Source of the DNA: Marinobacterium mangrovicola
GTDB taxonomy: Bacteria > Pseudomonadota > Gammaproteobacteria > Pseudomonadales > Balneatricaceae
Length of the DNA stretch: 64,000 nucleotides
NCBI RefSeq assembly: GCF_004339595.1
Contig: NZ_SMFU01000011.1
Span: forward strand, 124,001-188,000
Direction of reading: 5' to 3'
Positions 1 to 64,000 of this stretch are shown here, piece after piece (position 1 is the first letter of the stretch; every line of letters starts with the position of its first letter). Under the pieces are notes generated by a model. It ran no database searches, was not told the origin of the DNA, and worked only from the letters and a program-made list of their open reading frames with translations. Made by a program: the position numbers and the translations under genes.

Positions 1-674
1 TTCACAGGTCCAATGCCAGGAACGGTCTGCAGGCGCCGGCACACCGGATTTTCCCGGGCGATGCTCTTGAGCTCATGGTCATAGCGGAGGATCCGCTGAT
101 CGCGTTCCAGCCATTGCTGCTGCAGGTCAGCTAACAGCTCTCGTGATCGTGGAGCCAGGCCATTGTCGGCATCTTCAAGTAGTTCAGGAACCGCTTCGCG
201 GATCGCTTTGTGGCCCTGGGGAATGATGACCCCAAACTCGTGAAGCAGTCCTCGCAACTCATTGCCTATTGAGGTCTTTTCGCGGACCAGCCGCTCGCGC
301 ACTCGGTGTAAGGCCTGCAGTTCCTGTTGATCAACCGTTTTTACAGCGACAGCCGGAATACCCGGGCGAGCAGCGGCTTCTGCTATCGCCTGAGCATCCC
401 GCTGATCATTCTTGTTAACTTGCACAAAGGGCTTTACGTAACGAGGGTGAATCATCTTAACCGAGTGACCCAGTGCCAAAATCTGGCGTGCCCAATAGTG
501 AGCACCGCCACAGGCCTCAATGGCTACAAGGCACTCGGGTTGTCGAGCGAGAAAGGCGAGAAGCTGATAGCGTTTTAAGCGTTTGGAAAAGATCTTTCGA
601 CCCTGGGCATCGATGCCGAGCAGTTGAAAGACATGCTTCGCCAAATCGATTCCGATAATGCTAACCTTGGCCAT
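1..674 (-). CDS. IS110-family transposase, N-terminal part (runs off the window)
   Basis: The reverse strand opens with an ATG at 674, preceded by a GGAGG about 8 nt upstream, and stays open to the window edge for 224 codons. The protein has the DEDD catalytic layout of IS110 transposases: Asp10 in IGIDLAK, Glu53 in IEACGG, and Asp90 and Asp93 in KNDQRDA. After these comes the helical region with RVRERLVREKTSIGNELRGLL. The C-terminal domain with the catalytic serine lies outside the window, so intactness cannot be judged. IS110 enzymes join DNA strands without classical terminal inverted repeats, and some are guided by an element-encoded RNA. Whether this is an IS110- or IS1111-subgroup element cannot be decided here. 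Confidence 0.93.
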   Translation of the reverse strand, partial: MAKVSIIGIDLAKHVFQLLGIDAQGRKIFSKRLKRYQLLAFLARQPECLVAIEACGGAHYWARQILALGHSVKMIHPRYVKPFVQVNKNDQRDAQAIAEAAARPGIPAVAVKTVDQQELQALHRVRERLVREKTSIGNELRGLLHEFGVIIPQGHKAIREAVPELLEDADNGLAPRSRELLADLQQQWLERDQRILRYDHELKSIARENPVCRRLQTVPGIGPV

Positions 675-884
675 GGATGGACCCTCCTCTCTAGATGCCG
701 ACCCTTGATTGGTTTTGTCGAACTCAATCATGGCACAGGGTGGGCGGGTCCATCTCATTTCCTACCAAAACGAGCACCCTGCCAGTTGCCGCTTATAACC
801 CCTCCAGTGTCGAAACCAGACAATGCCAGCCGGGTTAATCGCCCCATAATGCGGGTCCTTTACTTCGACTCTTATGGAGCTGAC
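675..884. other. Non-coding stretch between transposase start and cupin gene; likely contains an IS end
   Basis: About 210 bases without a credible gene lie upstream of the transposase start. In IS110-group elements the left-end non-coding segment upstream of the transposase carries the guide (bridge) RNA, so part of this stretch may be that region. I could not fix the element boundary, because IS110 elements lack obvious terminal inverted repeats and there is no second copy here to compare. The promoter of the downstream cupin gene must also lie here. Confidence 0.4.
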
Positions 885-1229
885 ATGTCCGATTTTATTA
901 CTGTAATGCGTGAAACCTGCCCGACTCCTGTTGTTGATGCGACCAAGTGGACTCGTATCGGTGGTGAGCCGCACACAGTGAACCTGAATGCCTACACCTC
1001 TGCTGATGGCAGCAAGATCATGGGCACCTGGATCTGTACTCCGGGCAAGTTCGAAGTGAACTACGACAAGTGGGAGTTCTGCCACTTCCTCGACGGTTAC
1101 TGCATCATCACCCCGGAAGGTGAAGAGCCCAAGCACCTGAAAGCCGGCGATGTCTTCGTTATCGAGCCGGGCATGAAAGGCACCTGGGAAGTGGTGGAAA
1201 CCGTACGCAAGTATTTCGTCTTCGCTTAA
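885..1229 (+). CDS. Small cupin-domain protein (DUF861 type)
   Basis: This encodes a 114-residue single-domain cupin. The start is the ATG at 885, preceded by GGAG; an in-frame extension upstream has no ribosome site and reads as non-coding. The later half carries the cupin signature (EFCHFLDGYCIITPEGEEPKHL, then AGDVFVIEPGMKGTWEV), resembling the ureidoglycine-aminohydrolase-like DUF861 family. The usual metal-binding histidines are largely absent, as in many members of this group, so enzymatic activity is uncertain. It stands alone between an insertion element and a terminator. Substrate and function are unknown. Confidence 0.85.
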   Translation: MSDFITVMRETCPTPVVDATKWTRIGGEPHTVNLNAYTSADGSKIMGTWICTPGKFEVNYDKWEFCHFLDGYCIITPEGEEPKHLKAGDVFVIEPGMKGTWEVVETVRKYFVFA

Positions 1230-1246
1230 TCGAAGCGTTGAGTCAG

Positions 1247-1271
1247 AAGCCGGCCAGTGTGCCGGCTTTTT
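1247..1271 (+). terminator. Rho-independent terminator after the cupin gene
   Basis: A GCCGGC/GCCGGC stem with a 6-nt loop, flanked by AA and TTTTT, lies 17 nt after the cupin stop codon. Confidence 0.85.
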
Positions 1272-1336
1272 CGTGGGCGTTATTTCGAGGGCGTTAGAGG
1301 GAGGCTTGCAGGCGACGCGCCCCCGCGCCGATCGGC

Positions 1337-2386
1337 TCAGTTACCGAAATCAAGAGCCAGCTGGCGCAGCGAACTCTCTTCCGCCAGGGTGACGCTGATG
1401 CCGACGAGACGCACCCGGCGCCCGGCGGCACGTTCAAAAGCGGTGTGCAGGATTGAACGCAGCACGTCTTCACTGAGCCGGTCCGACTGACCGGCGGCGG
1501 TGGTCTGCTGGAAGTCGTGGAATTTCAGTTTGATGGTAATTCCCTTGAAGCTGCGGCCCCTGAGGCGCTGCTTCAGTTCCGGTAGCAGGCCGTGCAGAAT
1601 CTGGTCGCACTGGGCTTCGGTGCGCAGGTCATGGGCGAGGGTGGTCTCGACGCCTACCGACTTGCGGATTCTCGACGGCTGCACGGGGCGCTCGTCGATG
1701 CCGCGTGCGCGCTGGTAAAGGCTATGACCAAACTTGCCGAAGCGGTCGGTGAGCGCCTGCAGTGACCAACCGAGCAGGTCGTGGCCGTAGTTCAGGCCCA
1801 TCTCCTCCAGCTTTTCCGCCGTGCGCGGTCCAACACCGGGAAACTTGCGCAGCTTGAGGGCGGCGACAAACTCCGCCGCTTTATCGGGCGTGACCACGCA
1901 CTGACCGTTGGGCTTGTTCTCATCGGAGGCGATCTTGGCGATGAATTTGTTGGGGGCAACACCGGCCGAAGCGGTGAGACCGGTTTCCGCCAGAATCTCG
2001 GCTCGGATCTGCTGGGCGATCAGCGTGGCGCTGCCCTGGCAGGCGCTACATTCGCTGACATCCAGGTAAGCCTCGTCCAGCGACAGCGGCTCTATCAGCT
2101 CGGTATAGCGGGCGAAAATCTCGCGGATCTGGGCGGAAACACTTTTATAGACCGACATCCGCCCCGGGATCAGGATCAGGTCGGGGCAGAGCCGTTTAGC
2201 CTCGGCGCTGGGCATGGCGGAATGGACGCCATACTTACGTGCCTCGTAGCTGCAGGTGGAAATAACGCCACGGGAGTCAGCCTTGCCGCCGACAGCGATC
2301 GGTTTGCCTTTCAGGCTCGGGTTATCGCGAATCTCTACCGAGGCGTAGAAGGCATCCATGTCGATATGGATGATTTTGCGTTGCAT
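1337..2386 (-). CDS. dinB: DNA polymerase IV (Y family, translesion)
   Basis: This 349-residue protein is full length for DinB, an error-prone polymerase that copies past DNA lesions. It shows the Y-family palm motifs: [12 protein letters not shown] at the N-terminus with the first metal-binding aspartates, and SLDEAYLDV near residue 103 with the catalytic Asp-Glu pair. Next come the helix-hairpin-helix thumb ([16 protein letters not shown]) and the little-finger domain ([10 protein letters not shown]). The tail QLALDFGN resembles a beta-clamp binding peptide. It lies 9 nt downstream of a small gene in the same direction and may be the last gene of that operon. No LexA site was identified. 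Confidence 0.97.
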
Positions 2387-2395
2387 CCGGCGCGG

Positions 2396-2731
2396 TCAGT
2401 TTTCTACCCAGACTTCTCGCAGCGGCTCACCGAAGTCATCATAGATGATCTTCTTGCGTGGCTTCTGGCGCGAGGCTGTTTTGGGTTTCTGTTTGGATTG
2501 TTTGCGCCGTGCGTCGATGGCCGCCAGTACATCCAGTGCCGGGGTACGTGGTTGCACCGGGCGCCCATCACTGAATGGGGGCTGGAAGGCGGCGCCGTCT
2601 TCGACACCGCTTTCACCCTGGCGAACCTGTTTTATCTCACCGCCATCGCGGACGTAGTCCTGAACCTGACGTTCCAGTTCTTTACGTATGTCGGCTTTGC
2701 TCGGGCGTTTACTCATCCCCTGATTATGCAT
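2396..2731 (-). CDS. Small basic protein with a SutA-like segment
   Basis: The 111-residue protein has no catalytic domain that I recognise. Its N-terminal part, RKELERQVQDYVRDGGEIKQV, resembles the RNA-polymerase-binding helix-plus-GGKVQEI segment of the Pseudomonas regulator SutA. The middle is rich in Pro, Gln and Lys, and the tail ends in DDFGEPLREVWVEN. The ATG at 2731 overlaps the stop of the upstream glycosyltransferase gene (TAATG), which suggests translational coupling. An in-frame ATG at 2716 is an alternative start. The SutA relationship is a guess from one short motif; a nucleic-acid- or polymerase-associated role would fit the charge. Confidence 0.7.
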   Translation of the reverse strand: MHNQGMSKRPSKADIRKELERQVQDYVRDGGEIKQVRQGESGVEDGAAFQPPFSDGRPVQPRTPALDVLAAIDARRKQSKQKPKTASRQKPRKKIIYDDFGEPLREVWVEN

Positions 2732-4983
2732 TATCTGGCTTTTTCAGCCAGTACCGTGGCGTAGATCCGACCGACACAGCGACTGAACTCTTCGGTGCTG
2801 TGATTGGCCGCAGTTTTGACCGCACTTTCCGAGAAGCGCCGGTAGGTTTCCTCGTCGGTGAGCAGGGTTTCGACGCGCTTGCGCCACTGGCTGCCGTTGA
2901 GCGGCGTTTTGAAACCGTTGACGCCATCTTCGACAATATCGTCGATACCGCTGGAGCGGACTGCCACCACCGGCATGCCGCCGGCCATCGCTTCGAGGAT
3001 CACCATGCCCTGGGTTTCGGAGCGTGAGGCGAACACAAACAGGTCGCCCAGACGGCAGTAGGTGGCCATCTCCTCCGGTGGCACCGAACCCACCAGAGTG
3101 ATGCGATCGGTCATGCCTTTCTCATCAATCTGTTTCTGCAGGGGTTTGCGCTGGTTGCCATCGCCGAGAATCAGGCAGCGGAAGGGGATCTCCTGATTGC
3201 GCTTGGCCAGGTCTGCCAGGGCGTCGATCATAAAGCCGATGTTCTTTTCCGCGCTGAGGCGGCAGATGCTGATCAGCACCTTCTCATCGGGCTTGATCTC
3301 CAGCTTGTCACGCAGCTGGCTGACCTGTTCCTCGCTGACATCGCGGAACGACTGGTAATCGATACCGGTGGGCTGCACAAAGATCGTCTTCTTCACGCCG
3401 ATCATGCGCAGATACTCCTCCGCAGACTCTGTGGGTACGATCACCCCGTCGCAGCGGTTGGCAAAGCGACGCACAAGCGCATGGGAGACCAGGTTACGGA
3501 ACAGCGGGCCGGGCAGTGGAACGTAATGGGCGTAGTGCTCCAGCCGGGTGTGATAGGTGTAAACCAGCGGTATATCCAGGGCGCGGGCGATGACCGGCCC
3601 CAGGCCGCCAAGCCAGAACGGGTGATGGGCATGGACCAGGTCCGGCTTGAAGGCGCGTACCTTTTTCAGCGTGCCGGGCAGGAAGATGTTGGCCAGTTTG
3701 AACTCCCGGTGTTTGCCCAGCGGAAGAATGGAGGGCACGCGCACCACATCCTCTTCATCTTTCGGCTGCTTGCTGTAACTGGGTGAGACGATCTGTACGC
3801 TGTTACCCAGCCCCTTAAGGCCGCGCCTGAGTCGCTCGATGGACAGGGGCACGCCGCCGATAAACGGCAGGTAGTTGTTGGTTAGCATGGTGACCCGGAG
3901 CGGTTTGTTCTCGAACGGGGTCGGATCCACGTCGAAGTTGGGGTAGTAGTCGCGATCCACGAAGATCGCGGAATAGAGCCAGAGGCCGACCAGGCTGAGC
4001 AGGCAGATCACCAGAATGAAGTTCAGGTAGCCCACGTAGAACAGCGAATGGATAAAGAACCAGAGACTTTCCACTGTGCGCCAGAACGGATGCTGAGCGA
4101 TATCCAGGCGGATCGGTTTGACGCTGACACCCTCGGCGCTAACGTTGACCTCGGTGTAGTGGTAGAAGCCGTGCTCGCTGGTGGGCACAAAGCCACCGCC
4201 GCCGCCGGTGACGACAAAGTCGGTGCCGCTTTCTCGCTGAATATACTGCTGCGGCAGGCTGGCGGAGAACACCGCATCGACCCGGGCGTTTTCAATGATT
4301 GAAACTAGGGCGCTGCGCGGCGGGTTAGGGTAGAGGTACTGCTCTTCCGGGAATAGGTAGCGGGTGTCAAAACCGAGCAGCTTTTCCGAGGGTACGGGTT
4401 TCAGCGGCTTTTCACTGAACACAAAGCGGTGGGCCCGTTCCCCCTTTTCCCCGGTGTCGTTGAGCAGGTCATCGAGCCAGCGCTGCTGCCACTGATAATT
4501 GGTCTTGCCGGTGCTGTCGAGGAAGATAAAGCGGCTGTTACCGGCGGTAAAGGAGAACAGGTAGGGGCCGAAGTGGTCGTAGAAGCGGAAACCGCCGAGA
4601 CGGCTGTTCTCGTTCTCACCGAAGGTGAGCAGGTAGGGCATATTCAGCCGTGATAGTGTGCGGTAGAGCGCACGGTACTTGTCTTCGCCGCCGCTGCTGA
4701 CCGCGTTGCCGGCAGAAACGACAAAGTCGACGCCACTGTCGTTCAACATCGGCAGTATCTGACGCTCAAAGATCCCCACCGAGTTTTTGATATTACCGAC
4801 CACGGCAAAGCGGAAGCTGTCCCTGCCATCGAGGCGTGACTCGATGCGCTCTACCTGGCGTGCATGCACCGCCGTGTAGTCCTGCTCGAAGAAATTGAGA
4901 TAGATCTTGTAGCCGACCAGCGCGAGGATCAGCAGCAGGTTGATGTAGAAGATCAGGCGCAGGCGCGGGTGGGTATTACGCAC
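2731..4983 (-). CDS. Membrane fusion: degenerate metallophosphatase domain + GT4 glycosyltransferase
   Basis: This 750-residue protein starts at a GTG (4983) that overlaps the upstream gene by 8 bp. Its order is: a transmembrane helix (about 9-30), a calcineurin-like phosphoesterase fold (about 55-290), a second hydrophobic segment (about 305-345), and a GT-B glycosyltransferase of family GT4 (about 365-745). The GT4 part has NNYLPFIGGVPLSIERL for the acceptor side and the donor-site block SRSETQGMVILEAMAGGMPVV. The phosphoesterase fold keeps its outline, including FSFTAGNSRFIFLDS and VVTGGGGGF. However, every metal-binding motif is altered: GD to GN, GNHD to GENE, and GHxH to SASLPQ. The catalytic half is therefore the transferase, probably glycosylating a membrane lipid. 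Acceptor and sugar are unknown. Confidence 0.88.
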   Translation of the reverse strand: MRNTHPRLRLIFYINLLLILALVGYKIYLNFFEQDYTAVHARQVERIESRLDGRDSFRFAVVGNIKNSVGIFERQILPMLNDSGVDFVVSAGNAVSSGGEDKYRALYRTLSRLNMPYLLTFGENENSRLGGFRFYDHFGPYLFSFTAGNSRFIFLDSTGKTNYQWQQRWLDDLLNDTGEKGERAHRFVFSEKPLKPVPSEKLLGFDTRYLFPEEQYLYPNPPRSALVSIIENARVDAVFSASLPQQYIQRESGTDFVVTGGGGGFVPTSEHGFYHYTEVNVSAEGVSVKPIRLDIAQHPFWRTVESLWFFIHSLFYVGYLNFILVICLLSLVGLWLYSAIFVDRDYYPNFDVDPTPFENKPLRVTMLTNNYLPFIGGVPLSIERLRRGLKGLGNSVQIVSPSYSKQPKDEEDVVRVPSILPLGKHREFKLANIFLPGTLKKVRAFKPDLVHAHHPFWLGGLGPVIARALDIPLVYTYHTRLEHYAHYVPLPGPLFRNLVSHALVRRFANRCDGVIVPTESAEEYLRMIGVKKTIFVQPTGIDYQSFRDVSEEQVSQLRDKLEIKPDEKVLISICRLSAEKNIGFMIDALADLAKRNQEIPFRCLILGDGNQRKPLQKQIDEKGMTDRITLVGSVPPEEMATYCRLGDLFVFASRSETQGMVILEAMAGGMPVVAVRSSGIDDIVEDGVNGFKTPLNGSQWRKRVETLLTDEETYRRFSESAVKTAANHSTEEFSRCVGRIYATVLAEKAR

Positions 4984-6028
4984 GGCTCAGAGCCCCCTTG
5001 AACAGACTGTGGAGGGTAACCGGCAGGCCGATCAGCATGCCCAGATGAATGGTCAGAAAACGCCACAGCAGGATGGTCAGTACCAGGTCGCCGGACTGCA
5101 GCATGGCGGAGAAAAACAGGCCAAATACCGCCTCGGCGACACCGGCTGCGCCCGGCGTCGGTGCGAAGTACATCACAAAGGTGGTCACCACCAGCAGGCC
5201 CAAGGTGAGCAGGTAGTTAACCTCGTACTCCAGACCCCAGAGCAGCAGCGCGGGGAAGGAAAACAGTGACAGCAAAAACAGCCCGGTGAAGAACACGGCC
5301 AGCAGGCGGTAGCGCAGGTTGCCGCGCATAAACGCTTTCAAGGCGGCGCGGAACCTGAGCATTTCGCGGCGCAGGGCAAAATGCAGCCGCGGCTTTTTCT
5401 CCGCCGATATAAGTTTGATCCGGTGCAGCAAGGCGATCACGCCGTCGGCCAGTTTCAGCATCCAGCGCATTTTAAAGATCAGCAGGGCAAAGGCGCTGAC
5501 ATAGACAAAGGCAAAAAGCGCCAGGTAAACCGCCAGCTGTTCGCCCAATGCACTCTCCCGCAGAGGCGCCAGGAACATCAGTAGAAAGGGGGTGGGCAGA
5601 AAGATAAAAAAGACTGCCAGCAGGGTTCTCAGTGTGGTTGCGGCCGTGGCAGCACCCACATGTACGCCCTGGTGGCGCAGATACCAGATCTGCGCGAGAC
5701 CGCCGCCGGTGGCCATGGGGGTGACGTTGGAGATCAGAATATTGATAAATACCAGCCGTGTCTGGGCGACAGCGGGAATGCGATAACCCAGGGCTCTCAA
5801 GGTGTAGTAGAGGCGCAGCCCGTCACTGGCGAAGTACACCAGCAGCAGCCCGAGGCAGGCGGCGATAAAGCCAGGTTTCAGCAGTCGGTCGTCCAGCAGC
5901 GGACGGTCCAGCTCCAGATCCGACAGGATCGCCCAGGGAACGGCGGCACTCAGAAGAATAAAAACGGCGGTGAAAACGAGGATACGTCCCAGCGGCGGGC
6001 GTCCGTTGCGCGGTTGTTCGGTGTCGAT
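4976..6028 (-). CDS. LPG-synthase-TM / AglD-like multi-pass membrane protein, apparent ATC start
   Basis: This is a polytopic protein of the lysylphosphatidylglycerol-synthase transmembrane family (UPF0104 type), members of which act in lipid flipping or lipid-linked glycan synthesis. The body contains ISNVTPMATGGGLAQIWYL and the conserved PTPGAAGVAEAVF segment. A GTG at 5839 would begin inside the second membrane helix. The open frame continues upstream through another clear helix (RILVFTAVFILLSAAVPWAI) with no ATG, GTG or TTG start. The only good ribosome site, AAGGAAGGA, sits 5 nt before an ATC codon at 6028, giving 350 residues. Either ATC is the true start or there is a base error. The gene overlaps the glycosyltransferase by 8 bp, so the two probably act together on an envelope glycolipid. 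Confidence 0.85.
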   Translation of the reverse strand: MDTEQPRNGRPPLGRILVFTAVFILLSAAVPWAILSDLELDRPLLDDRLLKPGFIAACLGLLLVYFASDGLRLYYTLRALGYRIPAVAQTRLVFINILISNVTPMATGGGLAQIWYLRHQGVHVGAATAATTLRTLLAVFFIFLPTPFLLMFLAPLRESALGEQLAVYLALFAFVYVSAFALLIFKMRWMLKLADGVIALLHRIKLISAEKKPRLHFALRREMLRFRAALKAFMRGNLRYRLLAVFFTGLFLLSLFSFPALLLWGLEYEVNYLLTLGLLVVTTFVMYFAPTPGAAGVAEAVFGLFFSAMLQSGDLVLTILLWRFLTIHLGMLIGLPVTLHSLFKGALSRA

Positions 6029-6096
6029 GGGTGTCCTTCCTTACAGTACCGATAAGCACGGCCTGGCAGCCAGAGTTTAAGGCCCGACTCGTAAGT

Positions 6097-6122
6097 CTGA
6101 ATTTAAGACCTGAATTTAAGAT
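6097..6122. repeat. Tandem 13-bp repeat upstream of the membrane protein/glycosyltransferase operon
   Basis: CTGAATTTAAGAC is followed directly by CTGAATTTAAGAT. Looser TTTAAG copies occur nearby at about 6076 and 6142. Their location 70-115 nt upstream of the operon start suggests protein-binding sites, but no regulator is identified. Confidence 0.6.
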
Positions 6123-6195
6123 CCGCACTTCAGGCCAAAGTTTTAAGTGTCGGCAATATGACACCTAATTCAGAGTAAAGTTGTCGGGCGCTAGC

Positions 6196-7755
6196 TTATC
6201 GTGAAGAGAACGCCTGCACCATCGAATCCAGAGAGTTGGAAAGGCTGCTCATCTTGCCGCAGGCATCGGTGGTCTGGGTGGAGGTCTTGCGGATGTTCGA
6301 GGCCTGAACGTTAAGGCTCTCGATATTCTGCTCGATCTCATTGACCACCGAGGATTGCTCTTCGGTGGCACTGGCCACCTGCAGGCAGCGATCAGCCACG
6401 TCGGAGAGGGTGCTGATCAGGTTGCGGAAGGTATCGCCGGTGTCGAGAGTCTGTTGCTCGATCTGTCCGGTTTCCTGCTGGCTCTCCTTCATGATCTCAA
6501 CCGTGCGTCGCACCGCTCCCTGGATCGCCTCCACCATGTTACGGATCTCCTCGGTGGAGTCCTTGGTGCGTGTGGCCAGGGTGCGGACCTCGTCGGCGAC
6601 CACTGAGAAGCCGCGGCCATGATCGCCGGCTCGTGCAGCCTCTATGGCGGCGTTCAGGGCCAGCAGGTTGGTCTGTTCAGCCACCTGGTTGATGACGGTG
6701 ATGATCGCTTCAATCTTGTTGGCCTGTGCTTCCAGCTCCGTAGCGGTTTCAAACCCAATGTTCATGCGTTTGCTCAGGCCTGTGACCGACTGGACCACAC
6801 CGGACAGCACGTTTTCACCTTCCTGGCAGATGCTTTGCGCGTGTTGGCTCGCCTCAGAGGTCCTCACCGTGTTGCTGGCGATCTCGTGGGTGGCGCTGGC
6901 AAGCTGGTTAACTGCGGTCGCCACCAGTTCGGTTTCCTGGGTCTGTTTTTCGATCTCCGTTCTCGACATGGCGGCGGCTTCGTTGGTCTGGTTCACCGCT
7001 GCTTGCAGGGTTTTGCTCATATCACCGAGACGGCCAAGGATAGTTCTGGCCCTGGCTTCACCCATGCTCAGGGCCAGCCTGATCTGGCCGAGCTCGCTCA
7101 TGTCGTCACAGTAGACCTTCTGGATAAGCGGATTATCGAACAGGGCGCGACTTTTCGCGCTGACCTGGCTGATGCGGTTGATCAGGATCAGCGGCAGGGC
7201 CGTCAGGCCCAGCGCGAGAACTCCGCTGACTAGCACCGCAGCCAGTGGCGCGCCCAGCAGCCATTGGCTGATCGGGAGCAGGGCGAGCAGAACCAGGGCC
7301 ACCGCGATTAATACGTTGTAGGAACGGCGCTTGATCAGCTTTTCCGCCGGCTTCTGGGCAAGCTCAGCATAGAGTTTTTCGGCGCGGGCCACCGTTGCCT
7401 CTTTCGGCACGGTGCGCACCGATTGATAGCCGGTTTTCTTGCCATCTTCATAGATAGGGGTGACGTAGGCATCAACCCAGTAATGGTCGCCGTTCTTGCA
7501 GCGGTTTTTGACGATGCCGCGCCAGGGAGTATCGGTCTTCAGGCTGTCCCACATGTTGCCAAAGGCGGCGGGAGGCATGTCGGGATGGCGCACGATGTTA
7601 TGGGGTTTTCCCAGCATCTCTTCCAGGGAAAAACCTGAAACCTCACAGAAGGCCGCATTGGCGTAAGTGATCTGACCTTTGAGATCAGTGGTGGAAATAA
7701 GCTGTTTGCCCGGAGGGAAGCTGACAGCCTTCCCGGTTGTTGGCATCACTTTCAT
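6196..7755 (-). CDS. Aer-like PAS-containing methyl-accepting chemotaxis protein
   Basis: This 519-residue protein has an N-terminal PAS domain of the aerotaxis type ([57 protein letters not shown]). Two adjacent membrane helices follow (about 150-195), then a linker, and then a cytoplasmic signalling hairpin whose tip, [24 protein letters not shown], binds CheA and CheW. There is no periplasmic sensor domain. By analogy with Aer it would sense redox or oxygen through a PAS-bound flavin. The ATG at 7755 is chosen because GAGAGGA lies 9 nt upstream; two earlier in-frame ATGs sit on or before that site. No che genes are nearby. Confidence 0.94.
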
Positions 7756-8091
7756 ACGGTCCATCCTCTCTGTAGGCGGTTTCAACAGCCCAGGCAACAA
7801 AACCACGAAAAGAACCAGGCCTCGACATGCTCGGGCAGTTCATTCGGGTCTTGCTGGAAGTTTATTTTTGTTAAGCCGCATAGACACTTTTAGTAGATAT
7901 ATCAGAATATCGCCATGTTGATATGACCGGAAACGACAGTTGCGTAGCCGCCGTGTTTGCGAGCGGTGGCAGGGCCGTGTGAGGGCGGCTTGGCTGTGGA
8001 TGATGTTGACCGGAGGGTGAGCGGGATACGGCCCGGGTTTATCCGGGCCGGCGGTGCTTTCAGAACCTGTAGTTGTCCGACGCTGTGGAGA
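7756..8091. other. 336-bp gap between deaminase end and chemoreceptor start
   Basis: No convincing gene is present. Near the deaminase end lies a perfect hairpin GGCCCGG/CCGGGCC (8030-8036 with 8043-8049, 6-nt loop). It lacks a T tract on either strand, so it is at most a weak terminator or an mRNA-stabilising structure. The AT-rich part around 7860-7915 probably holds the receptor promoter. Confidence 0.5.
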
Positions 8092-9135
<1,044 letters not shown>

Positions 9136-9223
9136 TCAACTAAGGGTGTATTTATATAAAGTTGCACGATCAAGGAGTTACAGCAAATCTTTTGATTGAA
9201 TTGGCGTTGCCCTAAGGAGCAGT

Positions 9224-12064
9224 GTGCAGGTCGCCATTTTCAGGACGTCAGGCCTTATCCTGGCGGTAGCGCTGTGTTACCTCACAACGGCCTTTTTGGC
9301 GTCTGGTGTGGGGCTGCATGAGCAGATCATGCCTTTCTGGGTGCCCGCCGGTGTCGCGCTGGGTGCTGCTTTGAGATTTGGCCCCCGTATTCTTCCCGGT
9401 GTCCTGCTGGGTAATCTCGCTTTTAACCTCCTGATTACGCTGAGCTGGAAAGACAGTATCGATGCGTACAACATACTGACGGCATCGCTGATCGGTTCCG
9501 GAGCAGCCCTGCAGGCTGGCACCTCGGCCTTCCTTATCAAACGCTTCGATGCCTACCCTCTGGCGCCAAAGATGGGGCGCAGTCTGCTCTGGTATGTGCT
9601 TCTTGCGGGGCCGCTGAGCTGTATTATCAGCGCCAGTATCGGTACCAGTGCGGTGTACGAGTTCAGTGATGCCGGCGGCAGCGCCGGTTACTGGAAAGAT
9701 TGGCTCACCTGGTGGATCTCCGACAGCTTCGGCGCCATTGTTATCACGCCGGTTGTATTGGTGCTGCTCAACGGCAACCGCATGAGTGGCCGCCGACGCC
9801 TGGCGCTGATTTCCCGTCTGGGCATCATTATGGCCGGTGCCCTGGTACTGAACAGCCTGTTCCTGGATCGACTCAGCAATCAGTTGCGCCGCGATTTCAT
9901 GCGCGACACCCAGCTGATCGAAGCCCGCCTCTCTGCGGTGATGCAAAAGAACCTGACTGATCTGGCGACCCTGGGACGACGTTTTGCCGAGAACGGCACC
10001 TATTCTCCCGCGTATTTCGCCCAGGAGGCGGAAAAGCTTATCGAGGACAATCCGGGCTTGCGTGCCTACTCCTGGGATCCCATCGTGCAGCAGAGCGAAC
10101 GGGAGGTCTTTGAGCAGTACACCGCGGAACTGATCGACGAGCCGGAGTATGAGATCTATGGCGAATCGCTGTATCCGGAAGACCCGCTGATCCCGGTGCA
10201 GATGGTGGAGCCTCGCGAATCGAATCGTTCTGCGCTCGGGCTGAACCTGCTTTCGTTGGAAGATCGCCGTCGCTCGGTTATTCAGGCTCAGGCTACGGGC
10301 CGCGCGGTCGCCACCGAAATTCTTAATCTGGCCCAGGCGCCGGATCAGCCGGGGTTGCTGATCCTGCAGCCGGTTTACCATATGGGTGGAAACCGCAGTC
10401 TGCTGTATCGCCAGCGCAACCTGGTTGGTTTCATGGTGGGCGTGTTTACCCTGAACCAGTTGCTGGAGAACTCTCTGCGTAGCGCCGGGCTTCAGGATAT
10501 CAGTGTGCGTCTGACTGAAGAGGGAGCCCGAGAGTCGTTCTATTCTGACTTCCCGTCCCAGCCTAACTCTGAGCTCATCGCCGCCTTCGATCTGGAGGTG
10601 GCGCAGAGAACCTGGCATATGGAAGCCACCCCCAATGCGAACTACATGGCAGCGCACCCGTCCAGCAACGCCGTGGATCTGCAAGGGCTGCTGGCGCTGG
10701 TGGCGATTCTTGGCACCATGCTGACACTGGCGACCCATGACCGTGAACGGGTACTGCTGGCCGAGGTGCGTCGTCAGACCCAGAGTCTGGCGTATCAGGC
10801 CCGGCATGATGATCTGACCGGTCTGCCAAACCGCAGTAATCTGCTCGAAACCCTGAGAACGCGATTGGCCGAGCCCGGTGGAGAGCCGTTCGCACTGCTG
10901 TTTATCGATCTGGACCGCTTTAAATTGATCAACGACAGCTTGGGACATCAGATAGGTGATCATCTGCTGGTCGCGCTGGCGCGTAAGCTTGAGCAGCAGT
11001 TGCCCGCAGATGTCCGCTTGTTCCGCATGGGTGGTGATGAATTCATTCTGATGGTTGATGGTGACAGGCAGCGCGCCTGTGTCGAGGCCGACCGGCTGCT
11101 GATCGCCGCTGGTATGCCGATGGATGTGGATAATATCCGTCTGCAGGTAACGGCCAGCATCGGTATCAGCCTCTACCCGAAACACGGTGACGATCTCATT
11201 ACCCTGATCAAGTACGCTGATACCGCGATGTATCGCGCCAAGGCTCAGGGCAAGAACCGTTACCTGGTACACAGTGAAGAGTTCAGCGATCAGACCTTTC
11301 AGTCATTCTCGCTGGAGCAGGATCTGCGAGTTGCGCTGGGTGAACGGCAGCTGTTGCTGCATTACCAGCCCCAATTCGACCTGAAAACCGGCGAGCTGCT
11401 TGGCGCTGAAGCACTGGTTCGCTGGCAGCATCCCGAGCGTGGTCTACTGGCGCCGGGGGAATTTATCGAACTGGCGGAGGAGACCCAGCTAATTATTCCG
11501 CTCGGCTGGCAGGTGATCGAACTGGCCTGCGAGCAGGTCGCAAGCTGGAACGAGCAGGGGCTGAAGATGCCCTGCGTAGCGGTGAATATTTCGCCTCAGC
11601 AGCTGTTGCAGATGGACTTCGTTGAGAAGCTAAACGCGCTGGTGGACAGTCACCATATCGCCCGCGATACCTTTGAGCTGGAGATTACCGAACTGATGAT
11701 CATGCAGGACCCGGATCTCGCCATGCTGCAGCTGCATAAGCTGCGCGAATCGGGTTACCGTATCGCGCTGGATGATTTCGGTACCGGTTACTCATCGCTG
11801 GATCGTCTTAAACACCTGCCGCTGGATCGTCTCAAGATCGATCAGGCGTTTACCCGCGATATCGGCAGGAACTCCCGAGATGAGGCGGTGATCCTGACCA
11901 TTATCGCCCTTGGCAGTGCCCTGGGAATTGAGGTGCTCGCCGAAGGTGTGGAAACCCAGGCTCAACTGGACTTCCTCTGTAATAACGATTGTAACAGCGT
12001 GCAGGGCTACCTATTGGGTCGCCCGGTAGCGCCGGATCAACTGCCGCTGGAAACCCCGTCCTGA
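9224..12064 (+). CDS. MASE1-CHASE-GGDEF-EAL cyclic-di-GMP protein
   Basis: This 946-residue protein starts at a GTG with TAAGGAG 5 nt upstream. Its order is: a MASE1 multi-helix membrane sensor (about 1-215), a periplasmic CHASE ligand-binding domain (about 220-480), a membrane helix, GGDEF (about 525-690) and EAL (about 695-940). The synthase motif FRMGGDEFI is intact, but no RxxD inhibitory site precedes it. The EAL half keeps its catalytic set: EALVRW, VNISPQQL, ELEITEL, DDFGTGYSS, LKIDQ and AEGVETQ. It could make or break c-di-GMP; which activity dominates cannot be read from sequence. Its 3' end overlaps the convergent AraC gene by 28 bp. Confidence 0.95.
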   Translation: MQVAIFRTSGLILAVALCYLTTAFLASGVGLHEQIMPFWVPAGVALGAALRFGPRILPGVLLGNLAFNLLITLSWKDSIDAYNILTASLIGSGAALQAGTSAFLIKRFDAYPLAPKMGRSLLWYVLLAGPLSCIISASIGTSAVYEFSDAGGSAGYWKDWLTWWISDSFGAIVITPVVLVLLNGNRMSGRRRLALISRLGIIMAGALVLNSLFLDRLSNQLRRDFMRDTQLIEARLSAVMQKNLTDLATLGRRFAENGTYSPAYFAQEAEKLIEDNPGLRAYSWDPIVQQSEREVFEQYTAELIDEPEYEIYGESLYPEDPLIPVQMVEPRESNRSALGLNLLSLEDRRRSVIQAQATGRAVATEILNLAQAPDQPGLLILQPVYHMGGNRSLLYRQRNLVGFMVGVFTLNQLLENSLRSAGLQDISVRLTEEGARESFYSDFPSQPNSELIAAFDLEVAQRTWHMEATPNANYMAAHPSSNAVDLQGLLALVAILGTMLTLATHDRERVLLAEVRRQTQSLAYQARHDDLTGLPNRSNLLETLRTRLAEPGGEPFALLFIDLDRFKLINDSLGHQIGDHLLVALARKLEQQLPADVRLFRMGGDEFILMVDGDRQRACVEADRLLIAAGMPMDVDNIRLQVTASIGISLYPKHGDDLITLIKYADTAMYRAKAQGKNRYLVHSEEFSDQTFQSFSLEQDLRVALGERQLLLHYQPQFDLKTGELLGAEALVRWQHPERGLLAPGEFIELAEETQLIIPLGWQVIELACEQVASWNEQGLKMPCVAVNISPQQLLQMDFVEKLNALVDSHHIARDTFELEITELMIMQDPDLAMLQLHKLRESGYRIALDDFGTGYSSLDRLKHLPLDRLKIDQAFTRDIGRNSRDEAVILTIIALGSALGIEVLAEGVETQAQLDFLCNNDCNSVQGYLLGRPVAPDQLPLETPS

Positions 12065-12939
12065 GTGTTGAGCAGACGGAATTCCCGCGGCGAATGTCCG
12101 GTGTGGCGGCGAAAGAAGCGGGTGAAGTAGGCGGGGTCGGAAAAACCCAGCTCATAGGCGACCTCGCTGACACGCAGAGCGGTGTAAATGAGGCTGCGTC
12201 GCGCCTCGATAATCAGGCGTTCATGGATGACCTGTAGCGCATTGCGACCGGTTAGCTCACGGCACAGCTGATTCAGATAGGGCGCAGTGATACCCAGTTC
12301 TTCGGCATAGCTTTCCACCGTGCGTTGCTGCACATAGTCCCGGTTTACCTCGTCGAGAAAACGTTTCAGGTGCAACTGGCCGCGATGCTGGCGTTCACCG
12401 CCGCCCAGGCGCTCCTCCTCAATCTGTTCCTGTTCCAGCCGCTCAACCCGCACGGTCAGCAGGTTCACAAACGCCTGCAGGGCGCTATCGCGGGCGCTGT
12501 CCGGTGGGCGGCGATACTCTTCAAGCAGCATCTCGAACAGCAGATCCAGTTCCCGGTCTTGCCGTTTCAGCCTTACCAGTGAAGTGTGTGATAGCGGTAC
12601 CGGAGTGTCCTGGGAGCGGCGCGCACGTTCAAGCCGTGCCGTGGCCACCGAAACCACCGTACCGGACACATCGGCGGACCAGGCGAAGTCGTGCACGCTC
12701 ATCGGTGAGATCAGAATCAGGGAGGGGGCTTTGACCTCCAGTCTGCGACCGTCGATCTTGGCTTCGCCCTGACCGCGGCGCAGGTGAAACACCTGGGTGA
12801 TACCGGGGTGACGGTGGGGGCGGATCTGAAAACGGTGTTCGCGGGAGCGGGTGATCAGCGGCTCGCAATGCAGATAATCCGGTGTCTGCTGCCACACCTC
12901 CTCCCCGTAAAGCTGCACCGTCGGGATGCTCTGCGGCAT
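12037..12939 (-). CDS. AraC-family regulator, PobR/PobC-like
   Basis: This 300-residue regulator has an N-terminal cupin-like sensor domain (PHRHPGITQVFHLRRGQGEAKIDGRR) and a C-terminal AraC DNA-binding domain with two helix-turn-helix units (about 190-290; VESYAEELGITAPYLNQLCRE and VSEVAYELGFSDPAYFTRFF). The architecture matches the AraC-type activators of 4-hydroxybenzoate hydroxylase in Pseudomonas-like bacteria. It is transcribed away from ligAB, with about 200 bp between. It plausibly controls them in response to an aromatic acid; the effector is inferred. Confidence 0.9.
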   Translation of the reverse strand: MPQSIPTVQLYGEEVWQQTPDYLHCEPLITRSREHRFQIRPHRHPGITQVFHLRRGQGEAKIDGRRLEVKAPSLILISPMSVHDFAWSADVSGTVVSVATARLERARRSQDTPVPLSHTSLVRLKRQDRELDLLFEMLLEEYRRPPDSARDSALQAFVNLLTVRVERLEQEQIEEERLGGGERQHRGQLHLKRFLDEVNRDYVQQRTVESYAEELGITAPYLNQLCRELTGRNALQVIHERLIIEARRSLIYTALRVSEVAYELGFSDPAYFTRFFRRHTGHSPREFRLLNTQDGVSSGS

Positions 12940-13136
12940 AGCCTTCTCCTGTTGTTCAGCTGCTGTTTGCGAAATCTATTATCTTCGAAATGTACAAGTT
13001 TTTCCGCTAAATGTCCCTTCTTGTTAAAGGGATAAAAGGTGAGGATAGACCTCGTTCAATAACGCTGTCTCAGTAAGTGGGCAGCCGCAAACCCCAGATC
13101 CTTAAACCATTACTAATAACAAAGAGGAGATTCATC

Positions 13137-13538
13137 ATGGCGTGGCGTCAACACGATTACGATGAGATTCCCGGTACCTATGTCTTTGATGGCAAGCGTT
13201 CCCACTCCGGTTATGCCCTGAACCGCATGGCGTTTTCTTTCAACTCCGAAGCAAACCGCCAGGAATTTGCCGCCGACATGGATGCTTACTGCCGCAAATA
13301 TGGGCTGAGCGACGAGCAGCGGGAAGCTGTACTCAATGGTGAATTTCTCAAGTTGCTGCAGATGGGTGGCAATATTTACTACCTGGCCAAGATCGCGGTC
13401 TTCCACGGTATGACCGTGCAGGATGCAGGTGCCGCATTCCACGGTATCACTACTGATGAGTTCAAGCAGATCCTGCTGAACAATGCATCCGGTTTTGAAG
13501 AGCGTCTTAAGCAGGAAGGAGGGTTCTGGCATGGCTAA
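13137..13538 (+). CDS. ligA: Protocatechuate 4,5-dioxygenase, alpha subunit
   Basis: The 133-residue small subunit of the extradiol dioxygenase LigAB helps form the active-site lid. The family pattern is clear: YVFDGKRSHSGYALNRMAFSF at the start, then a helical LigA fold with FLKLLQMGGNIYYLAKIA and GMTVQDAGAAF. The ATG at 13137 has GAGGAG about 8 nt upstream. Its end overlaps ligB by 8 bp, so the two subunits are translationally coupled. Together they open the ring of protocatechuate (or a close relative such as gallate) between C4 and C5. None of the downstream ligC, ligI, ligJ or ligK genes is adjacent. Confidence 0.94.
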   Translation: MAWRQHDYDEIPGTYVFDGKRSHSGYALNRMAFSFNSEANRQEFAADMDAYCRKYGLSDEQREAVLNGEFLKLLQMGGNIYYLAKIAVFHGMTVQDAGAAFHGITTDEFKQILLNNASGFEERLKQEGGFWHG

Positions 13539-14376
13539 AATTATCGGTGGCCTGACCACCTCTCATATCCCGGCGATCGGCAACGCCATGTACAGCAAAC
13601 TGGAGCAGGAGCCGTACTGGAAACGTTTCTTCGACGGTTACGAGCCGGTTAAAGAGTGGCTTGATGAAGTACAGCCGGACCTGGCGATCGTCGTTTACAA
13701 CGACCACGGCCTCAACTTTTTCCTCAACCAGGTGCCGACCTTTGCCCTGGGCTGCGCCGACAGCTACCAGAATGACGACGAGGGTTGGGGCATCCCGGCC
13801 AGCGCCGACGTGAAGGGCGACGCCGAGCTATCCTGGCATATCGCCGAGACCATGATCCGCGACGAGTTCGACATCACCACCTGTCAGGAGATGAAGGTCG
13901 ACCACGGTTTCATGGTGCCGATGAACCTGTTCTGGCGCGACAAACCGACCACAAACTGGCCGAAGGCGATCCCGCTGGCGGTCAACACCGTGCAGCACCC
14001 GCTGACCAGCGCCAAACGCTGCTACGACCTGGGTAAATCGCTGCGTAAAGCGATCGATTCCTACCCGGAAGATATGAAAGTGGTCGTCATCGGCACCGGT
14101 GGTCTTTCTCATCAGCTGCAGGGCGAACGCGCCGGCATCATCGACGTGGATTTCGACCTGGAGTGCATGGACAAGATCATCAACGAACCGAGCTGGATGA
14201 CCGGTCTGAGCAACGACTACATCATGGAAAAAGCTGGGACAGAAGGTATCGAAGTGATCATGTGGATGGTGATGCGCGGCGCCCTTAACGACAAGGTCAA
14301 CGTGTTGCACAAACACTACCACGCACCGATCTCCAACACAGGAGCAGGGGTGCTGTTGCTCACCGACGCCGAATAA
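13531..14376 (+). CDS. ligB: Protocatechuate 4,5-dioxygenase, beta (catalytic) subunit
   Basis: The 281-residue catalytic subunit converts protocatechuate to 4-carboxy-2-hydroxymuconate-6-semialdehyde, using Fe(II) and oxygen. Iron ligands expected for LigB are in place: His12 in GLTTSHIPAIG, a His near residue 60 in VVYNDHGLNFF, and a Glu near residue 240 in EGIEVIMWMVMRGAL. The catalytic base histidine is in IGTGGLSHQLQGERAG. The ATG at 13531 follows AAGGAGGG. A strong terminator follows, so ligAB form a two-gene unit. Gallate or another catechol acid remains possible as substrate. Confidence 0.95.
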   Translation: MAKIIGGLTTSHIPAIGNAMYSKLEQEPYWKRFFDGYEPVKEWLDEVQPDLAIVVYNDHGLNFFLNQVPTFALGCADSYQNDDEGWGIPASADVKGDAELSWHIAETMIRDEFDITTCQEMKVDHGFMVPMNLFWRDKPTTNWPKAIPLAVNTVQHPLTSAKRCYDLGKSLRKAIDSYPEDMKVVVIGTGGLSHQLQGERAGIIDVDFDLECMDKIINEPSWMTGLSNDYIMEKAGTEGIEVIMWMVMRGALNDKVNVLHKHYHAPISNTGAGVLLLTDAE

Positions 14377-14395
14377 AAATTCGCCGACAACAACA

Positions 14396-14427
14396 AAAGC
14401 CCGAGATTTAGGTCTCGGGTTTTTTTC
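14396..14427 (+). terminator. Rho-independent terminator after ligB
   Basis: A CCCGAGA/TCTCGGG stem (14400-14406 with 14413-14419) with a 6-nt loop is followed by seven T, starting 20 nt after the ligB stop. Confidence 0.93.
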
Positions 14428-14507
14428 GTTTTAGCGCCTTTACCGTTTGGGCGCGTTGGCATGCCAGGGCACGATTTCAACCTAATTATCTGAGCGGTGC
14501 TTTTATT

Positions 14508-14724
14508 CCCCTTCAGTGCAGCCGAGCATCGCAGACTGAAAGAGAAACAAGAGATCGACTGTCTGAACCGCGAAGCGGTGAGTTTGGAGATCTCTCTCTT
14601 TCAGGCGAGAAGCACAGGGTAGTCGGCGTAGCCGACCAAGCCTTAGGGGCGGTCAGGGATTGTTAAGGGACTTTTCGCAAAGTCCCTTAACTCGCCTGCA
14701 GGCGAAACCTGCGCGAAAAAGTGC
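14508..14724 (+). repeat. Structured dispersed repeat, copy A (about 217 nt)
   Basis: This stretch matches the reverse complement of 61591-61809 over its whole length. It folds into four stem-loops: H1, CTGAAAGAGA (14536-14545) with TCTCTTTCAG (14595-14604), enclosing GAGATC/GATCTC and CCGC-gaa-GCGG; H2, GTCGGC-gta-GCCGAC (14622-14636); H3, a 13-bp stem (14662-14674 with 14679-14691, loop TCGC); H4, the palindrome TCGCCTGCAGGCGA (14692-14705). Arms of H1 and H3 differ between copies but stay paired. It lies between the convergent 3' ends of ligB and the transglutaminase gene and contains no gene. I do not recognise it as a named RNA or repeat family. Confidence 0.85.
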
Positions 14725-14782
14725 AGCGGGATCAATATAGCTGCGAGTTTAAATCGAATACCGACAAAGCCGTAGAGTCGGC

Positions 14783-15670
14783 TCAAGACTCCGGCATCGC
14801 CGCCACATCCACGGATACTTCCAGCTTCTGCGAACCACCACCATCAAAAATAACCCCCCGCAGTGGCGTCACATCGCCATAATCCCGGCCCATGGCCGTG
14901 GTGATATGCTGTTCGGACGGAATATTGTCGTTGGTCGGATCGAACTCGAACCAGCCTTCGCCCGGGGAGTACACCGCAAACCAGGCGTGAGAGGCATCGG
15001 AGCCCACCAGCTTTTCCTGTCCCGGCGGCGGCAGGGTTTCCAGGTAGCCGCTGACATAGCGCGCGGCGTAGCCCAGTGACCTGAGGCAGGCGATTGCCAG
15101 ATGGGCGAAGTCCTGACAGACACCGCGTTTATGCTCAAGCACCTCATTTAGCGGTGTCGCCACGGTGCTGAAGCCCGGATCGTATTTGAAGTCCTGAAAA
15201 ATACGACTGGTCAGTTCCCGTACCGCCGACAGCAGCGGGCGATCCGGTGTGAAAAGCGGGGCTGCATACTCGCGTACCTGTTCGCTGGCGCGGATCATCG
15301 GTGAATCCAGGCAGAACTCCCTCGCCAGCAGCGTCTCTTCATCCACCGCCATGCGGGTCAGTTCCAGAGCGCGGGCGCAGCTGTTGCCCAGGTCCAGGTC
15401 GAAGTTCATCTGTGGTTGCAGCGTCTTGATCTGGCTCGTGACGTCGATCTGCAGCGATTTGTGCGCTTCCTGAATGGAAAAGTAGTAGTAGAGGTTGGAG
15501 TAGAAGTCCTCTCTGCGCACGCTGTACACCGGCGTCGGCGTAATGCGGATCTGGGTACTCAGGCACTGCTGGCGCGGAGTGTTGCGCGGCAGCAGGTGGG
15601 CACGGTTGTAGCAAAGCGAGACCGGCGATACGTATTCGTAGTGGGTGACGTGGCGGATACGGTAGATCAT
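14783..15670 (-). CDS. Transglutaminase-like cysteine protease/ligase protein
   Basis: The 295-residue protein has the bacterial transglutaminase N-terminal beta domain (IRHVTHYEYVSPVSLCYNRAHLLPR) and a transglutaminase core. The Cys-His-Asp triad is visible in RGVCQDFAH, SHAWFAVY and EFDPTNDN, in the second half. Such proteins hydrolyse or form amide bonds. The start ATG overlaps the stop of the upstream ATP-grasp/alpha-E gene (ATGA). It is the last gene of a five-gene operon with two ATP-grasp, two alpha-E and a second transglutaminase module. A role in building or trimming a peptide is predicted for such clusters but has not been shown. Confidence 0.93.
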   Translation of the reverse strand: MIYRIRHVTHYEYVSPVSLCYNRAHLLPRNTPRQQCLSTQIRITPTPVYSVRREDFYSNLYYYFSIQEAHKSLQIDVTSQIKTLQPQMNFDLDLGNSCARALELTRMAVDEETLLAREFCLDSPMIRASEQVREYAAPLFTPDRPLLSAVRELTSRIFQDFKYDPGFSTVATPLNEVLEHKRGVCQDFAHLAIACLRSLGYAARYVSGYLETLPPPGQEKLVGSDASHAWFAVYSPGEGWFEFDPTNDNIPSEQHITTAMGRDYGDVTPLRGVIFDGGGSQKLEVSVDVAAMPES

Positions 15671-18219
15671 GGCTCTTCGCTCCAGCCGGTCTGAACAAGT
15701 TGCTGCGGTCCGCTGCGATGATCAAAGTAGCGGTCAGAAATAGCGGTGGCCACGTTACTCAACAGAGTCTGAATTCGGGCCAGACGCTTATCCAGCGCCT
15801 CACGGACGCCGCTGTCTTCAGCGCCGACGGCCAGCTCCGCCGGGCGGCTCAGCTGTACCAGGGTCAGTGCTTCAAGAATGGCGCGGTGCTCTTCGCTCAA
15901 AATCGGCGAGTTATCGCGGCTCTGCAGCTGCTCGATATGCTGGCGCAGCAGATCAACCTGGTAGTGCAGCGAGCGCGGGTTGGTCTTGTCGAGCATGATC
16001 AGTGTCAGGCCGTGATCCAGTTGCGGTCGGATGCGATAGCGGCGGCGGTAAGTGATCAGCACCTCGGAGGTGAGCAGCACGGTTTCCATCACCTGCTCTT
16101 GCTCGGAGTCTTCCAGTACCGGTACCAGCATGGCGCGCAGCAGGGCGGTGCTCTGCAGGGTACGCTCCAGGCGTCGGCCCAGTTCAAGGAAACGCCAGCC
16201 GAAACCACGAATCATGCTTTCCTGGGTCAGGCCGGAGAAGGCCAGCAGCGAGGTGACCAGCGGATCAAGCGCCTCTTCCGGGGCTATGGAGAGGCCGCTG
16301 CTGAGCAGCTGCGGCAGCTGCGCCAGTTCATCACGCAGGTCGTTGATCACCCGGTGGCTGTCCGCCGACAGCATCTCCTTGGTCTCCTCGCTGCAGTTGA
16401 GCATGGCGTGGAGGTTAGCGGTTACGCTGCCGGGGCGGCGGCGATCCAGGATCACCGACATCAGCTCTTTTTCCGGCTGAGCCAGCAGGTTGGCGTTGTT
16501 CTGGGTAAAGCCCGGGTAGGTGGTGGTGACCTGGGTGACCGCCTTGAGCATCAGATCGTGCACCGTGGTGGGCAGATAGCTGAGGCTGTTGAGCTGAATT
16601 AGCACGGTACGCAGCAGGCGCATGCCGGCTTCGGCACGTTCGCTGTAACGGCCAAGCCAGAACAGGTTTTCCACCACACGGCTGGGCAGGTCACTGGTCT
16701 GGTCTTCGGTGAAGGTAGCGCTGCGTTCCTCGATGTAGCTGACCTGACGCTGAGGTTCGGATGCCAGTACCCAGGTGTCCTTACTGGTGGCGCCGAGCTG
16801 GTTGGAAACGATCCACTGTTCGTCGCTGCTAGCAACACGAGTCAGGCCGCCCGGCATGATGCTGTAGGCGCTCTGGTCGGCAACTGCAAAGCTGCGCAAG
16901 ACCGTCGAACGGGCTTGCAGCTTACCGTTTTGCCAGGAGGGAGACGATCCCGGCAGGTTGGCTTTCTGGGCGATGAAGTGCATCGGGTTGCTGTTGATAC
17001 GGGCCTTGAGCTCGTCCAGCTTTTCCTTGCTCAGGCTCGCGCCGTAGATGCTGTGATCGCCGCTGCGTCGCGCCGTTGGCTTGATTATCAACTTGTCCAG
17101 GTTGTCGAGCATATACCTGAGATCATCAGGCTCGCCGGCCCACCAGGTCTGGGTCGATGGCAGCTGTAGCTCGTGACCGAGGAAGAACTCGGCGACCTTG
17201 GGCATAAACTTGTGCAGCGCCGGATTTTCCAGCACACCGGTACCCAGCGGGTTGGTGATTACCACGTTGCCGGCACGGGCTACTTCCAGCAGACCGGGTA
17301 CGCCGAGGTGGGAGTCTGCACGCAGTTCCACCGGGTCGCACCAGGTGTCATCGACGCGGCGCATGATGATATCAACCCGGTGCAGGCCATCCAGGGACTT
17401 CATCCAGACGTAGCCGTTGCGCACGGTCAAATCGCCACCCTGGACGAGCGAGTAGCCCAGGTAGTTGGCGAGGTAGGTGTGTTCGAAATAGGTTTCGCTG
17501 TAGGCGCCCGGCGTCAGGATCACCACCCGCGGCGAATCGCCGTTGGGTGACAATGAGGCCATCTTGCGGCGCAGCGCCTGGAAATAGAGTGACAGGCGGT
17601 GAACCTGGCTGTCACGGAACAGGCTGGGCAGCACACGTGACATCACGGTGCGGTTCTCCAGCGCATAGCCAGCGCCGCTGGGCGCCTGGGTACGGTCGCC
17701 GATCACCACCATCTTGCCATCGGCACCGCGCACCATATCGACGGCATGGAAGATCAGCTGTTTATCCCCGGGCAGGCGCAGGTCCTGGCAGGGGCGCAGA
17801 AAACCGTGGTGTGAATAAACCAGTTCCGGCGGCAGGATACGCTGTCGAATCAGTTCTCTCGGGCCATAAAGGTCTTTGAGCACCAGGTCGAACAGTTCGG
17901 CACGTTCGATCAAACCGGTTTCGATGCGGCTCCACTCCTCGCTGCCGATCAGCAACGGAACGGGATCGAGGCCCCAGGTTCGGTTGTTCTCGGTGTCGGA
18001 AGAGATGTTATAGGTGGCGCCGTCATCCCGCAGGATACGTTCGGCCTTACGCTGCCGCTCCTGCAGACCGGCATCGCCCATGCCGCCGAGACCCTCGAGC
18101 AGGTAACGCCAGTGCTCGCGGATCTCGCCATCCGGCCCGAACACCTCGTCATAAAAGGTGTCGGGGCGGGCATAGTTGAGCCCGCTCTGAGGGAGCGGTG
18201 TCGTCTCTTGTATCGCCAC
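15667..18219 (-). CDS. Circularly permuted type 2 ATP-grasp fused to alpha-E domain
   Basis: This 850-residue fusion has a circularly permuted ATP-grasp ligase (about 1-500) and a helical alpha-E domain (about 515-830). The first part has YNISSDTENNRTWGLDPVPLLI, the acceptor block HAVDMVRGADGKMVVIGDRTQAPSG, and the nucleotide-site segments GVLENPALHKFMP and KLIIKPTARRSGDHSIYG. The second part begins SRVVENLFWLGRYSERAEAGMRLLR. It starts at GTG (18219), with only a weak AAGG upstream. The same two modules exist as separate genes at 22609 and 21674, so the operon carries both a split and a fused version. It probably forms an amide or peptide bond at the cost of ATP; substrate unknown. Confidence 0.92.
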   Translation of the reverse strand: MAIQETTPLPQSGLNYARPDTFYDEVFGPDGEIREHWRYLLEGLGGMGDAGLQERQRKAERILRDDGATYNISSDTENNRTWGLDPVPLLIGSEEWSRIETGLIERAELFDLVLKDLYGPRELIRQRILPPELVYSHHGFLRPCQDLRLPGDKQLIFHAVDMVRGADGKMVVIGDRTQAPSGAGYALENRTVMSRVLPSLFRDSQVHRLSLYFQALRRKMASLSPNGDSPRVVILTPGAYSETYFEHTYLANYLGYSLVQGGDLTVRNGYVWMKSLDGLHRVDIIMRRVDDTWCDPVELRADSHLGVPGLLEVARAGNVVITNPLGTGVLENPALHKFMPKVAEFFLGHELQLPSTQTWWAGEPDDLRYMLDNLDKLIIKPTARRSGDHSIYGASLSKEKLDELKARINSNPMHFIAQKANLPGSSPSWQNGKLQARSTVLRSFAVADQSAYSIMPGGLTRVASSDEQWIVSNQLGATSKDTWVLASEPQRQVSYIEERSATFTEDQTSDLPSRVVENLFWLGRYSERAEAGMRLLRTVLIQLNSLSYLPTTVHDLMLKAVTQVTTTYPGFTQNNANLLAQPEKELMSVILDRRRPGSVTANLHAMLNCSEETKEMLSADSHRVINDLRDELAQLPQLLSSGLSIAPEEALDPLVTSLLAFSGLTQESMIRGFGWRFLELGRRLERTLQSTALLRAMLVPVLEDSEQEQVMETVLLTSEVLITYRRRYRIRPQLDHGLTLIMLDKTNPRSLHYQVDLLRQHIEQLQSRDNSPILSEEHRAILEALTLVQLSRPAELAVGAEDSGVREALDKRLARIQTLLSNVATAISDRYFDHRSGPQQLVQTGWSEEP

Positions 18220-18277
18220 GTGGTCTGTTTAGCCTTATTTGTTCACCGGGAGCGACATCATAGGAGATTTACCCCAT

Positions 18278-21200
18278 TCAGGCTAATCCACGGCGCAGAT
18301 CCAGGGTGTAGGGATACTCACCCGTGGGCTCTTCCGGTGGTGGCGCCATGGGTTTTGGCCCCTGTTCGTTGGGGAAGAACTCACGCAGCGCCTCGTGGAA
18401 CGGCGGTGGCGTCACTGCACCCGGTGTATGGCCGTGATCCCAGTAACGATTGACCCGGCGCGATTCTGCCTCAAAGGCGTTGATCGGCTGGGTATCGTAG
18501 CTGCGACCGCCCGGATGGCTGACATGGTAAGTACAGCCGCCGATGGAGTGACCGTTCCAGGTGTCGATCAGATCGAATACCAGCGGTGCATGTACGCCGA
18601 TGGTCGGATGCAGCGCCGAAGGCGGGTTCCAGGCGCGGTAACGCACTCCGCCGACATATTCGCCGTGGCGACCGGTGTTGTTTAGCGGCACGCGGCGGCC
18701 GTTACAGGCGAGCACGTAACGGCCGTCGGTAAGACCGGTGACCTTCACCTGCAGACGCTCGACGGAGGAATCCACGTAACGGGCGGTACCGAAGCTGGAG
18801 ATCTCCTCACCGAGCACATGCCAGGGCTCGATCGCCCAGCGCAGCTCGATCTGGATATCGTCGATCTGTACGCGGCCGTAGTGCGGGAAGCGGAACTCCT
18901 CGAACGGTGCCAGCCACTCCAGCTGGAACGGCAGGCCGTGCGCCTGAAGATCGTTGACCACGGCACGCAGATCCGACCAGACATAGTGCGGCAGCATGAA
19001 GCGGTCGTGCAGCTCGGTGCCCCAGCGGACCAGCGGCTGCTTGTACGGCTCTTTCCAGAAGCGGGCGACCAGCGCGCGCAGCAGCAGTACCTGCACCAGC
19101 GACATCTGCGGATGCGGCGGCATCTCAAAGCCACGGAATTCAAGAATCCCCTGACGTCCGGAGGCGGTACCCGGTGCGTAGAGCTTGTCGATACAGAACT
19201 CGGAGCGATGGGTGTTACCAGTGATATCCACCAGCAGGTTGCGCATCAGGCGGTCCACCAGCCAGGGCTGGTCGATCAGCCCTTCCGGCATCTGCTGGAA
19301 GGCGATCTCCAGCTCGTAGAGCGCTTCATGACGACCCTCGTCGACACGCGGTGCCTGGCTGGTCGGGCCGATAAACATACCGGAGAACAGGTAAGACAGG
19401 GCCGGGTGGTGCTGCCAGTAGGTCACCAGTGAACGCAGCAGGTCCGGGCGACGCAGCAGCGGGCTGTCTGCCGGCGTTACGCCGCCAAGGGTGACATGGT
19501 TACCGCCACCGGTACCGCCATGGCGACCGTCGATCATGAACTTCTCGGTGCCAAGGCGTGACAGGCGGGCTTCGTCATAAAGAACGTTGGTGTTTTCCAC
19601 CAGCTCCTTCCAGCTACCCGCCGGATGGATGTTGACCTCGATAACGCCGGGATCCGGGGTGACCAGCAGTTTCTGCAGGCGGGAATCCTTGGGCGGCTCA
19701 TAGCCTTCGATCACTACCGGCAGATTGAGCTCAGCGGCGGTGTGCTCGATGGCGTTGATCAGGTCAACGTAATGCTCCAGGTAATGAAGCGGCGGCAGGA
19801 ACAGGTAGAGTCGACCGTCGCGGGGCTCAATGGAGAGCGCGGTTTTGACGATATCCACCCAGCGGCCTTCGCCCTTGGGTTCATTTTCATCATCGGCACT
19901 ATCCATCATCTGGCGGTGGTCAGCCGTGTTCGGCGGCTCGGCCGGCGGCACCATGCTGGCGAATGGACGGTAGCTCGGCAGCGGTTCCTGCTCGGCGAAC
20001 GGATCGCGCTCGGGGTCGATATCCTGCTTCTCACGAGCCACCCAGGGCAGGGTGCTCAGTGGCAGACGGAAGCCCAGAGGAGAGTCGCCGGGGATCAGTG
20101 TCAGTTCATCGCGGCGCAGCTCCCAGGGAGATGAACGCCAGCCCTGTTTACCATAGTCCCAGCCCAGCGGTAGCACGTAACCGGTGGGTGTATCCAGACC
20201 GCGATCCAGCAGTTTAGCCAGACGCTTGCGCTCCAGATCGTCCTTCAGATTGACCTTTTTCGGATCCACGTTGACCGGAAGCTGCTGCTCCTGCCAGAGG
20301 TAGTAGAGCGCGTCTTCGCGGGCATCGATCAGGTATTTGTGATCCAGCGACAGGCGCTCACACAGGGTTTTCATGAACCACTGAGCTTCGGCCAGGCCGT
20401 GGCCGTAGTTCTTGTCGACCCGGGCCAGCAGTTTGGGATCGTGCCAGAGCGCTTCGCCATCGGTGCGCCAGTAGCAGCCCAGCGCCCAGCGTGGGACTTC
20501 CTCGCCGGGGTACCATTTACCCTGGCCATAATGCAGCAGCCCCTTGGGCGCGAAACGCTCGCGCAGGCGCAGCAGCAGATCCTTGGCCAGCTTCAGCTTG
20601 TCATCGCCAAGGGCCTCGATATTCCACTGCGCAGAATCCATATCGTCGATGGAGACGAAGGTGGGTTCGCCACCCATGGTCAGGCGTACGTCGCCCTCAG
20701 TGAGTTCCTCATCGATCGCCTTGCCCAGTGCATCAATGCAGGCCCACTGCTCTTCGCTGTAGGGCTTGGTGACTCGCGGATCCTCATGGATGCGGTACAC
20801 CTCGTTGACGAAGGCGAACTCCACCTCGCACTTGTCGGTAGCACCGGTGATCGGCGCCGCCGAAGCGGGGGAGGGGGTGCAGGCCAGCGGAATGTGGCCC
20901 TCACCGGCGAACAGGCCTGATGTTGGGTCCAGGCCAACCCAGCCGGCGCCCGGGATATACACTTCGCACCAGGCGTGCAGGTCGGTGAAATCCTCTGCGG
21001 CGCCGGAAGGGCCATCCAGAGCTTCCTGATCCTGCTTCAACTGCACCAGGTAACCGGAGACAAAACGGGCGGCCAGGCCCAGCTTGCGAAGAACCTGTAC
21101 CAGCAGCCAGCCGGTATCGCGACAGGAGCCTTTGGCCAGGGTCAGCGTCTCCTCGCAGGTCTGAACACCCGGCTCCATGCGTATGCCGTAGGCGATCTCT

Positions 21201-21661
21201 TGTTCCAGGCGCTGGTTGATGGCGACCAAGAAATCGATGATGCGGACCTCGTCCCGGGGCACGCTGGCGACCAGTGCATCGAGCTTTTCACCTTCCTCCA
21301 TGACTTCGAGGTAGGGTTCCAGCTCTTTCTGCAGCGTGTCGTCGTACTCAAACGGGTAATTCTCCGCGTACTCCTCAACGAAAAAATCGAACGGGTTGAT
21401 CACCGTCATGTCGGCAATCACTTCCACATCAAACTTGAACTTGCGGGTCTTTTCCGGGAACACCAGGCGTGCCTGGTAGTTGCCGAACGGATCCTGCTGC
21501 CAGTTGATGAAGTGGTTTTCCGGCTCGATTTTCAGGGTGTAACCGTGGATATGGGTGCGCGAATGCGCGGCCGGGCGCAGACGCAGCACATGGGGTGACA
21601 AAGATACGGCTCGGTCGAAGTTATATTCGGTCGAGTGGCGGATCGCGATACGGATAGTCAC
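18278..21661 (-). CDS. Transglutaminase-DUF2126 fusion (COOH-NH2 ligase-like)
   Basis: The 1127-residue protein begins at GTG (21661), with GAGGG about 9 nt upstream. The first ~290 residues are a transglutaminase unit with triad segments KGSCRDTGWLLVQ, DLHAWCEVY and GLDPTSGL. From about residue 310 it is DUF2126: DVRLTMGGEPTFVSIDD, then HYGQGKWYPGEEVPRWALG, and later GGRHGGTGGGNHVTLGG, which has the look of a carboxylate-amine ligase active site. It lies in the middle of the operon, 12 nt after the alpha-E gene. A coupled ligase plus transglutaminase in one chain supports peptide or isopeptide chemistry; the product is unknown. Confidence 0.93.
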   Translation of the reverse strand: MTIRIAIRHSTEYNFDRAVSLSPHVLRLRPAAHSRTHIHGYTLKIEPENHFINWQQDPFGNYQARLVFPEKTRKFKFDVEVIADMTVINPFDFFVEEYAENYPFEYDDTLQKELEPYLEVMEEGEKLDALVASVPRDEVRIIDFLVAINQRLEQEIAYGIRMEPGVQTCEETLTLAKGSCRDTGWLLVQVLRKLGLAARFVSGYLVQLKQDQEALDGPSGAAEDFTDLHAWCEVYIPGAGWVGLDPTSGLFAGEGHIPLACTPSPASAAPITGATDKCEVEFAFVNEVYRIHEDPRVTKPYSEEQWACIDALGKAIDEELTEGDVRLTMGGEPTFVSIDDMDSAQWNIEALGDDKLKLAKDLLLRLRERFAPKGLLHYGQGKWYPGEEVPRWALGCYWRTDGEALWHDPKLLARVDKNYGHGLAEAQWFMKTLCERLSLDHKYLIDAREDALYYLWQEQQLPVNVDPKKVNLKDDLERKRLAKLLDRGLDTPTGYVLPLGWDYGKQGWRSSPWELRRDELTLIPGDSPLGFRLPLSTLPWVAREKQDIDPERDPFAEQEPLPSYRPFASMVPPAEPPNTADHRQMMDSADDENEPKGEGRWVDIVKTALSIEPRDGRLYLFLPPLHYLEHYVDLINAIEHTAAELNLPVVIEGYEPPKDSRLQKLLVTPDPGVIEVNIHPAGSWKELVENTNVLYDEARLSRLGTEKFMIDGRHGGTGGGNHVTLGGVTPADSPLLRRPDLLRSLVTYWQHHPALSYLFSGMFIGPTSQAPRVDEGRHEALYELEIAFQQMPEGLIDQPWLVDRLMRNLLVDITGNTHRSEFCIDKLYAPGTASGRQGILEFRGFEMPPHPQMSLVQVLLLRALVARFWKEPYKQPLVRWGTELHDRFMLPHYVWSDLRAVVNDLQAHGLPFQLEWLAPFEEFRFPHYGRVQIDDIQIELRWAIEPWHVLGEEISSFGTARYVDSSVERLQVKVTGLTDGRYVLACNGRRVPLNNTGRHGEYVGGVRYRAWNPPSALHPTIGVHAPLVFDLIDTWNGHSIGGCTYHVSHPGGRSYDTQPINAFEAESRRVNRYWDHGHTPGAVTPPPFHEALREFFPNEQGPKPMAPPPEEPTGEYPYTLDLRRGLA

Positions 21662-21673
21662 GGTTTAAATCCC

Positions 21674-22603
21674 TCAGGGTACGGGAAACCAGGTTTCGGC
21701 GACCGCTTCATGCAGCTCGCCCAGTTGGACCTGGAGATCATTAAGGTAGTCGCGGAACGGCTGGCCCAGATCGGTATCCTCTTCAGCCAGACGCGGCTCC
21801 GGTTTGATCGCTTTGATCACCTTGCGCACGGCGTCGTTCTTGGGCAGCTTGGCCGCAGCTACATCCATCTGCATCAGGCAGAACTGGAACGCGCGTGGGA
21901 AGTGCGGGTCTTCAAGCATAAAGTTGGCTACATCGGGGCCGTAGACCGCGCCTTTCATGGTGCGACGATAGCTCATGTAGGCACTGGCTGATCGCAGCAC
22001 GTTACCCCAGACGATCTGGCGCAGGTTAACGCTGGTATCGCCGTTGGCCTGCAACAGACCGAAGGCGCCGGCATCGAGAATACGGGTGGTCATATCCGCC
22101 CGTTCCAGATCGCGGCCGATCTTCATAAACTGCCAGCCGGCATCATGACTCATGGTGCCGTAGAGCAGGCCGGAGAGCATCTGGCAGCCCTTGATCACCT
22201 CGGAAAGATAATCGTGACGGCGGCTGCGGTTGATCCCCAGCTGGATGTTGTTCTTGGCGTAGAGGTAAACCTCGTTGATCAGTTCCCAGGTTTCCGCCGG
22301 CACCACATCGCGAGAGGTACGGATGTTCTCACGCACCATTTTCAACGCAGACAGCATGGAACTGGGGTTGGTATCGTCCGCGAGCATGAACTTGACGACG
22401 TTACGCTCGTCCTGAACCTTGTAGCGATCTTCAAACAGCTCGGTGGCGCTGTTCAGAACCACCAGGTTGTACCAGCCGATGTTGATATCCTTGGGCAGGT
22501 CAAACAGCAGCTTGTCGTACACGCTGACCAGGCGGGCGGTGTTCTCAACACGCTCTATATAACGCGCCGTCCAGTAGAGGCGCTCGGCAACTTTAGACAA
22601 CAT
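21674..22603 (-). CDS. Alpha-E domain protein (DUF403)
   Basis: This 309-residue all-helical protein is a free-standing alpha-E domain. The opening MLSKVAERLYWTARYIERVENTARL is typical, and conserved segments such as SHDAGWQFMKIGRDLERADMTTRILD follow. Its frequent charged residues could line a binding groove, but the biochemical role of alpha-E proteins is not established. It lies 5 nt after the ATP-grasp gene and is almost always found with such a partner, so a shared complex is likely. The same domain is repeated at the C-terminus of the protein encoded at 15667-18219. Confidence 0.93.
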   Translation of the reverse strand: MLSKVAERLYWTARYIERVENTARLVSVYDKLLFDLPKDINIGWYNLVVLNSATELFEDRYKVQDERNVVKFMLADDTNPSSMLSALKMVRENIRTSRDVVPAETWELINEVYLYAKNNIQLGINRSRRHDYLSEVIKGCQMLSGLLYGTMSHDAGWQFMKIGRDLERADMTTRILDAGAFGLLQANGDTSVNLRQIVWGNVLRSASAYMSYRRTMKGAVYGPDVANFMLEDPHFPRAFQFCLMQMDVAAAKLPKNDAVRKVIKAIKPEPRLAEEDTDLGQPFRDYLNDLQVQLGELHEAVAETWFPVP

Positions 22604-22608
22604 AATGA

Positions 22609-24063
22609 TCAGGCCTCCCCAGTCTCGACAATCCAGGTGTCTTTACTGCCGCCACCCTGCGACGAGTTGACCACCAGTGAACCCTTGCGCATCGCCACGC
22701 GGGTCAATCCGCCAGTGGTGACGTAGATATCCTTGCCTTGAAGAATGAACGGGCGCAGGTCAAGGTGGCGCGGCTCCAGCGCGTTTTTCTCCACCATGGT
22801 TGGCGCGGTGGAGAGCGCTAGCGTGGGCTGGGCGATATAGTTGCGCGGGTTTTCCTTGATCAGCTTGGCGAAGGCGGCCTGATCTTTCTTGGTGGAGTGA
22901 GGGCCAACCAGCATGCCGTAGCCGCCGGATTCGTTGGCCGGTTTGACCACCAGTTTGTCCAGGTTCTCCAGCACGTATTCACGCTGCTCCGGATCTTCGC
23001 AGAGGAAGGTCTTCACGTTCTGAATGATCGGTTCCTCGTTGAGATAGTAGCGGATGATGTCCGGTACATAGGCGTAAACCACCTTGTCGTCGGCAACACC
23101 TGCACCCGGCGCATTGGCGAGGCCCACATTGCCTTTTTGCCAGGCTCGCATCAGGCCAGGGACGCCCAGCACCGAATCCTTGCGGAACACTTCCGGATCG
23201 AGGAACAGGTCATCGATTCGGCGATAGATCACATCCACCCGTTCCAGGCCGCTGATGGTGCGCATGTAGACGCAGTCATCATCATTGACCACCAGGTCTG
23301 ACCCCTCAACCAGTTCGACACCCATCTGCTGTGCCAGGAAGGCATGCTCGAAGTAGGCAGAGTTGAAAATGCCGGGGGTTAGTACGGCGATCACCGGTTT
23401 CTTCACCTTACGCGGCGATAATGACACCAGCGTGTCGAACAGGTTGGAGCAGTAATCATCCACCGGCAGGATGCGGTCGTTCTCGAACAGCTCCGGCAGT
23501 ACGCGTTTGGTAATGGCGCGGTTTTCCAGCATGTAGGAAACGCCGGAAGGAACGCGCAGGTTATCTTCAAGAACGTAGAACTCGCCATCACCGTCGCGCA
23601 CCAAATCAGTGCCGCATATGTGTGCCCAAACCCCAAATGGGGGCGATATACCCACGCACTCGGGGCGGAAGTTTTTGGAGTTCTTGACCAGGTGCTCCGG
23701 CACTATGCCGTCTTTGATGATCTTCTGGTCGTGGTAGAGGTCGTCGATAAACAGGTTCAGCGCTTTGAGTCGCTGCTTGAGACCGGCGGCCGTTTTGGCC
23801 CACTGCTTGGCTGAAATGGTGCGCGGTATGATGTCGAAGGGCCAGGCGCGGTCGATATTGCCCTCTTCGGTGTAGACCGTAAAACTGACGCCCATTTCCT
23901 GAATCGTGGCTTCCGCCATCTGCCGGCGGCTTTCTACTTCGTCTTCGCTGAGAGAACTCAGATAAGAGATCAATCGCTTGGCAGGTAGCCTCGGATTGCC
24001 AGCGGGAGTAACAAGTTCATCGAAAAAGTCCTGAGGTTCGTATCTCTTCCAATCCATACTCAT
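22609..24063 (-). CDS. Circularly permuted type 2 ATP-grasp protein
   Basis: This 484-residue protein is the free-standing relative of the ATP-grasp half of the gene at 15667. It has FTVYTEEGNIDRAWPFDIIPR, the substrate segment GTDLVRDGDGEFYVLEDNLR and the nucleotide segment DKLVVKPANESGGYGMLVGP. The tail is GGLTRVAMRKGSLVVNSSQGG. It is the first gene of the five-gene operon. The ATG at 24063 has only a weak ribosome site, and an ATG two codons later is equally possible. It is expected to form an ATP-dependent amide bond. Its partner is the alpha-E protein encoded immediately downstream. Confidence 0.93.
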   Translation of the reverse strand: MSMDWKRYEPQDFFDELVTPAGNPRLPAKRLISYLSSLSEDEVESRRQMAEATIQEMGVSFTVYTEEGNIDRAWPFDIIPRTISAKQWAKTAAGLKQRLKALNLFIDDLYHDQKIIKDGIVPEHLVKNSKNFRPECVGISPPFGVWAHICGTDLVRDGDGEFYVLEDNLRVPSGVSYMLENRAITKRVLPELFENDRILPVDDYCSNLFDTLVSLSPRKVKKPVIAVLTPGIFNSAYFEHAFLAQQMGVELVEGSDLVVNDDDCVYMRTISGLERVDVIYRRIDDLFLDPEVFRKDSVLGVPGLMRAWQKGNVGLANAPGAGVADDKVVYAYVPDIIRYYLNEEPIIQNVKTFLCEDPEQREYVLENLDKLVVKPANESGGYGMLVGPHSTKKDQAAFAKLIKENPRNYIAQPTLALSTAPTMVEKNALEPRHLDLRPFILQGKDIYVTTGGLTRVAMRKGSLVVNSSQGGGSKDTWIVETGEA

Positions 24064-24444
24064 GCCTGAGCCTATCTTATGCTGGTGGCCGTTATTAGGT
24101 TCGGCGGAAAAGCGTGCTGAACCCTTAGTTTAGGTTTGCTGGCCGACCGGGTGTGCCCGGTGCGGGGGACGCTCAAATAAACTCCTGAACTTCTATTTAC
24201 ACAGAATCTGTATGTGCAATTTACAAGCCAGACATACAGCGGCTTATGGCGCCGGGTGCCGCACAGATCTGTGGAGCCCTGTGCCTGAAACGTCCCCAGC
24301 TTTACCCTAACATGGCGTACATAACGTTTTTATGTATAACAGTGTCCTCGCAAGTACGAAAGTTTTTCATTGCAGATGAACCAGTTTCATCACCTCGCCA
24401 GCAGGGAATCTATACTGAAAGATATGTGACCTGAGGTCGGAGTG
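24064..24444. other. 381-bp divergent promoter region
   Basis: This lies between the ATP-grasp operon (leftward) and the NfeD-type gene (rightward) and must hold both promoters. A short hairpin CCGGGT/CCCGG occurs near 24148-24164. A 62-codon open frame at 24246-24434 shows no family resemblance or ribosome site. I see no riboswitch or operator that I can name. Confidence 0.5.
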
Positions 24445-25821
24445 ATGAATATCTGTTGGCTCCGGTCCGTAGTACTGCTGGCCGGATTGTTACTGGTTGT
24501 CTCTTGGGGCGCTGCTGAAAGCGAAGCGCCTCAACCCCCGCTAAAAGCTGCGGTCTGGCAATTGACCCTGGATGGGGTCGTAGGACCTGCTACCGCGGAC
24601 TACCTGGTGCGGGGGCTTGAGGACGCCGCCGAAGAACAGGCCGCAGCGGTATTGATCCGCATCGATACCCCCGGCGGCCTGGATAGCTCCATGCGACAGA
24701 TGATCTCGGCGGTGCTGGCATCGCCGATACCGGTTATTTGTTATGTCTCCCCCGGTGGTGCCCGTGCCGCCAGTGCCGGGACCTTCCTTCTTTACGCCTG
24801 TCATGTGGCGGCGATGGCGCCAGCCACCAATCTGGGGGCGGCAACACCTGTTTCCATCGGTACGCCGATGACGCCGGACAATGGTGGCGGGCAACCAGGG
24901 GACGGCGAAGGCGATACTGCGAAGACCCAGCCAGGCAGCGCCATGGAGCGCAAGGTCACCAACGATGCGGTGGCCTATATCCGTGGGTTGGCCGAGCTGC
25001 GTGGACGCAATGCCGATTGGGCGGAAAAAGCGGTGCGTGAAGGTGCCAGCCTCACCGCCAGCAAAGCGCTGGAGCTGGGCGTGATCGATCTGATAGCCGC
25101 TGATCGCAGCGAACTGTTTGAGGTGATTACCGGGCGTTCCGTGGAGATCAATGGCCGCCAGGTCGCGCTCGATTTTAGTGATTCTTCCATTTTTGTGTCC
25201 GACCCCGACTGGCGCAGTGAATTTCTGGCGGTGATCACCAATCCCAACGTGGCTTACATGCTGATGCTGATTGGTCTCTACGGCCTGATCTTTGAATTCA
25301 CCAACCCGGGATTTGGTTTGCCCGGTGTGCTGGGCGCGATCTGTCTGATGGTGGCGCTCTACGCGTTTCAGGTATTGCCGGTCAGCTATGCGGGGCTGGG
25401 TTTGATTCTGCTGGGGCTGGGGCTGATTGCCGCCGAGGCGATGATGCCGAGCTTTGGCGTATTGGGCGTGGGCGGCCTGATCGCCTTTGTCATCGGCTCG
25501 ATCATCCTGATGGATACCGATATTCCGGCGTTCCAGGTTGCTCTGCCGGTGGTAGCTGCATTGGCGGTAACTACCGGTGTGCTCCTGTTTGCGGTGCTGG
25601 GGATGGCGCTGAAGGCGCATCACAGGCCGGCGGTCATGGGACCTGCAGCGATGAAAGAGCGCGAGGCGGAGATTGAGCAGGTCTATGGGGATCAGGTACT
25701 GGCGCGGTTCGAAGGCGAACTTTGGGAGGTCCGCTGTGCCGAGCCGCTCAAGGCCGGCGACCGGGTACGCATCCATGAAATCGACGGATTAACGCTTGTG
25801 GTCGACAAGCAGGAGGCTTGA
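24445..25821 (+). CDS. NfeD-type membrane serine protease (ClpP-class)
   Basis: The 458-residue protein has a signal peptide, a ClpP-class protease domain (about 35-250) and a C-terminal half of membrane helices, ending in a small OB-fold NfeD domain ([24 protein letters not shown]). The probable nucleophile is the serine in [12 protein letters not shown], with a lysine after it in [15 protein letters not shown] as the general base. NfeD proteases cut the hydrophobic C-terminus of partner stomatins; here a slipin gene follows after 2 nt, matching that pairing. The ATG at 24445 is chosen with GAGG upstream; the adjacent GTG one codon earlier is an alternative. Confidence 0.93.
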
Positions 25822-25823
25822 AA

Positions 25824-26597
25824 ATGATCGGTTTTCCCTATTTTGCGACGACCATCGTGGTGCTGGTGGTATTTCTGCTGCTATCGATGTTTCGTATCCT
25901 GCGCGAGTACGAGCGTGGGGTGATCTTTCTGCTGGGGCGCTTTTACCGGGTTAAGGGGCCTGGCCTGATCATCGTTGTGCCGGTGATCCAGCAGATGGTG
26001 CGGGTGGATCTGCGTACCCTGGTGATGGATGTGCCGACCCAGGATGTGATCTCCATGGATAACGTGTCGGTGAAGGTGAACGCGGTGATCTATTTCCGCG
26101 TGGTGGATCCGGAAAAGGCGATCATCCATGTGGAGAACTATCTCGAAGCTACCAGTCAGCTGTCGCAGACCACATTGAGGTCGGTGCTGGGCCAGCATGA
26201 ACTGGACGACATGCTCTCCGGCCGCGACCAGCTGAATGCCGATATCCAGAAAATACTTGATAAGCAGACCGACGCCTGGGGCATCAAGGTGGCGAACGTG
26301 GAGATCAAGCATGTGGATCTCGACGAGAGCATGGTGCGTGCAATCGCCAAACAGGCGGAGGCAGAGCGTGCCCGTCGCGCCAAGGTGATTCACGCCAGCG
26401 GTGAGCTGGAGGCTTCGGAAAAACTGCTCGGTGCCGCCCAGCGACTGGCGGAAGAACCGCAGGCCATTCAACTGCGTTATATGCAGACACTGACCGAGAT
26501 CGCCAGTGGCCAGAACAGCCATACCATCGTCTTTCCGCTGCCGCTCGATATGATCAATAAATGGACCGGTGCGGCAGGTAAAAAGGAGGATAGGTAA
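25824..26597 (+). CDS. Slipin / stomatin-like SPFH membrane protein
   Basis: This 257-residue SPFH-domain protein has one N-terminal membrane helix (about 5-25). The Band-7 signature follows: [50 protein letters not shown] and a later amphipathic helix rich in Ala, Glu and Arg ([20 protein letters not shown]). Such proteins form large rings that organise membrane microdomains. The ATG at 25824 has AGGAGG 7 nt upstream, inside the end of the NfeD gene. The NfeD-slipin pairing is widespread, and the protease probably processes this partner. Confidence 0.95.
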
Positions 26598-26649
26598 GGG
26601 TAGGGAGGTGCGCCCGCGTGCCGATTGAGCATATTCAAGATTAGGTTAA

Positions 26650-26678
26650 GGACGCCGCACCCGCAGGATACGGCGTCC
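26650..26678. terminator. Hairpin between convergent slipin and permease genes
   Basis: GGACGCCG (26650-26657) pairs with CGGCGTCC (26671-26678) across a 13-nt loop. No clear T tract follows on either strand, so termination function is uncertain. Confidence 0.45.
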
Positions 26679-26688
26679 TCATCATTGA

Positions 26689-27450
26689 TCAGTGACGGAT
26701 ACGGTAACCGGTACGGAAGATCCACCAGACCGCTGTGAGGCAGAGCAGCAGGAACAGGAAGGTCATGCCGAGGCTTACCGCCACATTCACATCGGAGATG
26801 CCGTAGAACGCCCAGCGGAAGCCGCTGATCAGGTACACCACCGGGTTGAACAGGGTCAGTGTCTGCCAGGGCTCCGGCAGCATATTGATGGAGTAGAACG
26901 CGCCGCCAAGGAAGGTCAGCGGGGTGATCACCATCAGCGGAATCACCTGCAGTTTCTGGAAGTCATCCGCCCAGATACCGATGATAAAACCGAACATGCT
27001 GAAGGTCAGCGCCGTCAGTATCAGAAAGCCCAGCATCCACACCGGATGATCGATCTGATAGTCCACAAACACCCGCGCCGTGGCCAGAATCAATGCCCCG
27101 ATAATCAGCGACTTGGTGGCGGCCGCGCCGACATACCCGGCGACAATCTCGAACGGTGACACCGGGGCCGAGAGCACCTCGTAGATAGTGCCCGAGAACT
27201 TGGGAAAGAAGATCCCGAACGAGGCGTTGGAGATACTCTCGCTGAGCAGAGACAGCATCAGCAGACCCGGAATGATAAAGGCGCCGTAGCTGACACCATC
27301 GATATTACCCATGCGGGAACCGATAGCGGTGCCGAAGACGATAAAGTAGAGCGAGGTGGAGAGTACCGGCGACAGGATGCTCTGCATCAGCGTGCGCCGG
27401 GTACGCGACATTTCAAACTTGTAGATGGCCAGTACACCATTGAGGTTCAT
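26689..27450 (-). CDS. yadH: ABC-2 type permease (YadH-like)
   Basis: The 253-residue membrane protein has about six helices and belongs to the ABC-2 exporter permease group. Typical segments are [29 protein letters not shown] and the late block [23 protein letters not shown] followed by [16 protein letters not shown]. It pairs with the ATPase encoded 13 nt upstream, as YadH does with YadG in Escherichia coli. The exported substrate is unknown. The ATG at 27450 follows GGAAGG. Confidence 0.92.
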
Positions 27451-27463
27451 CTTTCATCCTTCC

Positions 27464-28393
27464 TTATGCGTCTTTGCCGTGAACCAGGCTGACAAATATC
27501 TCTTCCAGCGAGCTCTGCTTGGACTGCAGGTCTTTCAGGTCGATGCCGAGCTGGCTCAGGCTGCGCATCAGCTGGGCGATGCCGGTGGTGTCCTGATGGG
27601 CATCGAAGGTATAGGTGAGCTGGGTGCCATCTTCGCTCGGCGTCAGGTTGTACTGCGCCAGCTCAGCGGGCAGGGACTCCAGCGGTGACTGCAGGTAGAG
27701 GTTCAGCTGTTTCTGTCCCAGCTTCTGCATCAGCTCGGTTTTCTGCTCCACCAGCATCAGCTCGCCGCGGTTGATCACGCCGATGCGATCGGCCATCTCT
27801 TCTGCTTCCTCGATGTAGTGGGTAGTCAGAATGATGGTGACGCCGTTTTCGCGCAGTTCGCGCACGATCTCCCACATATCGCGACGCAGCTCAACGTCTA
27901 CGCCCGCGGTGGGCTCATCGAGGAACAGGATGCTGGGCTCGTGGGACAGTGCCTTGGCGATCATCACGCGGCGCTTCATACCGCCGGAAAGCTCCAGCAT
28001 CTTGGCGTTGCGCTTCTCCCAGAGCGAGAGCTGGCGCAGGATCTTCTCGAGGTATTCCGGGTTGGCCGGCTTGCCGAACAGTCCGCGGCTGAAGGCGACC
28101 GTATGCCAGACCGTCTCGAACGAGTCGGTGGTGAGTTCCTGGGGCACCAGGCCGATCTGGCTGCGCGCCTGGCGGTAGTCGCGGGCGATATCGAAGCCAT
28201 CGGCGATCACCTTGCCGGAGGTGGCGTTAACGATGCCGCAAATGATGCTGATCAGGGTGGTTTTGCCGGCCCCGTTAGGGCCGAGCAGCGCGAAAATCTC
28301 GCCGCGCTTAATCTCCAGATCGATGGATTTCAGCGCGGTAAAACCGGATGAGTAGCTTTTGCCGACGCCCTGGATGGAAATGATCGATTGCAC
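27464..28393 (-). CDS. yadG: ABC exporter ATPase (YadG-like)
   Basis: This 309-residue ATP-binding subunit starts at GTG (28393), with AAGGAG about 6 nt upstream. The Walker A motif is GPNGAGKTT, the signature ELSGGMKRR, Walker B SILFLDEP and the switch histidine [16 protein letters not shown]. The C-terminal ~80 residues form the extension usual in exporters that pair with ABC-2 permeases. Its partner permease follows after 13 nt. It lies 60 nt downstream of the racemase gene on the same strand but has its own ribosome site, and nothing ties it functionally to that cluster. Confidence 0.94.
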
Positions 28394-28453
28394 GGGCTCT
28401 CCTTGTGGCGGATCAGAGGAGCCCGAATTGTAACGCGAACTGGTTACCGGTGC

Positions 28454-29146
28454 TTAGCCCGCGTAGGCGTAACTGCAGCGCTTGCTGGTATACAATCCGG
28501 CCCGCACCAGCGATTCCAGCATCAGCGTGCCGATTCGCACGCCATCGATAACCGGGATTCCCAGTGCCTGCTGCAGCATCGGCTGCTGGGTAGTCAGGCC
28601 CGCGCAGCCCAGTACCAGTACTTCTGAGCCGTCCTGGTTGATTACCGTTTCAGCACGGCGGATCAGTTTGTCGAGCAGCTTGGGATCGTCACTGTGTTCC
28701 AGATCCAGCACCGGCATCTGCAGCGCGTGAACGCCCAGGCAGTGATCGGCAAAGCCGTAGCTGCGCGCATTCGCCTCCAGAATCCGCACCGACTTTTGCT
28801 GTGCGGTGAGGATGGTGAAGCCGCAGCCGAGCAGGCTGGCCGCGTGCATGGCGGCTTCGCCGATCCCCATCACCGGGCCATTGGCGCGCTCACGGGCGCC
28901 TTGCAGCGCCGTGTCGTCGGCGCAGGCGATCAGGTAGGCATCACAGCCGAGCGCTTCGCCTTCGGCAACGCGCTGCACCACCCCTGCCGCGGCGATAGCA
29001 CCGTCGTAGAAGCCTTCAATGCTGGCAACGCCTGCGCCGGCGCAAACGGCATCGATCTGGGTCAGGTCGGTGACCGAGCGACAGCTCTCGGCGATCATCT
29101 CGGTCATTGTCTGACTGTCATTGGGATTAATTACACGCAGCTTCAT
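28454..29146 (-). CDS. Asp/Glu/hydantoin racemase family protein
   Basis: The 230-residue protein has two cysteine-bearing motifs expected for cofactor-independent racemases of this family: YLIACADDTAL (about residue 75) and VLVLGCAGLTTQQ (about residue 180). The opening LRVINPNDSQTMTEMI is typical of hydantoin and allantoin racemases. It sits 56 nt after the last permease gene of an ABC importer and is likely in that operon, so the importer may bring in its substrate or a precursor. Allantoin, a hydantoin or an amino acid derivative are candidates; sequence alone cannot choose. Confidence 0.88.
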   Translation of the reverse strand: MKLRVINPNDSQTMTEMIAESCRSVTDLTQIDAVCAGAGVASIEGFYDGAIAAAGVVQRVAEGEALGCDAYLIACADDTALQGARERANGPVMGIGEAAMHAASLLGCGFTILTAQQKSVRILEANARSYGFADHCLGVHALQMPVLDLEHSDDPKLLDKLIRRAETVINQDGSEVLVLGCAGLTTQQPMLQQALGIPVIDGVRIGTLMLESLVRAGLYTSKRCSYAYAG

Positions 29147-29202
29147 GGTTTTCGACTCTCACTTATTGTTGCCGGCACTTTTGGGTACCGGCTCTTTCTG
29201 CA

Positions 29203-30045
29203 TCAGGCGCTGGTGGGCGCCTTGCGTGCGCGGCTTTTACGAACCGCCCAGATCGAGATCAGGGCGGCGGAAATCAGCGTAAAGGAGAACAGGGTGGTCA
29301 GCGTCCCCAGGGCGTAGAGCACCGGCGTGGTCACGTTGGTGGTCATGCCGTAGATCTCCAGCGGCAGGGTGTTGAAGGTGCCGGCGGTCATCAGGGTGCG
29401 GGCAAACTCATCGTAGGAAAGCGTGAAGCCAAACAGGCAGACACCGATCAGGCTTGGCAGAATCAGCGGGAAAACGACCAGACGGAAGGTCTGCCAGGAG
29501 GTAGCGCCCATATCGATAGCGGCCGCTTCATAGCTTTTGTTGAAGCGGTTAAAGACCGCAAACATGATCAGCAGGCCGAAGGGCAGGGTCCAGGTCAGAT
29601 GCGCGCCAAAGGCGGAGCTGTACCAGCCCGGTGAAAGGCCGATACGGTCGAACATGATACCGATACCCAGGCTGATCAGGATCGACGGCAGGATCAGGCT
29701 CACCAGCGTCAGGTAGAACAGCACATTGCCACCCATGAAGCTGCGTCGGTAAGCCAGGCCCGCCAGCAGCGAGAAGACGGCGGTGCAGAGCATCACCGCG
29801 ATACCGAGCAGGATTGAGCGGGTCAGCGAGCCGCCGAAGTCACCCACCTGCTGCTCTTCAAACAGCTGGCGGAACCAGTGCAGCGACATACCGTTCATCG
29901 GGAAGGTGAGGCCACCATCGGGCCCCTGGAACGAGAGGATCGCGATGGTCGCCGTGGGGCCGTACAGAAAGATGATAAACAGCACAAAAATAATGGTCAG
30001 AGGGATGAATCCCGCCTTGCGCTTGGCCTTGTCCGGGGCTGCCAT
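29203..30045 (-). CDS. ABC importer permease (PotC-like)
   Basis: This 280-residue inner-membrane permease has six predicted helices and the ATPase-coupling loop with the EAA motif (SYEAAAIDMGATSWQTFRLVVFPLILP). It resembles the second permease of polyamine-type importers. It starts 2 nt after the first permease gene, with GGAG upstream. It works with the permease at 30048, the binding protein at 31021 and the ATPase at 32405. Confidence 0.93.
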   Translation of the reverse strand: MAAPDKAKRKAGFIPLTIIFVLFIIFLYGPTATIAILSFQGPDGGLTFPMNGMSLHWFRQLFEEQQVGDFGGSLTRSILLGIAVMLCTAVFSLLAGLAYRRSFMGGNVLFYLTLVSLILPSILISLGIGIMFDRIGLSPGWYSSAFGAHLTWTLPFGLLIMFAVFNRFNKSYEAAAIDMGATSWQTFRLVVFPLILPSLIGVCLFGFTLSYDEFARTLMTAGTFNTLPLEIYGMTTNVTTPVLYALGTLTTLFSFTLISAALISIWAVRKSRARKAPTSA

Positions 30046-30047
30046 GA

Positions 30048-30902
30048 TTACAGCTCCTTCTTGATGTTGATGAAACGGAACATGATGCTGAGCATGATCA
30101 GCACGGTGATCAGCAGCACCACCGCGCCCGCTGCGGCGGCCGGGTATTGCAGCAGCGAGATCTCGTTGCGGATCAGCACGCCGACAGACGCGCTCAGGCC
30201 GCCGCTCATCAGGCTGACGGTGATGAAGTCGCCCATCACCAGGGTGACCACAAAGATGGAGCCGATGGCGATACCCGATTTACACAGCGGCACCACCACC
30301 TGAAAGATGGTCTGGAAGGCGCTGGCGCCGGCATCGATGGAGGCCTCGATCAGGTTGCGGTCGATACGCATCATCGAGTTGAAGATCGGTACCACCATGA
30401 ACAGGGTGTAAAGGTGAACGAACGCCAGGATCACGGCGAAGTCGCTGTAGAGCAGCCATTCGATCGGCGCGTCGATCAGGTTGATCTCCTGCAGGGTCGA
30501 GTTGACCAGTCCGTTGCGCCCGAGCAGCGGAATCCAGGAGATCATGCGAATAATATTGGAGGTCAAAAAGGGCACGGTGCAGAGCACAAACAGTACGCTC
30601 TGCAGCAGCGGACTTCTGATATAGAAGGCCAAGTAATAGGCGACGGTAAAGCCCAGCGTCAGGGTGATCAGCCAGGAAGTGATCGCGAAGAAGAACGTCT
30701 TCAGGTAGGCGCTCAGCGTGACGCTCGAGGTAAGCAGGAACTCGTAGTTTTCAAAGATGAAGTCGGGTAGCAGCTGATAGGCGTTGTAGTCCCAGAAGCT
30801 GACGATCACTATCGTCGCAACGGGGAACAGCAGAAACAGCAGAATCACCAGCGCCAAAGGCGTGACCTGCAGGTAGCTGGGGTTGGCGGTCAGAAAACGC
30901 AT
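30048..30902 (-). CDS. ABC importer permease (PotB-like)
   Basis: The 284-residue permease opens with a membrane helix (LQVTPLALVILLFLLFPVATIVIVSFW). It carries the coupling loop NLIEASIDAGASAFQTIFQVVVPLCKSGI, matching the first permease of spermidine/putrescine-type systems. A hairpin and small tandem repeats separate it from the binding-protein gene, a layout often seen where the binding protein must be made in excess. Substrate is unknown. Confidence 0.93.
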   Translation of the reverse strand: MRFLTANPSYLQVTPLALVILLFLLFPVATIVIVSFWDYNAYQLLPDFIFENYEFLLTSSVTLSAYLKTFFFAITSWLITLTLGFTVAYYLAFYIRSPLLQSVLFVLCTVPFLTSNIIRMISWIPLLGRNGLVNSTLQEINLIDAPIEWLLYSDFAVILAFVHLYTLFMVVPIFNSMMRIDRNLIEASIDAGASAFQTIFQVVVPLCKSGIAIGSIFVVTLVMGDFITVSLMSGGLSASVGVLIRNEISLLQYPAAAAGAVVLLITVLIMLSIMFRFINIKKEL

Positions 30903-30915
30903 CTAACTTTTTCTC

Positions 30916-30970
30916 CGAAATACGGGCTCACTGAACTATAGGCTCACGGAAATACAGGCTCACTGAAACA
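30916..30970. repeat. Imperfect short tandem repeats after the binding-protein gene
   Basis: GAAATACGGGCTCACTGAAC, CTATAGGCTCACGG and GAAATACAGGCTCACTGAAA follow one another: three variants of one unit of roughly 19 nt. The middle copy is shorter. They sit between the binding-protein and permease genes. Confidence 0.6.
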
Positions 30971-30984
30971 GGAGGCGGAACAGT

Positions 30985-31004
30985 GGGGGCGATGACTCGC
31001 CCCC
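30985..31004. terminator. Intercistronic GC hairpin
   Basis: GGGGGCG pairs with CGCCCCC across a 6-nt loop, 17 nt after the binding-protein stop (read on the minus strand). It has no T tract. It is likely an mRNA 3'-end stabiliser or partial attenuator that favours binding-protein expression. Confidence 0.6.
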
Positions 31005-31020
31005 GTGGATCATGGCGCTA

Positions 31021-32361
31021 TCAGGACGCGATAAACTCGTTCCACTTGCGAACCATGTATTTGTTCTCATCCATGACGGAGTTCCAGCAGGCGACCGCGC
31101 CCATGCGATCCCAGTAGGAGCCGCCATCACGCACGGCACCGGCAGTTTCCATCACCTTGCCATCGGGGCTGAGGATATCGCCCTGGGCCGGTTTGCCTTC
31201 GATCCAGTAGCCCCACTCGTCGGCGCTCATGTGCTCCTTGGAGGTGGACGGCGCGGCGGAGTAGTAACCCTGACGGTTCAGGTAAGCGCCGACCCAGCCG
31301 GACAGGTACCAGTCGATATATTCATAGGCGGCATCCAGCTCCAGACCAGAGAGGTGTTTGGCCAGGCCGATACCGCCGCCCCAGGCGCGGTAGCCTTCTT
31401 CCAGCGGCTGGTATTTGCACTCGATACCCTTGGCGCGCACGGCAGCCACGGCCGGTGACCACATGGACTGGATCACTACCTCGCCGGAAGACATCAGGTT
31501 CACCGACTCATCGAAGCTCTTCCAGAAGGCGCGGAACTGACCTTCGGACTTGGCGGCCTTGAGGATCTCGATGGTGGCGTCGATCTCTTCGCGGGTCATG
31601 TTGCCCTTGTTGGCGTACTGAATTTCTCCCATGGATTCGCAGATCATCGCCGCATCCATGATGCCGATGGACGGGATATTCAGGATCGAGGTCTTGCCCT
31701 TGAACGCCGGGTCCATGATGTCGCGCCAGTTGGTGATCGGGCGGCCCACCAGGTCCGGGCGGATGCCCAGGGTGTCGGCGTTGTAGATGGTCGGAATCAG
31801 CGTCATCCAGTTGGTCGGCTCGGAAGCGAACTGGACCGACTCCTTGCCCTCAACAAAGCCCACGGTGTGTGGCGCGGTGCCCTGGGCGATCTCGGAATCA
31901 TCATTCAGCTTGCCGGTGATAAACAGCTGGGAGATCTTGTCGAAGTTCTTCAGGCGCGAGGTGTCCATCGGCTGCATGGTGCCGGCCGGGAAGGTCTTTT
32001 TGCAGATCCAGTACTCGATATCGGCGATATCGAAGGAGCGCGGCTGAGTGACCACGCGCTGGGCCACGGCGTCGGAATCCAGTGCGGTCAGCTCCAGGTT
32101 GATCCCCAGGTCCTCTTTCGCCTTTTGCGAGATGGCGTTGAGGTTGGATACGCCGGTACCGAACTGGCGCAGGGTGATGTCCTTGATGTTCTGCGCCCAG
32201 ATCATCGGGAAGCCGGTGATGGCTCCAGAGCCCAGGGCAGCACCGCCCGCGACGCCGGCGGCCTTGATGAATCCGCGACGGCTCAGGCCGCTGCGCTCTT
32301 CCTTCGGTTCAGTACTGGCGCTCAGATTGTCCTTAAGGTCTTTCTTGTCATCGAAGCTCAT
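31021..32361 (-). CDS. ABC importer periplasmic binding protein (PotD-like, Tat signal)
   Basis: The 446-residue protein has a twin-arginine signal: SRRGFIKAAGVAGGAALGSG (about residues 27-46), after an unusually long charged leader. The mature part is a polyamine-type extracellular binding fold with VSNLNAISQKAKEDLGINLEL near the start and AWGGGIGLAKHLSGLELDAAYEYIDWYLSG near the end. The fold is that of the PotD/opine group; the ligand is not evident. Export in folded form through Tat is inferred from the signal. The ATG at 32361 follows GGAG. It is the second gene of the operon. Confidence 0.92.
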   Translation of the reverse strand: MSFDDKKDLKDNLSASTEPKEERSGLSRRGFIKAAGVAGGAALGSGAITGFPMIWAQNIKDITLRQFGTGVSNLNAISQKAKEDLGINLELTALDSDAVAQRVVTQPRSFDIADIEYWICKKTFPAGTMQPMDTSRLKNFDKISQLFITGKLNDDSEIAQGTAPHTVGFVEGKESVQFASEPTNWMTLIPTIYNADTLGIRPDLVGRPITNWRDIMDPAFKGKTSILNIPSIGIMDAAMICESMGEIQYANKGNMTREEIDATIEILKAAKSEGQFRAFWKSFDESVNLMSSGEVVIQSMWSPAVAAVRAKGIECKYQPLEEGYRAWGGGIGLAKHLSGLELDAAYEYIDWYLSGWVGAYLNRQGYYSAAPSTSKEHMSADEWGYWIEGKPAQGDILSPDGKVMETAGAVRDGGSYWDRMGAVACWNSVMDENKYMVRKWNEFIAS

Positions 32362-32404
32362 TATCGATCTCCAGTTTGATTTCTAAGATGCAAAGGTTTG
32401 CGAT

Positions 32405-33496
32405 TCAAAGGCCGGAAAAGGCGTCGCCGCCGGGCCGCAGGGGGTTAAGATCGGTGTGGCGCCAGCCCACAAAGGCGCGGTCGCCGGCATGCAGAGGCGA
32501 GGCGAGATAGTCCGCATCGCTCTGAAATACGGAAAGCCCGAGGCCGTCGCTGAACTGGCCTCGCAGGTGCACGTAACTGCCCTGATATTCCACCGATTCC
32601 ACCTTTAGCGGATCGGGCTGGGCGCTGTCGAAAGGTTCGCGGCTGATCCGAATATGGTCACAGCGCAGGGATACGCTGGCGCTGTTATCGGCTCCGGTCT
32701 CAAGGCTGCGATCCAGCGCGATGATGCGCTGTTTGCCGACACTCAGGCCGGAATCCGTCAGGGTGCCCTGAATGATGTTGTGACCGCCGATAAAGCTGGC
32801 GACAAAGCCGGTGCGAGGGCGGCTGAAGATGCCGATCGGCTCGTCCACCTGCTCGATATAGCCGTTATTCATCACCACCACCTGGTCGGCTAGCGCGAAC
32901 GCTTCTTCCTGGGAGTGGGTGACATGGATAAAGGTGATGCCCAGCTGCTGCTGGATATTCTTAAGCTCTGCCCGCATACGGGTGCGCAGGAAGGGGTCGA
33001 GCGCCGAGAGCGGCTCGTCCAGCAGAATCACTTCCGGCTGGTTGATCAGCGCGCGGGCCAGGGCGACGCGCTGCTGCTGACCGCCGGAGAGCTGCTCCGG
33101 GAAGGCTTCCGTGAACGTCTCCATGTTCACCAGCTTGAGCATCTCCAGTGCCCGCGCGTGACGTTCCTGTTTGCTGACGCCGGCGATCTTCAGGCTGAAC
33201 GCCACGTTATCCAGGCTGTTCAGGTGCGGGAACAGGGCGTAGTTCTGAAACATCAGCGCGGTACCGCGTTTGCGCGGTGGCAGCAGAGTAACGTTGCGGT
33301 TATTCATAAGAATGTCGCCTTCACTGACACTCTCATGGCCCGCAATCATCCGCAGGGTGGTGGATTTTCCGCAGCCACTCGGGCCAAGCAGACAGCAGTA
33401 GGAGCCGCCCTCGATGTGAAGATCGATATTCCTTACCGCGGTGCTTTCGCCGTAACGTTTTACGACGCCAACCAGTTCGACAGAGCCTTTCTTCAT
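32405..33496 (-). CDS. ABC importer ATPase (PotA-like)
   Basis: The 363-residue ATPase has Walker A GPSGCGKSTT, signature LSGGQQQR, Walker B VILLDEP and the switch histidine VTHSQEEAFALAD. A C-terminal TOBE-type regulatory domain with SLRCDHIRISRE follows. It drives the two permeases encoded downstream. The ATG at 33496 is preferred; a TTG 12 nt upstream lies inside a repeated candidate operator. No strong ribosome site precedes the ATG, since the operator-like repeat occupies that space. It is the first gene of the importer-racemase operon. Confidence 0.94.
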   Translation of the reverse strand: MKKGSVELVGVVKRYGESTAVRNIDLHIEGGSYCCLLGPSGCGKSTTLRMIAGHESVSEGDILMNNRNVTLLPPRKRGTALMFQNYALFPHLNSLDNVAFSLKIAGVSKQERHARALEMLKLVNMETFTEAFPEQLSGGQQQRVALARALINQPEVILLDEPLSALDPFLRTRMRAELKNIQQQLGITFIHVTHSQEEAFALADQVVVMNNGYIEQVDEPIGIFSRPRTGFVASFIGGHNIIQGTLTDSGLSVGKQRIIALDRSLETGADNSASVSLRCDHIRISREPFDSAQPDPLKVESVEYQGSYVHLRGQFSDGLGLSVFQSDADYLASPLHAGDRAFVGWRHTDLNPLRPGGDAFSGL

Positions 33497-33500
33497 AACT

Positions 33501-33526
33501 GTTAGCAATCCAAAATTGTTAGCAAT
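33501..33526. promoter_or_regulatory. Two direct copies of a candidate GntR operator
   Basis: The 9-mer GTTAGCAAT occurs at 33501-33509 and again at 33518-33526, 17 bp apart, immediately upstream of the importer operon start. Its reverse complement recurs at 33774, before the divergent GntR gene. Confidence 0.65.
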
Positions 33527-33773
33527 TTATTTCTATTGGATTGCGAGGGCTGTGCCACATCAGAGATCTATTGGATAAGCCGTTATTTTTGATCGATAAA
33601 AAATATTGAGCGCTGCGTTTGTTGTCTGATCGGTCAAAATATACCAAGCGATATTAATCACTTAGATTCCGCCTTCGTGCACCGTAAATGGCCTTTGTGC
33701 AACGATCTGGTGCATTTTTGCGTAATAGGCTGTTTCTGGGGCGGGTTGTTGGTTTCGATAAATTGGCGATAGA

Positions 33774-33797
33774 ATTGCTAACAATATTTTTAGCAGG
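33774..33797. promoter_or_regulatory. Candidate GntR operator upstream of its own gene
   Basis: ATTGCTAAC (33774-33782), followed about 8 nt later by TTTAGCA, forms an imperfect inverted repeat ending just before the regulator's ribosome site. It is the third copy of the 9-mer in about 280 bp. Repression of both directions by one regulator is the simplest reading. The rest of the 308-bp gap between the two genes holds no gene. Confidence 0.62.
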
Positions 33798-33804
33798 AGA
33801 GGTT

Positions 33805-34488
33805 ATGGGGACCCGGGCCCAGGTTGAAATCAAACGGATAGTAGAGCGCCTGGCGGATGCCATATCCGAGCATCGTTTACCGCCCGGCGCGCGGCTGACC
33901 GAAGCCAAACTGGTGGAAGTGCTGGGCGCCAACCGTAACCATGTCCGCGCCGCGTTGCAGAAACTGGCCTCGGAATACAAGGTGGTCACCATCGTGCCGA
34001 ACCGTGGCGCCTGCGTCGCCCAGCCGACGATTAAGGAGGCCAAGGATGTGTTTGCCGCCCGCGGTATTATCGAGCGCTCAATCGTCGAGCTGGCGATCGC
34101 CAATCTGACGGCGAAGAATCGCAACCGCCTGCTGAAACAGCTGGAAAAAGAGGATGGCGCCATCAAGCGTGGCGAGCGCCAGGAGATGATCCGTGAGTCG
34201 GGTAATTTTCACCGGGTGCTGGCGCAGGTTGCTGGCAATGAAGTGCTCGATGAACTGCTGGCGGGGCTGATTACCCGCACCTCGTTGATTATCGCGCTGT
34301 ATCAGGAAACGCCCAATGTGCAGTGTTCCATTGAGGAGCATCAGGCGTTGGTCGATGCCATTCTTGCCGGTGACAGGGGTCAGGCCCAGTACCTGATGGA
34401 TGAGCATATGGCCACGATTCAACGTTACCTGCTGCTGGATGAGCGCCCCGGTGAGGTGGATCTCCAGGCTGCACTCAGCGAGTCTTAG
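33805..34488 (+). CDS. GntR-family regulator (FCD type)
   Basis: The 227-residue regulator has an N-terminal winged helix (RLPPGARLTEAKLVEVLGANRNHVRAALQKLASEYKVV) and a C-terminal all-helical FCD ligand domain, with the histidines usual for metal-dependent effector binding (FHRVLAQVAGN, EEHQALVDAILAGD). The ATG at 33805 has AGGAGAGG upstream; an in-frame extension to the left is rejected because it lacks a ribosome site. It is divergent from the importer-racemase operon and probably controls it. It resembles regulators of purine-nitrogen catabolism such as HpxS, a weak hint towards a ureide ligand. Confidence 0.92.
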   Translation: MGTRAQVEIKRIVERLADAISEHRLPPGARLTEAKLVEVLGANRNHVRAALQKLASEYKVVTIVPNRGACVAQPTIKEAKDVFAARGIIERSIVELAIANLTAKNRNRLLKQLEKEDGAIKRGERQEMIRESGNFHRVLAQVAGNEVLDELLAGLITRTSLIIALYQETPNVQCSIEEHQALVDAILAGDRGQAQYLMDEHMATIQRYLLLDERPGEVDLQAALSES

Positions 34489-34889
34489 GCCATTCTTTCC
34501 GCACGCTGCTGGGGATTGAGGCAGTGCTGCTCCTCATGGGGTACTCCCGGCGCCAGAGTGCCATCGAGATAGTCGGTCAACGCCATCAGCGGCGCGATCT
34601 CCGCGGCGGTAATCAGCTCGGTGCCTCGCTCTGCCAGACGGCGGATGACGCCATCTCCGGCTGACCCCGCGATGGCTACATCCACCGCGTGCAGTGGATG
34701 CCGCTCGGGGTTGTCACTGACGTGCCATTCATGCAGGCAGCCGGTTTCGGTCAGGCGTATCTCCCAGGCGAGTTCCGGATGGGAGTCACCCTCGGTGACC
34801 TCATAAACATGCCAGAGTAACGCCCGTCCCGCGTGAGGGGCGACCTGTCCGCTGTCGTCTGTTGCTATAGCCACAAGCTTAGATTCCAT
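34485..34889 (-). CDS. NifX/NifB-C-terminal-like (DiNase FeMo-co) domain protein
   Basis: The 134-residue protein has the small domain found in NifX, NifY and the end of NifB: KLVAIATDDSGQVAPHAGRALLWHVYEV at the start and VDVAIAGSAGDGVIRRLAERGTELI later. In nitrogen fixers this domain carries FeMo-cofactor intermediates, but stand-alone members occur in non-fixers with unknown function. No nif genes are nearby. The ATG at 34889 follows AGGAGGG. Its 3' end overlaps the convergent GntR gene by 4 bp. Confidence 0.88.
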   Translation of the reverse strand: MESKLVAIATDDSGQVAPHAGRALLWHVYEVTEGDSHPELAWEIRLTETGCLHEWHVSDNPERHPLHAVDVAIAGSAGDGVIRRLAERGTELITAAEIAPLMALTDYLDGTLAPGVPHEEQHCLNPQQRAERMA

Positions 34890-35056
34890 CTGTTCCCTCC
34901 TGGTCAAGCTCGTCCTTAAACCTCCAGTCTAGCGAAGTTGTGAAAAACGTCGTTGATGCCGAGCAAAGTTGTGATCAACACAAAGTCAGCAGCTCGCCAC
35001 ACAAGTGTTATTCTTTAGCTAGTCAGTAGGATAAGGATGCCCTAAGGAATCGCTGC

Positions 35057-37636
35057 ATGCGCCGGACATCGAGGCTCCCTCACTTTATATTTTCATTGGC
35101 GCTTGCCGGGCTTACCGGCGCGCCTCAGGCTGTTTTCGCAAAGCAGATCGTTCGCGTGGGTGTTTATGAAAACCCACCCAAAATTCACATGCAGTCTGAC
35201 AGCCAGTCTGAAGAGCCCAGTGGGATATTCGGTGACCTGCTACAAGCGATTGCCGAGCGTGAGGATTGGCAGCTCACCGCCGTACCCTGTAACTGGGACG
35301 ATTGCCTGCATCTGTTGAGTGATGGCGATATCGATCTGTTGCCCGATGTGGCCTTTACGCCCGAACGTACCCGTCTTTTCTCCTATCATCAGGTGCCGGC
35401 GATGCTGGCCTGGTCTCAGGTTTATACCCGTGCAGGCGAAGAGGTCAGTTCGCCGATGGATCTTCAGGGGCGCAGTATCGCGGTGCTGGCTGACTCGGTA
35501 CAGCAGGCTTACCTCAGCAATCTGACTGCCGGCTTTGAGGTTGATGCGCGCTTTGTCGAGGTGGCAAGCGTGGAGGCTGCGTTCGCGGCAGTGCGGGCGG
35601 GTGAAGCTGATTTGGCAGTCGCGAACCAGTTATTCGGCGATTACAAAGCCGCTAACTTCGGGCTGGAGCCCACCGCCATGGTGTTTCAGCCGGTGGATCT
35701 GTTTTATGCCACGCCCCTGAACCAGGGCGAGGATCTTAGAGAGCGGATCGACTATTGGCTTACCGAGTGGAAGGAAAAACCGGATTCACCCTACTACCAG
35801 GCGCTGAGCCGTTGGTCCGCTGAAAAGGTGAGAGTGGCGCCGACTTTTCTGCTTTGGGCTTTGGGTGGATTGGTGGCCGCACTGGTGCTGGCGATCGGTT
35901 TCGTGGCTTTGCTAAGGCGTCAGGTCGCGGAGAAAACCGGCAGCCTGAAGGCGAGCGAGAACTACCTGAGTGTGCTGCTGAGTAACGTGGACTCCCTGAT
36001 CTACGTGAAGGGCACAGATTTCCGCTACAACTATGTCAATCAGCGCATGATCGAGTTTCTAGGCATGGAAAAAGCCGAGATTCTCGGTAAACGTGATGAG
36101 GACCTGTTCACCGATGAGACGGTGGTTGGTCTGCGCGAGACCGACCAGCGGGTAATTAAAACCGGTGAACGGATCATGGAAGAGGAGATCGGCACGCGCA
36201 GGGACAGCACCGACCCCCGCACCTTTCTTACCGTTAAGCAGCCGTTGCGGGATGAAGATGGTGTGATTACAGGGCTGGTCGGCGTATCTACGGACATTAC
36301 CGAGCAGCTGAAAAGCGAGCAGCGGATCCATCGCTTGGCGTTTTACGATTCACTCACCGGGCTGCCCAATCAGCGTTTGTTGACCGAGCGGCTGGAGGAG
36401 GCTGCCGAGAAGATGGAACAGAGCGAGTCCCGCGGCGCCGTTCTGTTTATCGACCTGGATAACTTCCGTGACCTGAACGATATTCTCGGCCATAAAGCCG
36501 GTGACCGGCTACTGGTGCAGGTTGCCGACCGCATGCAGTTGAGGGTCCGGGAGGATGACACCCTGGCCCGTTTCGGTGGTGATGAGTTTGTTCTGGTCGT
36601 TGAAGGTCTGGATAGCGATGCAGAGAGCGCTGCGGCACAGGTGGAGCATCTGGCTGGCGATCTGCGCAAGCTGATCAAGGTGCCGTTCAATTACGACGAT
36701 CATAGCTTTGAGCCCACCGCGAGTATTGGTGCGGCGCTGTTCAATGGGGCCAGCCAGCACCCGGGAGACCTGATCAAGTGGGCCGAGCTGGCGATGTACC
36801 AGGCCAAACTGGATGGGCGCAATAAAACCTGTTTTTACGACCCGGCGATGCAGGCGGAACTGCATTCCCGCGCGAAGCTCGAAGCCGGCATCCGCCATGG
36901 TCTGGAAAATGGTGAGTTCGAGCTACATTACCAGCCGCAGTTCGACGCTCAGCATCGGCTTGTCGGGCTGGAAGCGCTGGTGCGCTGGACAACGGCCTCG
37001 GGGGAGAGGGTCTCCCCTGGTGAGTTTATCCCTGTGGCCGAAAGCACCGGCCTGATTCGTCCACTGGGACACTGGATACTGAATGAAGCCTGTCAGCAGC
37101 TGGTGCGCTGGTCGAGTCATCCGCAGCTGTCCGGCATACGTGTATCGGTGAATATCAGTGCTCACCAGCTGCATGAAAAAGCCTTTGTGGCGGAGGTTAT
37201 TGAAGCACTGGAGCAGACCGGCACTAATCCCGCACTACTTGAACTGGAACTGACAGAGTCCCTGCTGGTCCGAAACGTCGAACAAACCATCGAGAAGATG
37301 GCGCAACTTTGCGAAAAGGGCGTGCGTTTCTCGCTGGATGATTTCGGTACAGGCTACTCCTCGCTGACCTACCTGAAGCGTTTACCGCTGAATCAGCTGA
37401 AAATAGACCAGGGTTTTGTCCAGGATCTGCTGACGGATCCTAACGACGCTGCCATCGTCCGCACGGTGGTCGCCCTGGGAGAGAGTCTGGATCTGTCGGT
37501 GATTGCCGAAGGTGTGGAGACCCAGGAACAGCGTGAGGCGCTGCTGGGCTATGGCTGTCAGCAGTTTCAGGGGTACCTGCTTGGCCGCCCAATGGCACCG
37601 GTTGATCTTGAGGCTTTTGTGACTAACTTGTCATAA
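35057..37636 (+). CDS. Periplasmic-binding-domain-PAS-GGDEF-EAL protein
   Basis: This 859-residue protein has a signal peptide, a periplasmic solute-binding domain of family 3 (about 30-255; VRVGVYENPPKIHM, DIDLLPDVAFTPERTR), one membrane helix (about 270-292), a PAS domain (about 305-425), GGDEF (about 430-595) and EAL (about 605-855). Diguanylate cyclase residues are intact in ARFGGDEFVLV, with an RxxD inhibitory site (REDD) five residues before. EAL catalytic residues are intact (LEALVRW, VNISAHQL, ELELTESL, LDDFGTGYSS, AEGVETQ). It presumably reads a periplasmic small molecule, perhaps an amino acid, and sets c-di-GMP levels. A TAAGGA lies upstream. Confidence 0.95.
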   Translation: MRRTSRLPHFIFSLALAGLTGAPQAVFAKQIVRVGVYENPPKIHMQSDSQSEEPSGIFGDLLQAIAEREDWQLTAVPCNWDDCLHLLSDGDIDLLPDVAFTPERTRLFSYHQVPAMLAWSQVYTRAGEEVSSPMDLQGRSIAVLADSVQQAYLSNLTAGFEVDARFVEVASVEAAFAAVRAGEADLAVANQLFGDYKAANFGLEPTAMVFQPVDLFYATPLNQGEDLRERIDYWLTEWKEKPDSPYYQALSRWSAEKVRVAPTFLLWALGGLVAALVLAIGFVALLRRQVAEKTGSLKASENYLSVLLSNVDSLIYVKGTDFRYNYVNQRMIEFLGMEKAEILGKRDEDLFTDETVVGLRETDQRVIKTGERIMEEEIGTRRDSTDPRTFLTVKQPLRDEDGVITGLVGVSTDITEQLKSEQRIHRLAFYDSLTGLPNQRLLTERLEEAAEKMEQSESRGAVLFIDLDNFRDLNDILGHKAGDRLLVQVADRMQLRVREDDTLARFGGDEFVLVVEGLDSDAESAAAQVEHLAGDLRKLIKVPFNYDDHSFEPTASIGAALFNGASQHPGDLIKWAELAMYQAKLDGRNKTCFYDPAMQAELHSRAKLEAGIRHGLENGEFELHYQPQFDAQHRLVGLEALVRWTTASGERVSPGEFIPVAESTGLIRPLGHWILNEACQQLVRWSSHPQLSGIRVSVNISAHQLHEKAFVAEVIEALEQTGTNPALLELELTESLLVRNVEQTIEKMAQLCEKGVRFSLDDFGTGYSSLTYLKRLPLNQLKIDQGFVQDLLTDPNDAAIVRTVVALGESLDLSVIAEGVETQEQREALLGYGCQQFQGYLLGRPMAPVDLEAFVTNLS

Positions 37637-37748
37637 CTTGGCTGCTTTTTGATCGGAGATATGGAAAGTGGCCGTAGGCAGGGTGGCGAAGAGGGCGCCG
37701 TGCTAGCATTTAATCTGAATTACCCCTGGTTTGAAGGGTTTGGGCTTT

Positions 37749-39029
37749 ATGGACAAAGACGAGCAAGGATTGCCGCCAGAGTTTTTCTATCAGATGTACC
37801 ACCATATCAGTGATGCGGTGTATCTGATGGACCCACATACCTCCGATATTCTCGATGCCAATGTTGCAGGCTGTGATGCCCTGGGCATGACACGAGAGGA
37901 GGTGGTCAGCCAAAGTGCGCTGACCTTAAACAAAGATGTCCTCGGGCTGGAGCAGTGGCAGGAAATTTCCGCCGCGATCCAGCGCAGCGGTTCTCACACC
38001 TTTATGGGCCGGCATCGACGTAAGGATGGTAGCGATTTCCCGGTTGAAGTAGTGAGTGACTGCATTCGATACGAGGGACGGAACATCGTTGTATCGGTAG
38101 TCAGGGATCTGTCTGGCTTTGAACGGCACCGTGATTACCTGCTGGAAAATGAACATCTGCGTACGCTGTTCCTGAATGAATCCAGCGATGGGCTGTGGGA
38201 CTGGAACCTGGAAGACAGCTCCCTGTTTTTGAGCCCGCAGTGGTTCCGAATCATGGGCTACGGTCCTCACGAGATCGAAAATCCGACCGTGGAAACCTGG
38301 AGCGATGCGATCCACCCGGATGATATGCAACGGGTGATGGAATCCTTAGAGGGGCACCTTAGCGGCGAGAGCTCCCGCTACGAAGTGAAGTACCGGCTGC
38401 GTACCCGCAACGGTGACTTCCTTTGGATACATGACCGCGGCCTGATTGCCAAGCGGGATGAAAATGGCGAGCCGCTGCGTATGGTGGGGCTTATGCTGGA
38501 TATCACCGAGTCTGAGCTTCATGCCGCGGAGTTGCTGCAGCGCTCAAAGGTTGATGAACTGACCGGTCTTTATAATCGCCGGGCTGGTTACGAGCTGTTC
38601 GAGCGCTACCTGCGAAGCTGCCAGACGAGTGCCGAGCCACTGCAGGTGGCGATGCTGGATCTGGACAGGTTCAAGCAGTTAAACGATACCTACGGTCACC
38701 TTGATGGTGATTTGGCGATCCAGCATTTTGCGGGCACCCTTAAGTCTCATCTGCGCGCTACGGATAATTTGTTTCGCTGGGGTGGTGAGGAGTTTCTACT
38801 GCTCTGCCCAGGCGTCACCGCGGAAGAGGGCAGGGGGATGATGAAGCGGCTGATCGGTGAGGTGGCCGCGCGACCGTTCCTGACCAGCGGTGGGGAGCTG
38901 CTGTTTATCACCTGTAGTGCCGGGCTCGCAGGTTACCCCGAGGATGGTCTTTCCATACGTGAGCTGGTGAGCAAGGCGGATCAGGGGATGTATAAAGCCA
39001 AGCAGGCCGGTCGAAACCAAGTCGCTTAG
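37749..39029 (+). CDS. PAS-PAS-GGDEF diguanylate cyclase
   Basis: The 426-residue cytoplasmic protein has two PAS domains (about 15-125 and 140-265; the second is of PAS_3 type, DGLWDWNLEDSSLFLSPQWFRIMGY with WIHDRGL) and a C-terminal GGDEF domain (about 270-425). The active site reads RWGGEEFLLLCPG, and an RATD inhibitory site sits five residues before it, so a working, feedback-controlled cyclase is expected. The ATG at 37749 has GAAGGG upstream; a TTG six codons earlier is less likely. It follows the previous c-di-GMP gene by 112 nt on the same strand. Confidence 0.94.
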   Translation: MDKDEQGLPPEFFYQMYHHISDAVYLMDPHTSDILDANVAGCDALGMTREEVVSQSALTLNKDVLGLEQWQEISAAIQRSGSHTFMGRHRRKDGSDFPVEVVSDCIRYEGRNIVVSVVRDLSGFERHRDYLLENEHLRTLFLNESSDGLWDWNLEDSSLFLSPQWFRIMGYGPHEIENPTVETWSDAIHPDDMQRVMESLEGHLSGESSRYEVKYRLRTRNGDFLWIHDRGLIAKRDENGEPLRMVGLMLDITESELHAAELLQRSKVDELTGLYNRRAGYELFERYLRSCQTSAEPLQVAMLDLDRFKQLNDTYGHLDGDLAIQHFAGTLKSHLRATDNLFRWGGEEFLLLCPGVTAEEGRGMMKRLIGEVAARPFLTSGGELLFITCSAGLAGYPEDGLSIRELVSKADQGMYKAKQAGRNQVA

Positions 39030-39078
39030 CCCGGCGCTGTGTATATCAGTTTCAGTGATATCCCTTCTCGATGCTCAA

Positions 39079-39099
39079 CCGGGGTTGCGATAACCCCGG
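39079..39099 (+). terminator. Hairpin after the diguanylate cyclase gene
   Basis: CCGGGGTT (39079-39086) pairs with AACCCCGG (39092-39099) around a 5-nt loop. No T tract follows, so it is at best a weak terminator. Confidence 0.45.
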
Positions 39100-39136
39100 G
39101 TCGGTCCACTCATTAACACGGATGTATCGCTTCTTT

Positions 39137-39166
39137 AACCCGCCTGCGGCACAGGCGGGTTTGTGT
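39137..39166. terminator. Terminator hairpin between convergent cyclase and trpG genes
   Basis: AACCCGCCTG (39137-39146) pairs with CAGGCGGGTT (39152-39161), loop CGGCA, followed on the plus strand by a T-rich run (TTTGTGTTT). It ends at the trpG stop. Confidence 0.8.
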
Positions 39167-39829
39167 TTACTGCTGAAACAGGAAGTTGGAGATCAGCTCT
39201 TTGCCGCCCTCTGTGGCGAAGGATTCGGGGTGGAACTGAATGCCCTGGATCGGATGCTCACGATGGCGCACGCCCATAATCTCGAACGCACCGCCCTGAT
39301 GAACACGCTCCAGATCAGAGAACTCCGGCTCCGTCAGATCACCGACCACCGCGGTTACCTCCAGGCACTCCGGCAGAGATTCCGATTCTGCAATCAAGGA
39401 GTGGTAGCGCATGATCTCGAGTTGATCCGGAGTGTTGGCGAACACGCCCTGGCCGTTGTGGCTGATCGGGCTGATCTTGCCGTGCATCGGCAGCGGCGCC
39501 TTCACCACCTTGCCACCGAACACATGCACTATGCCCTGCATACCGAGGCAGACACCCAGCAGCGGAACCTTCGGTCCCAGTTCACTGATTACATCGGCGC
39601 AGACGCCGAAGTACTCGGGATCATCGGGTGAACCAGGTCCCGGCGAGATGATCAATCGATCCGGTTTTGCGGCTTTGATCTGTTCCAGGCTGACCTGGTC
39701 GTTGCGCTTGACGACGATATCGAAGTCGTTGATTTCGCCAGTCAGTTTGGCGCTGGAGAGGATCTCGCCAATAAACTGGTAAAGGTTGTAGGTGAAGGAG
39801 TCGTAGTTATCAATGATGTAGACCTTCAT
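39167..39829 (-). CDS. trpG: Anthranilate synthase component II (glutamine amidotransferase)
   Basis: The 220-residue class I amidotransferase supplies ammonia from glutamine to component I. It has IIDNYDSFTYNLYQFIGE, the oxyanion segment ISPGPGSPDD, the nucleophile cysteine in LLGVCLGMQGI, and the His-Glu of the triad in IQFHPESFAT. Its ATG overlaps the trpE stop by 4 bp (ATGA). Homologues can also serve aminodeoxychorismate synthase; the neighbouring trpR and TrpE-like partner favour tryptophan synthesis. Confidence 0.93.
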   Translation of the reverse strand: MKVYIIDNYDSFTYNLYQFIGEILSSAKLTGEINDFDIVVKRNDQVSLEQIKAAKPDRLIISPGPGSPDDPEYFGVCADVISELGPKVPLLGVCLGMQGIVHVFGGKVVKAPLPMHGKISPISHNGQGVFANTPDQLEIMRYHSLIAESESLPECLEVTAVVGDLTEPEFSDLERVHQGGAFEIMGVRHREHPIQGIQFHPESFATEGGKELISNFLFQQ

Positions 39830-41214
39830 TCCGTGGCCTCCTTCATAAAGGTATCCAGAACTTTCTTGGTGCCGGCGAACTTGCGGTTGATCTCTTCATA
39901 TTCATCGGCCGGGTTGGAGTCGTAGACGTTGCCGCCACAGGTCTGCACGTAGGCTTCCTCACCGTTGGCAAATACCGTACGGATCGGAATTGCGAAGGTG
40001 CAATCACCGTTGAAGGAGAAGTGACCCACCGCGCCGCCGTAGGGGCCGCGGCCGTCCGATTCCAGATCGTCGATGATCTTCATTGCCTCGATCTTGGGTG
40101 CGCCGGTGAGTGTGCCGGCCGGGAAATTGCTCGCCAGTGCTGAAAACATATCCTCAGTTTCGGCGATGATGCCGACAATCTCGCTGGAGATGTGCTGCAC
40201 ATGGCTGAACCGCTTGATATCCATCAGGCTACGCACTTTCACGGTACCGAAGCGCGCCACGCGACCGATATCGTTACGGTGCAGGTCGACGATCATATTG
40301 TGCTCGGCGATCTCTTTCGGATCATTCAGCAGGGCGCGGGCGTACTGGGTGTCTTCCACTTCATCCTTGCCACGCTTGGTGGTACCGGCCAGCGGGAAGG
40401 TTTCCATCTCGCCCTGGCGCAGGCGGAACAGCAGCTCCGGGCTGGCGCCAATCAGCTTCTGATCGCCAAACTTCACGTAGTACATCTGTGGTGAGGGATT
40501 CACCTCGCGCAGCTGCTCATAGATGGCGATGGTGTCGCCCTCCAGCTTGAAGCGCTTCTTGAAGCCCACCTCACACTGGAAGATCTTGCCGTCGATGATG
40601 TCCTGCTTCACCTTCATCACCGCACTGGCGTGCTCCTCCTGGCTCATGGTCTCACCCATGGGCGTGATACTCAGGTCACCGTTTTCCACGGCAGGCTCAG
40701 CCAGGATCGATTCGATCAGCTCCATGCGGCTGTCGGTGTAATAGAAGTAGATAACCTCACCGGTCATCTTGTCGAGAATCAAACCGTCCTTGAACACACC
40801 GAAGCGGAACACATCGAACATCTCACTGTGTTGTAGCTTCAGTGTCGGCTCGAAGTAGTTCATGCAGTCATAACCGATATAGCCGGTGAGGCCGCCCGCA
40901 TACTTACGCGAGATGATGTTCTGCGGCACGATTTCGCGCAGCAGGTAGTAGGGATTCTCGCTGGGCCAGGTCTCGGTGCTGCCATCGCGCTGCTGGATGT
41001 GCAGCGCGCCTTCGGTGGCGTAAAGCACCTGTTCCGGATCGAAACCGATAATGGAGTAGCGGGAGATAAAACTCTCCTCGCCCAGCGATTCGAGCATAAA
41101 GCAGTTGTCGAAGCGCTTTTCGATCTTCTTGAACAGGCCGAAGAAGTCAGTGTCCGCGGTTAGCGTGACATAGTGAGGCTTGCGCGGCAGTTCGATTCTG
41201 GCGGGCTTATTCAT
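39826..41214 (-). CDS. trpE: Anthranilate synthase component I
   Basis: The 462-residue chorismate-binding enzyme makes anthranilate from chorismate. The core has FPLAGTTKRGKDEVED, DLHRNDIGRVARFGTV and PAGTLTGAPKIEAMKIIDDLE. The AGT in PLAGT (not KGT) fits TrpE; aminodeoxychorismate synthase usually has a lysine there. The N-terminus keeps MLESLGEESF, close to the LLES tryptophan-feedback element. It is shorter than many TrpE proteins (about 500-520). It lies 18 nt after trpR and overlaps trpG. trpD and trpC are not adjacent, so the tryptophan pathway is split. Annotation as PabB-like or PhzE-like is a less likely alternative. Confidence 0.9.
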   Translation of the reverse strand: MNKPARIELPRKPHYVTLTADTDFFGLFKKIEKRFDNCFMLESLGEESFISRYSIIGFDPEQVLYATEGALHIQQRDGSTETWPSENPYYLLREIVPQNIISRKYAGGLTGYIGYDCMNYFEPTLKLQHSEMFDVFRFGVFKDGLILDKMTGEVIYFYYTDSRMELIESILAEPAVENGDLSITPMGETMSQEEHASAVMKVKQDIIDGKIFQCEVGFKKRFKLEGDTIAIYEQLREVNPSPQMYYVKFGDQKLIGASPELLFRLRQGEMETFPLAGTTKRGKDEVEDTQYARALLNDPKEIAEHNMIVDLHRNDIGRVARFGTVKVRSLMDIKRFSHVQHISSEIVGIIAETEDMFSALASNFPAGTLTGAPKIEAMKIIDDLESDGRGPYGGAVGHFSFNGDCTFAIPIRTVFANGEEAYVQTCGGNVYDSNPADEYEEINRKFAGTKKVLDTFMKEATE

Positions 41215-41232
41215 AAAACTGGACAGTTCCGT

Positions 41233-41475
41233 TCAGGAGGTTTCCGATTTTCGGGCGCGTGACCCGCGGGTCACGGTAGCGATACCGACCCCCAGCCGGC
41301 GAGCGATCTCGCGCTGGGGCACACCCTCATCGAGCAGGCGCAGAATCTGCAGCCGCTTGCACACCTCGGTCAACTCCGAAGGGGTCAGCAGCTCTTCCAA
41401 AGCCTGCTCCAGGCTGGCCCGATCCCGCTGTTCCAGCAGGTGGTCGAGCAGTTCTTCTATGTAGGGTGTATTCAT
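41233..41475 (-). CDS. trpR: Trp operon repressor family protein
   Basis: This 80-residue helical DNA-binding protein has LLTPSELTEVCKRLQILRLLDEGVPQREIARRLGVGIATVTRGSRA. That is the TrpR/YerC-type helix-turn-helix with the near-invariant GIATVTRGS recognition end. It sits directly upstream of trpE-trpG on the same strand. No ribosome site precedes the ATG at 41475; instead a GTACTAGTAT sequence matching a trp-operator half-site abuts it, suggesting autoregulation and perhaps leaderless translation. It is shorter than Escherichia coli TrpR (108 residues) at both ends. Confidence 0.9.
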   Translation of the reverse strand: MNTPYIEELLDHLLEQRDRASLEQALEELLTPSELTEVCKRLQILRLLDEGVPQREIARRLGVGIATVTRGSRARKSETS

Positions 41476-41485
41476 GTACTAGTAT
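41476..41485. promoter_or_regulatory. Candidate TrpR operator at the trpR start
   Basis: GTACTAGTAT touches the trpR start codon. The Escherichia coli trp operator is built from ACTAGT/GTACTAG half-sites, so the match is good but covers only one half. Confidence 0.5.
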
Positions 41486-41603
41486 GCTATTACGTTCTTT
41501 GAGGCGAGTGTAACCGCGGCTAGAGAAGCCGTCCAGTCCGGTGCTTAACTTTATTGGTCGCTGGGGGCGCTGAACCTCCGCCTTTGCTCAGAAGCCAATG
41601 GTT

Positions 41604-41927
41604 CTAGAAAATCGCCTGCAGTAACCAGAGCGACCCCATGCCAGCCAGTAGTGTCAGCAGGGTATTGCGACTTTTCCAGGCTACCAGCGCGGCGATGATT
41701 GCTGCCGGTATCTGCAGGTTATCGAAGGCAAAGCTTTTATCCGGCCCGGTCAGGGTGACGGCAGGCACGACCAGAGCGGCCAGCACACTGGCAGGCACAT
41801 AAGCCAGGGCGCGTTTGAGCAGAGGCGGTATATGCAAACGACCATGCAGGCCTATAAAGCTAAAACGCAGAGCAAAGGTGCCGATGCCGACCGCCACGAA
41901 CAGGCTCCAGAGTGCGAGATCACTCAT
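41604..41927 (-). CDS. azlD: AzlD-family branched-chain amino acid exporter subunit
   Basis: The 107-residue protein has about four membrane helices and the AzlD signature: GIGTFALRFSFIGL near the start, KRALAYVPASVLAALVVPAV in the middle, and RNTLLTLLAGMGSLWLLQ at the end. The start ATG (41927) has GGAGG upstream and overlaps the azlC end by 8 bp. AzlCD pairs export branched-chain amino acids or their analogues. Confidence 0.92.
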   Translation of the reverse strand: MSDLALWSLFVAVGIGTFALRFSFIGLHGRLHIPPLLKRALAYVPASVLAALVVPAVTLTGPDKSFAFDNLQIPAAIIAALVAWKSRNTLLTLLAGMGSLWLLQAIF

Positions 41928-42651
41928 AGGTACCTCCGCTTTTAGATTTGGCTAGCTGGTGACGTTGCCAGCTTTCTACCGCCAAACCAGCACTGATTCC
42001 GGAGACCGCAGCCAGCAACATCCCCAGGTTATAGGGAGCATCGATGCCGAGGACGGCTACCAGTCCGCCAACGGCCGCAGCGGCCAGGTTGGGCGAGGTC
42101 TTTATCGCCGGAACCAGGATGGCCAGAAAGGCGAGCGGGATGGCAAAGTCCAGAGACCAGCTTTCCGGAATGCCGGTACCCAGCATGACACCGAGCAGCA
42201 CAGAGACATTCCAGGACAGCCACATGGTAAGAGCAGCACCTGCAAAGAAGTAAGGCAGATGACTGGTGGATGGTGTCGAGGTGAACTTGACGATGCTGAG
42301 TGCATAGGCCTGATCCGAAAGCATGTAGGAGAGCACCCACTTAAGAGGTTTCGGCAGGGAGTGGATGTGTGGCGCGATAGAGGCGCTGTACATCATGAAA
42401 CGCAGGTTAATTACCAGCACGGTAAGCAGAATGATTAGCGGGAGCACGCCATCACGGAGAAGTTGCAGAGCAACCAGCTGAGCCGAACCTGCGAAGAAAA
42501 GCAGCGTCATGCCGAGGGTTTCCAGCGTTGAGAACCCCTGTTTGGTCGCGGTTATTCCGGTTACGAGGCCAAAGGGAAGGACGCCCGCTATCAATGGCAG
42601 CAACGCCTTGGCGCCGGCCAGGAAGGCTTCCTGATTCTTCGGGTGTTTCAT
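41920..42651 (-). CDS. azlC: AzlC-family branched-chain amino acid exporter subunit
   Basis: The 243-residue membrane protein, with about seven helices, belongs to AzlC. Diagnostic segments are LPLIAGVLPFGLVTGITATKQG, FAGSAQLVALQLL and INLRFMMYSASIAPHI. It forms the large subunit of a two-component amino acid exporter with the overlapping azlD gene. Which amino acid is exported here is not known. No Lrp-type regulator sits beside it, unlike in Bacillus subtilis. Confidence 0.93.
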   Translation of the reverse strand: MKHPKNQEAFLAGAKALLPLIAGVLPFGLVTGITATKQGFSTLETLGMTLLFFAGSAQLVALQLLRDGVLPLIILLTVLVINLRFMMYSASIAPHIHSLPKPLKWVLSYMLSDQAYALSIVKFTSTPSTSHLPYFFAGAALTMWLSWNVSVLLGVMLGTGIPESWSLDFAIPLAFLAILVPAIKTSPNLAAAAVGGLVAVLGIDAPYNLGMLLAAVSGISAGLAVESWQRHQLAKSKSGGTYE

Positions 42652-43034
42652 GTGGGTCTCTCGTGTATGGGAGTGGGCCGCTAAGTGCCTGGGGGCTGCG
42701 GGAAAGGCGAGAGTCTAGCGTATTTTCTGAACTTGCCGTGATCGACTTTATCTTTCACGAAGAAGCTATTCGTGCGAGCAAGGTGTTGCCTCGAGAGATT
42801 CGCGGTTGCGCTGGCGTTAAGCATGATGGCTTGGCTATAACAGCCAAGCTAGAGCGATAAACCGATGATTGTTGCGTGCAGTGAATGGCTATGGAGTGAC
42901 TTTTTTTGGGCCGGCTATGCCGTCGTGAATAACTTGAACTAACCTTCAACAAATGTGATGATCCGTCGCGGAGGACGACCTCCCCAATCGGTTAAATGGC
43001 CGGGACGACCCGGCGCTTTGTAGAGGTTGTCGTC
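42652..43034. other. 383-bp divergent gap with hairpin and possible gene remnant
   Basis: This is the divergent region between azlC and the PACE gene. At 42829-42849, GCTTGGCT pairs with AGCCAAGC around a 5-nt loop. An open stretch at about 42735-42860 reads LAVIDFIFHEEAIRASKVLPREIRGCAGVKHDGLAITAKLER before a stop. It looks protein-like but has no start codon with a ribosome site, and I do not recognise the family. It could be the tail of a decayed gene. The AT-rich part after 42900 is a likely promoter for the PACE gene. Confidence 0.4.
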
Positions 43035-43472
43035 ATGCGCTCCCCGCTTGATCGTCTTCGTCACGCCATCAGTTTTGAACTCATTGCTCTACTGCTTATC
43101 GTCCCGTTGGGGGCTCAGATCTTCCAGATGCCGATGCACGATATTGGTGTGGTGGGTGTCGTTAGCGCCACACTGGCAACGGGCTGGAACTTTGCCTACA
43201 ACTACTTTTTCGATATCGGCCTGAAACGCTTCACCGGTACCACGCAGAAGTCTGCGCGTATGCGGATCGCCCATGTGGTGCTGTTTGAGCTTGGCCTGCT
43301 GTTGGTGCTGATGCCGTTTATCGCCTGGTACCTGGGTGTTTCTCTGTGGACCGCGTTTGTGATGGACCTGTCGTTTGCACTGTTCTACATGGCCTACGCG
43401 TTCGGCTTTAACTGGCTTTATGACAAGCTGTTCCCGCTGCCGGAATGGAAGGCTGAGCCCTCCACAAACTGA
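43035..43472 (+). CDS. PACE-family multidrug/biguanide efflux protein
   Basis: The 145-residue protein has four membrane helices arranged as two BTP (bacterial transmembrane pair) repeats. The first repeat carries HAISFELIALLLIVPLGAQIF and NFAYNYFFDIG. The second carries HVVLFELGLLLVLMPFIAWYLG and FALFYMAYAFGFNWLYDKLFP. The FE in helix 1, the WNF-YN motif, the FE in helix 3 and the final FNWLYD match AceI-like transporters that expel chlorhexidine or short diamines. The ATG at 43035 follows GAGG; a longer upstream frame is rejected. Confidence 0.93.
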   Translation: MRSPLDRLRHAISFELIALLLIVPLGAQIFQMPMHDIGVVGVVSATLATGWNFAYNYFFDIGLKRFTGTTQKSARMRIAHVVLFELGLLLVLMPFIAWYLGVSLWTAFVMDLSFALFYMAYAFGFNWLYDKLFPLPEWKAEPSTN

Positions 43473-43508
43473 TTTAAAGACAGGGTGGATCTGATCTGCC
43501 CAGCAACG

Positions 43509-43536
43509 AAAAAGAGCGGCCGAGGCCGCTCTTTTT
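43509..43536. terminator. Bidirectional terminator between PACE gene and TonB receptor gene
   Basis: AAAAAGAGCGGC pairs perfectly with GCCGCTCTTTTT around a CGAG loop. It gives a T run on both strands and serves both convergent genes. Confidence 0.96.
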
Positions 43537-43554
43537 GTTTTCCTGAACCCGCTG

Positions 43555-45666
43555 TTACCAGCGGTAGTTAACCGTCGCGGTGATTTCGCGCCCAGGGTTG
43601 TAGTAGTTGGCGGTGCCGGAGCCTACCACGTGTTGCTCGTCGAACAGGTTGCGGACGTTGATCTTCAGGTCGGTATCCTTGTGGATGCGGTAGCTGAAGG
43701 AGGAGTCGAACAGGGTGGCCGATTCGCTCTTCGCGGTGTTGGCTGCATCGAAGTAGTAGGAGCCGGTGTAGCGCGCGCCCAGGCCGAAGCTCATGCCCTG
43801 TTTCGGCAGGGTGTAGTGGGTCCACAGAGAGGCCGAGTGGGTCGGTGCCGACGTGAATTCGTTGTCTTTGATGGAAGCACCGCTGCGCAGTGTGCCTTCA
43901 ACCACCTCGGTATCCATGTAGGAGTAGCCGCCGGTCAGGCTCAGGTTGTCGGTCAGGTCGACCTTGGCTTCCAGATCGAGACCGCGAACACGGGACTCAC
44001 CGATGGTTTCACGCTCGATAGTGCCGTTGTCCTGAACCACGGCGATGGTGACATCGTCTTTGTTCAGGTCGTAGATCGCCGCAGAGAAGATGGCGTTGGT
44101 GTTGGCTGGTGCATATTTGACTCCCAGCTCAACCTGGTCGCCGCGCTCGGCTTTGACGCCGATGGATGGCGGTGCGATGGACTCAACAAAGCTGACGTAG
44201 GTGGAAACCTCGTCGGTGAGTTTGTAGGTCAGGGCGCCGCGGACGGAAGTCTCGGAGAAATCATCAGACTCGGTCACGCCGCTGAGGTCGGTGCTGGATA
44301 GGTCCAGTGAATCCTGACGCACGCCGGCGGTAACGATAAAGCGATCGACAAACGACAGGTTCTGCTGCAGGAACACGGACTTGGTTTTGAAATCCTGATC
44401 GTTCCCGGTGTAAGGCAGCAAGCCGCTCGGAACGCCGCTGTATTGCGGGTCGGTCACATCGATCGGGCCTACTGCGGTGTAGATCGAGCTGCTTTCGGTG
44501 GAGGCGTCGCGGTATTCAACACCGACCAGGGTGCTGCTGTCGACGTTGTCGAACCGGGCATCGTATTGCAGGATGGCGTTGCCGATCAGCTCTTGAGCTT
44601 CGCTGTCGGTACCGAAGTAATCACGGTTGACGACGTTGCCGGTGCGGTTGGCGTTGTCGGAGATATAGACGTAACCAAAGTCATCGGTCAGGTCGCTGTA
44701 GCGCAGGTTGCCGCGCAGCACCAGGCCGTTGTTGAAGTCGTGGGTCAGCTGGCCGGTGATGCTGCTGCGCTCAACCTCGTGGTTGTTGTGGCCCGGCTCA
44801 CCGAAAAAGTCATCGCGGCTGTACTCTTTGTCCAGCGGGTAGCCGCCGCTGTTCGGGCTGCTGTCACGTTTCAGGTAATCGACGATCAGATTGGCGGTGG
44901 TGAACGCGCTTGGCTCCCAGGTCAGGCCTGCCATGAAGAACTGGTTGTCATCCTGGGAGTGATCGTATTCCCGCTCGCTGTCCTTGATCTTGCCGGTGAT
45001 GCGGAAGGCGAGCTCGTCGTTGATCATGTCGCCTACATCGAGGCCTGCTTCCACATGATCGAATGCGCCGTAAGTCAGGTAGCCGCTGCCAAACTGTTCA
45101 AATTTTGGACGCTTGCTGACAAAGTTGACCGAGCCGCCCGGGTCCGCAGGACCAAACAGGGTAGAGTTGGCGCCGCGCAGCACTTCAACGCGTTCGAAAG
45201 CGTAGGCCTCTTCGCGCACGCCGCGCATGGACCCCAGGGTCAGGCCGTCGCGGTAGGTGGTTGCCTGGAATCCGCGGATCAGGAAATAGTCGTTGCGGTC
45301 ATCGGTGCCGTAATAGTCGGTGACTACACCGGGGGTGTACTGCAGAACCTCCTCGGTGGTGTCGGCTTCGCGCTGGTTGATCTCTTTTTCGGTGATAACA
45401 GACACCGAGGCTGGGGTATCGAGGACGCTGGTGGCGACCTTGCCTCCGACCCAGAGTTCGCGAGCAACGATGGAGTTGGCGTCATCATCGGCGGCGGCCT
45501 GGGTGTTAACGATCACGGGTGCGAGACGAAAGGCTTCTGCGTTGTCTGCTTCCTCGGCGTTTACGGTCATGGGAGTGATGGCCAGAGGGGCACAGAACAT
45601 CAGCGTTGCCGCGCTGCGCTGGAACCTGGGAGTGCAATATCCCAGGGTGGTTTTGTGATCGGTCAT
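43555..45666 (-). CDS. TonB-dependent siderophore receptor
   Basis: The 703-residue outer-membrane receptor has a signal peptide ending near AVNAEEA-type residues (about 33), a plug domain (VSVITEKEINQREADTTEEVLQY, DYFLIRGF, VEVLRGANSTLFGPADPGGSVNFVSKRP) and a 22-strand beta-barrel closing in ITATVNYRW. No N-terminal signalling (STN) domain is present. The ATG at 45666 has GAAGGA 8 nt upstream; an ATG three codons earlier overlaps that site. It is next to a siderophore ABC importer and has a Fur-like box upstream. The plug and barrel type resemble receptors for hydroxamate or citrate-type siderophores; specificity is not determined. Confidence 0.95.
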   Translation of the reverse strand: MTDHKTTLGYCTPRFQRSAATLMFCAPLAITPMTVNAEEADNAEAFRLAPVIVNTQAAADDDANSIVARELWVGGKVATSVLDTPASVSVITEKEINQREADTTEEVLQYTPGVVTDYYGTDDRNDYFLIRGFQATTYRDGLTLGSMRGVREEAYAFERVEVLRGANSTLFGPADPGGSVNFVSKRPKFEQFGSGYLTYGAFDHVEAGLDVGDMINDELAFRITGKIKDSEREYDHSQDDNQFFMAGLTWEPSAFTTANLIVDYLKRDSSPNSGGYPLDKEYSRDDFFGEPGHNNHEVERSSITGQLTHDFNNGLVLRGNLRYSDLTDDFGYVYISDNANRTGNVVNRDYFGTDSEAQELIGNAILQYDARFDNVDSSTLVGVEYRDASTESSSIYTAVGPIDVTDPQYSGVPSGLLPYTGNDQDFKTKSVFLQQNLSFVDRFIVTAGVRQDSLDLSSTDLSGVTESDDFSETSVRGALTYKLTDEVSTYVSFVESIAPPSIGVKAERGDQVELGVKYAPANTNAIFSAAIYDLNKDDVTIAVVQDNGTIERETIGESRVRGLDLEAKVDLTDNLSLTGGYSYMDTEVVEGTLRSGASIKDNEFTSAPTHSASLWTHYTLPKQGMSFGLGARYTGSYYFDAANTAKSESATLFDSSFSYRIHKDTDLKINVRNLFDEQHVVGSGTANYYNPGREITATVNYRW

Positions 45667-45756
45667 TCGTTGCATCCTTCGCGTTTACAAGAAAAGTTGA
45701 ACAGTCGCTCGATGGCTACATTCACGCACATTTTGAGGAACGCGAAGCTTAGTGTC

Positions 45757-45775
45757 AATAATGAGAATTATAATC
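45757..45775. promoter_or_regulatory. Fur box upstream of the TonB receptor gene
   Basis: AATAATGAGAATTATAATC matches 15 of 19 positions of the Fur consensus GATAATGATAATCATTATC. It lies about 90 nt upstream of the receptor start. Confidence 0.8.
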
Positions 45776-45866
45776 ATGTAGATTATTGTTAAATCATTTG
45801 TGACGCATGTTTTATAAACCCGGAGTAGTTACCCGAAGATCCAGGTATCGACGCTTAAAGGTCGCT

Positions 45867-46676
45867 CTAGCGTTCGGAGGCGAGACGGTGACGACCGATC
45901 GGCAGCATCATCGGCTTGCTGGAAATCGGGTCGGGGATTACCTGGCTGCGCAGGCCAAATACGGACTGGATCATCTCTTCATTGAGAATGCTGTTCGGTT
46001 CGCCATGGGCATAAAGCTTGCCACCGGTCATGGCCACCAGCTGGTCTGAATAGCGCGCCGCCAGGTTGAGATCATGCAGCACCATAACCACGGTGATGCC
46101 GCGTTGATGGTTGAGGTCGGTGAGGAGGTCCAGTACCTCGACCTGGTGGCTGACATCGAGAAAGGTGGTGGGTTCGTCCAGCAGCAGGATGTCTGTCTCC
46201 TGAGCCAGCGCCATGGCGATCCAGACCCGTTGGCGCTGTCCGCCGGACAGGGCGTCGACCTCCCGGTCGGCCAGGTCGGTGGTCTGGGTGACCTCCAGCG
46301 CCTTGGCGATCGCAGCGTCGTCATGGCTGTTCCAGCGGGAGATCAGGCCGTGATGAGGATGCCGGCCTCGGCTGACCAGGTCCGCCACGGTAATCCCCTC
46401 CGGCGCCACCGGTGACTGGGGCAGCAGGCCCAGGGTGCGAGCCAGTACCCGTGTAGGGCTGCGGTGCACCGATTTGCCATCCAGCAGAACCTGTCCGGCG
46501 GAAGGGGCGAGTAGACGGGCCAGGGTGCGTAGCAGGGTGGATTTGCCACAGCCGTTGGCGCCGACGATCGATGTGATCCGGCCCGCCGCGAAGCTGAGGT
46601 CAAGGTCATCAAGGATGGTACGCTCGCCGTAACCAGCCGACAGATCTTCAACAACCAGGGAGTGCGCGGCAGTCAT
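45867..46676 (-). CDS. Siderophore ABC importer ATPase (FecE/FepC-like)
   Basis: The 269-residue ATPase has Walker A GANGCGKSTL, signature LSGGQRQR, Walker B ILLLDEPTTFLD and the switch histidine VLHDLNLAARYSD. QSPVAPEGITVADLVSRGRHPH is characteristic of the iron-siderophore group. It is the last gene of a four-gene operon whose members overlap by 4 bp each: binding protein, two permeases, ATPase. Confidence 0.95.
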   Translation of the reverse strand: MTAAHSLVVEDLSAGYGERTILDDLDLSFAAGRITSIVGANGCGKSTLLRTLARLLAPSAGQVLLDGKSVHRSPTRVLARTLGLLPQSPVAPEGITVADLVSRGRHPHHGLISRWNSHDDAAIAKALEVTQTTDLADREVDALSGGQRQRVWIAMALAQETDILLLDEPTTFLDVSHQVEVLDLLTDLNHQRGITVVMVLHDLNLAARYSDQLVAMTGGKLYAHGEPNSILNEEMIQSVFGLRSQVIPDPISSKPMMLPIGRHRLASER

Positions 46677-47716
46677 AGAGAGCCTCCGTTGCGGTTAACG
46701 CGAACAATCAGATAGATCAGGTAAGGTGCGCCGAGTGCGCCGGTGACAACGCCTACAGGGTAGCGGCTCGGTAATAAGAATTGGCCGATATAGTCGCCTA
46801 CGAGCACCAGGCAGGCACCGACCAGTGCAGATGGAATCAGCAGTGAGCCATTCGACCCGATAATCCGCGCAGCGATGGGGCCGGAGAGAAAAGCGACAAA
46901 GGCGATGGGCCCGGTGACTGCGGTAGCGACGGCGATCATGCCGACGGCGCAGACGATCACGGTGATGCGCGTCACACCAACCCTCACTCCCAGGGCGGCA
47001 GCGGTGTCGTCCCCGAGGCGCAGAGCTTCCAGGTCCCGGGCACGGCAGAGCAGAATACCGCCGAACACCAGCAGCGCGATAAGCACCGGCAGTGCCTGGC
47101 TCAGCTGGGCGGAATTGACGCTGCCGGTGAGCCAGCGCATCGCCTCCTGAAGATCCCAGGAGGGTGCGCGCGCAAGAATATAGGCGATAAAGCTCTCGAT
47201 CATCGCCGAGACGCCGATGCCGATAAGGATCAGCCGGGTACCGGCAACGCCGTTGCGGTAAGAGAAGCCATAGACCAGCAGTGCAACACCAAGCCCGACA
47301 AAGACCGAAAATATCGATACCGCCACGCCGTCCATCTGCAGGACGACGATGGCGAATACCGCAGCAGCGCTGGCACCGCCACTGACGCCGATTATATCGG
47401 GGCTGGCCAGCGGGTTACGCAGCATGATCTGAAAAGCCACACCGCCCAAGCCAAAGCAGCAACCGGCCAGTATGCACAGCAGTGCGCGGGGCAGGCGCAG
47501 CTGGCCCACGGTAAAGCTGGCGCCGGGCACGTTTTCACCCAGAAGTACGCGCAGCACCTCCTGCAACGGTGTAAACGACTGACCGAGCATCAGCGTCAGA
47601 GCAAAGCCCGCCGCAAGGATAAAGACGAAGATTGCCAGTAGTGCTCGCCAGCTGCGCGCGCGTTTCAGTCGGCCGCGGCGTACCTTCATCAGGCTGTTGT
47701 CCATATGAGCGGTCAT
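46673..47716 (-). CDS. Siderophore ABC importer permease (FecD/FepG-like)
   Basis: The 347-residue FecCD-family permease has about nine to ten helices. Family motifs include LRLPRALLCILAGCCFGLGGVAFQIMLRNPLASPDIIGVSGGASAA and GPIAFVAFLSGPIAARIIG. The ATG overlaps the previous permease stop (ATGA). It pairs with the second permease to form the channel. The N-terminus is charged (LMKVRRGRLKRARSW), as usual for the inside-facing end. Confidence 0.95.
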   Translation of the reverse strand: MTAHMDNSLMKVRRGRLKRARSWRALLAIFVFILAAGFALTLMLGQSFTPLQEVLRVLLGENVPGASFTVGQLRLPRALLCILAGCCFGLGGVAFQIMLRNPLASPDIIGVSGGASAAAVFAIVVLQMDGVAVSIFSVFVGLGVALLVYGFSYRNGVAGTRLILIGIGVSAMIESFIAYILARAPSWDLQEAMRWLTGSVNSAQLSQALPVLIALLVFGGILLCRARDLEALRLGDDTAAALGVRVGVTRITVIVCAVGMIAVATAVTGPIAFVAFLSGPIAARIIGSNGSLLIPSALVGACLVLVGDYIGQFLLPSRYPVGVVTGALGAPYLIYLIVRVNRNGGSL

Positions 47717-48747
47717 AGGTCGCGCACCCGCTGGCGTCTAACGATCCAGATAAAAAACGGCGCGCCGATAAAGGCGGTGACGACGCCAACCTCAATTTCG
47801 CTGGGGCGGGCAAGGATTCGTCCAGCCACATCGGCGAGCAGCAGCAGGCTGGCGCCGCAAACGGCGGAAAAGGGCAGCAGCCAGCGGTGATCCACGCCGA
47901 CGAGCAGGCGGCATAGATGCGGCACCAACAGCCCAACAAAACCTATGGGGCCACAGGCCGCTGTGGTTGCCCCGCACAGCAGAATCGCGCCAATGCCTGC
48001 CGTTGCCCGCGCCAGTGCAACCTTCTCGCCGAGCCCAGCGGCCAGCTCATCGCCGAGCGCCAGGGTGTTCAGCTTGCGAGCTGACAGCAGGCTGATGGCA
48101 AAGCCGGCCAGCAGAAAAGGCAGTACCAAGTTAAGCGTATCGAAAGTAGCGCCGCCCACACCGCCGATCTGCCAGGAGCGCACGCCACCGGCGATATCGT
48201 TGCGCGGCAAAACCAAGGCCAGGGTAAAGCTGGAGAGGGCAATCGACGTGGCGGCCCCTGCCAGGGCCAGTTTCAGCGGGGTGGCGCCGCCGCGGCCCAG
48301 CGAACCGATCAGGTACACGAAGACCGCGGTGACGCCGGCACCGATAATGGCCGTCCAGACATAGGCTGACGCCAGGCTCATGCCAAACCAGGCCAAGCCA
48401 ATCACCACGGCGAGTGTCGCGCCAAGATTGACCCCGAGAATACCCGGGTCCGCCAGCGGGTTACGCGTCACGCCCTGCATGATCGCGCCGGCCAGGCCCA
48501 GTGCGGCTCCGGCGATGACCGCCAGCAGTGTGCGCGGAATCCGCATTGCCACGGCCGCTTCACCCACCGTGTTCACCTGGCCGTTCAGCGCAGCGAAGAT
48601 CTCTTCCCAGCTAACCTCACGGGTACCGATCGCGACGGACAGAAAACAGAGCGCGGCCAACAGAGTCAGCAGGCAAAGCAGACTGAGCGGCTTCAGTGCC
48701 CCGTGCGCGCCTATAGCTGTCGAAGTGGAGGCTGTGGATGGGGTCAT
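47713..48747 (-). CDS. Siderophore ABC importer permease (FecC/FepD-like)
   Basis: The 344-residue FecCD-family permease has MRIPRTLLAVIAGAALGLAGAIMQGVTRNPLADPGILGVNLGA and, near the end, ACGPIGFVGLLVPHLCRLLVGVDHRWLLPFS, which marks the first permease of such pairs. It overlaps both neighbours by 4 bp. It forms the inner-membrane channel with the permease at 46673. Confidence 0.95.
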   Translation of the reverse strand: MTPSTASTSTAIGAHGALKPLSLLCLLTLLAALCFLSVAIGTREVSWEEIFAALNGQVNTVGEAAVAMRIPRTLLAVIAGAALGLAGAIMQGVTRNPLADPGILGVNLGATLAVVIGLAWFGMSLASAYVWTAIIGAGVTAVFVYLIGSLGRGGATPLKLALAGAATSIALSSFTLALVLPRNDIAGGVRSWQIGGVGGATFDTLNLVLPFLLAGFAISLLSARKLNTLALGDELAAGLGEKVALARATAGIGAILLCGATTAACGPIGFVGLLVPHLCRLLVGVDHRWLLPFSAVCGASLLLLADVAGRILARPSEIEVGVVTAFIGAPFFIWIVRRQRVRDL

Positions 48748-49745
48748 TCTGATTTGCGAGCGGCCGCCGCCAGGGTATCGACGTAGTCATCCAGCACCCA
48801 GGGGATGGAAAGCGGCGTCGGGTTGGCGCCGGTGGCACTAGGACCGTTGCCGAGCATCACCACGGCATCCTTGGCGATGGCGCGCATTCTGGAAGTCAGC
48901 GGGTTGGACTTGAGGGGCCCAAGCAGCTGCTCGCCGCCGTAGGTGACGAAGATATCGACATCATCGAAGCTGTCGATCTTTTCGATACTGACCTCGCCGG
49001 AGAACTGACCCTTCTGGGTTGCGTCGATCACGCTCTGCGGTGAATGCAGGCCCAGGTCTTCGAAAAAGCTGACCCGTGCATCGTTGCCGGAATAGAAGTG
49101 CAGGGTGCTCAGGTTGGTAGGATCCAGATGGGTGATAAACATCGCCGTTTTATCTTCCAGCTCCGGGTAGCGGGCGACGCTTGTTGCGATCTCTGCTTCG
49201 ATCTGTCCGATAAGAGCTTCCCCCTCGGCGGCCATGCCAAGCCCCGCGCTGTTCGTGCGGATCAGCTCACGCCAGCTGGTGGACCAGGGGGCTTCCGGAT
49301 AGGCGACAACCGGCGCGATCATGCTCAGCGTGTCGTAGTCAGCCTGACTGAGGCCAGAGTAGCCGGCCAGAATGACATCGGGTTGGGTCGCGGCGACCGC
49401 TTCAAAGTCGATGCCGTCCCCCTCATCGAAGAGGGCCGGTACCGGTGCACCGAGCTCCTTCAGGCGGGCGCTCACCCAGGGCAGCAGCCCATCGCCATCA
49501 TCGTCACCAAATCCCGCTGCGGCAAAGCCTACCGGCACCACACCCAGTGCCAGGGGCACCTCGTGATTGGCCCAGGCCACGGTGGCGACGCGTTCAGGTT
49601 TCGCCTCAATGGTGGTGGTGCCGAAGGCGTGATTGATGGTGATCGGAAACCACTGCTTTGGCCCATCTGAGCGCGCAGCGGCGGAGAAGGGCAGGATCGC
49701 GATGCAGACAAGCGTCGTGACGATAATTCGCAGATTTTTACGCAT
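48744..49745 (-). CDS. Iron-siderophore periplasmic binding protein
   Basis: The 333-residue protein has a signal peptide (LRIIVTTLVCIAILPFSAAARS) and the class III binding fold. GTTTIEAKPERVATVAWANHEVPLALGVVPVGF and FEAVAATQPDVILAGYSGL are typical of FecB/FhuD relatives. It starts the four-gene importer operon. No clear ribosome site precedes the ATG at 49745. A Fur-like sequence lies in the short divergent gap to the next gene, so control by iron is likely. Confidence 0.94.
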   Translation of the reverse strand: MRKNLRIIVTTLVCIAILPFSAAARSDGPKQWFPITINHAFGTTTIEAKPERVATVAWANHEVPLALGVVPVGFAAAGFGDDDGDGLLPWVSARLKELGAPVPALFDEGDGIDFEAVAATQPDVILAGYSGLSQADYDTLSMIAPVVAYPEAPWSTSWRELIRTNSAGLGMAAEGEALIGQIEAEIATSVARYPELEDKTAMFITHLDPTNLSTLHFYSGNDARVSFFEDLGLHSPQSVIDATQKGQFSGEVSIEKIDSFDDVDIFVTYGGEQLLGPLKSNPLTSRMRAIAKDAVVMLGNGPSATGANPTPLSIPWVLDDYVDTLAAAARKSE

Positions 49746-49806
49746 ATCGGGAGGATCAAACTTTGATTAGAAATAGCGACAGTGTACAGTGAATAGAATA
49801 CGTAAT

Positions 49807-49825
49807 ACCAATGAGAAGCAATATC
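49807..49825. promoter_or_regulatory. Weak Fur-box-like sequence in the divergent gap
   Basis: ACCAATGAGAAGCAATATC matches 12 of 19 Fur consensus positions. It ends directly before the start codon of the flavin-binding gene and lies 60-80 nt upstream of the binding-protein gene. Confidence 0.45.
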
Positions 49826-50395
49826 ATGACGCAGATAACATCCCTTGAGCAATTGAGGGAGCTATATCCAGAGCCGATGGAGATCGTGCAGAAAAAAGTG
49901 ATGCCGGCGCTGGATGTTCACACCATCACCTTCATCGAGCACAGCCCCTTTGCGCTGCTCTCCAGCATCGATAGCCAGAGCAATGTCGATGTATCTCCCA
50001 AGGGTGGCGAGCCAGGCTTTATCAAAGTGCTCGATGATAAGACGATCCTGATCCCAGACACGGCAGGCAATAACCGAGTCGACGGCCTGAAGAATATTCT
50101 CGAGAACCCCGGTGTTGGCCTGCTGTTTATGGTCAACGGTATTAACGAGATCATCCGCGTCAAAGGCAAAGCCAGTATCCATACCGACGCGGATCTGCTT
50201 GAGCGGTGTGCCGAGGGTGGGAAGCTGCCCAAAGTGGTGATCAAGGTCGCCGTTGAAAGCGTGTTCTTTCATTGCCCTAAGGCGCTTTGGGTTGGCAAGT
50301 TGTGGGAGAGCGAATACCGGGTCGACCGCTCGTTTCTGCCCAATCTGGGCGAGATTGTTCAGGATCAGATCGCTATCCATAAACCCGGCGAGTAA
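49826..50395 (+). CDS. Pyridoxamine 5'-phosphate oxidase-like FMN-binding protein
   Basis: This 189-residue split-barrel flavoprotein is of the type often annotated MSMEG_1061-like. HSPFALLSSIDSQSNVDVSPKGGEPGFIKVLDDKTILIPDTAGNNRVDGLKNILENPGVGLLFMV contains the FMN-binding barrel. The ATG at 49826 is preferred over one five codons earlier, which lies inside the Fur-like sequence. It is divergent from the siderophore importer operon. A flavin reductase acting on ferric siderophores is an attractive but unproven idea; a general oxidase is the alternative. Confidence 0.88.
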   Translation: MTQITSLEQLRELYPEPMEIVQKKVMPALDVHTITFIEHSPFALLSSIDSQSNVDVSPKGGEPGFIKVLDDKTILIPDTAGNNRVDGLKNILENPGVGLLFMVNGINEIIRVKGKASIHTDADLLERCAEGGKLPKVVIKVAVESVFFHCPKALWVGKLWESEYRVDRSFLPNLGEIVQDQIAIHKPGE

Positions 50396-50552
50396 TTCGG
50401 CTGCGACCTGGATATTTCCTGTTTAAGAGGAATAGGCAGACTTGTAGTCGGGAATTGAGTCGAGGATCTGGCTGGTTTGAAGAATCAGGCAAGGAATAGG
50501 CAGGATCGGGTAGGGGCTTCGTAGCTCTGGTTTTTTACAATGGGCGCTTCTT

Positions 50553-50577
50553 GGCACGAGGATGTCGTGCCGTTTTT
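50553..50577 (+). terminator. Terminator-like hairpin upstream of the alcohol dehydrogenase gene
   Basis: GGCACGA (50553-50559) pairs with TCGTGCC (50565-50571), loop GGATG, followed by GTTTTTG. It lies 160 nt after the flavoprotein gene and 47 nt before the next start. It may end the former transcript or attenuate the latter. Confidence 0.65.
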
Positions 50578-50623
50578 GTTGTTGTTCAAATGTGTTGTAA
50601 AAGCCAGAGAGCAAGGAGTTTCC

Positions 50624-51676
50624 ATGAAAACGGTTGGTTATGCGTCGTATTCAGCAGATACCGAAATGGTGCCTTACCACTTCGAGCGTCGTGCCTTGCG
50701 GGCAAATGATGTAGCCATTGAAATTCTCTACAGCGGTGTGTGCCACTCCGATCTGCACACCGTGAACGGCGACTGGGGTCCCCAGCCGTCACCGATCGTA
50801 CCGGGCCATGAAATTGTAGGTCGTGTTATCGAGGTAGGTCCAAAAGTCAGCAACTACAAGGTTGGCGATCAGGTCGGTGTGGGTTGCATGGTCGACAGCT
50901 GCCAGGAGTGCGATCAGTGTCACCACGGCGAAGAGCAGTTCTGCCGTCACGGCATGACACCGACCTACGGTGCGCCGGACCGCATCTCCGGTGAGATCAC
51001 CCAGGGCGGTTACTCCAAGCACATTGTTGTGCGCGAAGAGTTCGTGCTGAGCATCCCTGAAGCGCTGGACCTGTCTCGCGCAGCGCCGATTCTCTGTGCC
51101 GGCATCACCACCTTCTCTCCGCTGCGTACCTGGAACATCGGCGAAGGCAGCCGTGTGGGTGTCATCGGTCTGGGTGGCCTGGGTCACATGGCCGTTCAGC
51201 TGGCCGCTGCTATGGGCGCAGAAGTCACCGTGCTGAGCCGCTCCAAGCAGAAAGAGGAAGAAGCGAAAAAGATCGGTGCCAAGGGTATTCTGGCTTCTAC
51301 CGATGAAGACGCCATGAACGCAGCGGCTTCTTCATTTGATCTGATCATTGATACGGTGCCGGTTGAGCACGATGTCACGCTTTACACACCGCTGCTCGAT
51401 GTGGACGCTACCCTTGTCATCGTCGGGCAGGTCGGTCCGATGAAAGAGTTCATGACGGTACCGATGATTATGGGGCGTCGTCGTGTTGCCGGTTCCCTGA
51501 TCGGTGGCGTGAAACAGACCCAGGAAGTGCTAGATTTCTGTGCCGAGCACAACATCCACCCGATCTGTGAAATCATCCGCCCGGAGCAGATCAACGAAGC
51601 GTTTGAAGTGATGGAAAAGGGTGATATTGCCCACCGTTACGTGATGAAAATGACCGAGATGGCTGACGACGCCTGA
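50624..51676 (+). CDS. Zinc-dependent alcohol dehydrogenase (YahK/cinnamyl-alcohol type)
   Basis: The 350-residue medium-chain dehydrogenase oxidises alcohols or, more likely, reduces aldehydes with NAD(P)H. Catalytic zinc ligands are in YSGVCHSDLH and VPGHEIVG. The structural zinc cysteines are in CQECDQCHHGEEQFC. The cofactor motif is GLGGLGHMAVQLAAAMGAEVTVLSRS. The gene family is that of YahK and plant cinnamyl alcohol dehydrogenase, which favour aromatic and other aldehydes with NADPH. The ATG at 50624 has AAGGAG 6 nt upstream. A strong terminator follows, so it is a single-gene unit. An aromatic aldehyde role would suit the neighbourhood. Confidence 0.94.
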   Translation: MKTVGYASYSADTEMVPYHFERRALRANDVAIEILYSGVCHSDLHTVNGDWGPQPSPIVPGHEIVGRVIEVGPKVSNYKVGDQVGVGCMVDSCQECDQCHHGEEQFCRHGMTPTYGAPDRISGEITQGGYSKHIVVREEFVLSIPEALDLSRAAPILCAGITTFSPLRTWNIGEGSRVGVIGLGGLGHMAVQLAAAMGAEVTVLSRSKQKEEEAKKIGAKGILASTDEDAMNAAASSFDLIIDTVPVEHDVTLYTPLLDVDATLVIVGQVGPMKEFMTVPMIMGRRRVAGSLIGGVKQTQEVLDFCAEHNIHPICEIIRPEQINEAFEVMEKGDIAHRYVMKMTEMADDA

Positions 51677-51728
51677 TTCTCGTCTCTCAGAGCTGGCCGT
51701 GATCCTGGCCAGCTTCTACAGCGTTATA

Positions 51729-51753
51729 ACACCCCGCCTTGCGGGGTGTTTTT
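51729..51753 (+). terminator. Rho-independent terminator after the alcohol dehydrogenase gene
   Basis: ACACCCCGC pairs with GCGGGGTGT around a CTT loop, followed by five T. Confidence 0.95.
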
Positions 51754-52126
51754 CGTTTGGGCTTGTAAAGCCTTTTATGCCCGCCTTCCTTCTCCCATCC
51801 GTCTCACTATCTCATGGCCGGTCGCTCTCATGACTCGATATCTCTTCGCGCAACGAGAGAACCGCTGCCCCCTTATACAGCGCGCAGAGCTTTTCCTTCG
51901 AAAATCAACATCGTTCTGGATTCATTGTTAATAAAAATATAAAAACACAGTGGTGCGATTATTGCTCCTTAGGTAGTGTTCAGCGCTGATTAGACAGCTG
52001 CCGGGATTATTTGAACCCTGGTTGTTCGTGGCCGACTCGCCAGACCCTGGCCAGGAAGTAGATCGAATACCGCTTTTTCTCGGATGACCCGATGACAATT
52101 ACAACTAAAGAAAAATGGAGTTAGAC
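51754..52126. other. 373-bp gap upstream of the TRAP transporter genes
   Basis: I see no gene. The AT-rich block around 51925-51955 (GTTAATAAAAATATAAAAAC) is the likely promoter of the TRAP operon. The regulator is not evident from the gap. Confidence 0.5.
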
Positions 52127-53113
52127 ATGCCGATGAAACCTCTTATGACTTCTGTGATGGCAGGTGGCCTCGCTCTGATGATGGCGATACCGGCACAGGC
52201 ACGGGATTTTCGTCTTGGCTTGATCACGCCGCCGCCGCATCGCTGGACTCAGGCTGCGGAAGCCTTTGCCGAAGATGTGCAACAGAAGTCCGGTGGCGAG
52301 CACAGCATCGCAGTGTTCCCATCTCAACAGCTGGGTAATGAAGCGCAGATGGTGCAGCAGCTGCAGACCGGTGCGTTGGACATGGCTTTTCTGACCGTTG
52401 CCGAGATCTCAAACCGGGTGCCTGATTTTGGTGCTCTTTATGCGCCTTACCTGGTCGACAATATCGATCAGGCGGCAGCACTGCTGAAGTCGGAAGCCGC
52501 CACCGACCTGCTGGACCAACTGCCGGCAGAAGCGGGCCTGGTTGGTGTGGGTTACGGCATGGCCGGTCTTCGTCAGGTGATGAGCCGCGACCAGCTGGAA
52601 AGCCCGGCCGATCTGGAAGGTAAAAAGCTGCGCATCACGCCGTTCGAACCGATCCGCGATTTTTACATGGCAACCGGCGCCGCGCCGACCCCGATGCCGC
52701 TGCCGGCCGTTTATGACGCCCTGGCCAACGGCCAGATCGATGCTATCGATATGGATTTCGATTCGATCCTGATTTTCAAGTTCTACGAACGCTCTGACAA
52801 GATGCTGATCTCCAACCATATGATGTTCCCGATGGTGGGGGTGGTGTCTGGCCGCATCTGGAAAGATCTGAGTGCGGAAGACCGTGAGCTGCTGCAGACC
52901 AGCATGCGCACCCAGCTGGATGCAGTGATTGATCACTTCCAGGCGCTGGAGAAAGAGCAGGAGATGGAGCTGCGCGGCCTGGATATCACCATCCACGAAG
53001 CGACCAAGGAAGACTTCGCCGATGCGATCGCCGAGTGGGAAACTATCTGGTCTGAAAAGGCCAAGTCCCTGCCCAGCCTGAGAAAAGCCGCTGCCGAGAT
53101 CAAAGGCAGCTGA
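52127..53113 (+). CDS. TRAP transporter substrate-binding protein (DctP family)
   Basis: The 328-residue periplasmic protein has a signal peptide cut after ALMMAIPAQA. The DctP fold is shown by ITPPPHRWTQAAEAFAEDVQQKSGGEHSIAVFPSQQLGNEAQMVQQLQTGALDM and the ligand-site segment LEGKKLRITPFEPIRDFYMATGAAPTPMPLPAVYDALANGQIDAIDMD. TRAP systems use a sodium gradient to import organic acids. The usual ligand arginine is in KLRITPFEP. The ATG at 52127 follows GGAG. The two membrane subunits are encoded next. Confidence 0.94.
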   Translation: MPMKPLMTSVMAGGLALMMAIPAQARDFRLGLITPPPHRWTQAAEAFAEDVQQKSGGEHSIAVFPSQQLGNEAQMVQQLQTGALDMAFLTVAEISNRVPDFGALYAPYLVDNIDQAAALLKSEAATDLLDQLPAEAGLVGVGYGMAGLRQVMSRDQLESPADLEGKKLRITPFEPIRDFYMATGAAPTPMPLPAVYDALANGQIDAIDMDFDSILIFKFYERSDKMLISNHMMFPMVGVVSGRIWKDLSAEDRELLQTSMRTQLDAVIDHFQALEKEQEMELRGLDITIHEATKEDFADAIAEWETIWSEKAKSLPSLRKAAAEIKGS

Positions 53114-53128
53114 TCCTCTGAGTCAGTA

Positions 53129-53153
53129 CCCTGCGGACCACCGGTCTGCAGGG
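53129..53153 (+). terminator. Intercistronic hairpin between TRAP binding protein and small membrane subunit
   Basis: CCCTGCGGACC pairs with GGTCTGCAGGG (one G-T pair) around a 3-nt loop, directly before the next ribosome site. It probably keeps binding-protein levels above those of the membrane subunits; it has no T tract. Confidence 0.6.
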
Positions 53154-53162
53154 CGAGGAAGT

Positions 53163-53714
53163 ATGATGTTAGGATTTATTTCTGATCGCCTGGTGCGGCT
53201 CGAGATGGGTCTGGCGGCGCTGATGGCAGCCGCTGTCACCCTGCTGATTCTATTGAATATCGGCAGCCGCTCATTGGGAATGGCGATCTACTGGGTGGAT
53301 GAACTGGCGATCTACGCCATGGTCTGGACCACCTTTTTGGCAACCTCTGTGGCACTTAAGCGGCGCCAGGTCGTTGCTGTAACCTTGCTGGTTGATCTGC
53401 TCGGCACAGGAACCCGCGCCTGGATTCAGTTGCTCTGTGACCTGATGATTCTGACCTTTGCGCTTGCCCTGCTGGTGCTCTGCTGGCGCTGGCTTGATCC
53501 AGTCACGTTTGCAGGCGTTGGCTTTGATATCAAGGCTTTTCAGGGCGATACATTTAACTTTGTATACTCCGAAAAGACCAACACCCTGGGGGTTAAAAAG
53601 ATCTGGCCCTGGCTCATCCTGCCGTTTTTCTCCCTATCACTGACCCTTCACGCCCTGAATAACCTGCTCGGCAGCTTTAAAAGTGCGGCCTTTGTGAAGG
53701 GGGCTGTGTCATGA
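53163..53714 (+). CDS. TRAP transporter small membrane subunit (DctQ family)
   Basis: The 183-residue protein has four membrane helices. The DctQ signature is in YWVDELAIYAMVWTTFLATSVALKRRQVVAVTLLVDLL. Between the third and fourth helices lies an insertion longer than usual (FAGVGFDIKAFQGDTFNFVYSEKTNTLGVKK). It overlaps the large subunit gene by 4 bp (ATGA). It is the scaffold subunit of the transporter. Confidence 0.92.
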   Translation: MMLGFISDRLVRLEMGLAALMAAAVTLLILLNIGSRSLGMAIYWVDELAIYAMVWTTFLATSVALKRRQVVAVTLLVDLLGTGTRAWIQLLCDLMILTFALALLVLCWRWLDPVTFAGVGFDIKAFQGDTFNFVYSEKTNTLGVKKIWPWLILPFFSLSLTLHALNNLLGSFKSAAFVKGAVS

Positions 53715-54970
53715 CCTTCGCGGTGTTTTTTATTCTGCTGTTTCTGAGTGTGCCTATCGCGCTGGTGCTGGCGCTGACGGCGCTCTGGTATATCGGCACC
53801 TCAAGCAATTCGGTGCTGTTCGACTCTTATCCTCAGCAGCTGTTCGGCGCCATCGAGAGCTATGGCCTGCTGGCTATTCCGCTGTTCATGTTGGCTGGTG
53901 AGTTAATGAATGAGGGAGGGCTGACCAGTCGCCTGATCAATCTTGCGCGTATTCTTGTGGGGGGCTTCCGTGGCGGCCTGGCCTACATCAATCTGGTAGC
54001 CAACATGATGATGGCGGCCATCATGGGGTCGGCGGCGTCGCAAATCGCTATTATGTCCCGCGCCATGGTACCGGCGATGGAAAAAGAGGGTTACTCAGGA
54101 TCCTATGCCGCGGCCATTACCTCGGCGGGCGGTCTGTTGTCACCAATTATTCCTCCCTCGATGCTGTTCGTTCTGTTTGGCGTTCTGGCGCAGATTCCCA
54201 TCGCAGAGATGTTTATCGCCGGTATTTTGCCGGGGCTGCTCATGTCGTTTCTGTTCTTTGTCGTAATTGCCCTGGTGGGCCTGGTGCAGCAGTATCCTAA
54301 AGGCGACTGGCCGGACAAAGCCCAGCGCCGCGAATACCTGCTGATGGGACTGCCGGCCGCGTCGATTCCGCTGGTGATTATCGGCGGCATACTGACCGGA
54401 TTGGCGACACCCACCGAGTCTGCTGCGCTGGCGTCACTGGCTGCGCTGCTGATCGGAAAATATATCTACAAAGATCTTAAATTCTCCCAGCTGCCGGAGA
54501 TCCTGCGTCGCACGGCCTTGAACGCCGGTATGGTGATCATGCTGATCTCCGCCGCTGGCGTGTTTGGTTGGGTGGTGGTGTACGAGCAGATTCCCCAGGC
54601 TGCGGCGGCGTGGATCGCTGAGCAGACCTCGGATCCCTTCGTCTTCATGCTGATGGTGATTGGTGTACTGATCCTTGTCGGCATGGTGATCGACGGGATC
54701 GCCGCGCTGATTCTGGTTGTGCCGATCCTGCTGCCGATCGCCCAGGACCAGTTCGGCATTTCGCCTTACCAGTTTGGTGTCGTGGTGTGTTTGACGCTGG
54801 TGATGGGGCTATTAACGCCGCCAGTGGGGGCCGGTTTGTTTATCGGCTCATCTATGACGGGTATCGCACCGATGCGTATTTTCCGCTCTCTGCTGCCGTT
54901 CCTGCTCGCCACGCTGGCGACGCTGGTATTGCTCGCAGCGATGCCTGAGCTGGTGCTCGCCTTGATCTGA
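53711..54970 (+). CDS. TRAP transporter large membrane subunit (DctM family)
   Basis: The 419-residue subunit has about twelve helices and carries the transport pathway. Conserved parts include SYGLLAIPLFMLAGELMNEGGLTSRLINLARILVG, GSAASQIAIMSRAMVPAME and TSAGGLLSPIIPPSMLFVLFGVLAQIPIAEMFIAGILPGLLM, plus GLLTPPVGAGLFIGSSMT near the end. With the two upstream genes it forms a complete TRAP system. Substrate is unknown; carboxylic acids, including aromatic ones, are common. Confidence 0.95.
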   Translation: MTFAVFFILLFLSVPIALVLALTALWYIGTSSNSVLFDSYPQQLFGAIESYGLLAIPLFMLAGELMNEGGLTSRLINLARILVGGFRGGLAYINLVANMMMAAIMGSAASQIAIMSRAMVPAMEKEGYSGSYAAAITSAGGLLSPIIPPSMLFVLFGVLAQIPIAEMFIAGILPGLLMSFLFFVVIALVGLVQQYPKGDWPDKAQRREYLLMGLPAASIPLVIIGGILTGLATPTESAALASLAALLIGKYIYKDLKFSQLPEILRRTALNAGMVIMLISAAGVFGWVVVYEQIPQAAAAWIAEQTSDPFVFMLMVIGVLILVGMVIDGIAALILVVPILLPIAQDQFGISPYQFGVVVCLTLVMGLLTPPVGAGLFIGSSMTGIAPMRIFRSLLPFLLATLATLVLLAAMPELVLALI

Positions 54971-55068
54971 TTTGGGCTGATCAAAGTCACGGCCGGGTAG
55001 AGCCAGGTATCTCGTATCTGAGCTTTGCGCGGTCTGTGGCGAGGGTGAGTTTTCGCGGCTTTTCCTCG

Positions 55069-55563
55069 CTAGCCCCCTTCGCTAGCCGGATCATAGCCAT
55101 TAACCACATCCAGCCGTGCTTTCATCCGATGTAGCAGGTCGATAAAGATATCCAGCTCCTCATCGGAAAAATCCGCCAGTAGCAGCGCTTCGCGGCGCAG
55201 GGCGACTTTAAGAACCTGGTCGTGCAACGCCTTGCCCTTGGGGGTCAGCCGGATCAGGATCCGCCTGGCGTCCTGCTTATCTTTGCTGAATTCCACATCG
55301 CCATTTTCCTCAAGCTGCTTGAGCGCGCGGCTGGTGGCTGCCTTGTCGAGAGCGGTGACTTCGCAGATGCGGTTGGCGGATATATCGGATTCCACGGCCA
55401 GCATCGCCAGGATGCGCCAGTCCACCACACCCACACCAAAGTGCTTGCGATAACAGCTGGAGGCGCCGGCGCCGAGCTTGTTGGCGAGAGCGGTGACAAG
55501 CGCTGGAACGTAGCGATCCAGGTTTAGGCTGTTGCGCTCTGTGACGGAGCTTTTTGTTGTCAT
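55069..55563 (-). CDS. MarR-family transcriptional regulator
   Basis: The 164-residue winged-helix regulator has VVDWRILAMLAVESDISANRICEVTALDKAATSRALKQLEENGDVEFSKDKQDARRILIRLTPKGKAL, the MarR recognition helix and wing. The ATG at 55563 is chosen because it gives the usual MarR length; the upstream extension has no ribosome site and odd composition. It is divergent from the Rieske oxygenase gene. A perfect 14-bp palindrome overlapping a strong promoter lies between them and is its most likely operator. Such regulators usually respond to aromatic compounds. Confidence 0.92.
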   Translation of the reverse strand: MTTKSSVTERNSLNLDRYVPALVTALANKLGAGASSCYRKHFGVGVVDWRILAMLAVESDISANRICEVTALDKAATSRALKQLEENGDVEFSKDKQDARRILIRLTPKGKALHDQVLKVALRREALLLADFSDEELDIFIDLLHRMKARLDVVNGYDPASEGG

Positions 55564-55776
55564 GACCGTCCGGTGTTTTGCTTGGATAGTGAATGGGTTA
55601 GCAGGGCATGCTACTGCCATCAGTCGGGCAAAGAAAGCGAGTGAGACCCGGCCAAAGCTCCTGTCCTGTTTGTTCAATCGCCGATTGGTGCATGTGGTAA
55701 AACTGCTTGGATATGTTGGTTTTATTAATAAGGTGTTGAAATTATTGATTTAATTAAACGGTGGTAACATTGTTAT

Positions 55777-55808
55777 GCCGATATCGTTGACATATCAACG
55801 ATATCGGC
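55777..55808. promoter_or_regulatory. Perfect 14-bp inverted repeat, probable MarR operator
   Basis: GCCGATATCGTTGA (55777-55790) and TCAACGATATCGGC (55795-55808) are exact complements around CATA. The right half and centre overlap the -35 box of the promoter below. Confidence 0.85.
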
Positions 55809-55816
55809 TCTATAGT
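55787..55816 (+). promoter_or_regulatory. Sigma-70 promoter towards the Rieske oxygenase gene
   Basis: TTGACA (55787-55792) and TATAGT (55811-55816) are 18 bp apart, close to consensus. The -35 box lies inside the palindrome, so a bound dimer would block RNA polymerase. Confidence 0.75.
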
Positions 55817-55972
55817 TCGCTCCATGCCAACTAAAAAAACAAAAGGCTGAACGATGTTAGATCCTGTTATCCGCCATCCTTTATCCAGGGCGGTAGCCAG
55901 AACAGCTGTCCTTAAAGCTCAAAGTCCCGCTCATCACTCGTTAGGGTATGAGAGGATCACTCCCTCTTTCCC

Positions 55973-56008
55973 AGAGTTCAGTACCCATCGAGAGTTCAGT
56001 ACCCATAG
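55973..56008. repeat. Two tandem 18-bp units in the leader
   Basis: AGAGTTCAGTACCCATCG is followed directly by AGAGTTCAGTACCCATAG, with 17 of 18 bases identical. Confidence 0.85.
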
Positions 56009-56187
56009 CCGCGCTCGTGCGGGGGTGATGGGGCGATATCCCCGTTCTGCTTTATCCATTAAATCTTACCGGACCGACACTAGCCCGATCGGAGCGAGAC
56101 CTTTGCTCTCGGCTTGCGGTTTGTCCGCATGGCGCGTCTGAGCGTCTATCTCAAAAACAGACCCAGCAAAAAATAAGAGGTCCAATC

Positions 56188-57279
56188 ATGAACGTTAGCC
56201 TGGCCGATCCTGCAACCCTTGCCCAACAACAAAACGCATCCAAACCCGAATTTCCGCTCGATATGTGGTATGTCGCGGCGCTCAGCAAAGAGCTGACGGA
56301 CAAGCCCATTGGCCGCACCCTGCTGAATCAATCCGTGGTGCTGTTCCGCACCCCCGATGGTCAGGTCGCAGCTCTGGAGAACCGCTGCTGTCACCGCGAC
56401 CTGCCGCTTTCATATGGTACGGTCGAAGAGTCCGGTATTCGCTGCGGTTACCACGGTCTGCTGTTCGATGGCGAAGGCAAGTGTCTGGAAGTACCGGGGC
56501 AGGACAGGGTACCCCGCAAAGCGTTTGTATCCGCTTACTCAGTGAAGGAGCAGGACTCGCTGGTCTGGATCTGGTTCGGTTCTGAAGAAAACTCGAAACC
56601 CAGCTGTGAACCGCCGCGCTACGAAGTACACACGGACGAACGCTATGTGTTTGATGGCGGCGTTTTCTACTACGAGGCGCCATACCAGCTGATTCACGAC
56701 AACCTGCTGGATCTCAGTCATCTGGGCTATGTGCATCTGCGCACCATCGGCGGCAATGCGAAGGTACATATGGGCGCCGAGATGAAGGTGGAAGGCGAGG
56801 GCGACACTGTCCGTGTAGTGCGCCATATGCGCAACTCAACGCCGCCGCCGACCTACACCATGGCTTACCCCTTCGAGGATAAGGTGGATCGTTGGCAGGA
56901 GATCGAATTCCATCCGTCGCATCTGCGGATCTGGACCGGTGCGGTCAACGCCAATACTGAGTCACTGGACTCGCCCGACCGCGGCGGTTTCCATATGCGC
57001 GGTTTCCATGCGATCACCCCGGAAACGGCGGAGAGCAGCCACTACTTCTGGACCGTGGCCTCAAACCCTGCAACCAATAAAGACGAGATAAACAAAATCG
57101 TTACCGAGCAGAGTGAGATGACCTTTGAAGAGGATAAGGTCGTGATCGAGGCTCAGTACCAGAACATGAAGCGCTTTGCGGACCGGCCGATGGTCGATAT
57201 CCATGTGGATGTGGGGCCGAACCGGGCGCGTCGTATCATCAAGCGGATGTGCGCGGGCGACAGCCACGCAGCGCAGTAA
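56188..57279 (+). CDS. Rieske aromatic oxygenase, VanA-like oxygenase subunit
   Basis: The 363-residue protein has an N-terminal Rieske [2Fe-2S] domain with ligands in ENRCCHRDLPLS and IRCGYHGLLFDG (C-x-H and C-x2-H, about residues 65-90). The catalytic domain has the mononuclear iron site in LIHDNLLDLSHLGYVHLRTIGG. It belongs to the vanillate O-demethylase/PobA-type (DUF-Rieske VanA) group, which demethylates or hydroxylates aromatic acids. The electron-donating reductase (VanB type) is not adjacent. The ATG at 56188 follows AAGAGG. The gene appears to be under MarR control. The substrate is unknown; vanillate is only one option. Confidence 0.93.
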   Translation: MNVSLADPATLAQQQNASKPEFPLDMWYVAALSKELTDKPIGRTLLNQSVVLFRTPDGQVAALENRCCHRDLPLSYGTVEESGIRCGYHGLLFDGEGKCLEVPGQDRVPRKAFVSAYSVKEQDSLVWIWFGSEENSKPSCEPPRYEVHTDERYVFDGGVFYYEAPYQLIHDNLLDLSHLGYVHLRTIGGNAKVHMGAEMKVEGEGDTVRVVRHMRNSTPPPTYTMAYPFEDKVDRWQEIEFHPSHLRIWTGAVNANTESLDSPDRGGFHMRGFHAITPETAESSHYFWTVASNPATNKDEINKIVTEQSEMTFEEDKVVIEAQYQNMKRFADRPMVDIHVDVGPNRARRIIKRMCAGDSHAAQ

Positions 57280-57398
57280 ATAACTTAGCGCAGCTAAGAA
57301 AGTTGCGCGGTAAGGAAACGTTGCACAGAAAAGAAAAGTAGCCCAATAAAGAAAAGTTTCGCCTCAGGTAAAACTATAAATATAAAAGGAAACTTCGA

Positions 57399-58409
57399 AT
57401 GAAATTAAAAACACTGGTTGCGATGGGTAGTGCGTTGGCTGCCTTTTCCATGAGTACTCTGGCAGCAGATGTGACGCTGCGTTTCGCCCATCCCTGGCCG
57501 GCTAACTCAGCAATCCACCAGGGGTTTGCTGAGTGGGGCAAGATGATCAATGAGGATTCGCAGGGGCGGATCGATATCGAGCTTTACCCTTCGCAAACGC
57601 TGGTGAAGGCCGGTGCCGCTTATGATGCGGTGGTGAATAATATCGCTGATATGACCGCCACGGTGCAGGGCTATACCGCCAACCGTTTTCCGCTGAGCCA
57701 GATCGTCGAGCTGCCGGGGATGGTCAACTCTGGCTCCCAGGGTTCCTGCATGCTGCAGAAACTGTATGACGAAGGCCAGGTCTCCTCCGAGTATGACGAT
57801 TCCCACGTGCTGTTTGTTTACACCAATGGCCCGGGGCAGCTTCACTCCCGCGACAAAGAAATGCTTTACCCCGATGACCTGAAAGGGATGCGCATCCGTC
57901 GCCCAACCGTTGCAGTCGGTACGCTGCTGGAAAAACTGGGTGCTCAGCCGGTGGGCATGCCCGCGCCGGAAATCTACCAGTCACTGCAGCGTGATGTGAT
58001 CGATGGCGTAGCGATCTCCTGGGATGGCACCAAGGTGTTCCGTCTTAATGAGCTGGTGAACTACCACACCCAGGTCAACCTTTACTCGCTGGCGTTTGTG
58101 GTCACCATGAACAAGAACGTCTACGCGAAGCTGCCTGACGATCTCAGAGCCGTACTCGACAAATATTCCGGCGCGAAATGGTCGCAGTACATGACCGCTA
58201 TCTTCGATAACCTGGACAAGGAGTCGATGAAAGAGGCGGTCGAGATGGGCGACAAGCTGATCCCGCTCACCGATGATGCGCGCAAAGCCTGGGAGCCGGT
58301 ACTGGGTGAAATCACCAATCAGTACATCAACGATCTGGAAGCGAAAAACATCCCGGCGAGAAAAGTCTACGAGCGTGCGGTAGAGCTGAAAGAGGTTTGC
58401 GGCGTTTAA
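57399..58409 (+). CDS. TRAP transporter substrate-binding protein, orphan
   Basis: The 336-residue protein has a signal peptide cut near STLAA. The DctP fold is seen in VTLRFAHPWPANSAIHQGFAEWGKMINEDSQGRIDIELYPSQTLVKAGAAYDAV and DDLKGMRIRRPTVAVGTLLEKLGAQPVGMPAPEIYQSLQRDVIDGVAISWD. No membrane subunit genes flank it. It follows the Rieske gene by 119 nt and probably shares its transcript. It may use the membrane subunits encoded at 53163-54970 or others elsewhere. It likely captures the Rieske enzyme's aromatic substrate (inference). The ribosome site AAAGGAA lies 8 nt before the ATG. Confidence 0.92.
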   Translation: MKLKTLVAMGSALAAFSMSTLAADVTLRFAHPWPANSAIHQGFAEWGKMINEDSQGRIDIELYPSQTLVKAGAAYDAVVNNIADMTATVQGYTANRFPLSQIVELPGMVNSGSQGSCMLQKLYDEGQVSSEYDDSHVLFVYTNGPGQLHSRDKEMLYPDDLKGMRIRRPTVAVGTLLEKLGAQPVGMPAPEIYQSLQRDVIDGVAISWDGTKVFRLNELVNYHTQVNLYSLAFVVTMNKNVYAKLPDDLRAVLDKYSGAKWSQYMTAIFDNLDKESMKEAVEMGDKLIPLTDDARKAWEPVLGEITNQYINDLEAKNIPARKVYERAVELKEVCGV

Positions 58410-58437
58410 GCGTCAAGCTTCCCTCCCCGTGAGGGCC

Positions 58438-58477
58438 AATCCCGGCATGTCCAGCAAGCGCATGCCGGGATTTTTTG
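58438..58477 (+). terminator. Rho-independent terminator after the orphan TRAP binding protein
   Basis: AATCCCGGCATG (58438-58449) pairs with CATGCCGGGATT (58461-58472) around an 11-nt loop, followed by a T run. Confidence 0.94.
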
Positions 58478-58563
58478 TTTTATAGCACAATTGTTTTTAT
58501 TACACGGAACCCAGGAATGTGTGATGGGTCTATCTGATTTCATACACTTTTTGGAGGGATTCC

Positions 58564-59085
58564 ATGCTGAAGGATTCGCAAGACCGCTACGGCATTGTCA
58601 GCCGGATAATGCACTGGGCGATGGCACTGCTGATCGGGCTGCAGTTGCTGAAGTTCTTTGATCGGATTAACGATGGTGAACATTGGGTTGGGAAAACCCT
58701 GGTGCCGACCCATGTATCATTCGGCAGCTTGCTGCTGGTATTGATTGTCTTGCGGATACTCTGGGGCATTAGCCAGCGCAATCAGCGTCCGGAACAGGAT
58801 CCCGCTTCCGCCAAGCTGGTTAAAGCGGGTCACGGCATGCTTTATCTCGGTATGCTGCTGATGCCGATAACCGGTGTCTCGATAATGCTGGGTAATGGCT
58901 ATGGTCTGACCGTTTTCGGTACGGAGCTGGTTGCCCGCGGTACCGATATCCCCTGGGCCGCGAGCCTGGGCAGCCTGCATTCACCGCTGAGCTGGGCCCT
59001 GGCGCTGCTTATCTTTGGCCATATCGGCATGGCGCTGCTGCACCACTTTGTACACAAGGACGATACGCTCAAGCGTATGGCGTAA
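58564..59085 (+). CDS. Cytochrome b561
   Basis: The 173-residue, four-helix membrane protein has histidines placed for two b haems: SRIMHWAMALLI, PTHVSFGSLLL, KAGHGMLYLGMLL and FGHIGMALLHHFVH. It matches the prokaryotic CybB group, which passes electrons between the quinone pool and periplasmic acceptors. The ATG at 58564 follows GGAGGG. It stands alone between a terminator and a convergent gene. Its physiological partner is not evident. Confidence 0.94.
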   Translation: MLKDSQDRYGIVSRIMHWAMALLIGLQLLKFFDRINDGEHWVGKTLVPTHVSFGSLLLVLIVLRILWGISQRNQRPEQDPASAKLVKAGHGMLYLGMLLMPITGVSIMLGNGYGLTVFGTELVARGTDIPWAASLGSLHSPLSWALALLIFGHIGMALLHHFVHKDDTLKRMA

Positions 59086-59160
59086 GCCGGTCCTCGTCTC
59101 CGCTGCGGTAGCTCTGTATTCGGCGATAACGCAGCGGAGTCTTTCTGCTCAATCAGCAGA

Positions 59161-59799
59161 TCAGGCCAGTGCCTGTTCCAGCGCATCGCCGGCACGTTTA
59201 GCGGCGGCTGTATCCACCTTCTTATTAAGCACCTCTACGAGCTGGCGCAGCTGATCGGCTGTGACACCGGCATTCATACTGATATTTACGTGGGAGCCTA
59301 CCTGAGATTCGGCACCGGTCAGTGCCGACAGCATACTCACGGTGGCCAGCTCACGGTCTTTCCAGTCCAGGTTATCGCGCTCGAAGATATCGCCGAACAG
59401 GTGAGCTTTAAGATAGGTGTCGATGGCAGGCGCGAAATCGAACAGTGGGCCTTGAACCGGTGCGCCGGCCAGGCTTGTCTGGTTGCGGGTGCCTGCGGCC
59501 AGCAGTTCTTTTCCCTGAGGGATGGTCTTACTCGGCGACTCCTGGCCGGGATCGTCTTCTATGCCCTGTTCTTTGCGCTCCGACACCAGTTTCATCAGCG
59601 CGCCAAGGGCGTTAAGGCTGCGCGGAAATCCGGCGTAGGCATAAACCTGAACCAGCACCTCTTTGGCATCGCTGATGCTGACGCCGTTGTCCAAGCCCTG
59701 TGCCAGGGCGGTGTTCAGCTGGGGGATATCACCAGCTGCCGCAAAGGCTGCGATTGGGATAAGTGCTTGCTGACGGGGAGTTAATGCTGTGTTGGTCAT
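59161..59799 (-). CDS. Carboxymuconolactone decarboxylase (CMD) family protein, two repeats
   Basis: The 212-residue protein contains two CMD/AhpD-like helical repeats (about 5-85 and 120-205). The first has NGVSISDAKEVLVQVYAYAGFPRSLNALGAL; the second has FERDNLDWKDRELATVSMLSALTGAESQVGSHVNISMNAGVT. The CxxC redox pair of AhpD is absent, so a peroxidase role is unlikely. Such two-repeat proteins are commonly encoded with a small cupin, as here (the gene at 60033). A perfect AAAGGAGG ribosome site lies 8 nt before the ATG. The reaction is unknown; decarboxylation of carboxymuconolactone itself is not assured. Confidence 0.9.
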   Translation of the reverse strand: MTNTALTPRQQALIPIAAFAAAGDIPQLNTALAQGLDNGVSISDAKEVLVQVYAYAGFPRSLNALGALMKLVSERKEQGIEDDPGQESPSKTIPQGKELLAAGTRNQTSLAGAPVQGPLFDFAPAIDTYLKAHLFGDIFERDNLDWKDRELATVSMLSALTGAESQVGSHVNISMNAGVTADQLRQLVEVLNKKVDTAAAKRAGDALEQALA

Positions 59800-59898
59800 G
59801 AGAAAAACCTCCTTTGAGTTGTGAGCTCCTTCTCCTCGCCTGCGCGTTGATCGGCGGGTTGGCAGCGCAGTCGACGTAGAGGATTACGCTGGCTGCGG

Positions 59899-59941
59899 CT
59901 TTTTCGCGCAGGCTAGATACTGGGTGTTGCCAGTATCTAGC
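59899..59941. repeat. 12-bp perfect hairpin next to a 14-nt match to the structured repeat
   Basis: GCTAGATACTGG (59912-59923) pairs with CCAGTATCTAGC (59930-59941), loop GTGTTG. Directly beside it, CTTTTTCGCGCAGG (59899-59912) equals the reverse complement of the 3' end of the repeat copy at 14508. It may be a short relative of that repeat. It lies between the CMD and cupin genes, both leftward. Confidence 0.55.
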
Positions 59942-60032
59942 GGGGAGGGCTGCATCGGTCGCTGAAATGCGGCAGTGATCAACGCTGCCAGTAAGTTACC
60001 GATGAGGGAGTCGATGACTGCGTGATCGGCGT

Positions 60033-60476
60033 TCAGTCTTTCTTGATTGGGCCGCTCAGGTACTGCTCATCGGTAACCGGCTCCATCCAGGTGACCGGGC
60101 TGCCATCCAGCGCTTCCTGCACCGCTACGTGCTGCATGTAGGTGGTATCGGTGGCGCCATGCCAGTGGCGACGGCCGCAGTTGCAGTAAATGATGTCGCC
60201 GGGACGGATTTCGGTGCGCGGGCCGCCTTCACACTGGGTCCAGCCAACGCCATCGGTGACCAGCAGTGCCTGACCCAGCGGGTGGGTGTGCCAGTTGGTG
60301 CGAGCGCCCGGTTCAAAGTTGACTACGGCCATGCCAATGCGGGACGGCTCCGGGGCGTTAAAAATCTTGTCGATACGTACGGTGCCGGTGAACCAGTCGG
60401 CCGGCCCCTTGATCGCCGGGGTCGAACCGGCGCGGATAACCTGCATGTCGTCAGGGTTGTTTTCTGTAGCGCTCAT
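60033..60476 (-). CDS. Small cupin protein ((R)-mandelonitrile-lyase-like)
   Basis: This 147-residue single-domain cupin has the metal ligands usual for this group: EPGARTNWHTHPLGQALLVTDGVGWTQ (two histidines and the following Gln) and RRHWHGATDTTYMQHVAVQE. It resembles the manganese cupins, a few of which act as hydroxynitrile lyases; most have unknown substrates. AGGAGG lies 5 nt before the ATG. It lies upstream of the CMD gene on the same strand, with a 233-bp hairpin-bearing gap, and divergent from a LysR regulator. A joint redox or detoxification role is a reasonable guess. Confidence 0.92.
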   Translation of the reverse strand: MSATENNPDDMQVIRAGSTPAIKGPADWFTGTVRIDKIFNAPEPSRIGMAVVNFEPGARTNWHTHPLGQALLVTDGVGWTQCEGGPRTEIRPGDIIYCNCGRRHWHGATDTTYMQHVAVQEALDGSPVTWMEPVTDEQYLSGPIKKD

Positions 60477-60596
60477 AGGTGCCTCCTGATCGGAATCTTG
60501 TTTCTGTACTGCCTGTTGAGTAATACCAATCTAGCAAATTAGGATTATCTTCTGTATACGTTAAATCCTTAATGCAGTGTGAAGTAAAACTTAACA

Positions 60597-61496
60597 ATGA
60601 CCACTCAAAGCCTGGATGCTCTCTCCGTATTCGTGACCGTTGCCCGGGAGGGCAACTTTACCCGTGCCGCGGCACACCTGGGCGTTTCGCCCTCTGCGGT
60701 CAGCCAGACCATGCGCGGTCTCGAGGAGCGCCTGGGGGTGAGGTTGCTGACGCGCACCACCCGCAGCGTGACGCGCACCGAAGCAGGGGAGAAGCTGCTG
60801 CGTGAGATCGCTCCACTGCTCGATGAGATCGATGCACACCTGTCGGCGGTGGCCGACCTGCGCGACAGGCCAGCGGGCATCGTCCGGATTACCGCCGATG
60901 AGTACGCGGCGCGCTATGTACTCTGGCCCCGGCTGTTGGCCTTGCTGGATAAATATCCCGAGATAACCGTCGAGCTGGTCACCGATTACGGCCTGACCGA
61001 TATTGCGGCGGAGCGTTGCGACGCCGGTGTCCGGCTTGGCGGTATTTTGGCGGCGGATATGGTTGCCGTGCCGATCGTAAAACAGGTGCGGATGGTTACA
61101 GTGGCATCACCCAAGTATCTGGCGCGCTACTCGGTACCCGCTACGCCGAACGATCTCACCAGCCATCGCTGCATCAATTTGCGCCTACCCACCCACGGCG
61201 GCCTCTATGCCTGGGAGTTTGAGCGAAACGGAGAGGAATCCCGGGTACGGGTGGATGGTCCGCTGATCATGAACAGCGTGATTCAGATCCTGGATGCCTG
61301 TTTGGCCGGAGTGGGCCTGGCGCAGATACCGGATGGGCTGGCGCAGCCGCATCTCGATAGCGGCGAACTGCAAGAGGTGCTGACAGACTGGTCGGAGCCT
61401 TTCCCCGGCTACTACCTCTATTACCCCAGCCGTCGTCAGCAGACCGCCGCTTTCCGGGTGGTGCTGGATGCGCTGCGTGATGGCGCTCCGCTATAG
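60597..61496 (+). CDS. LysR-family transcriptional regulator
   Basis: The 299-residue regulator has an N-terminal winged helix (LDALSVFVTVAREGNFTRAAAHLGVSPSAVSQTMRGLEERLGVRLLTRTTRSVTRTEAG) and a LysR effector domain (PAGIVRITADEYAARYVLWPRL, GILAADMVAVPIVKQVRMV). It is divergent from the cupin-CMD pair with 120 bp between, the usual arrangement for control of that pair. No ribosome site precedes the ATG at 60597. The effector is unknown. LysR regulators of such cupin/CMD pairs are common in proteobacteria. Confidence 0.92.
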   Translation: MTTQSLDALSVFVTVAREGNFTRAAAHLGVSPSAVSQTMRGLEERLGVRLLTRTTRSVTRTEAGEKLLREIAPLLDEIDAHLSAVADLRDRPAGIVRITADEYAARYVLWPRLLALLDKYPEITVELVTDYGLTDIAAERCDAGVRLGGILAADMVAVPIVKQVRMVTVASPKYLARYSVPATPNDLTSHRCINLRLPTHGGLYAWEFERNGEESRVRVDGPLIMNSVIQILDACLAGVGLAQIPDGLAQPHLDSGELQEVLTDWSEPFPGYYLYYPSRRQQTAAFRVVLDALRDGAPL

Positions 61497-61590
61497 CCTC
61501 AGTCAAGCTGCCACTGGCATAGCAGTGGGTTCTACATGAAGCTCCCTATGAGGCATCACGCTATTGGTCACTCGCGAGATCAATGATCTC

Positions 61591-61809
61591 CGCATTTTTT
61601 GAGGCCGGTTTCGCCTGCTGGCGAGCAAAGGGACTTGTTCGGACAAGCCCCTTTGCAATCCCAAACCGCCCCTATGCCTTGGTCGGCTACGCCGACTGCC
61701 CTGTGCTTCTCGTCTGAAAGAGCGGGAAAGGGAACTCACCGCTTCGCGGCTCAAACAGCCTTTCCCTTGTATCTCTTTCAGCCTGCGATGCTCGGCAGCG
61801 CCAAAGGGG
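61591..61809 (-). repeat. Structured dispersed repeat, copy B (about 219 nt)
   Basis: The reverse complement of this stretch aligns along its whole length with copy A at 14508-14724. The third stem is GCAAAGGGGCTTGT with ACAAGTCCCTTTGC (61625-61656 on the plus strand), paired throughout with one G-T pair when read in the minus sense. The inner part of the first stem is GGGAAAGG/CCTTTCCC in place of GAGATC/GATCTC. The H2 hairpin and the CCGC-gaa-GCGG tip are identical. It lies between the convergent LysR and UbiD genes; the rest of that 397-bp gap holds no gene. Confidence 0.85.
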
Positions 61810-61893
61810 ATGGATCGCTGCGTTTAGGTCGTCCTGAGGCATCCAGCGCCGTTTTCATCAAGGCGTTAGAAAGGCCAGACCTCGTTAATTACG

Positions 61894-63261
61894 TTACACG
61901 CCTTCGATCTGGTAATCGCTCAGCTCCACATCGACATTGGTGGTGCGTCTGAACTTGTCCGGTCGAGGCAGCGGTACCGTGGCATCTATACCCAGGCGGG
62001 TCCATTTATCTTCTTCCACCATCGGGTTTAACCGGTGTCCGATAGCGTCCGGGATCACCAGCAGATCCTTTTCATAACAGCAGCGAGTCGCTACCGCCCA
62101 ATCCACATCTTCTGATGAGTAAATATCCACATCGGTATCCACCACGGTAACGGTTTTGACAAAGGCGAGCGCCACGAAAGCCGCCATCATCGCATTGCGC
62201 TGGCTGCCTTCATGTTTCTTGTCGATCTGCACCACTAGGTGATAGGGGACGCTGCCGTCGGCGAAGTGTATCGCCGTGACTTCGGGTACCAGGGCATTGA
62301 TTTTGGTGAAGGCTCCGGCACTGGCGCTCATCCCGTAGGCATTGCGGACCTCTTTGCCGGACAGGATGGAGTGGAATATGGGATTTTTTCGGCGCGTAAT
62401 GGCAGTGGCTTCAAACACCCAACGGGGGGCCTGTTCGGCGTAGTAACCGGTCACCTCGGCGTAGGGGCCTTCGATCTCCCGCACTTCCGGCAGAATGCGG
62501 CCCTCGATCACAAACTGTGCATTGGCAATCGCTTCAACCGCCACGGTCTGCGCTTCAATCAGTTCAACCGGTTCGCCGCGCATCTGTGAGGCGATGCCCA
62601 GCTCGTCCATATCGATGGGAGCGGCTGAAGCAGGAGCGGCGGCAGCGACGGTCAAAGGAAGATCGATGCCATTGTTGACGGTGATCTCCAGCGCTTCGCC
62701 TTTCGCTTCTGCGCGCTTGTAGTAGTCCATCAAGTGGCCAAGCTCTTCCAGCAGCAGGGTAAGGCGATTCTTCCCGGTCACCATCATGCGGTGAATGGAC
62801 AGGTTGCGAACACCGGTATCCGGGTCCTTGGCGATGACCACGCTTGATGTCAGGTAGGAGCCGCCGTCGCCTTCGGCATGATGAGGAATCGGCAGGCTGG
62901 TGAGGTCTACATCAAGCTCAATGACTTCATTGGCAGGCCCCTGCTTAAGCACCACCGGCTCCATCGGTGATAGATGCCATTGCTTGATCTCGTTCTGCAA
63001 GACAAAGGGCAGCTGAGAATTGGTCGTGCCAAGAATGTCGGCGAGAATATGCCGGTTCCAGTACAAACCGATCAATACCGGATACTCACTGCCTTTAACG
63101 CGCTCGAAAAGGATCGGCTTGGTGCCCTCGAGCTTTTTGGCGATCCCCGCCATCTCCAGCTTCGGGTCTACTTCTGTCTTTACGCGAATTAAATTGTTGT
63201 TGGCTTCAAGAAAGGCCAGGTATTGGTTGATATCGGTGAGATTCCTCTCTCCCAGGTCCAT
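61894..63261 (-). CDS. UbiD-family decarboxylase
   Basis: The 455-residue protein belongs to the UbiD family, prenylated-FMN-dependent (de)carboxylases of aromatic or unsaturated acids. Recognisable parts are LTSSVVIAKDPDTGVRNLSIHRMMVTGKNRL, the R and E-(x)n-E region EIEGPYAEVTGYYAEQ, which carries the active-site glutamates, and the later block VDIYSSEDVDWAVATR. The ubiquinone enzyme UbiD is about 490 residues; this shorter form resembles catabolic members acting on hydroxybenzoates or similar. No ubiX for the cofactor is adjacent. The ATG at 63261 has AAGGA 8 nt upstream. The substrate is unknown, but it fits the aromatic-catabolism context. Confidence 0.92.
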   Translation of the reverse strand: MDLGERNLTDINQYLAFLEANNNLIRVKTEVDPKLEMAGIAKKLEGTKPILFERVKGSEYPVLIGLYWNRHILADILGTTNSQLPFVLQNEIKQWHLSPMEPVVLKQGPANEVIELDVDLTSLPIPHHAEGDGGSYLTSSVVIAKDPDTGVRNLSIHRMMVTGKNRLTLLLEELGHLMDYYKRAEAKGEALEITVNNGIDLPLTVAAAAPASAAPIDMDELGIASQMRGEPVELIEAQTVAVEAIANAQFVIEGRILPEVREIEGPYAEVTGYYAEQAPRWVFEATAITRRKNPIFHSILSGKEVRNAYGMSASAGAFTKINALVPEVTAIHFADGSVPYHLVVQIDKKHEGSQRNAMMAAFVALAFVKTVTVVDTDVDIYSSEDVDWAVATRCCYEKDLLVIPDAIGHRLNPMVEEDKWTRLGIDATVPLPRPDKFRRTTNVDVELSDYQIEGV

Positions 63262-63532
63262 TTGTAAATTCCTTATCTATCTTTGCGTTTGTAGCGGATA
63301 TAGAAAGCGATGCAGTGACCAGCCGTAGGCTAGTTGACCGGAACTATTGAGTAGCAGCTAGTTTGGAGGATGCAGCTTTTATTAGATGCGAGCTTAACGG
63401 TCTCACTGGTCTGTTTCCAGGGATCAGTTGCTCGTGTTTCTGTCTGCAGATCCAGGCCCGCTTCGGTAAAGCTACCATCCGTGGTGATGGAAGGGACGAC
63501 GACGGAGACAGTATCTGGCTCCGCCTTTTGAG

Positions 63533-64000
<468 letters not shown>

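Follow-up and report, generated by a model that had tools for sequence, protein, structure and literature searches.

Two published accounts describe REPs and REPINs as dispersed, non-coding, folding sequences that reach high copy number in intergenic regions, where they occur as head-to-head doublets and as singlets (PMC8049555, PMC3733652). In the latter, the REP unit is a palindrome of 20-40 bp, and the TIRs of TIRtrons are longer inverted repeats that occur as monomers and dimers, some of them self-complementary (PMC3733652). The family analyzed here, two copies of which lie in a 64,000-nt stretch of the Marinobacterium mangrovicola genome (the window), is real, widespread, structured and mobile-looking, and its habit is closest to that of REPINs and TIR repeats. 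It shares with REPINs its dispersal, its doublets and singlets, its folding, its high copy number and its place in the gaps between genes, but its arms are ~200 nt long and carry four hairpins, there is no association with Y1 transposases across genomes, and its pairs can enclose cargo. The unit is thus a core of ~200 nt with several hairpins and not a 20-40 bp palindrome, and over 276 genomes it shows no correlation with Y1 transposases; a single RAYT-like neighbor was seen in genome G090.

Other known systems resemble the family in part. The likeness to TIRtrons lies in the longer inverted repeats, in the monomers and dimers and in the self-complementarity of some; here, however, no transposase is flanked by the element (seven Marinobacterium loci; one-sided in G090), TIRtrons being compared by their published description and not by sequence. 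MITEs are likewise short and non-coding, and the inverted outer ends found in one genome (G133) are a further likeness, but here the internal fold is conserved between genera and neither an autonomous partner nor a target duplication was seen. Integron attC sites, as generally known, are also folded sites beside exchangeable foreign genes, but the cassettes found here are scattered and are bounded by inverted, not same-facing, copies.

We hold with moderate confidence that the repeats are dispersed, non-autonomous, structured elements of a REPIN- or TIR-like kind, mobilized in trans, and that their inverted pairs bound exchangeable cassettes. Each unit would consist of the structured core (helix P1 and hairpins H1 to H4), folding in its sense strand, together with lineage-specific outer ends, and the unpaired blocks would most likely be the recognition surface for a protein encoded elsewhere. 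Units copied by that protein would land at new sites, for the most part in short convergent intergenic gaps. The basic form in many lineages would be the head-to-head doublet, and DNA entering between its arms would make the doublet the border of a cassette with exchangeable content.

The window copies and their fold

The sequence-only reading had described a repeat of ~218 nt, and the end-to-end alignment it gave, 14508-14724 on the plus strand (copy A) with 61591-61809 on the minus strand (copy B), was borne out, the conserved blocks it quoted being present in both. The core common to copies is shorter, spanning only 14508-14709 (+) in copy A and 61607-61809 (-) in copy B. These cores match positions 1-200 of our covariance model R1 with 191.8 and 219 bits, respectively, each being one of the 18 sequences from which the model was built. 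Copy B belongs to a longer subfamily, with homology that starts near 61884 and continues to a 3' hairpin at 61529-61511, which gives it an extent of 61511-61884 (-) with limits judged by eye. In an alignment of this subfamily (six of seven selected rows, two having had one name), the common sequence starts with TGTCGCTC, after a clear T-run in four of the six rows, and the terminal hairpin is followed by ATTTTT in four of the six. The ends are exactly defined in only some of the subfamilies.

Both window copies lie between convergent genes: the neighbors of copy A are a LigB-family gene and a transglutaminase-like gene, and those of copy B are a LysR-type gene and a UbiD gene. The bidirectional intrinsic terminator of the LigB-like gene, terminator-like on both strands, lies 5' of copy A at 14395-14430 (+). 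One flanking protein shares 99% identity with a protein of M. lutimaris DSM 22012, which we take genome G003 to be; G000 denotes the genome of the window, C5 the contig that holds it and C5:138508 copy A. Elsewhere in the window, a Guanidine-II riboswitch at 42967-43013 (+) (Rfam RF01068, 38.3 bits) overlaps the predicted start codon of a BTP chlorhexidine-efflux family gene.

One fold is common to copies A and B. In copy A, all on the plus strand, it comprises (i) P1 (14508-14649), which pairs 14508-14512 with 14645-14649 and 14514-14517 with 14640-14643, (ii) H1 (14536-14604), which pairs 14536-14544 with 14596-14604 and, in its upper part, 14551-14558 with 14587-14594, (iii) the hairpin H2 (14622-14636), (iv) the hairpin H3 (14662-14691) and (v) the hairpin H4 (TCGCC...GGCGA, 14692-14705). 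The inner four pairs of P1 covary strongly in the family, yet they are only half formed in copy A. Both sides have changed in 5 of 6 pairs of H2 and in 9 of 14 pairs of H3, while H4 provides little covariation evidence because it is nearly invariant. A copy in genome G006 (L163) is without H1 and H2 and keeps P1, H3 and H4.

The paired stem changes that had been noticed between the two window copies are genuine: the inner part of H1 changes from GAGATC/GATCTC to GGGAAAGG/CCTTTCCC, and both arms of H3 are altered in concert. Among 18 diverse sequences, 4 of them from another genus (G013), aligned with MAFFT without regard to structure, both sides have changed in 34 of the 51 pairs. For this structure, which was drawn after viewing RNAalifold output on the same alignment, covariation was 0.465, compared to a mean of 0.145 for shuffled partners and at most 0.090 for slid ones. 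Standard pairs filled 95.5% of 905 cells, compared to 78.2% (sd 0.8) in 500 shuffles and only 38-51% when partners were slid by 1-3 columns. Stems have been rewritten while the unpaired blocks (GCAGCCGAGCAYYGCAG, CTGTYTGAG...GAGTTT and CGARAAGCRCAGGG) stayed nearly constant, most clearly in G013. Covariation within the genus and between genera thus strongly supports the proposed selection on intrastrand structure, and further copies, checked for unpaired drift in the stems, stay paired. Repeats in convergent gaps are commonly dismissed as debris; here a multi-helix fold survives the replacement of most of its stem sequence.

The selected form had been proposed to be RNA or cruciform DNA. A G-T pair on one strand is an A-C pair on the opposite strand, and a symmetric cruciform should therefore tolerate both equally. 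In 75 Marinobacterium copies (2 of 77 having been left out beforehand), the 3,896 cells of 52 pairs, chosen by RNAalifold, which itself accepts G-U, held 3,722 Watson-Crick, 86 G-U, 16 A-C and 72 other combinations. With partners slid, A-C exceeded G-U in 8 of 8 controls. The bias was small in the 18-sequence set (17 G-U vs. 9 A-C). Since G-U is tolerated and A-C is not, it is the fold of one strand that is selected, and it is well supported that the selected form is either RNA or a single DNA strand. The symmetric cruciform, A-C being so much rarer than G-U, was rejected as the main selected form, and the earlier proposal can be narrowed accordingly.

Covariation with G-U tolerance, and loops conserved across genera, would also be expected of a functional RNA, acting as a 3'-UTR or in trans, that has been spread by recombination and whose mobility and cargo are side effects. 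We consider such an RNA unlikely. A simple scan found no sigma-70-like promoter at either window copy, and a terminator stands between copy A and its upstream gene. A conserved regulator would also be unusual in having at least 40 copies per genome, in forming mirror-image doublets and in being absent from two close relatives of the same genus (G002 and G004).

Copy number, location and turnover

Two copies proved to be far too few for this genome. A DNA search of it gave 41 matches, one of which is the H3 palindrome of copy A read backwards, leaving at least 40 copies with 40 of 64 candidates scored, and a local search found a partial extra copy at C5:85636. By the same kind of search, M. lutimaris has at least 40 matches (40 of 56 candidates having been scored) and G001 has 9, two of them being pieces of one place, while G002 and G004 have none; altogether 8 of 38 genomes gave matches, our own included. 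A search with R1, in which 9 candidates per genome were scored, gave matches in 49 of 276 Gammaproteobacteria at E <= 0.001 (42 of 216 genera, own genome included). A phylum-wide draw of unspecified class make-up gave matches in 8 of 299 genomes, again with our own, all in one class. Several R1 matches lie at contig ends.

That no named family was recognized agrees with our comparison to Rfam 15, in which neither the window copies nor 20 distant loci had a match and nothing relevant appeared up to E 5; the search for a known mobile element likewise found none. The family is a potential new Rfam or repeat-library entry. Of 120 listed 14-mer loci in viral contigs, none fits the fuller two-block motif, and blastn gave no plasmid match for two distant doublets and no phage match for one of them. 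Text searches of mainly open papers, in which repeats are not searchable by sequence, found no description of the family. Similar-looking repeats may occur in Xanthomonas and Pseudomonas.

It is very improbable that the repeat derives from an already described structured element, be it a group II intron, a HEARO-like guide RNA of IscB/TnpB or an attC site of an integron, even though an omega RNA would be of similar size and attC, as generally understood, is also a folded single-strand site. The Rfam models for group II introns and HEARO were not matched. RRXRR (PF14239) had no match in 6 genomes, in a search to which the control genomes were silent too, and M. lutimaris has no RVT_1 match despite its many copies. 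The copies that flank cassettes face opposite ways, a further point against attC.

The elements prefer gaps between convergent genes. Of the 39 copies in G000 with both neighbors called by our own gene finder, 28 lie in convergent, 8 in tandem and 3 in divergent gaps; the gaps of at least 100 bp on C5 number 22 convergent (some holding elements), 70 tandem and 43 divergent. Terminators were found on the 5' side of 18 of 40 copies, compared to 2 of 40 in sense and 6 of 40 in antisense on the 3' side. This 5' excess may reflect insertion beside terminators or a small gap on the other side. A rule by which the element is sense to its upstream gene was dropped because convergent gaps satisfy it in any orientation; tandem gaps gave 5 for and 3 against. 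ORFs starting MLGCAEG run antisense across the element (L188, 6404-6778; L184, 6553-7518; L282, 7096-7515); they look spurious and may be called as genes in annotation.

Turnover was followed by comparing C5 with 400 kb of the M. lutimaris contig C20, with C20:86319 and the partial element C20:373611 lying outside the comparison. Same-facing orthologous counterparts exist for C5 elements 94, 17973, 68128, 85636, 106519 and 109756, and opposite-facing ones for C5:53778 and copy A. Copy B is absent from M. lutimaris, in which that gap holds a plain terminator, and C20:104755 has no counterpart in G000. C5:109073 and C5:109756, with the ~480 bp between them, correspond to a single M. lutimaris element, which looks like local tandem duplication. 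The best M. lutimaris match, sought in a set made up of the C20 copies and part of the remaining G003 copies, is the positional one for C5:94, 17973, 106519 and 109756 but not for copy A, C5:53778, C5:68128, C5:85636 and C5:109073. Sites are thus subject to insertion, loss, replacement or conversion, and copy turnover is well supported. In-place inversion at copy A found no support, as the opposite-facing M. lutimaris copy is 84% identical and a copy elsewhere in that genome is 90% identical. On contig C2 of G000, two same-facing elements enclose what is left of an enzyme gene, its 3' portion (L187, 14457-14657); M. lutimaris has the complete gene (L184, 4293-5723), which places the end of a deletion near an element.

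Doublets, inverted pairs and their cargo

Head-to-head doublets, the REPIN arrangement of two inverted units with a short spacer, were found at 16 of 33 distant loci (36 of 37 sources matched, L170 being the exception; the 33 were tabulated without L163, L164, L165 and weak fragments in L325 and L167) and in 13 pairs of G133, and are unusual in Marinobacterium, the copies of which are mostly single. G133 has 37 elements: the spacer measures 50-51 nt in 12 of its doublets and 356 nt in one, and 11 elements lack a listed partner. Inverted outer ends of ~45 bp are present in the 12 aligned doublets, and 12 of the 13 doublets lie between convergent ORFs. No clear target duplication was seen in 13 flanks read by eye, and among 33 matches to the G133 end motif none was noticed around a transposase-sized insert and no autonomous unit was seen. 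The ends of a G106 unit form 34-bp inverted repeats, and two G106 copies that lie in different surroundings share 98.8% identity over 242 bp.

Spacers of 0.8-4 kb separate the members of head-to-head pairs in L187, L184, L185, L188, L282, L175, L327, L360, L353, L388 and L389; the 11 spacers represent 8 loci because two slots (slots 1 and 2, see below) are counted in three and two species, and wider pairs of about 10 kb (L189) and 14 kb (L192) were left out of the count. The GC content of the spacer is below that of its surroundings in all 11, ranging from 0.35 vs. 0.59 in L187 to 0.49 vs. 0.51 (whole locus) in L353. Five spacers between same-facing copies have GC contents of 0.60, 0.57, 0.53, 0.52 and 0.51.

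Anti-phage matches are clear in 2 of the 11 spacers and weak or partial in two more. L187 carries an RT-Protease XI retron (type XI, E 8e-188) and L185 a LEM-3-type GIY-YIG gene (PD-T4-3 model, E 7e-14). L184 has only weak IetS, SspF and Mrr_cat matches, and L388 has a TIR domain split over two frames together with pentapeptide repeats. The cargo of L282 is cold-shock and DUF1294, and that of L175 has GAF/transporter matches that are sub-threshold only. The family search of cargo gave no match for L327, L360, L353, L389 or the L188 protein.

Two exchange slots were seen, both in one genus. Their contents vary from species to species, with an anti-phage retron among them. In slot 1, the right-hand gene follows the element directly in each species and is 94% (G003) and 87% (G001) identical to that of G000. 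The cargo is the retron in G000, a 3.5-kb ATPase/Mrr-like cluster in G003 and the GIY-YIG gene in G001. No blastn or blastp similarity was found between the G000 and G003 cargos, and the G001 protein was compared with the other cargos through family matches only. On the left side G000 and G003 agree and G001 is rearranged. G007 has the right-hand gene without element or cargo and with a different left neighbor (no R1 match in L401). In slot 2 (C5:106519 and 109073), the flanks of G000 and G003 are 91-93% identical, and the cargo of G000 is a 634-aa lipoprotein-like gene, that of G003 a cold-shock/DUF1294 gene; the only likeness between the two lies in 88 nt at the edge and in a 31-residue match of the ORFs there.

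For the exchange of cargo, and for that only, homologous recombination could be the route. The slot copies are about 80-90% identical, same-site copies are often not nearest relatives, and inert repeats that recombine and so swap the DNA between them would explain the change of cargo without an enzyme. We regard this as possible but doubt it as an account of the family, since it leaves unexplained the conserved fold, the 50-51-nt spacer of G133 and near-identical copies in unrelated flanks. On our preferred reading, of trans-mobilized repeats whose inverted pairs bound cassettes, it would be the pair itself, and not ordinary nearby recombination, that causes the exchange. If the pair is the moving part, it would provide a route for small cassettes without their own transposase, and the DNA between inverted copies would be a place to search for new defense genes.

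The putative mobilizing enzyme

A dedicated enzyme would, on this account, move the pair together with its cargo. We put forward only tentatively that the family is an unnamed cassette system of Gammaproteobacteria, in which inverted pairs of ~200-nt repeats serve as ends for a putative enzyme that inserts or exchanges foreign, partly anti-phage cassettes at convergent gaps.

One candidate would be a RAYT/TIRYT-like tyrosine transposase of the Y1 (HUH) family, which would make the repeat, as a REP/TIR-type sequence, a further TIR family like those of Di Nocera et al. 2013. That paper (PMC3733652) reports both single and dimeric TIR repeats, some of them self-complementary, as well as REPs located between convergent genes, and a fold of one strand suits a single-strand transposase. 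The Y1_Tnp family did not track the element, however: counts by eye put it in 38 of the 49 genomes with the element and in 152 of the 227 others, and at E 0.001 there is none in G106 (one contig) or G099, each with many copies. No element lies within 1.5 kb of any of seven Y1 loci in Marinobacterium. We therefore consider a Y1 enzyme of this kind somewhat unlikely, although G090 offers a RAYT-like and an IS200-like gene, each beside an element. These two are the only Y1 neighbors noticed: the RAYT-like gene (L416, 6133-6903) lies 214 bp from an element and the IS200-like gene (L415, 3662-4096) about 540 bp from another, in each case with an element on one side only.
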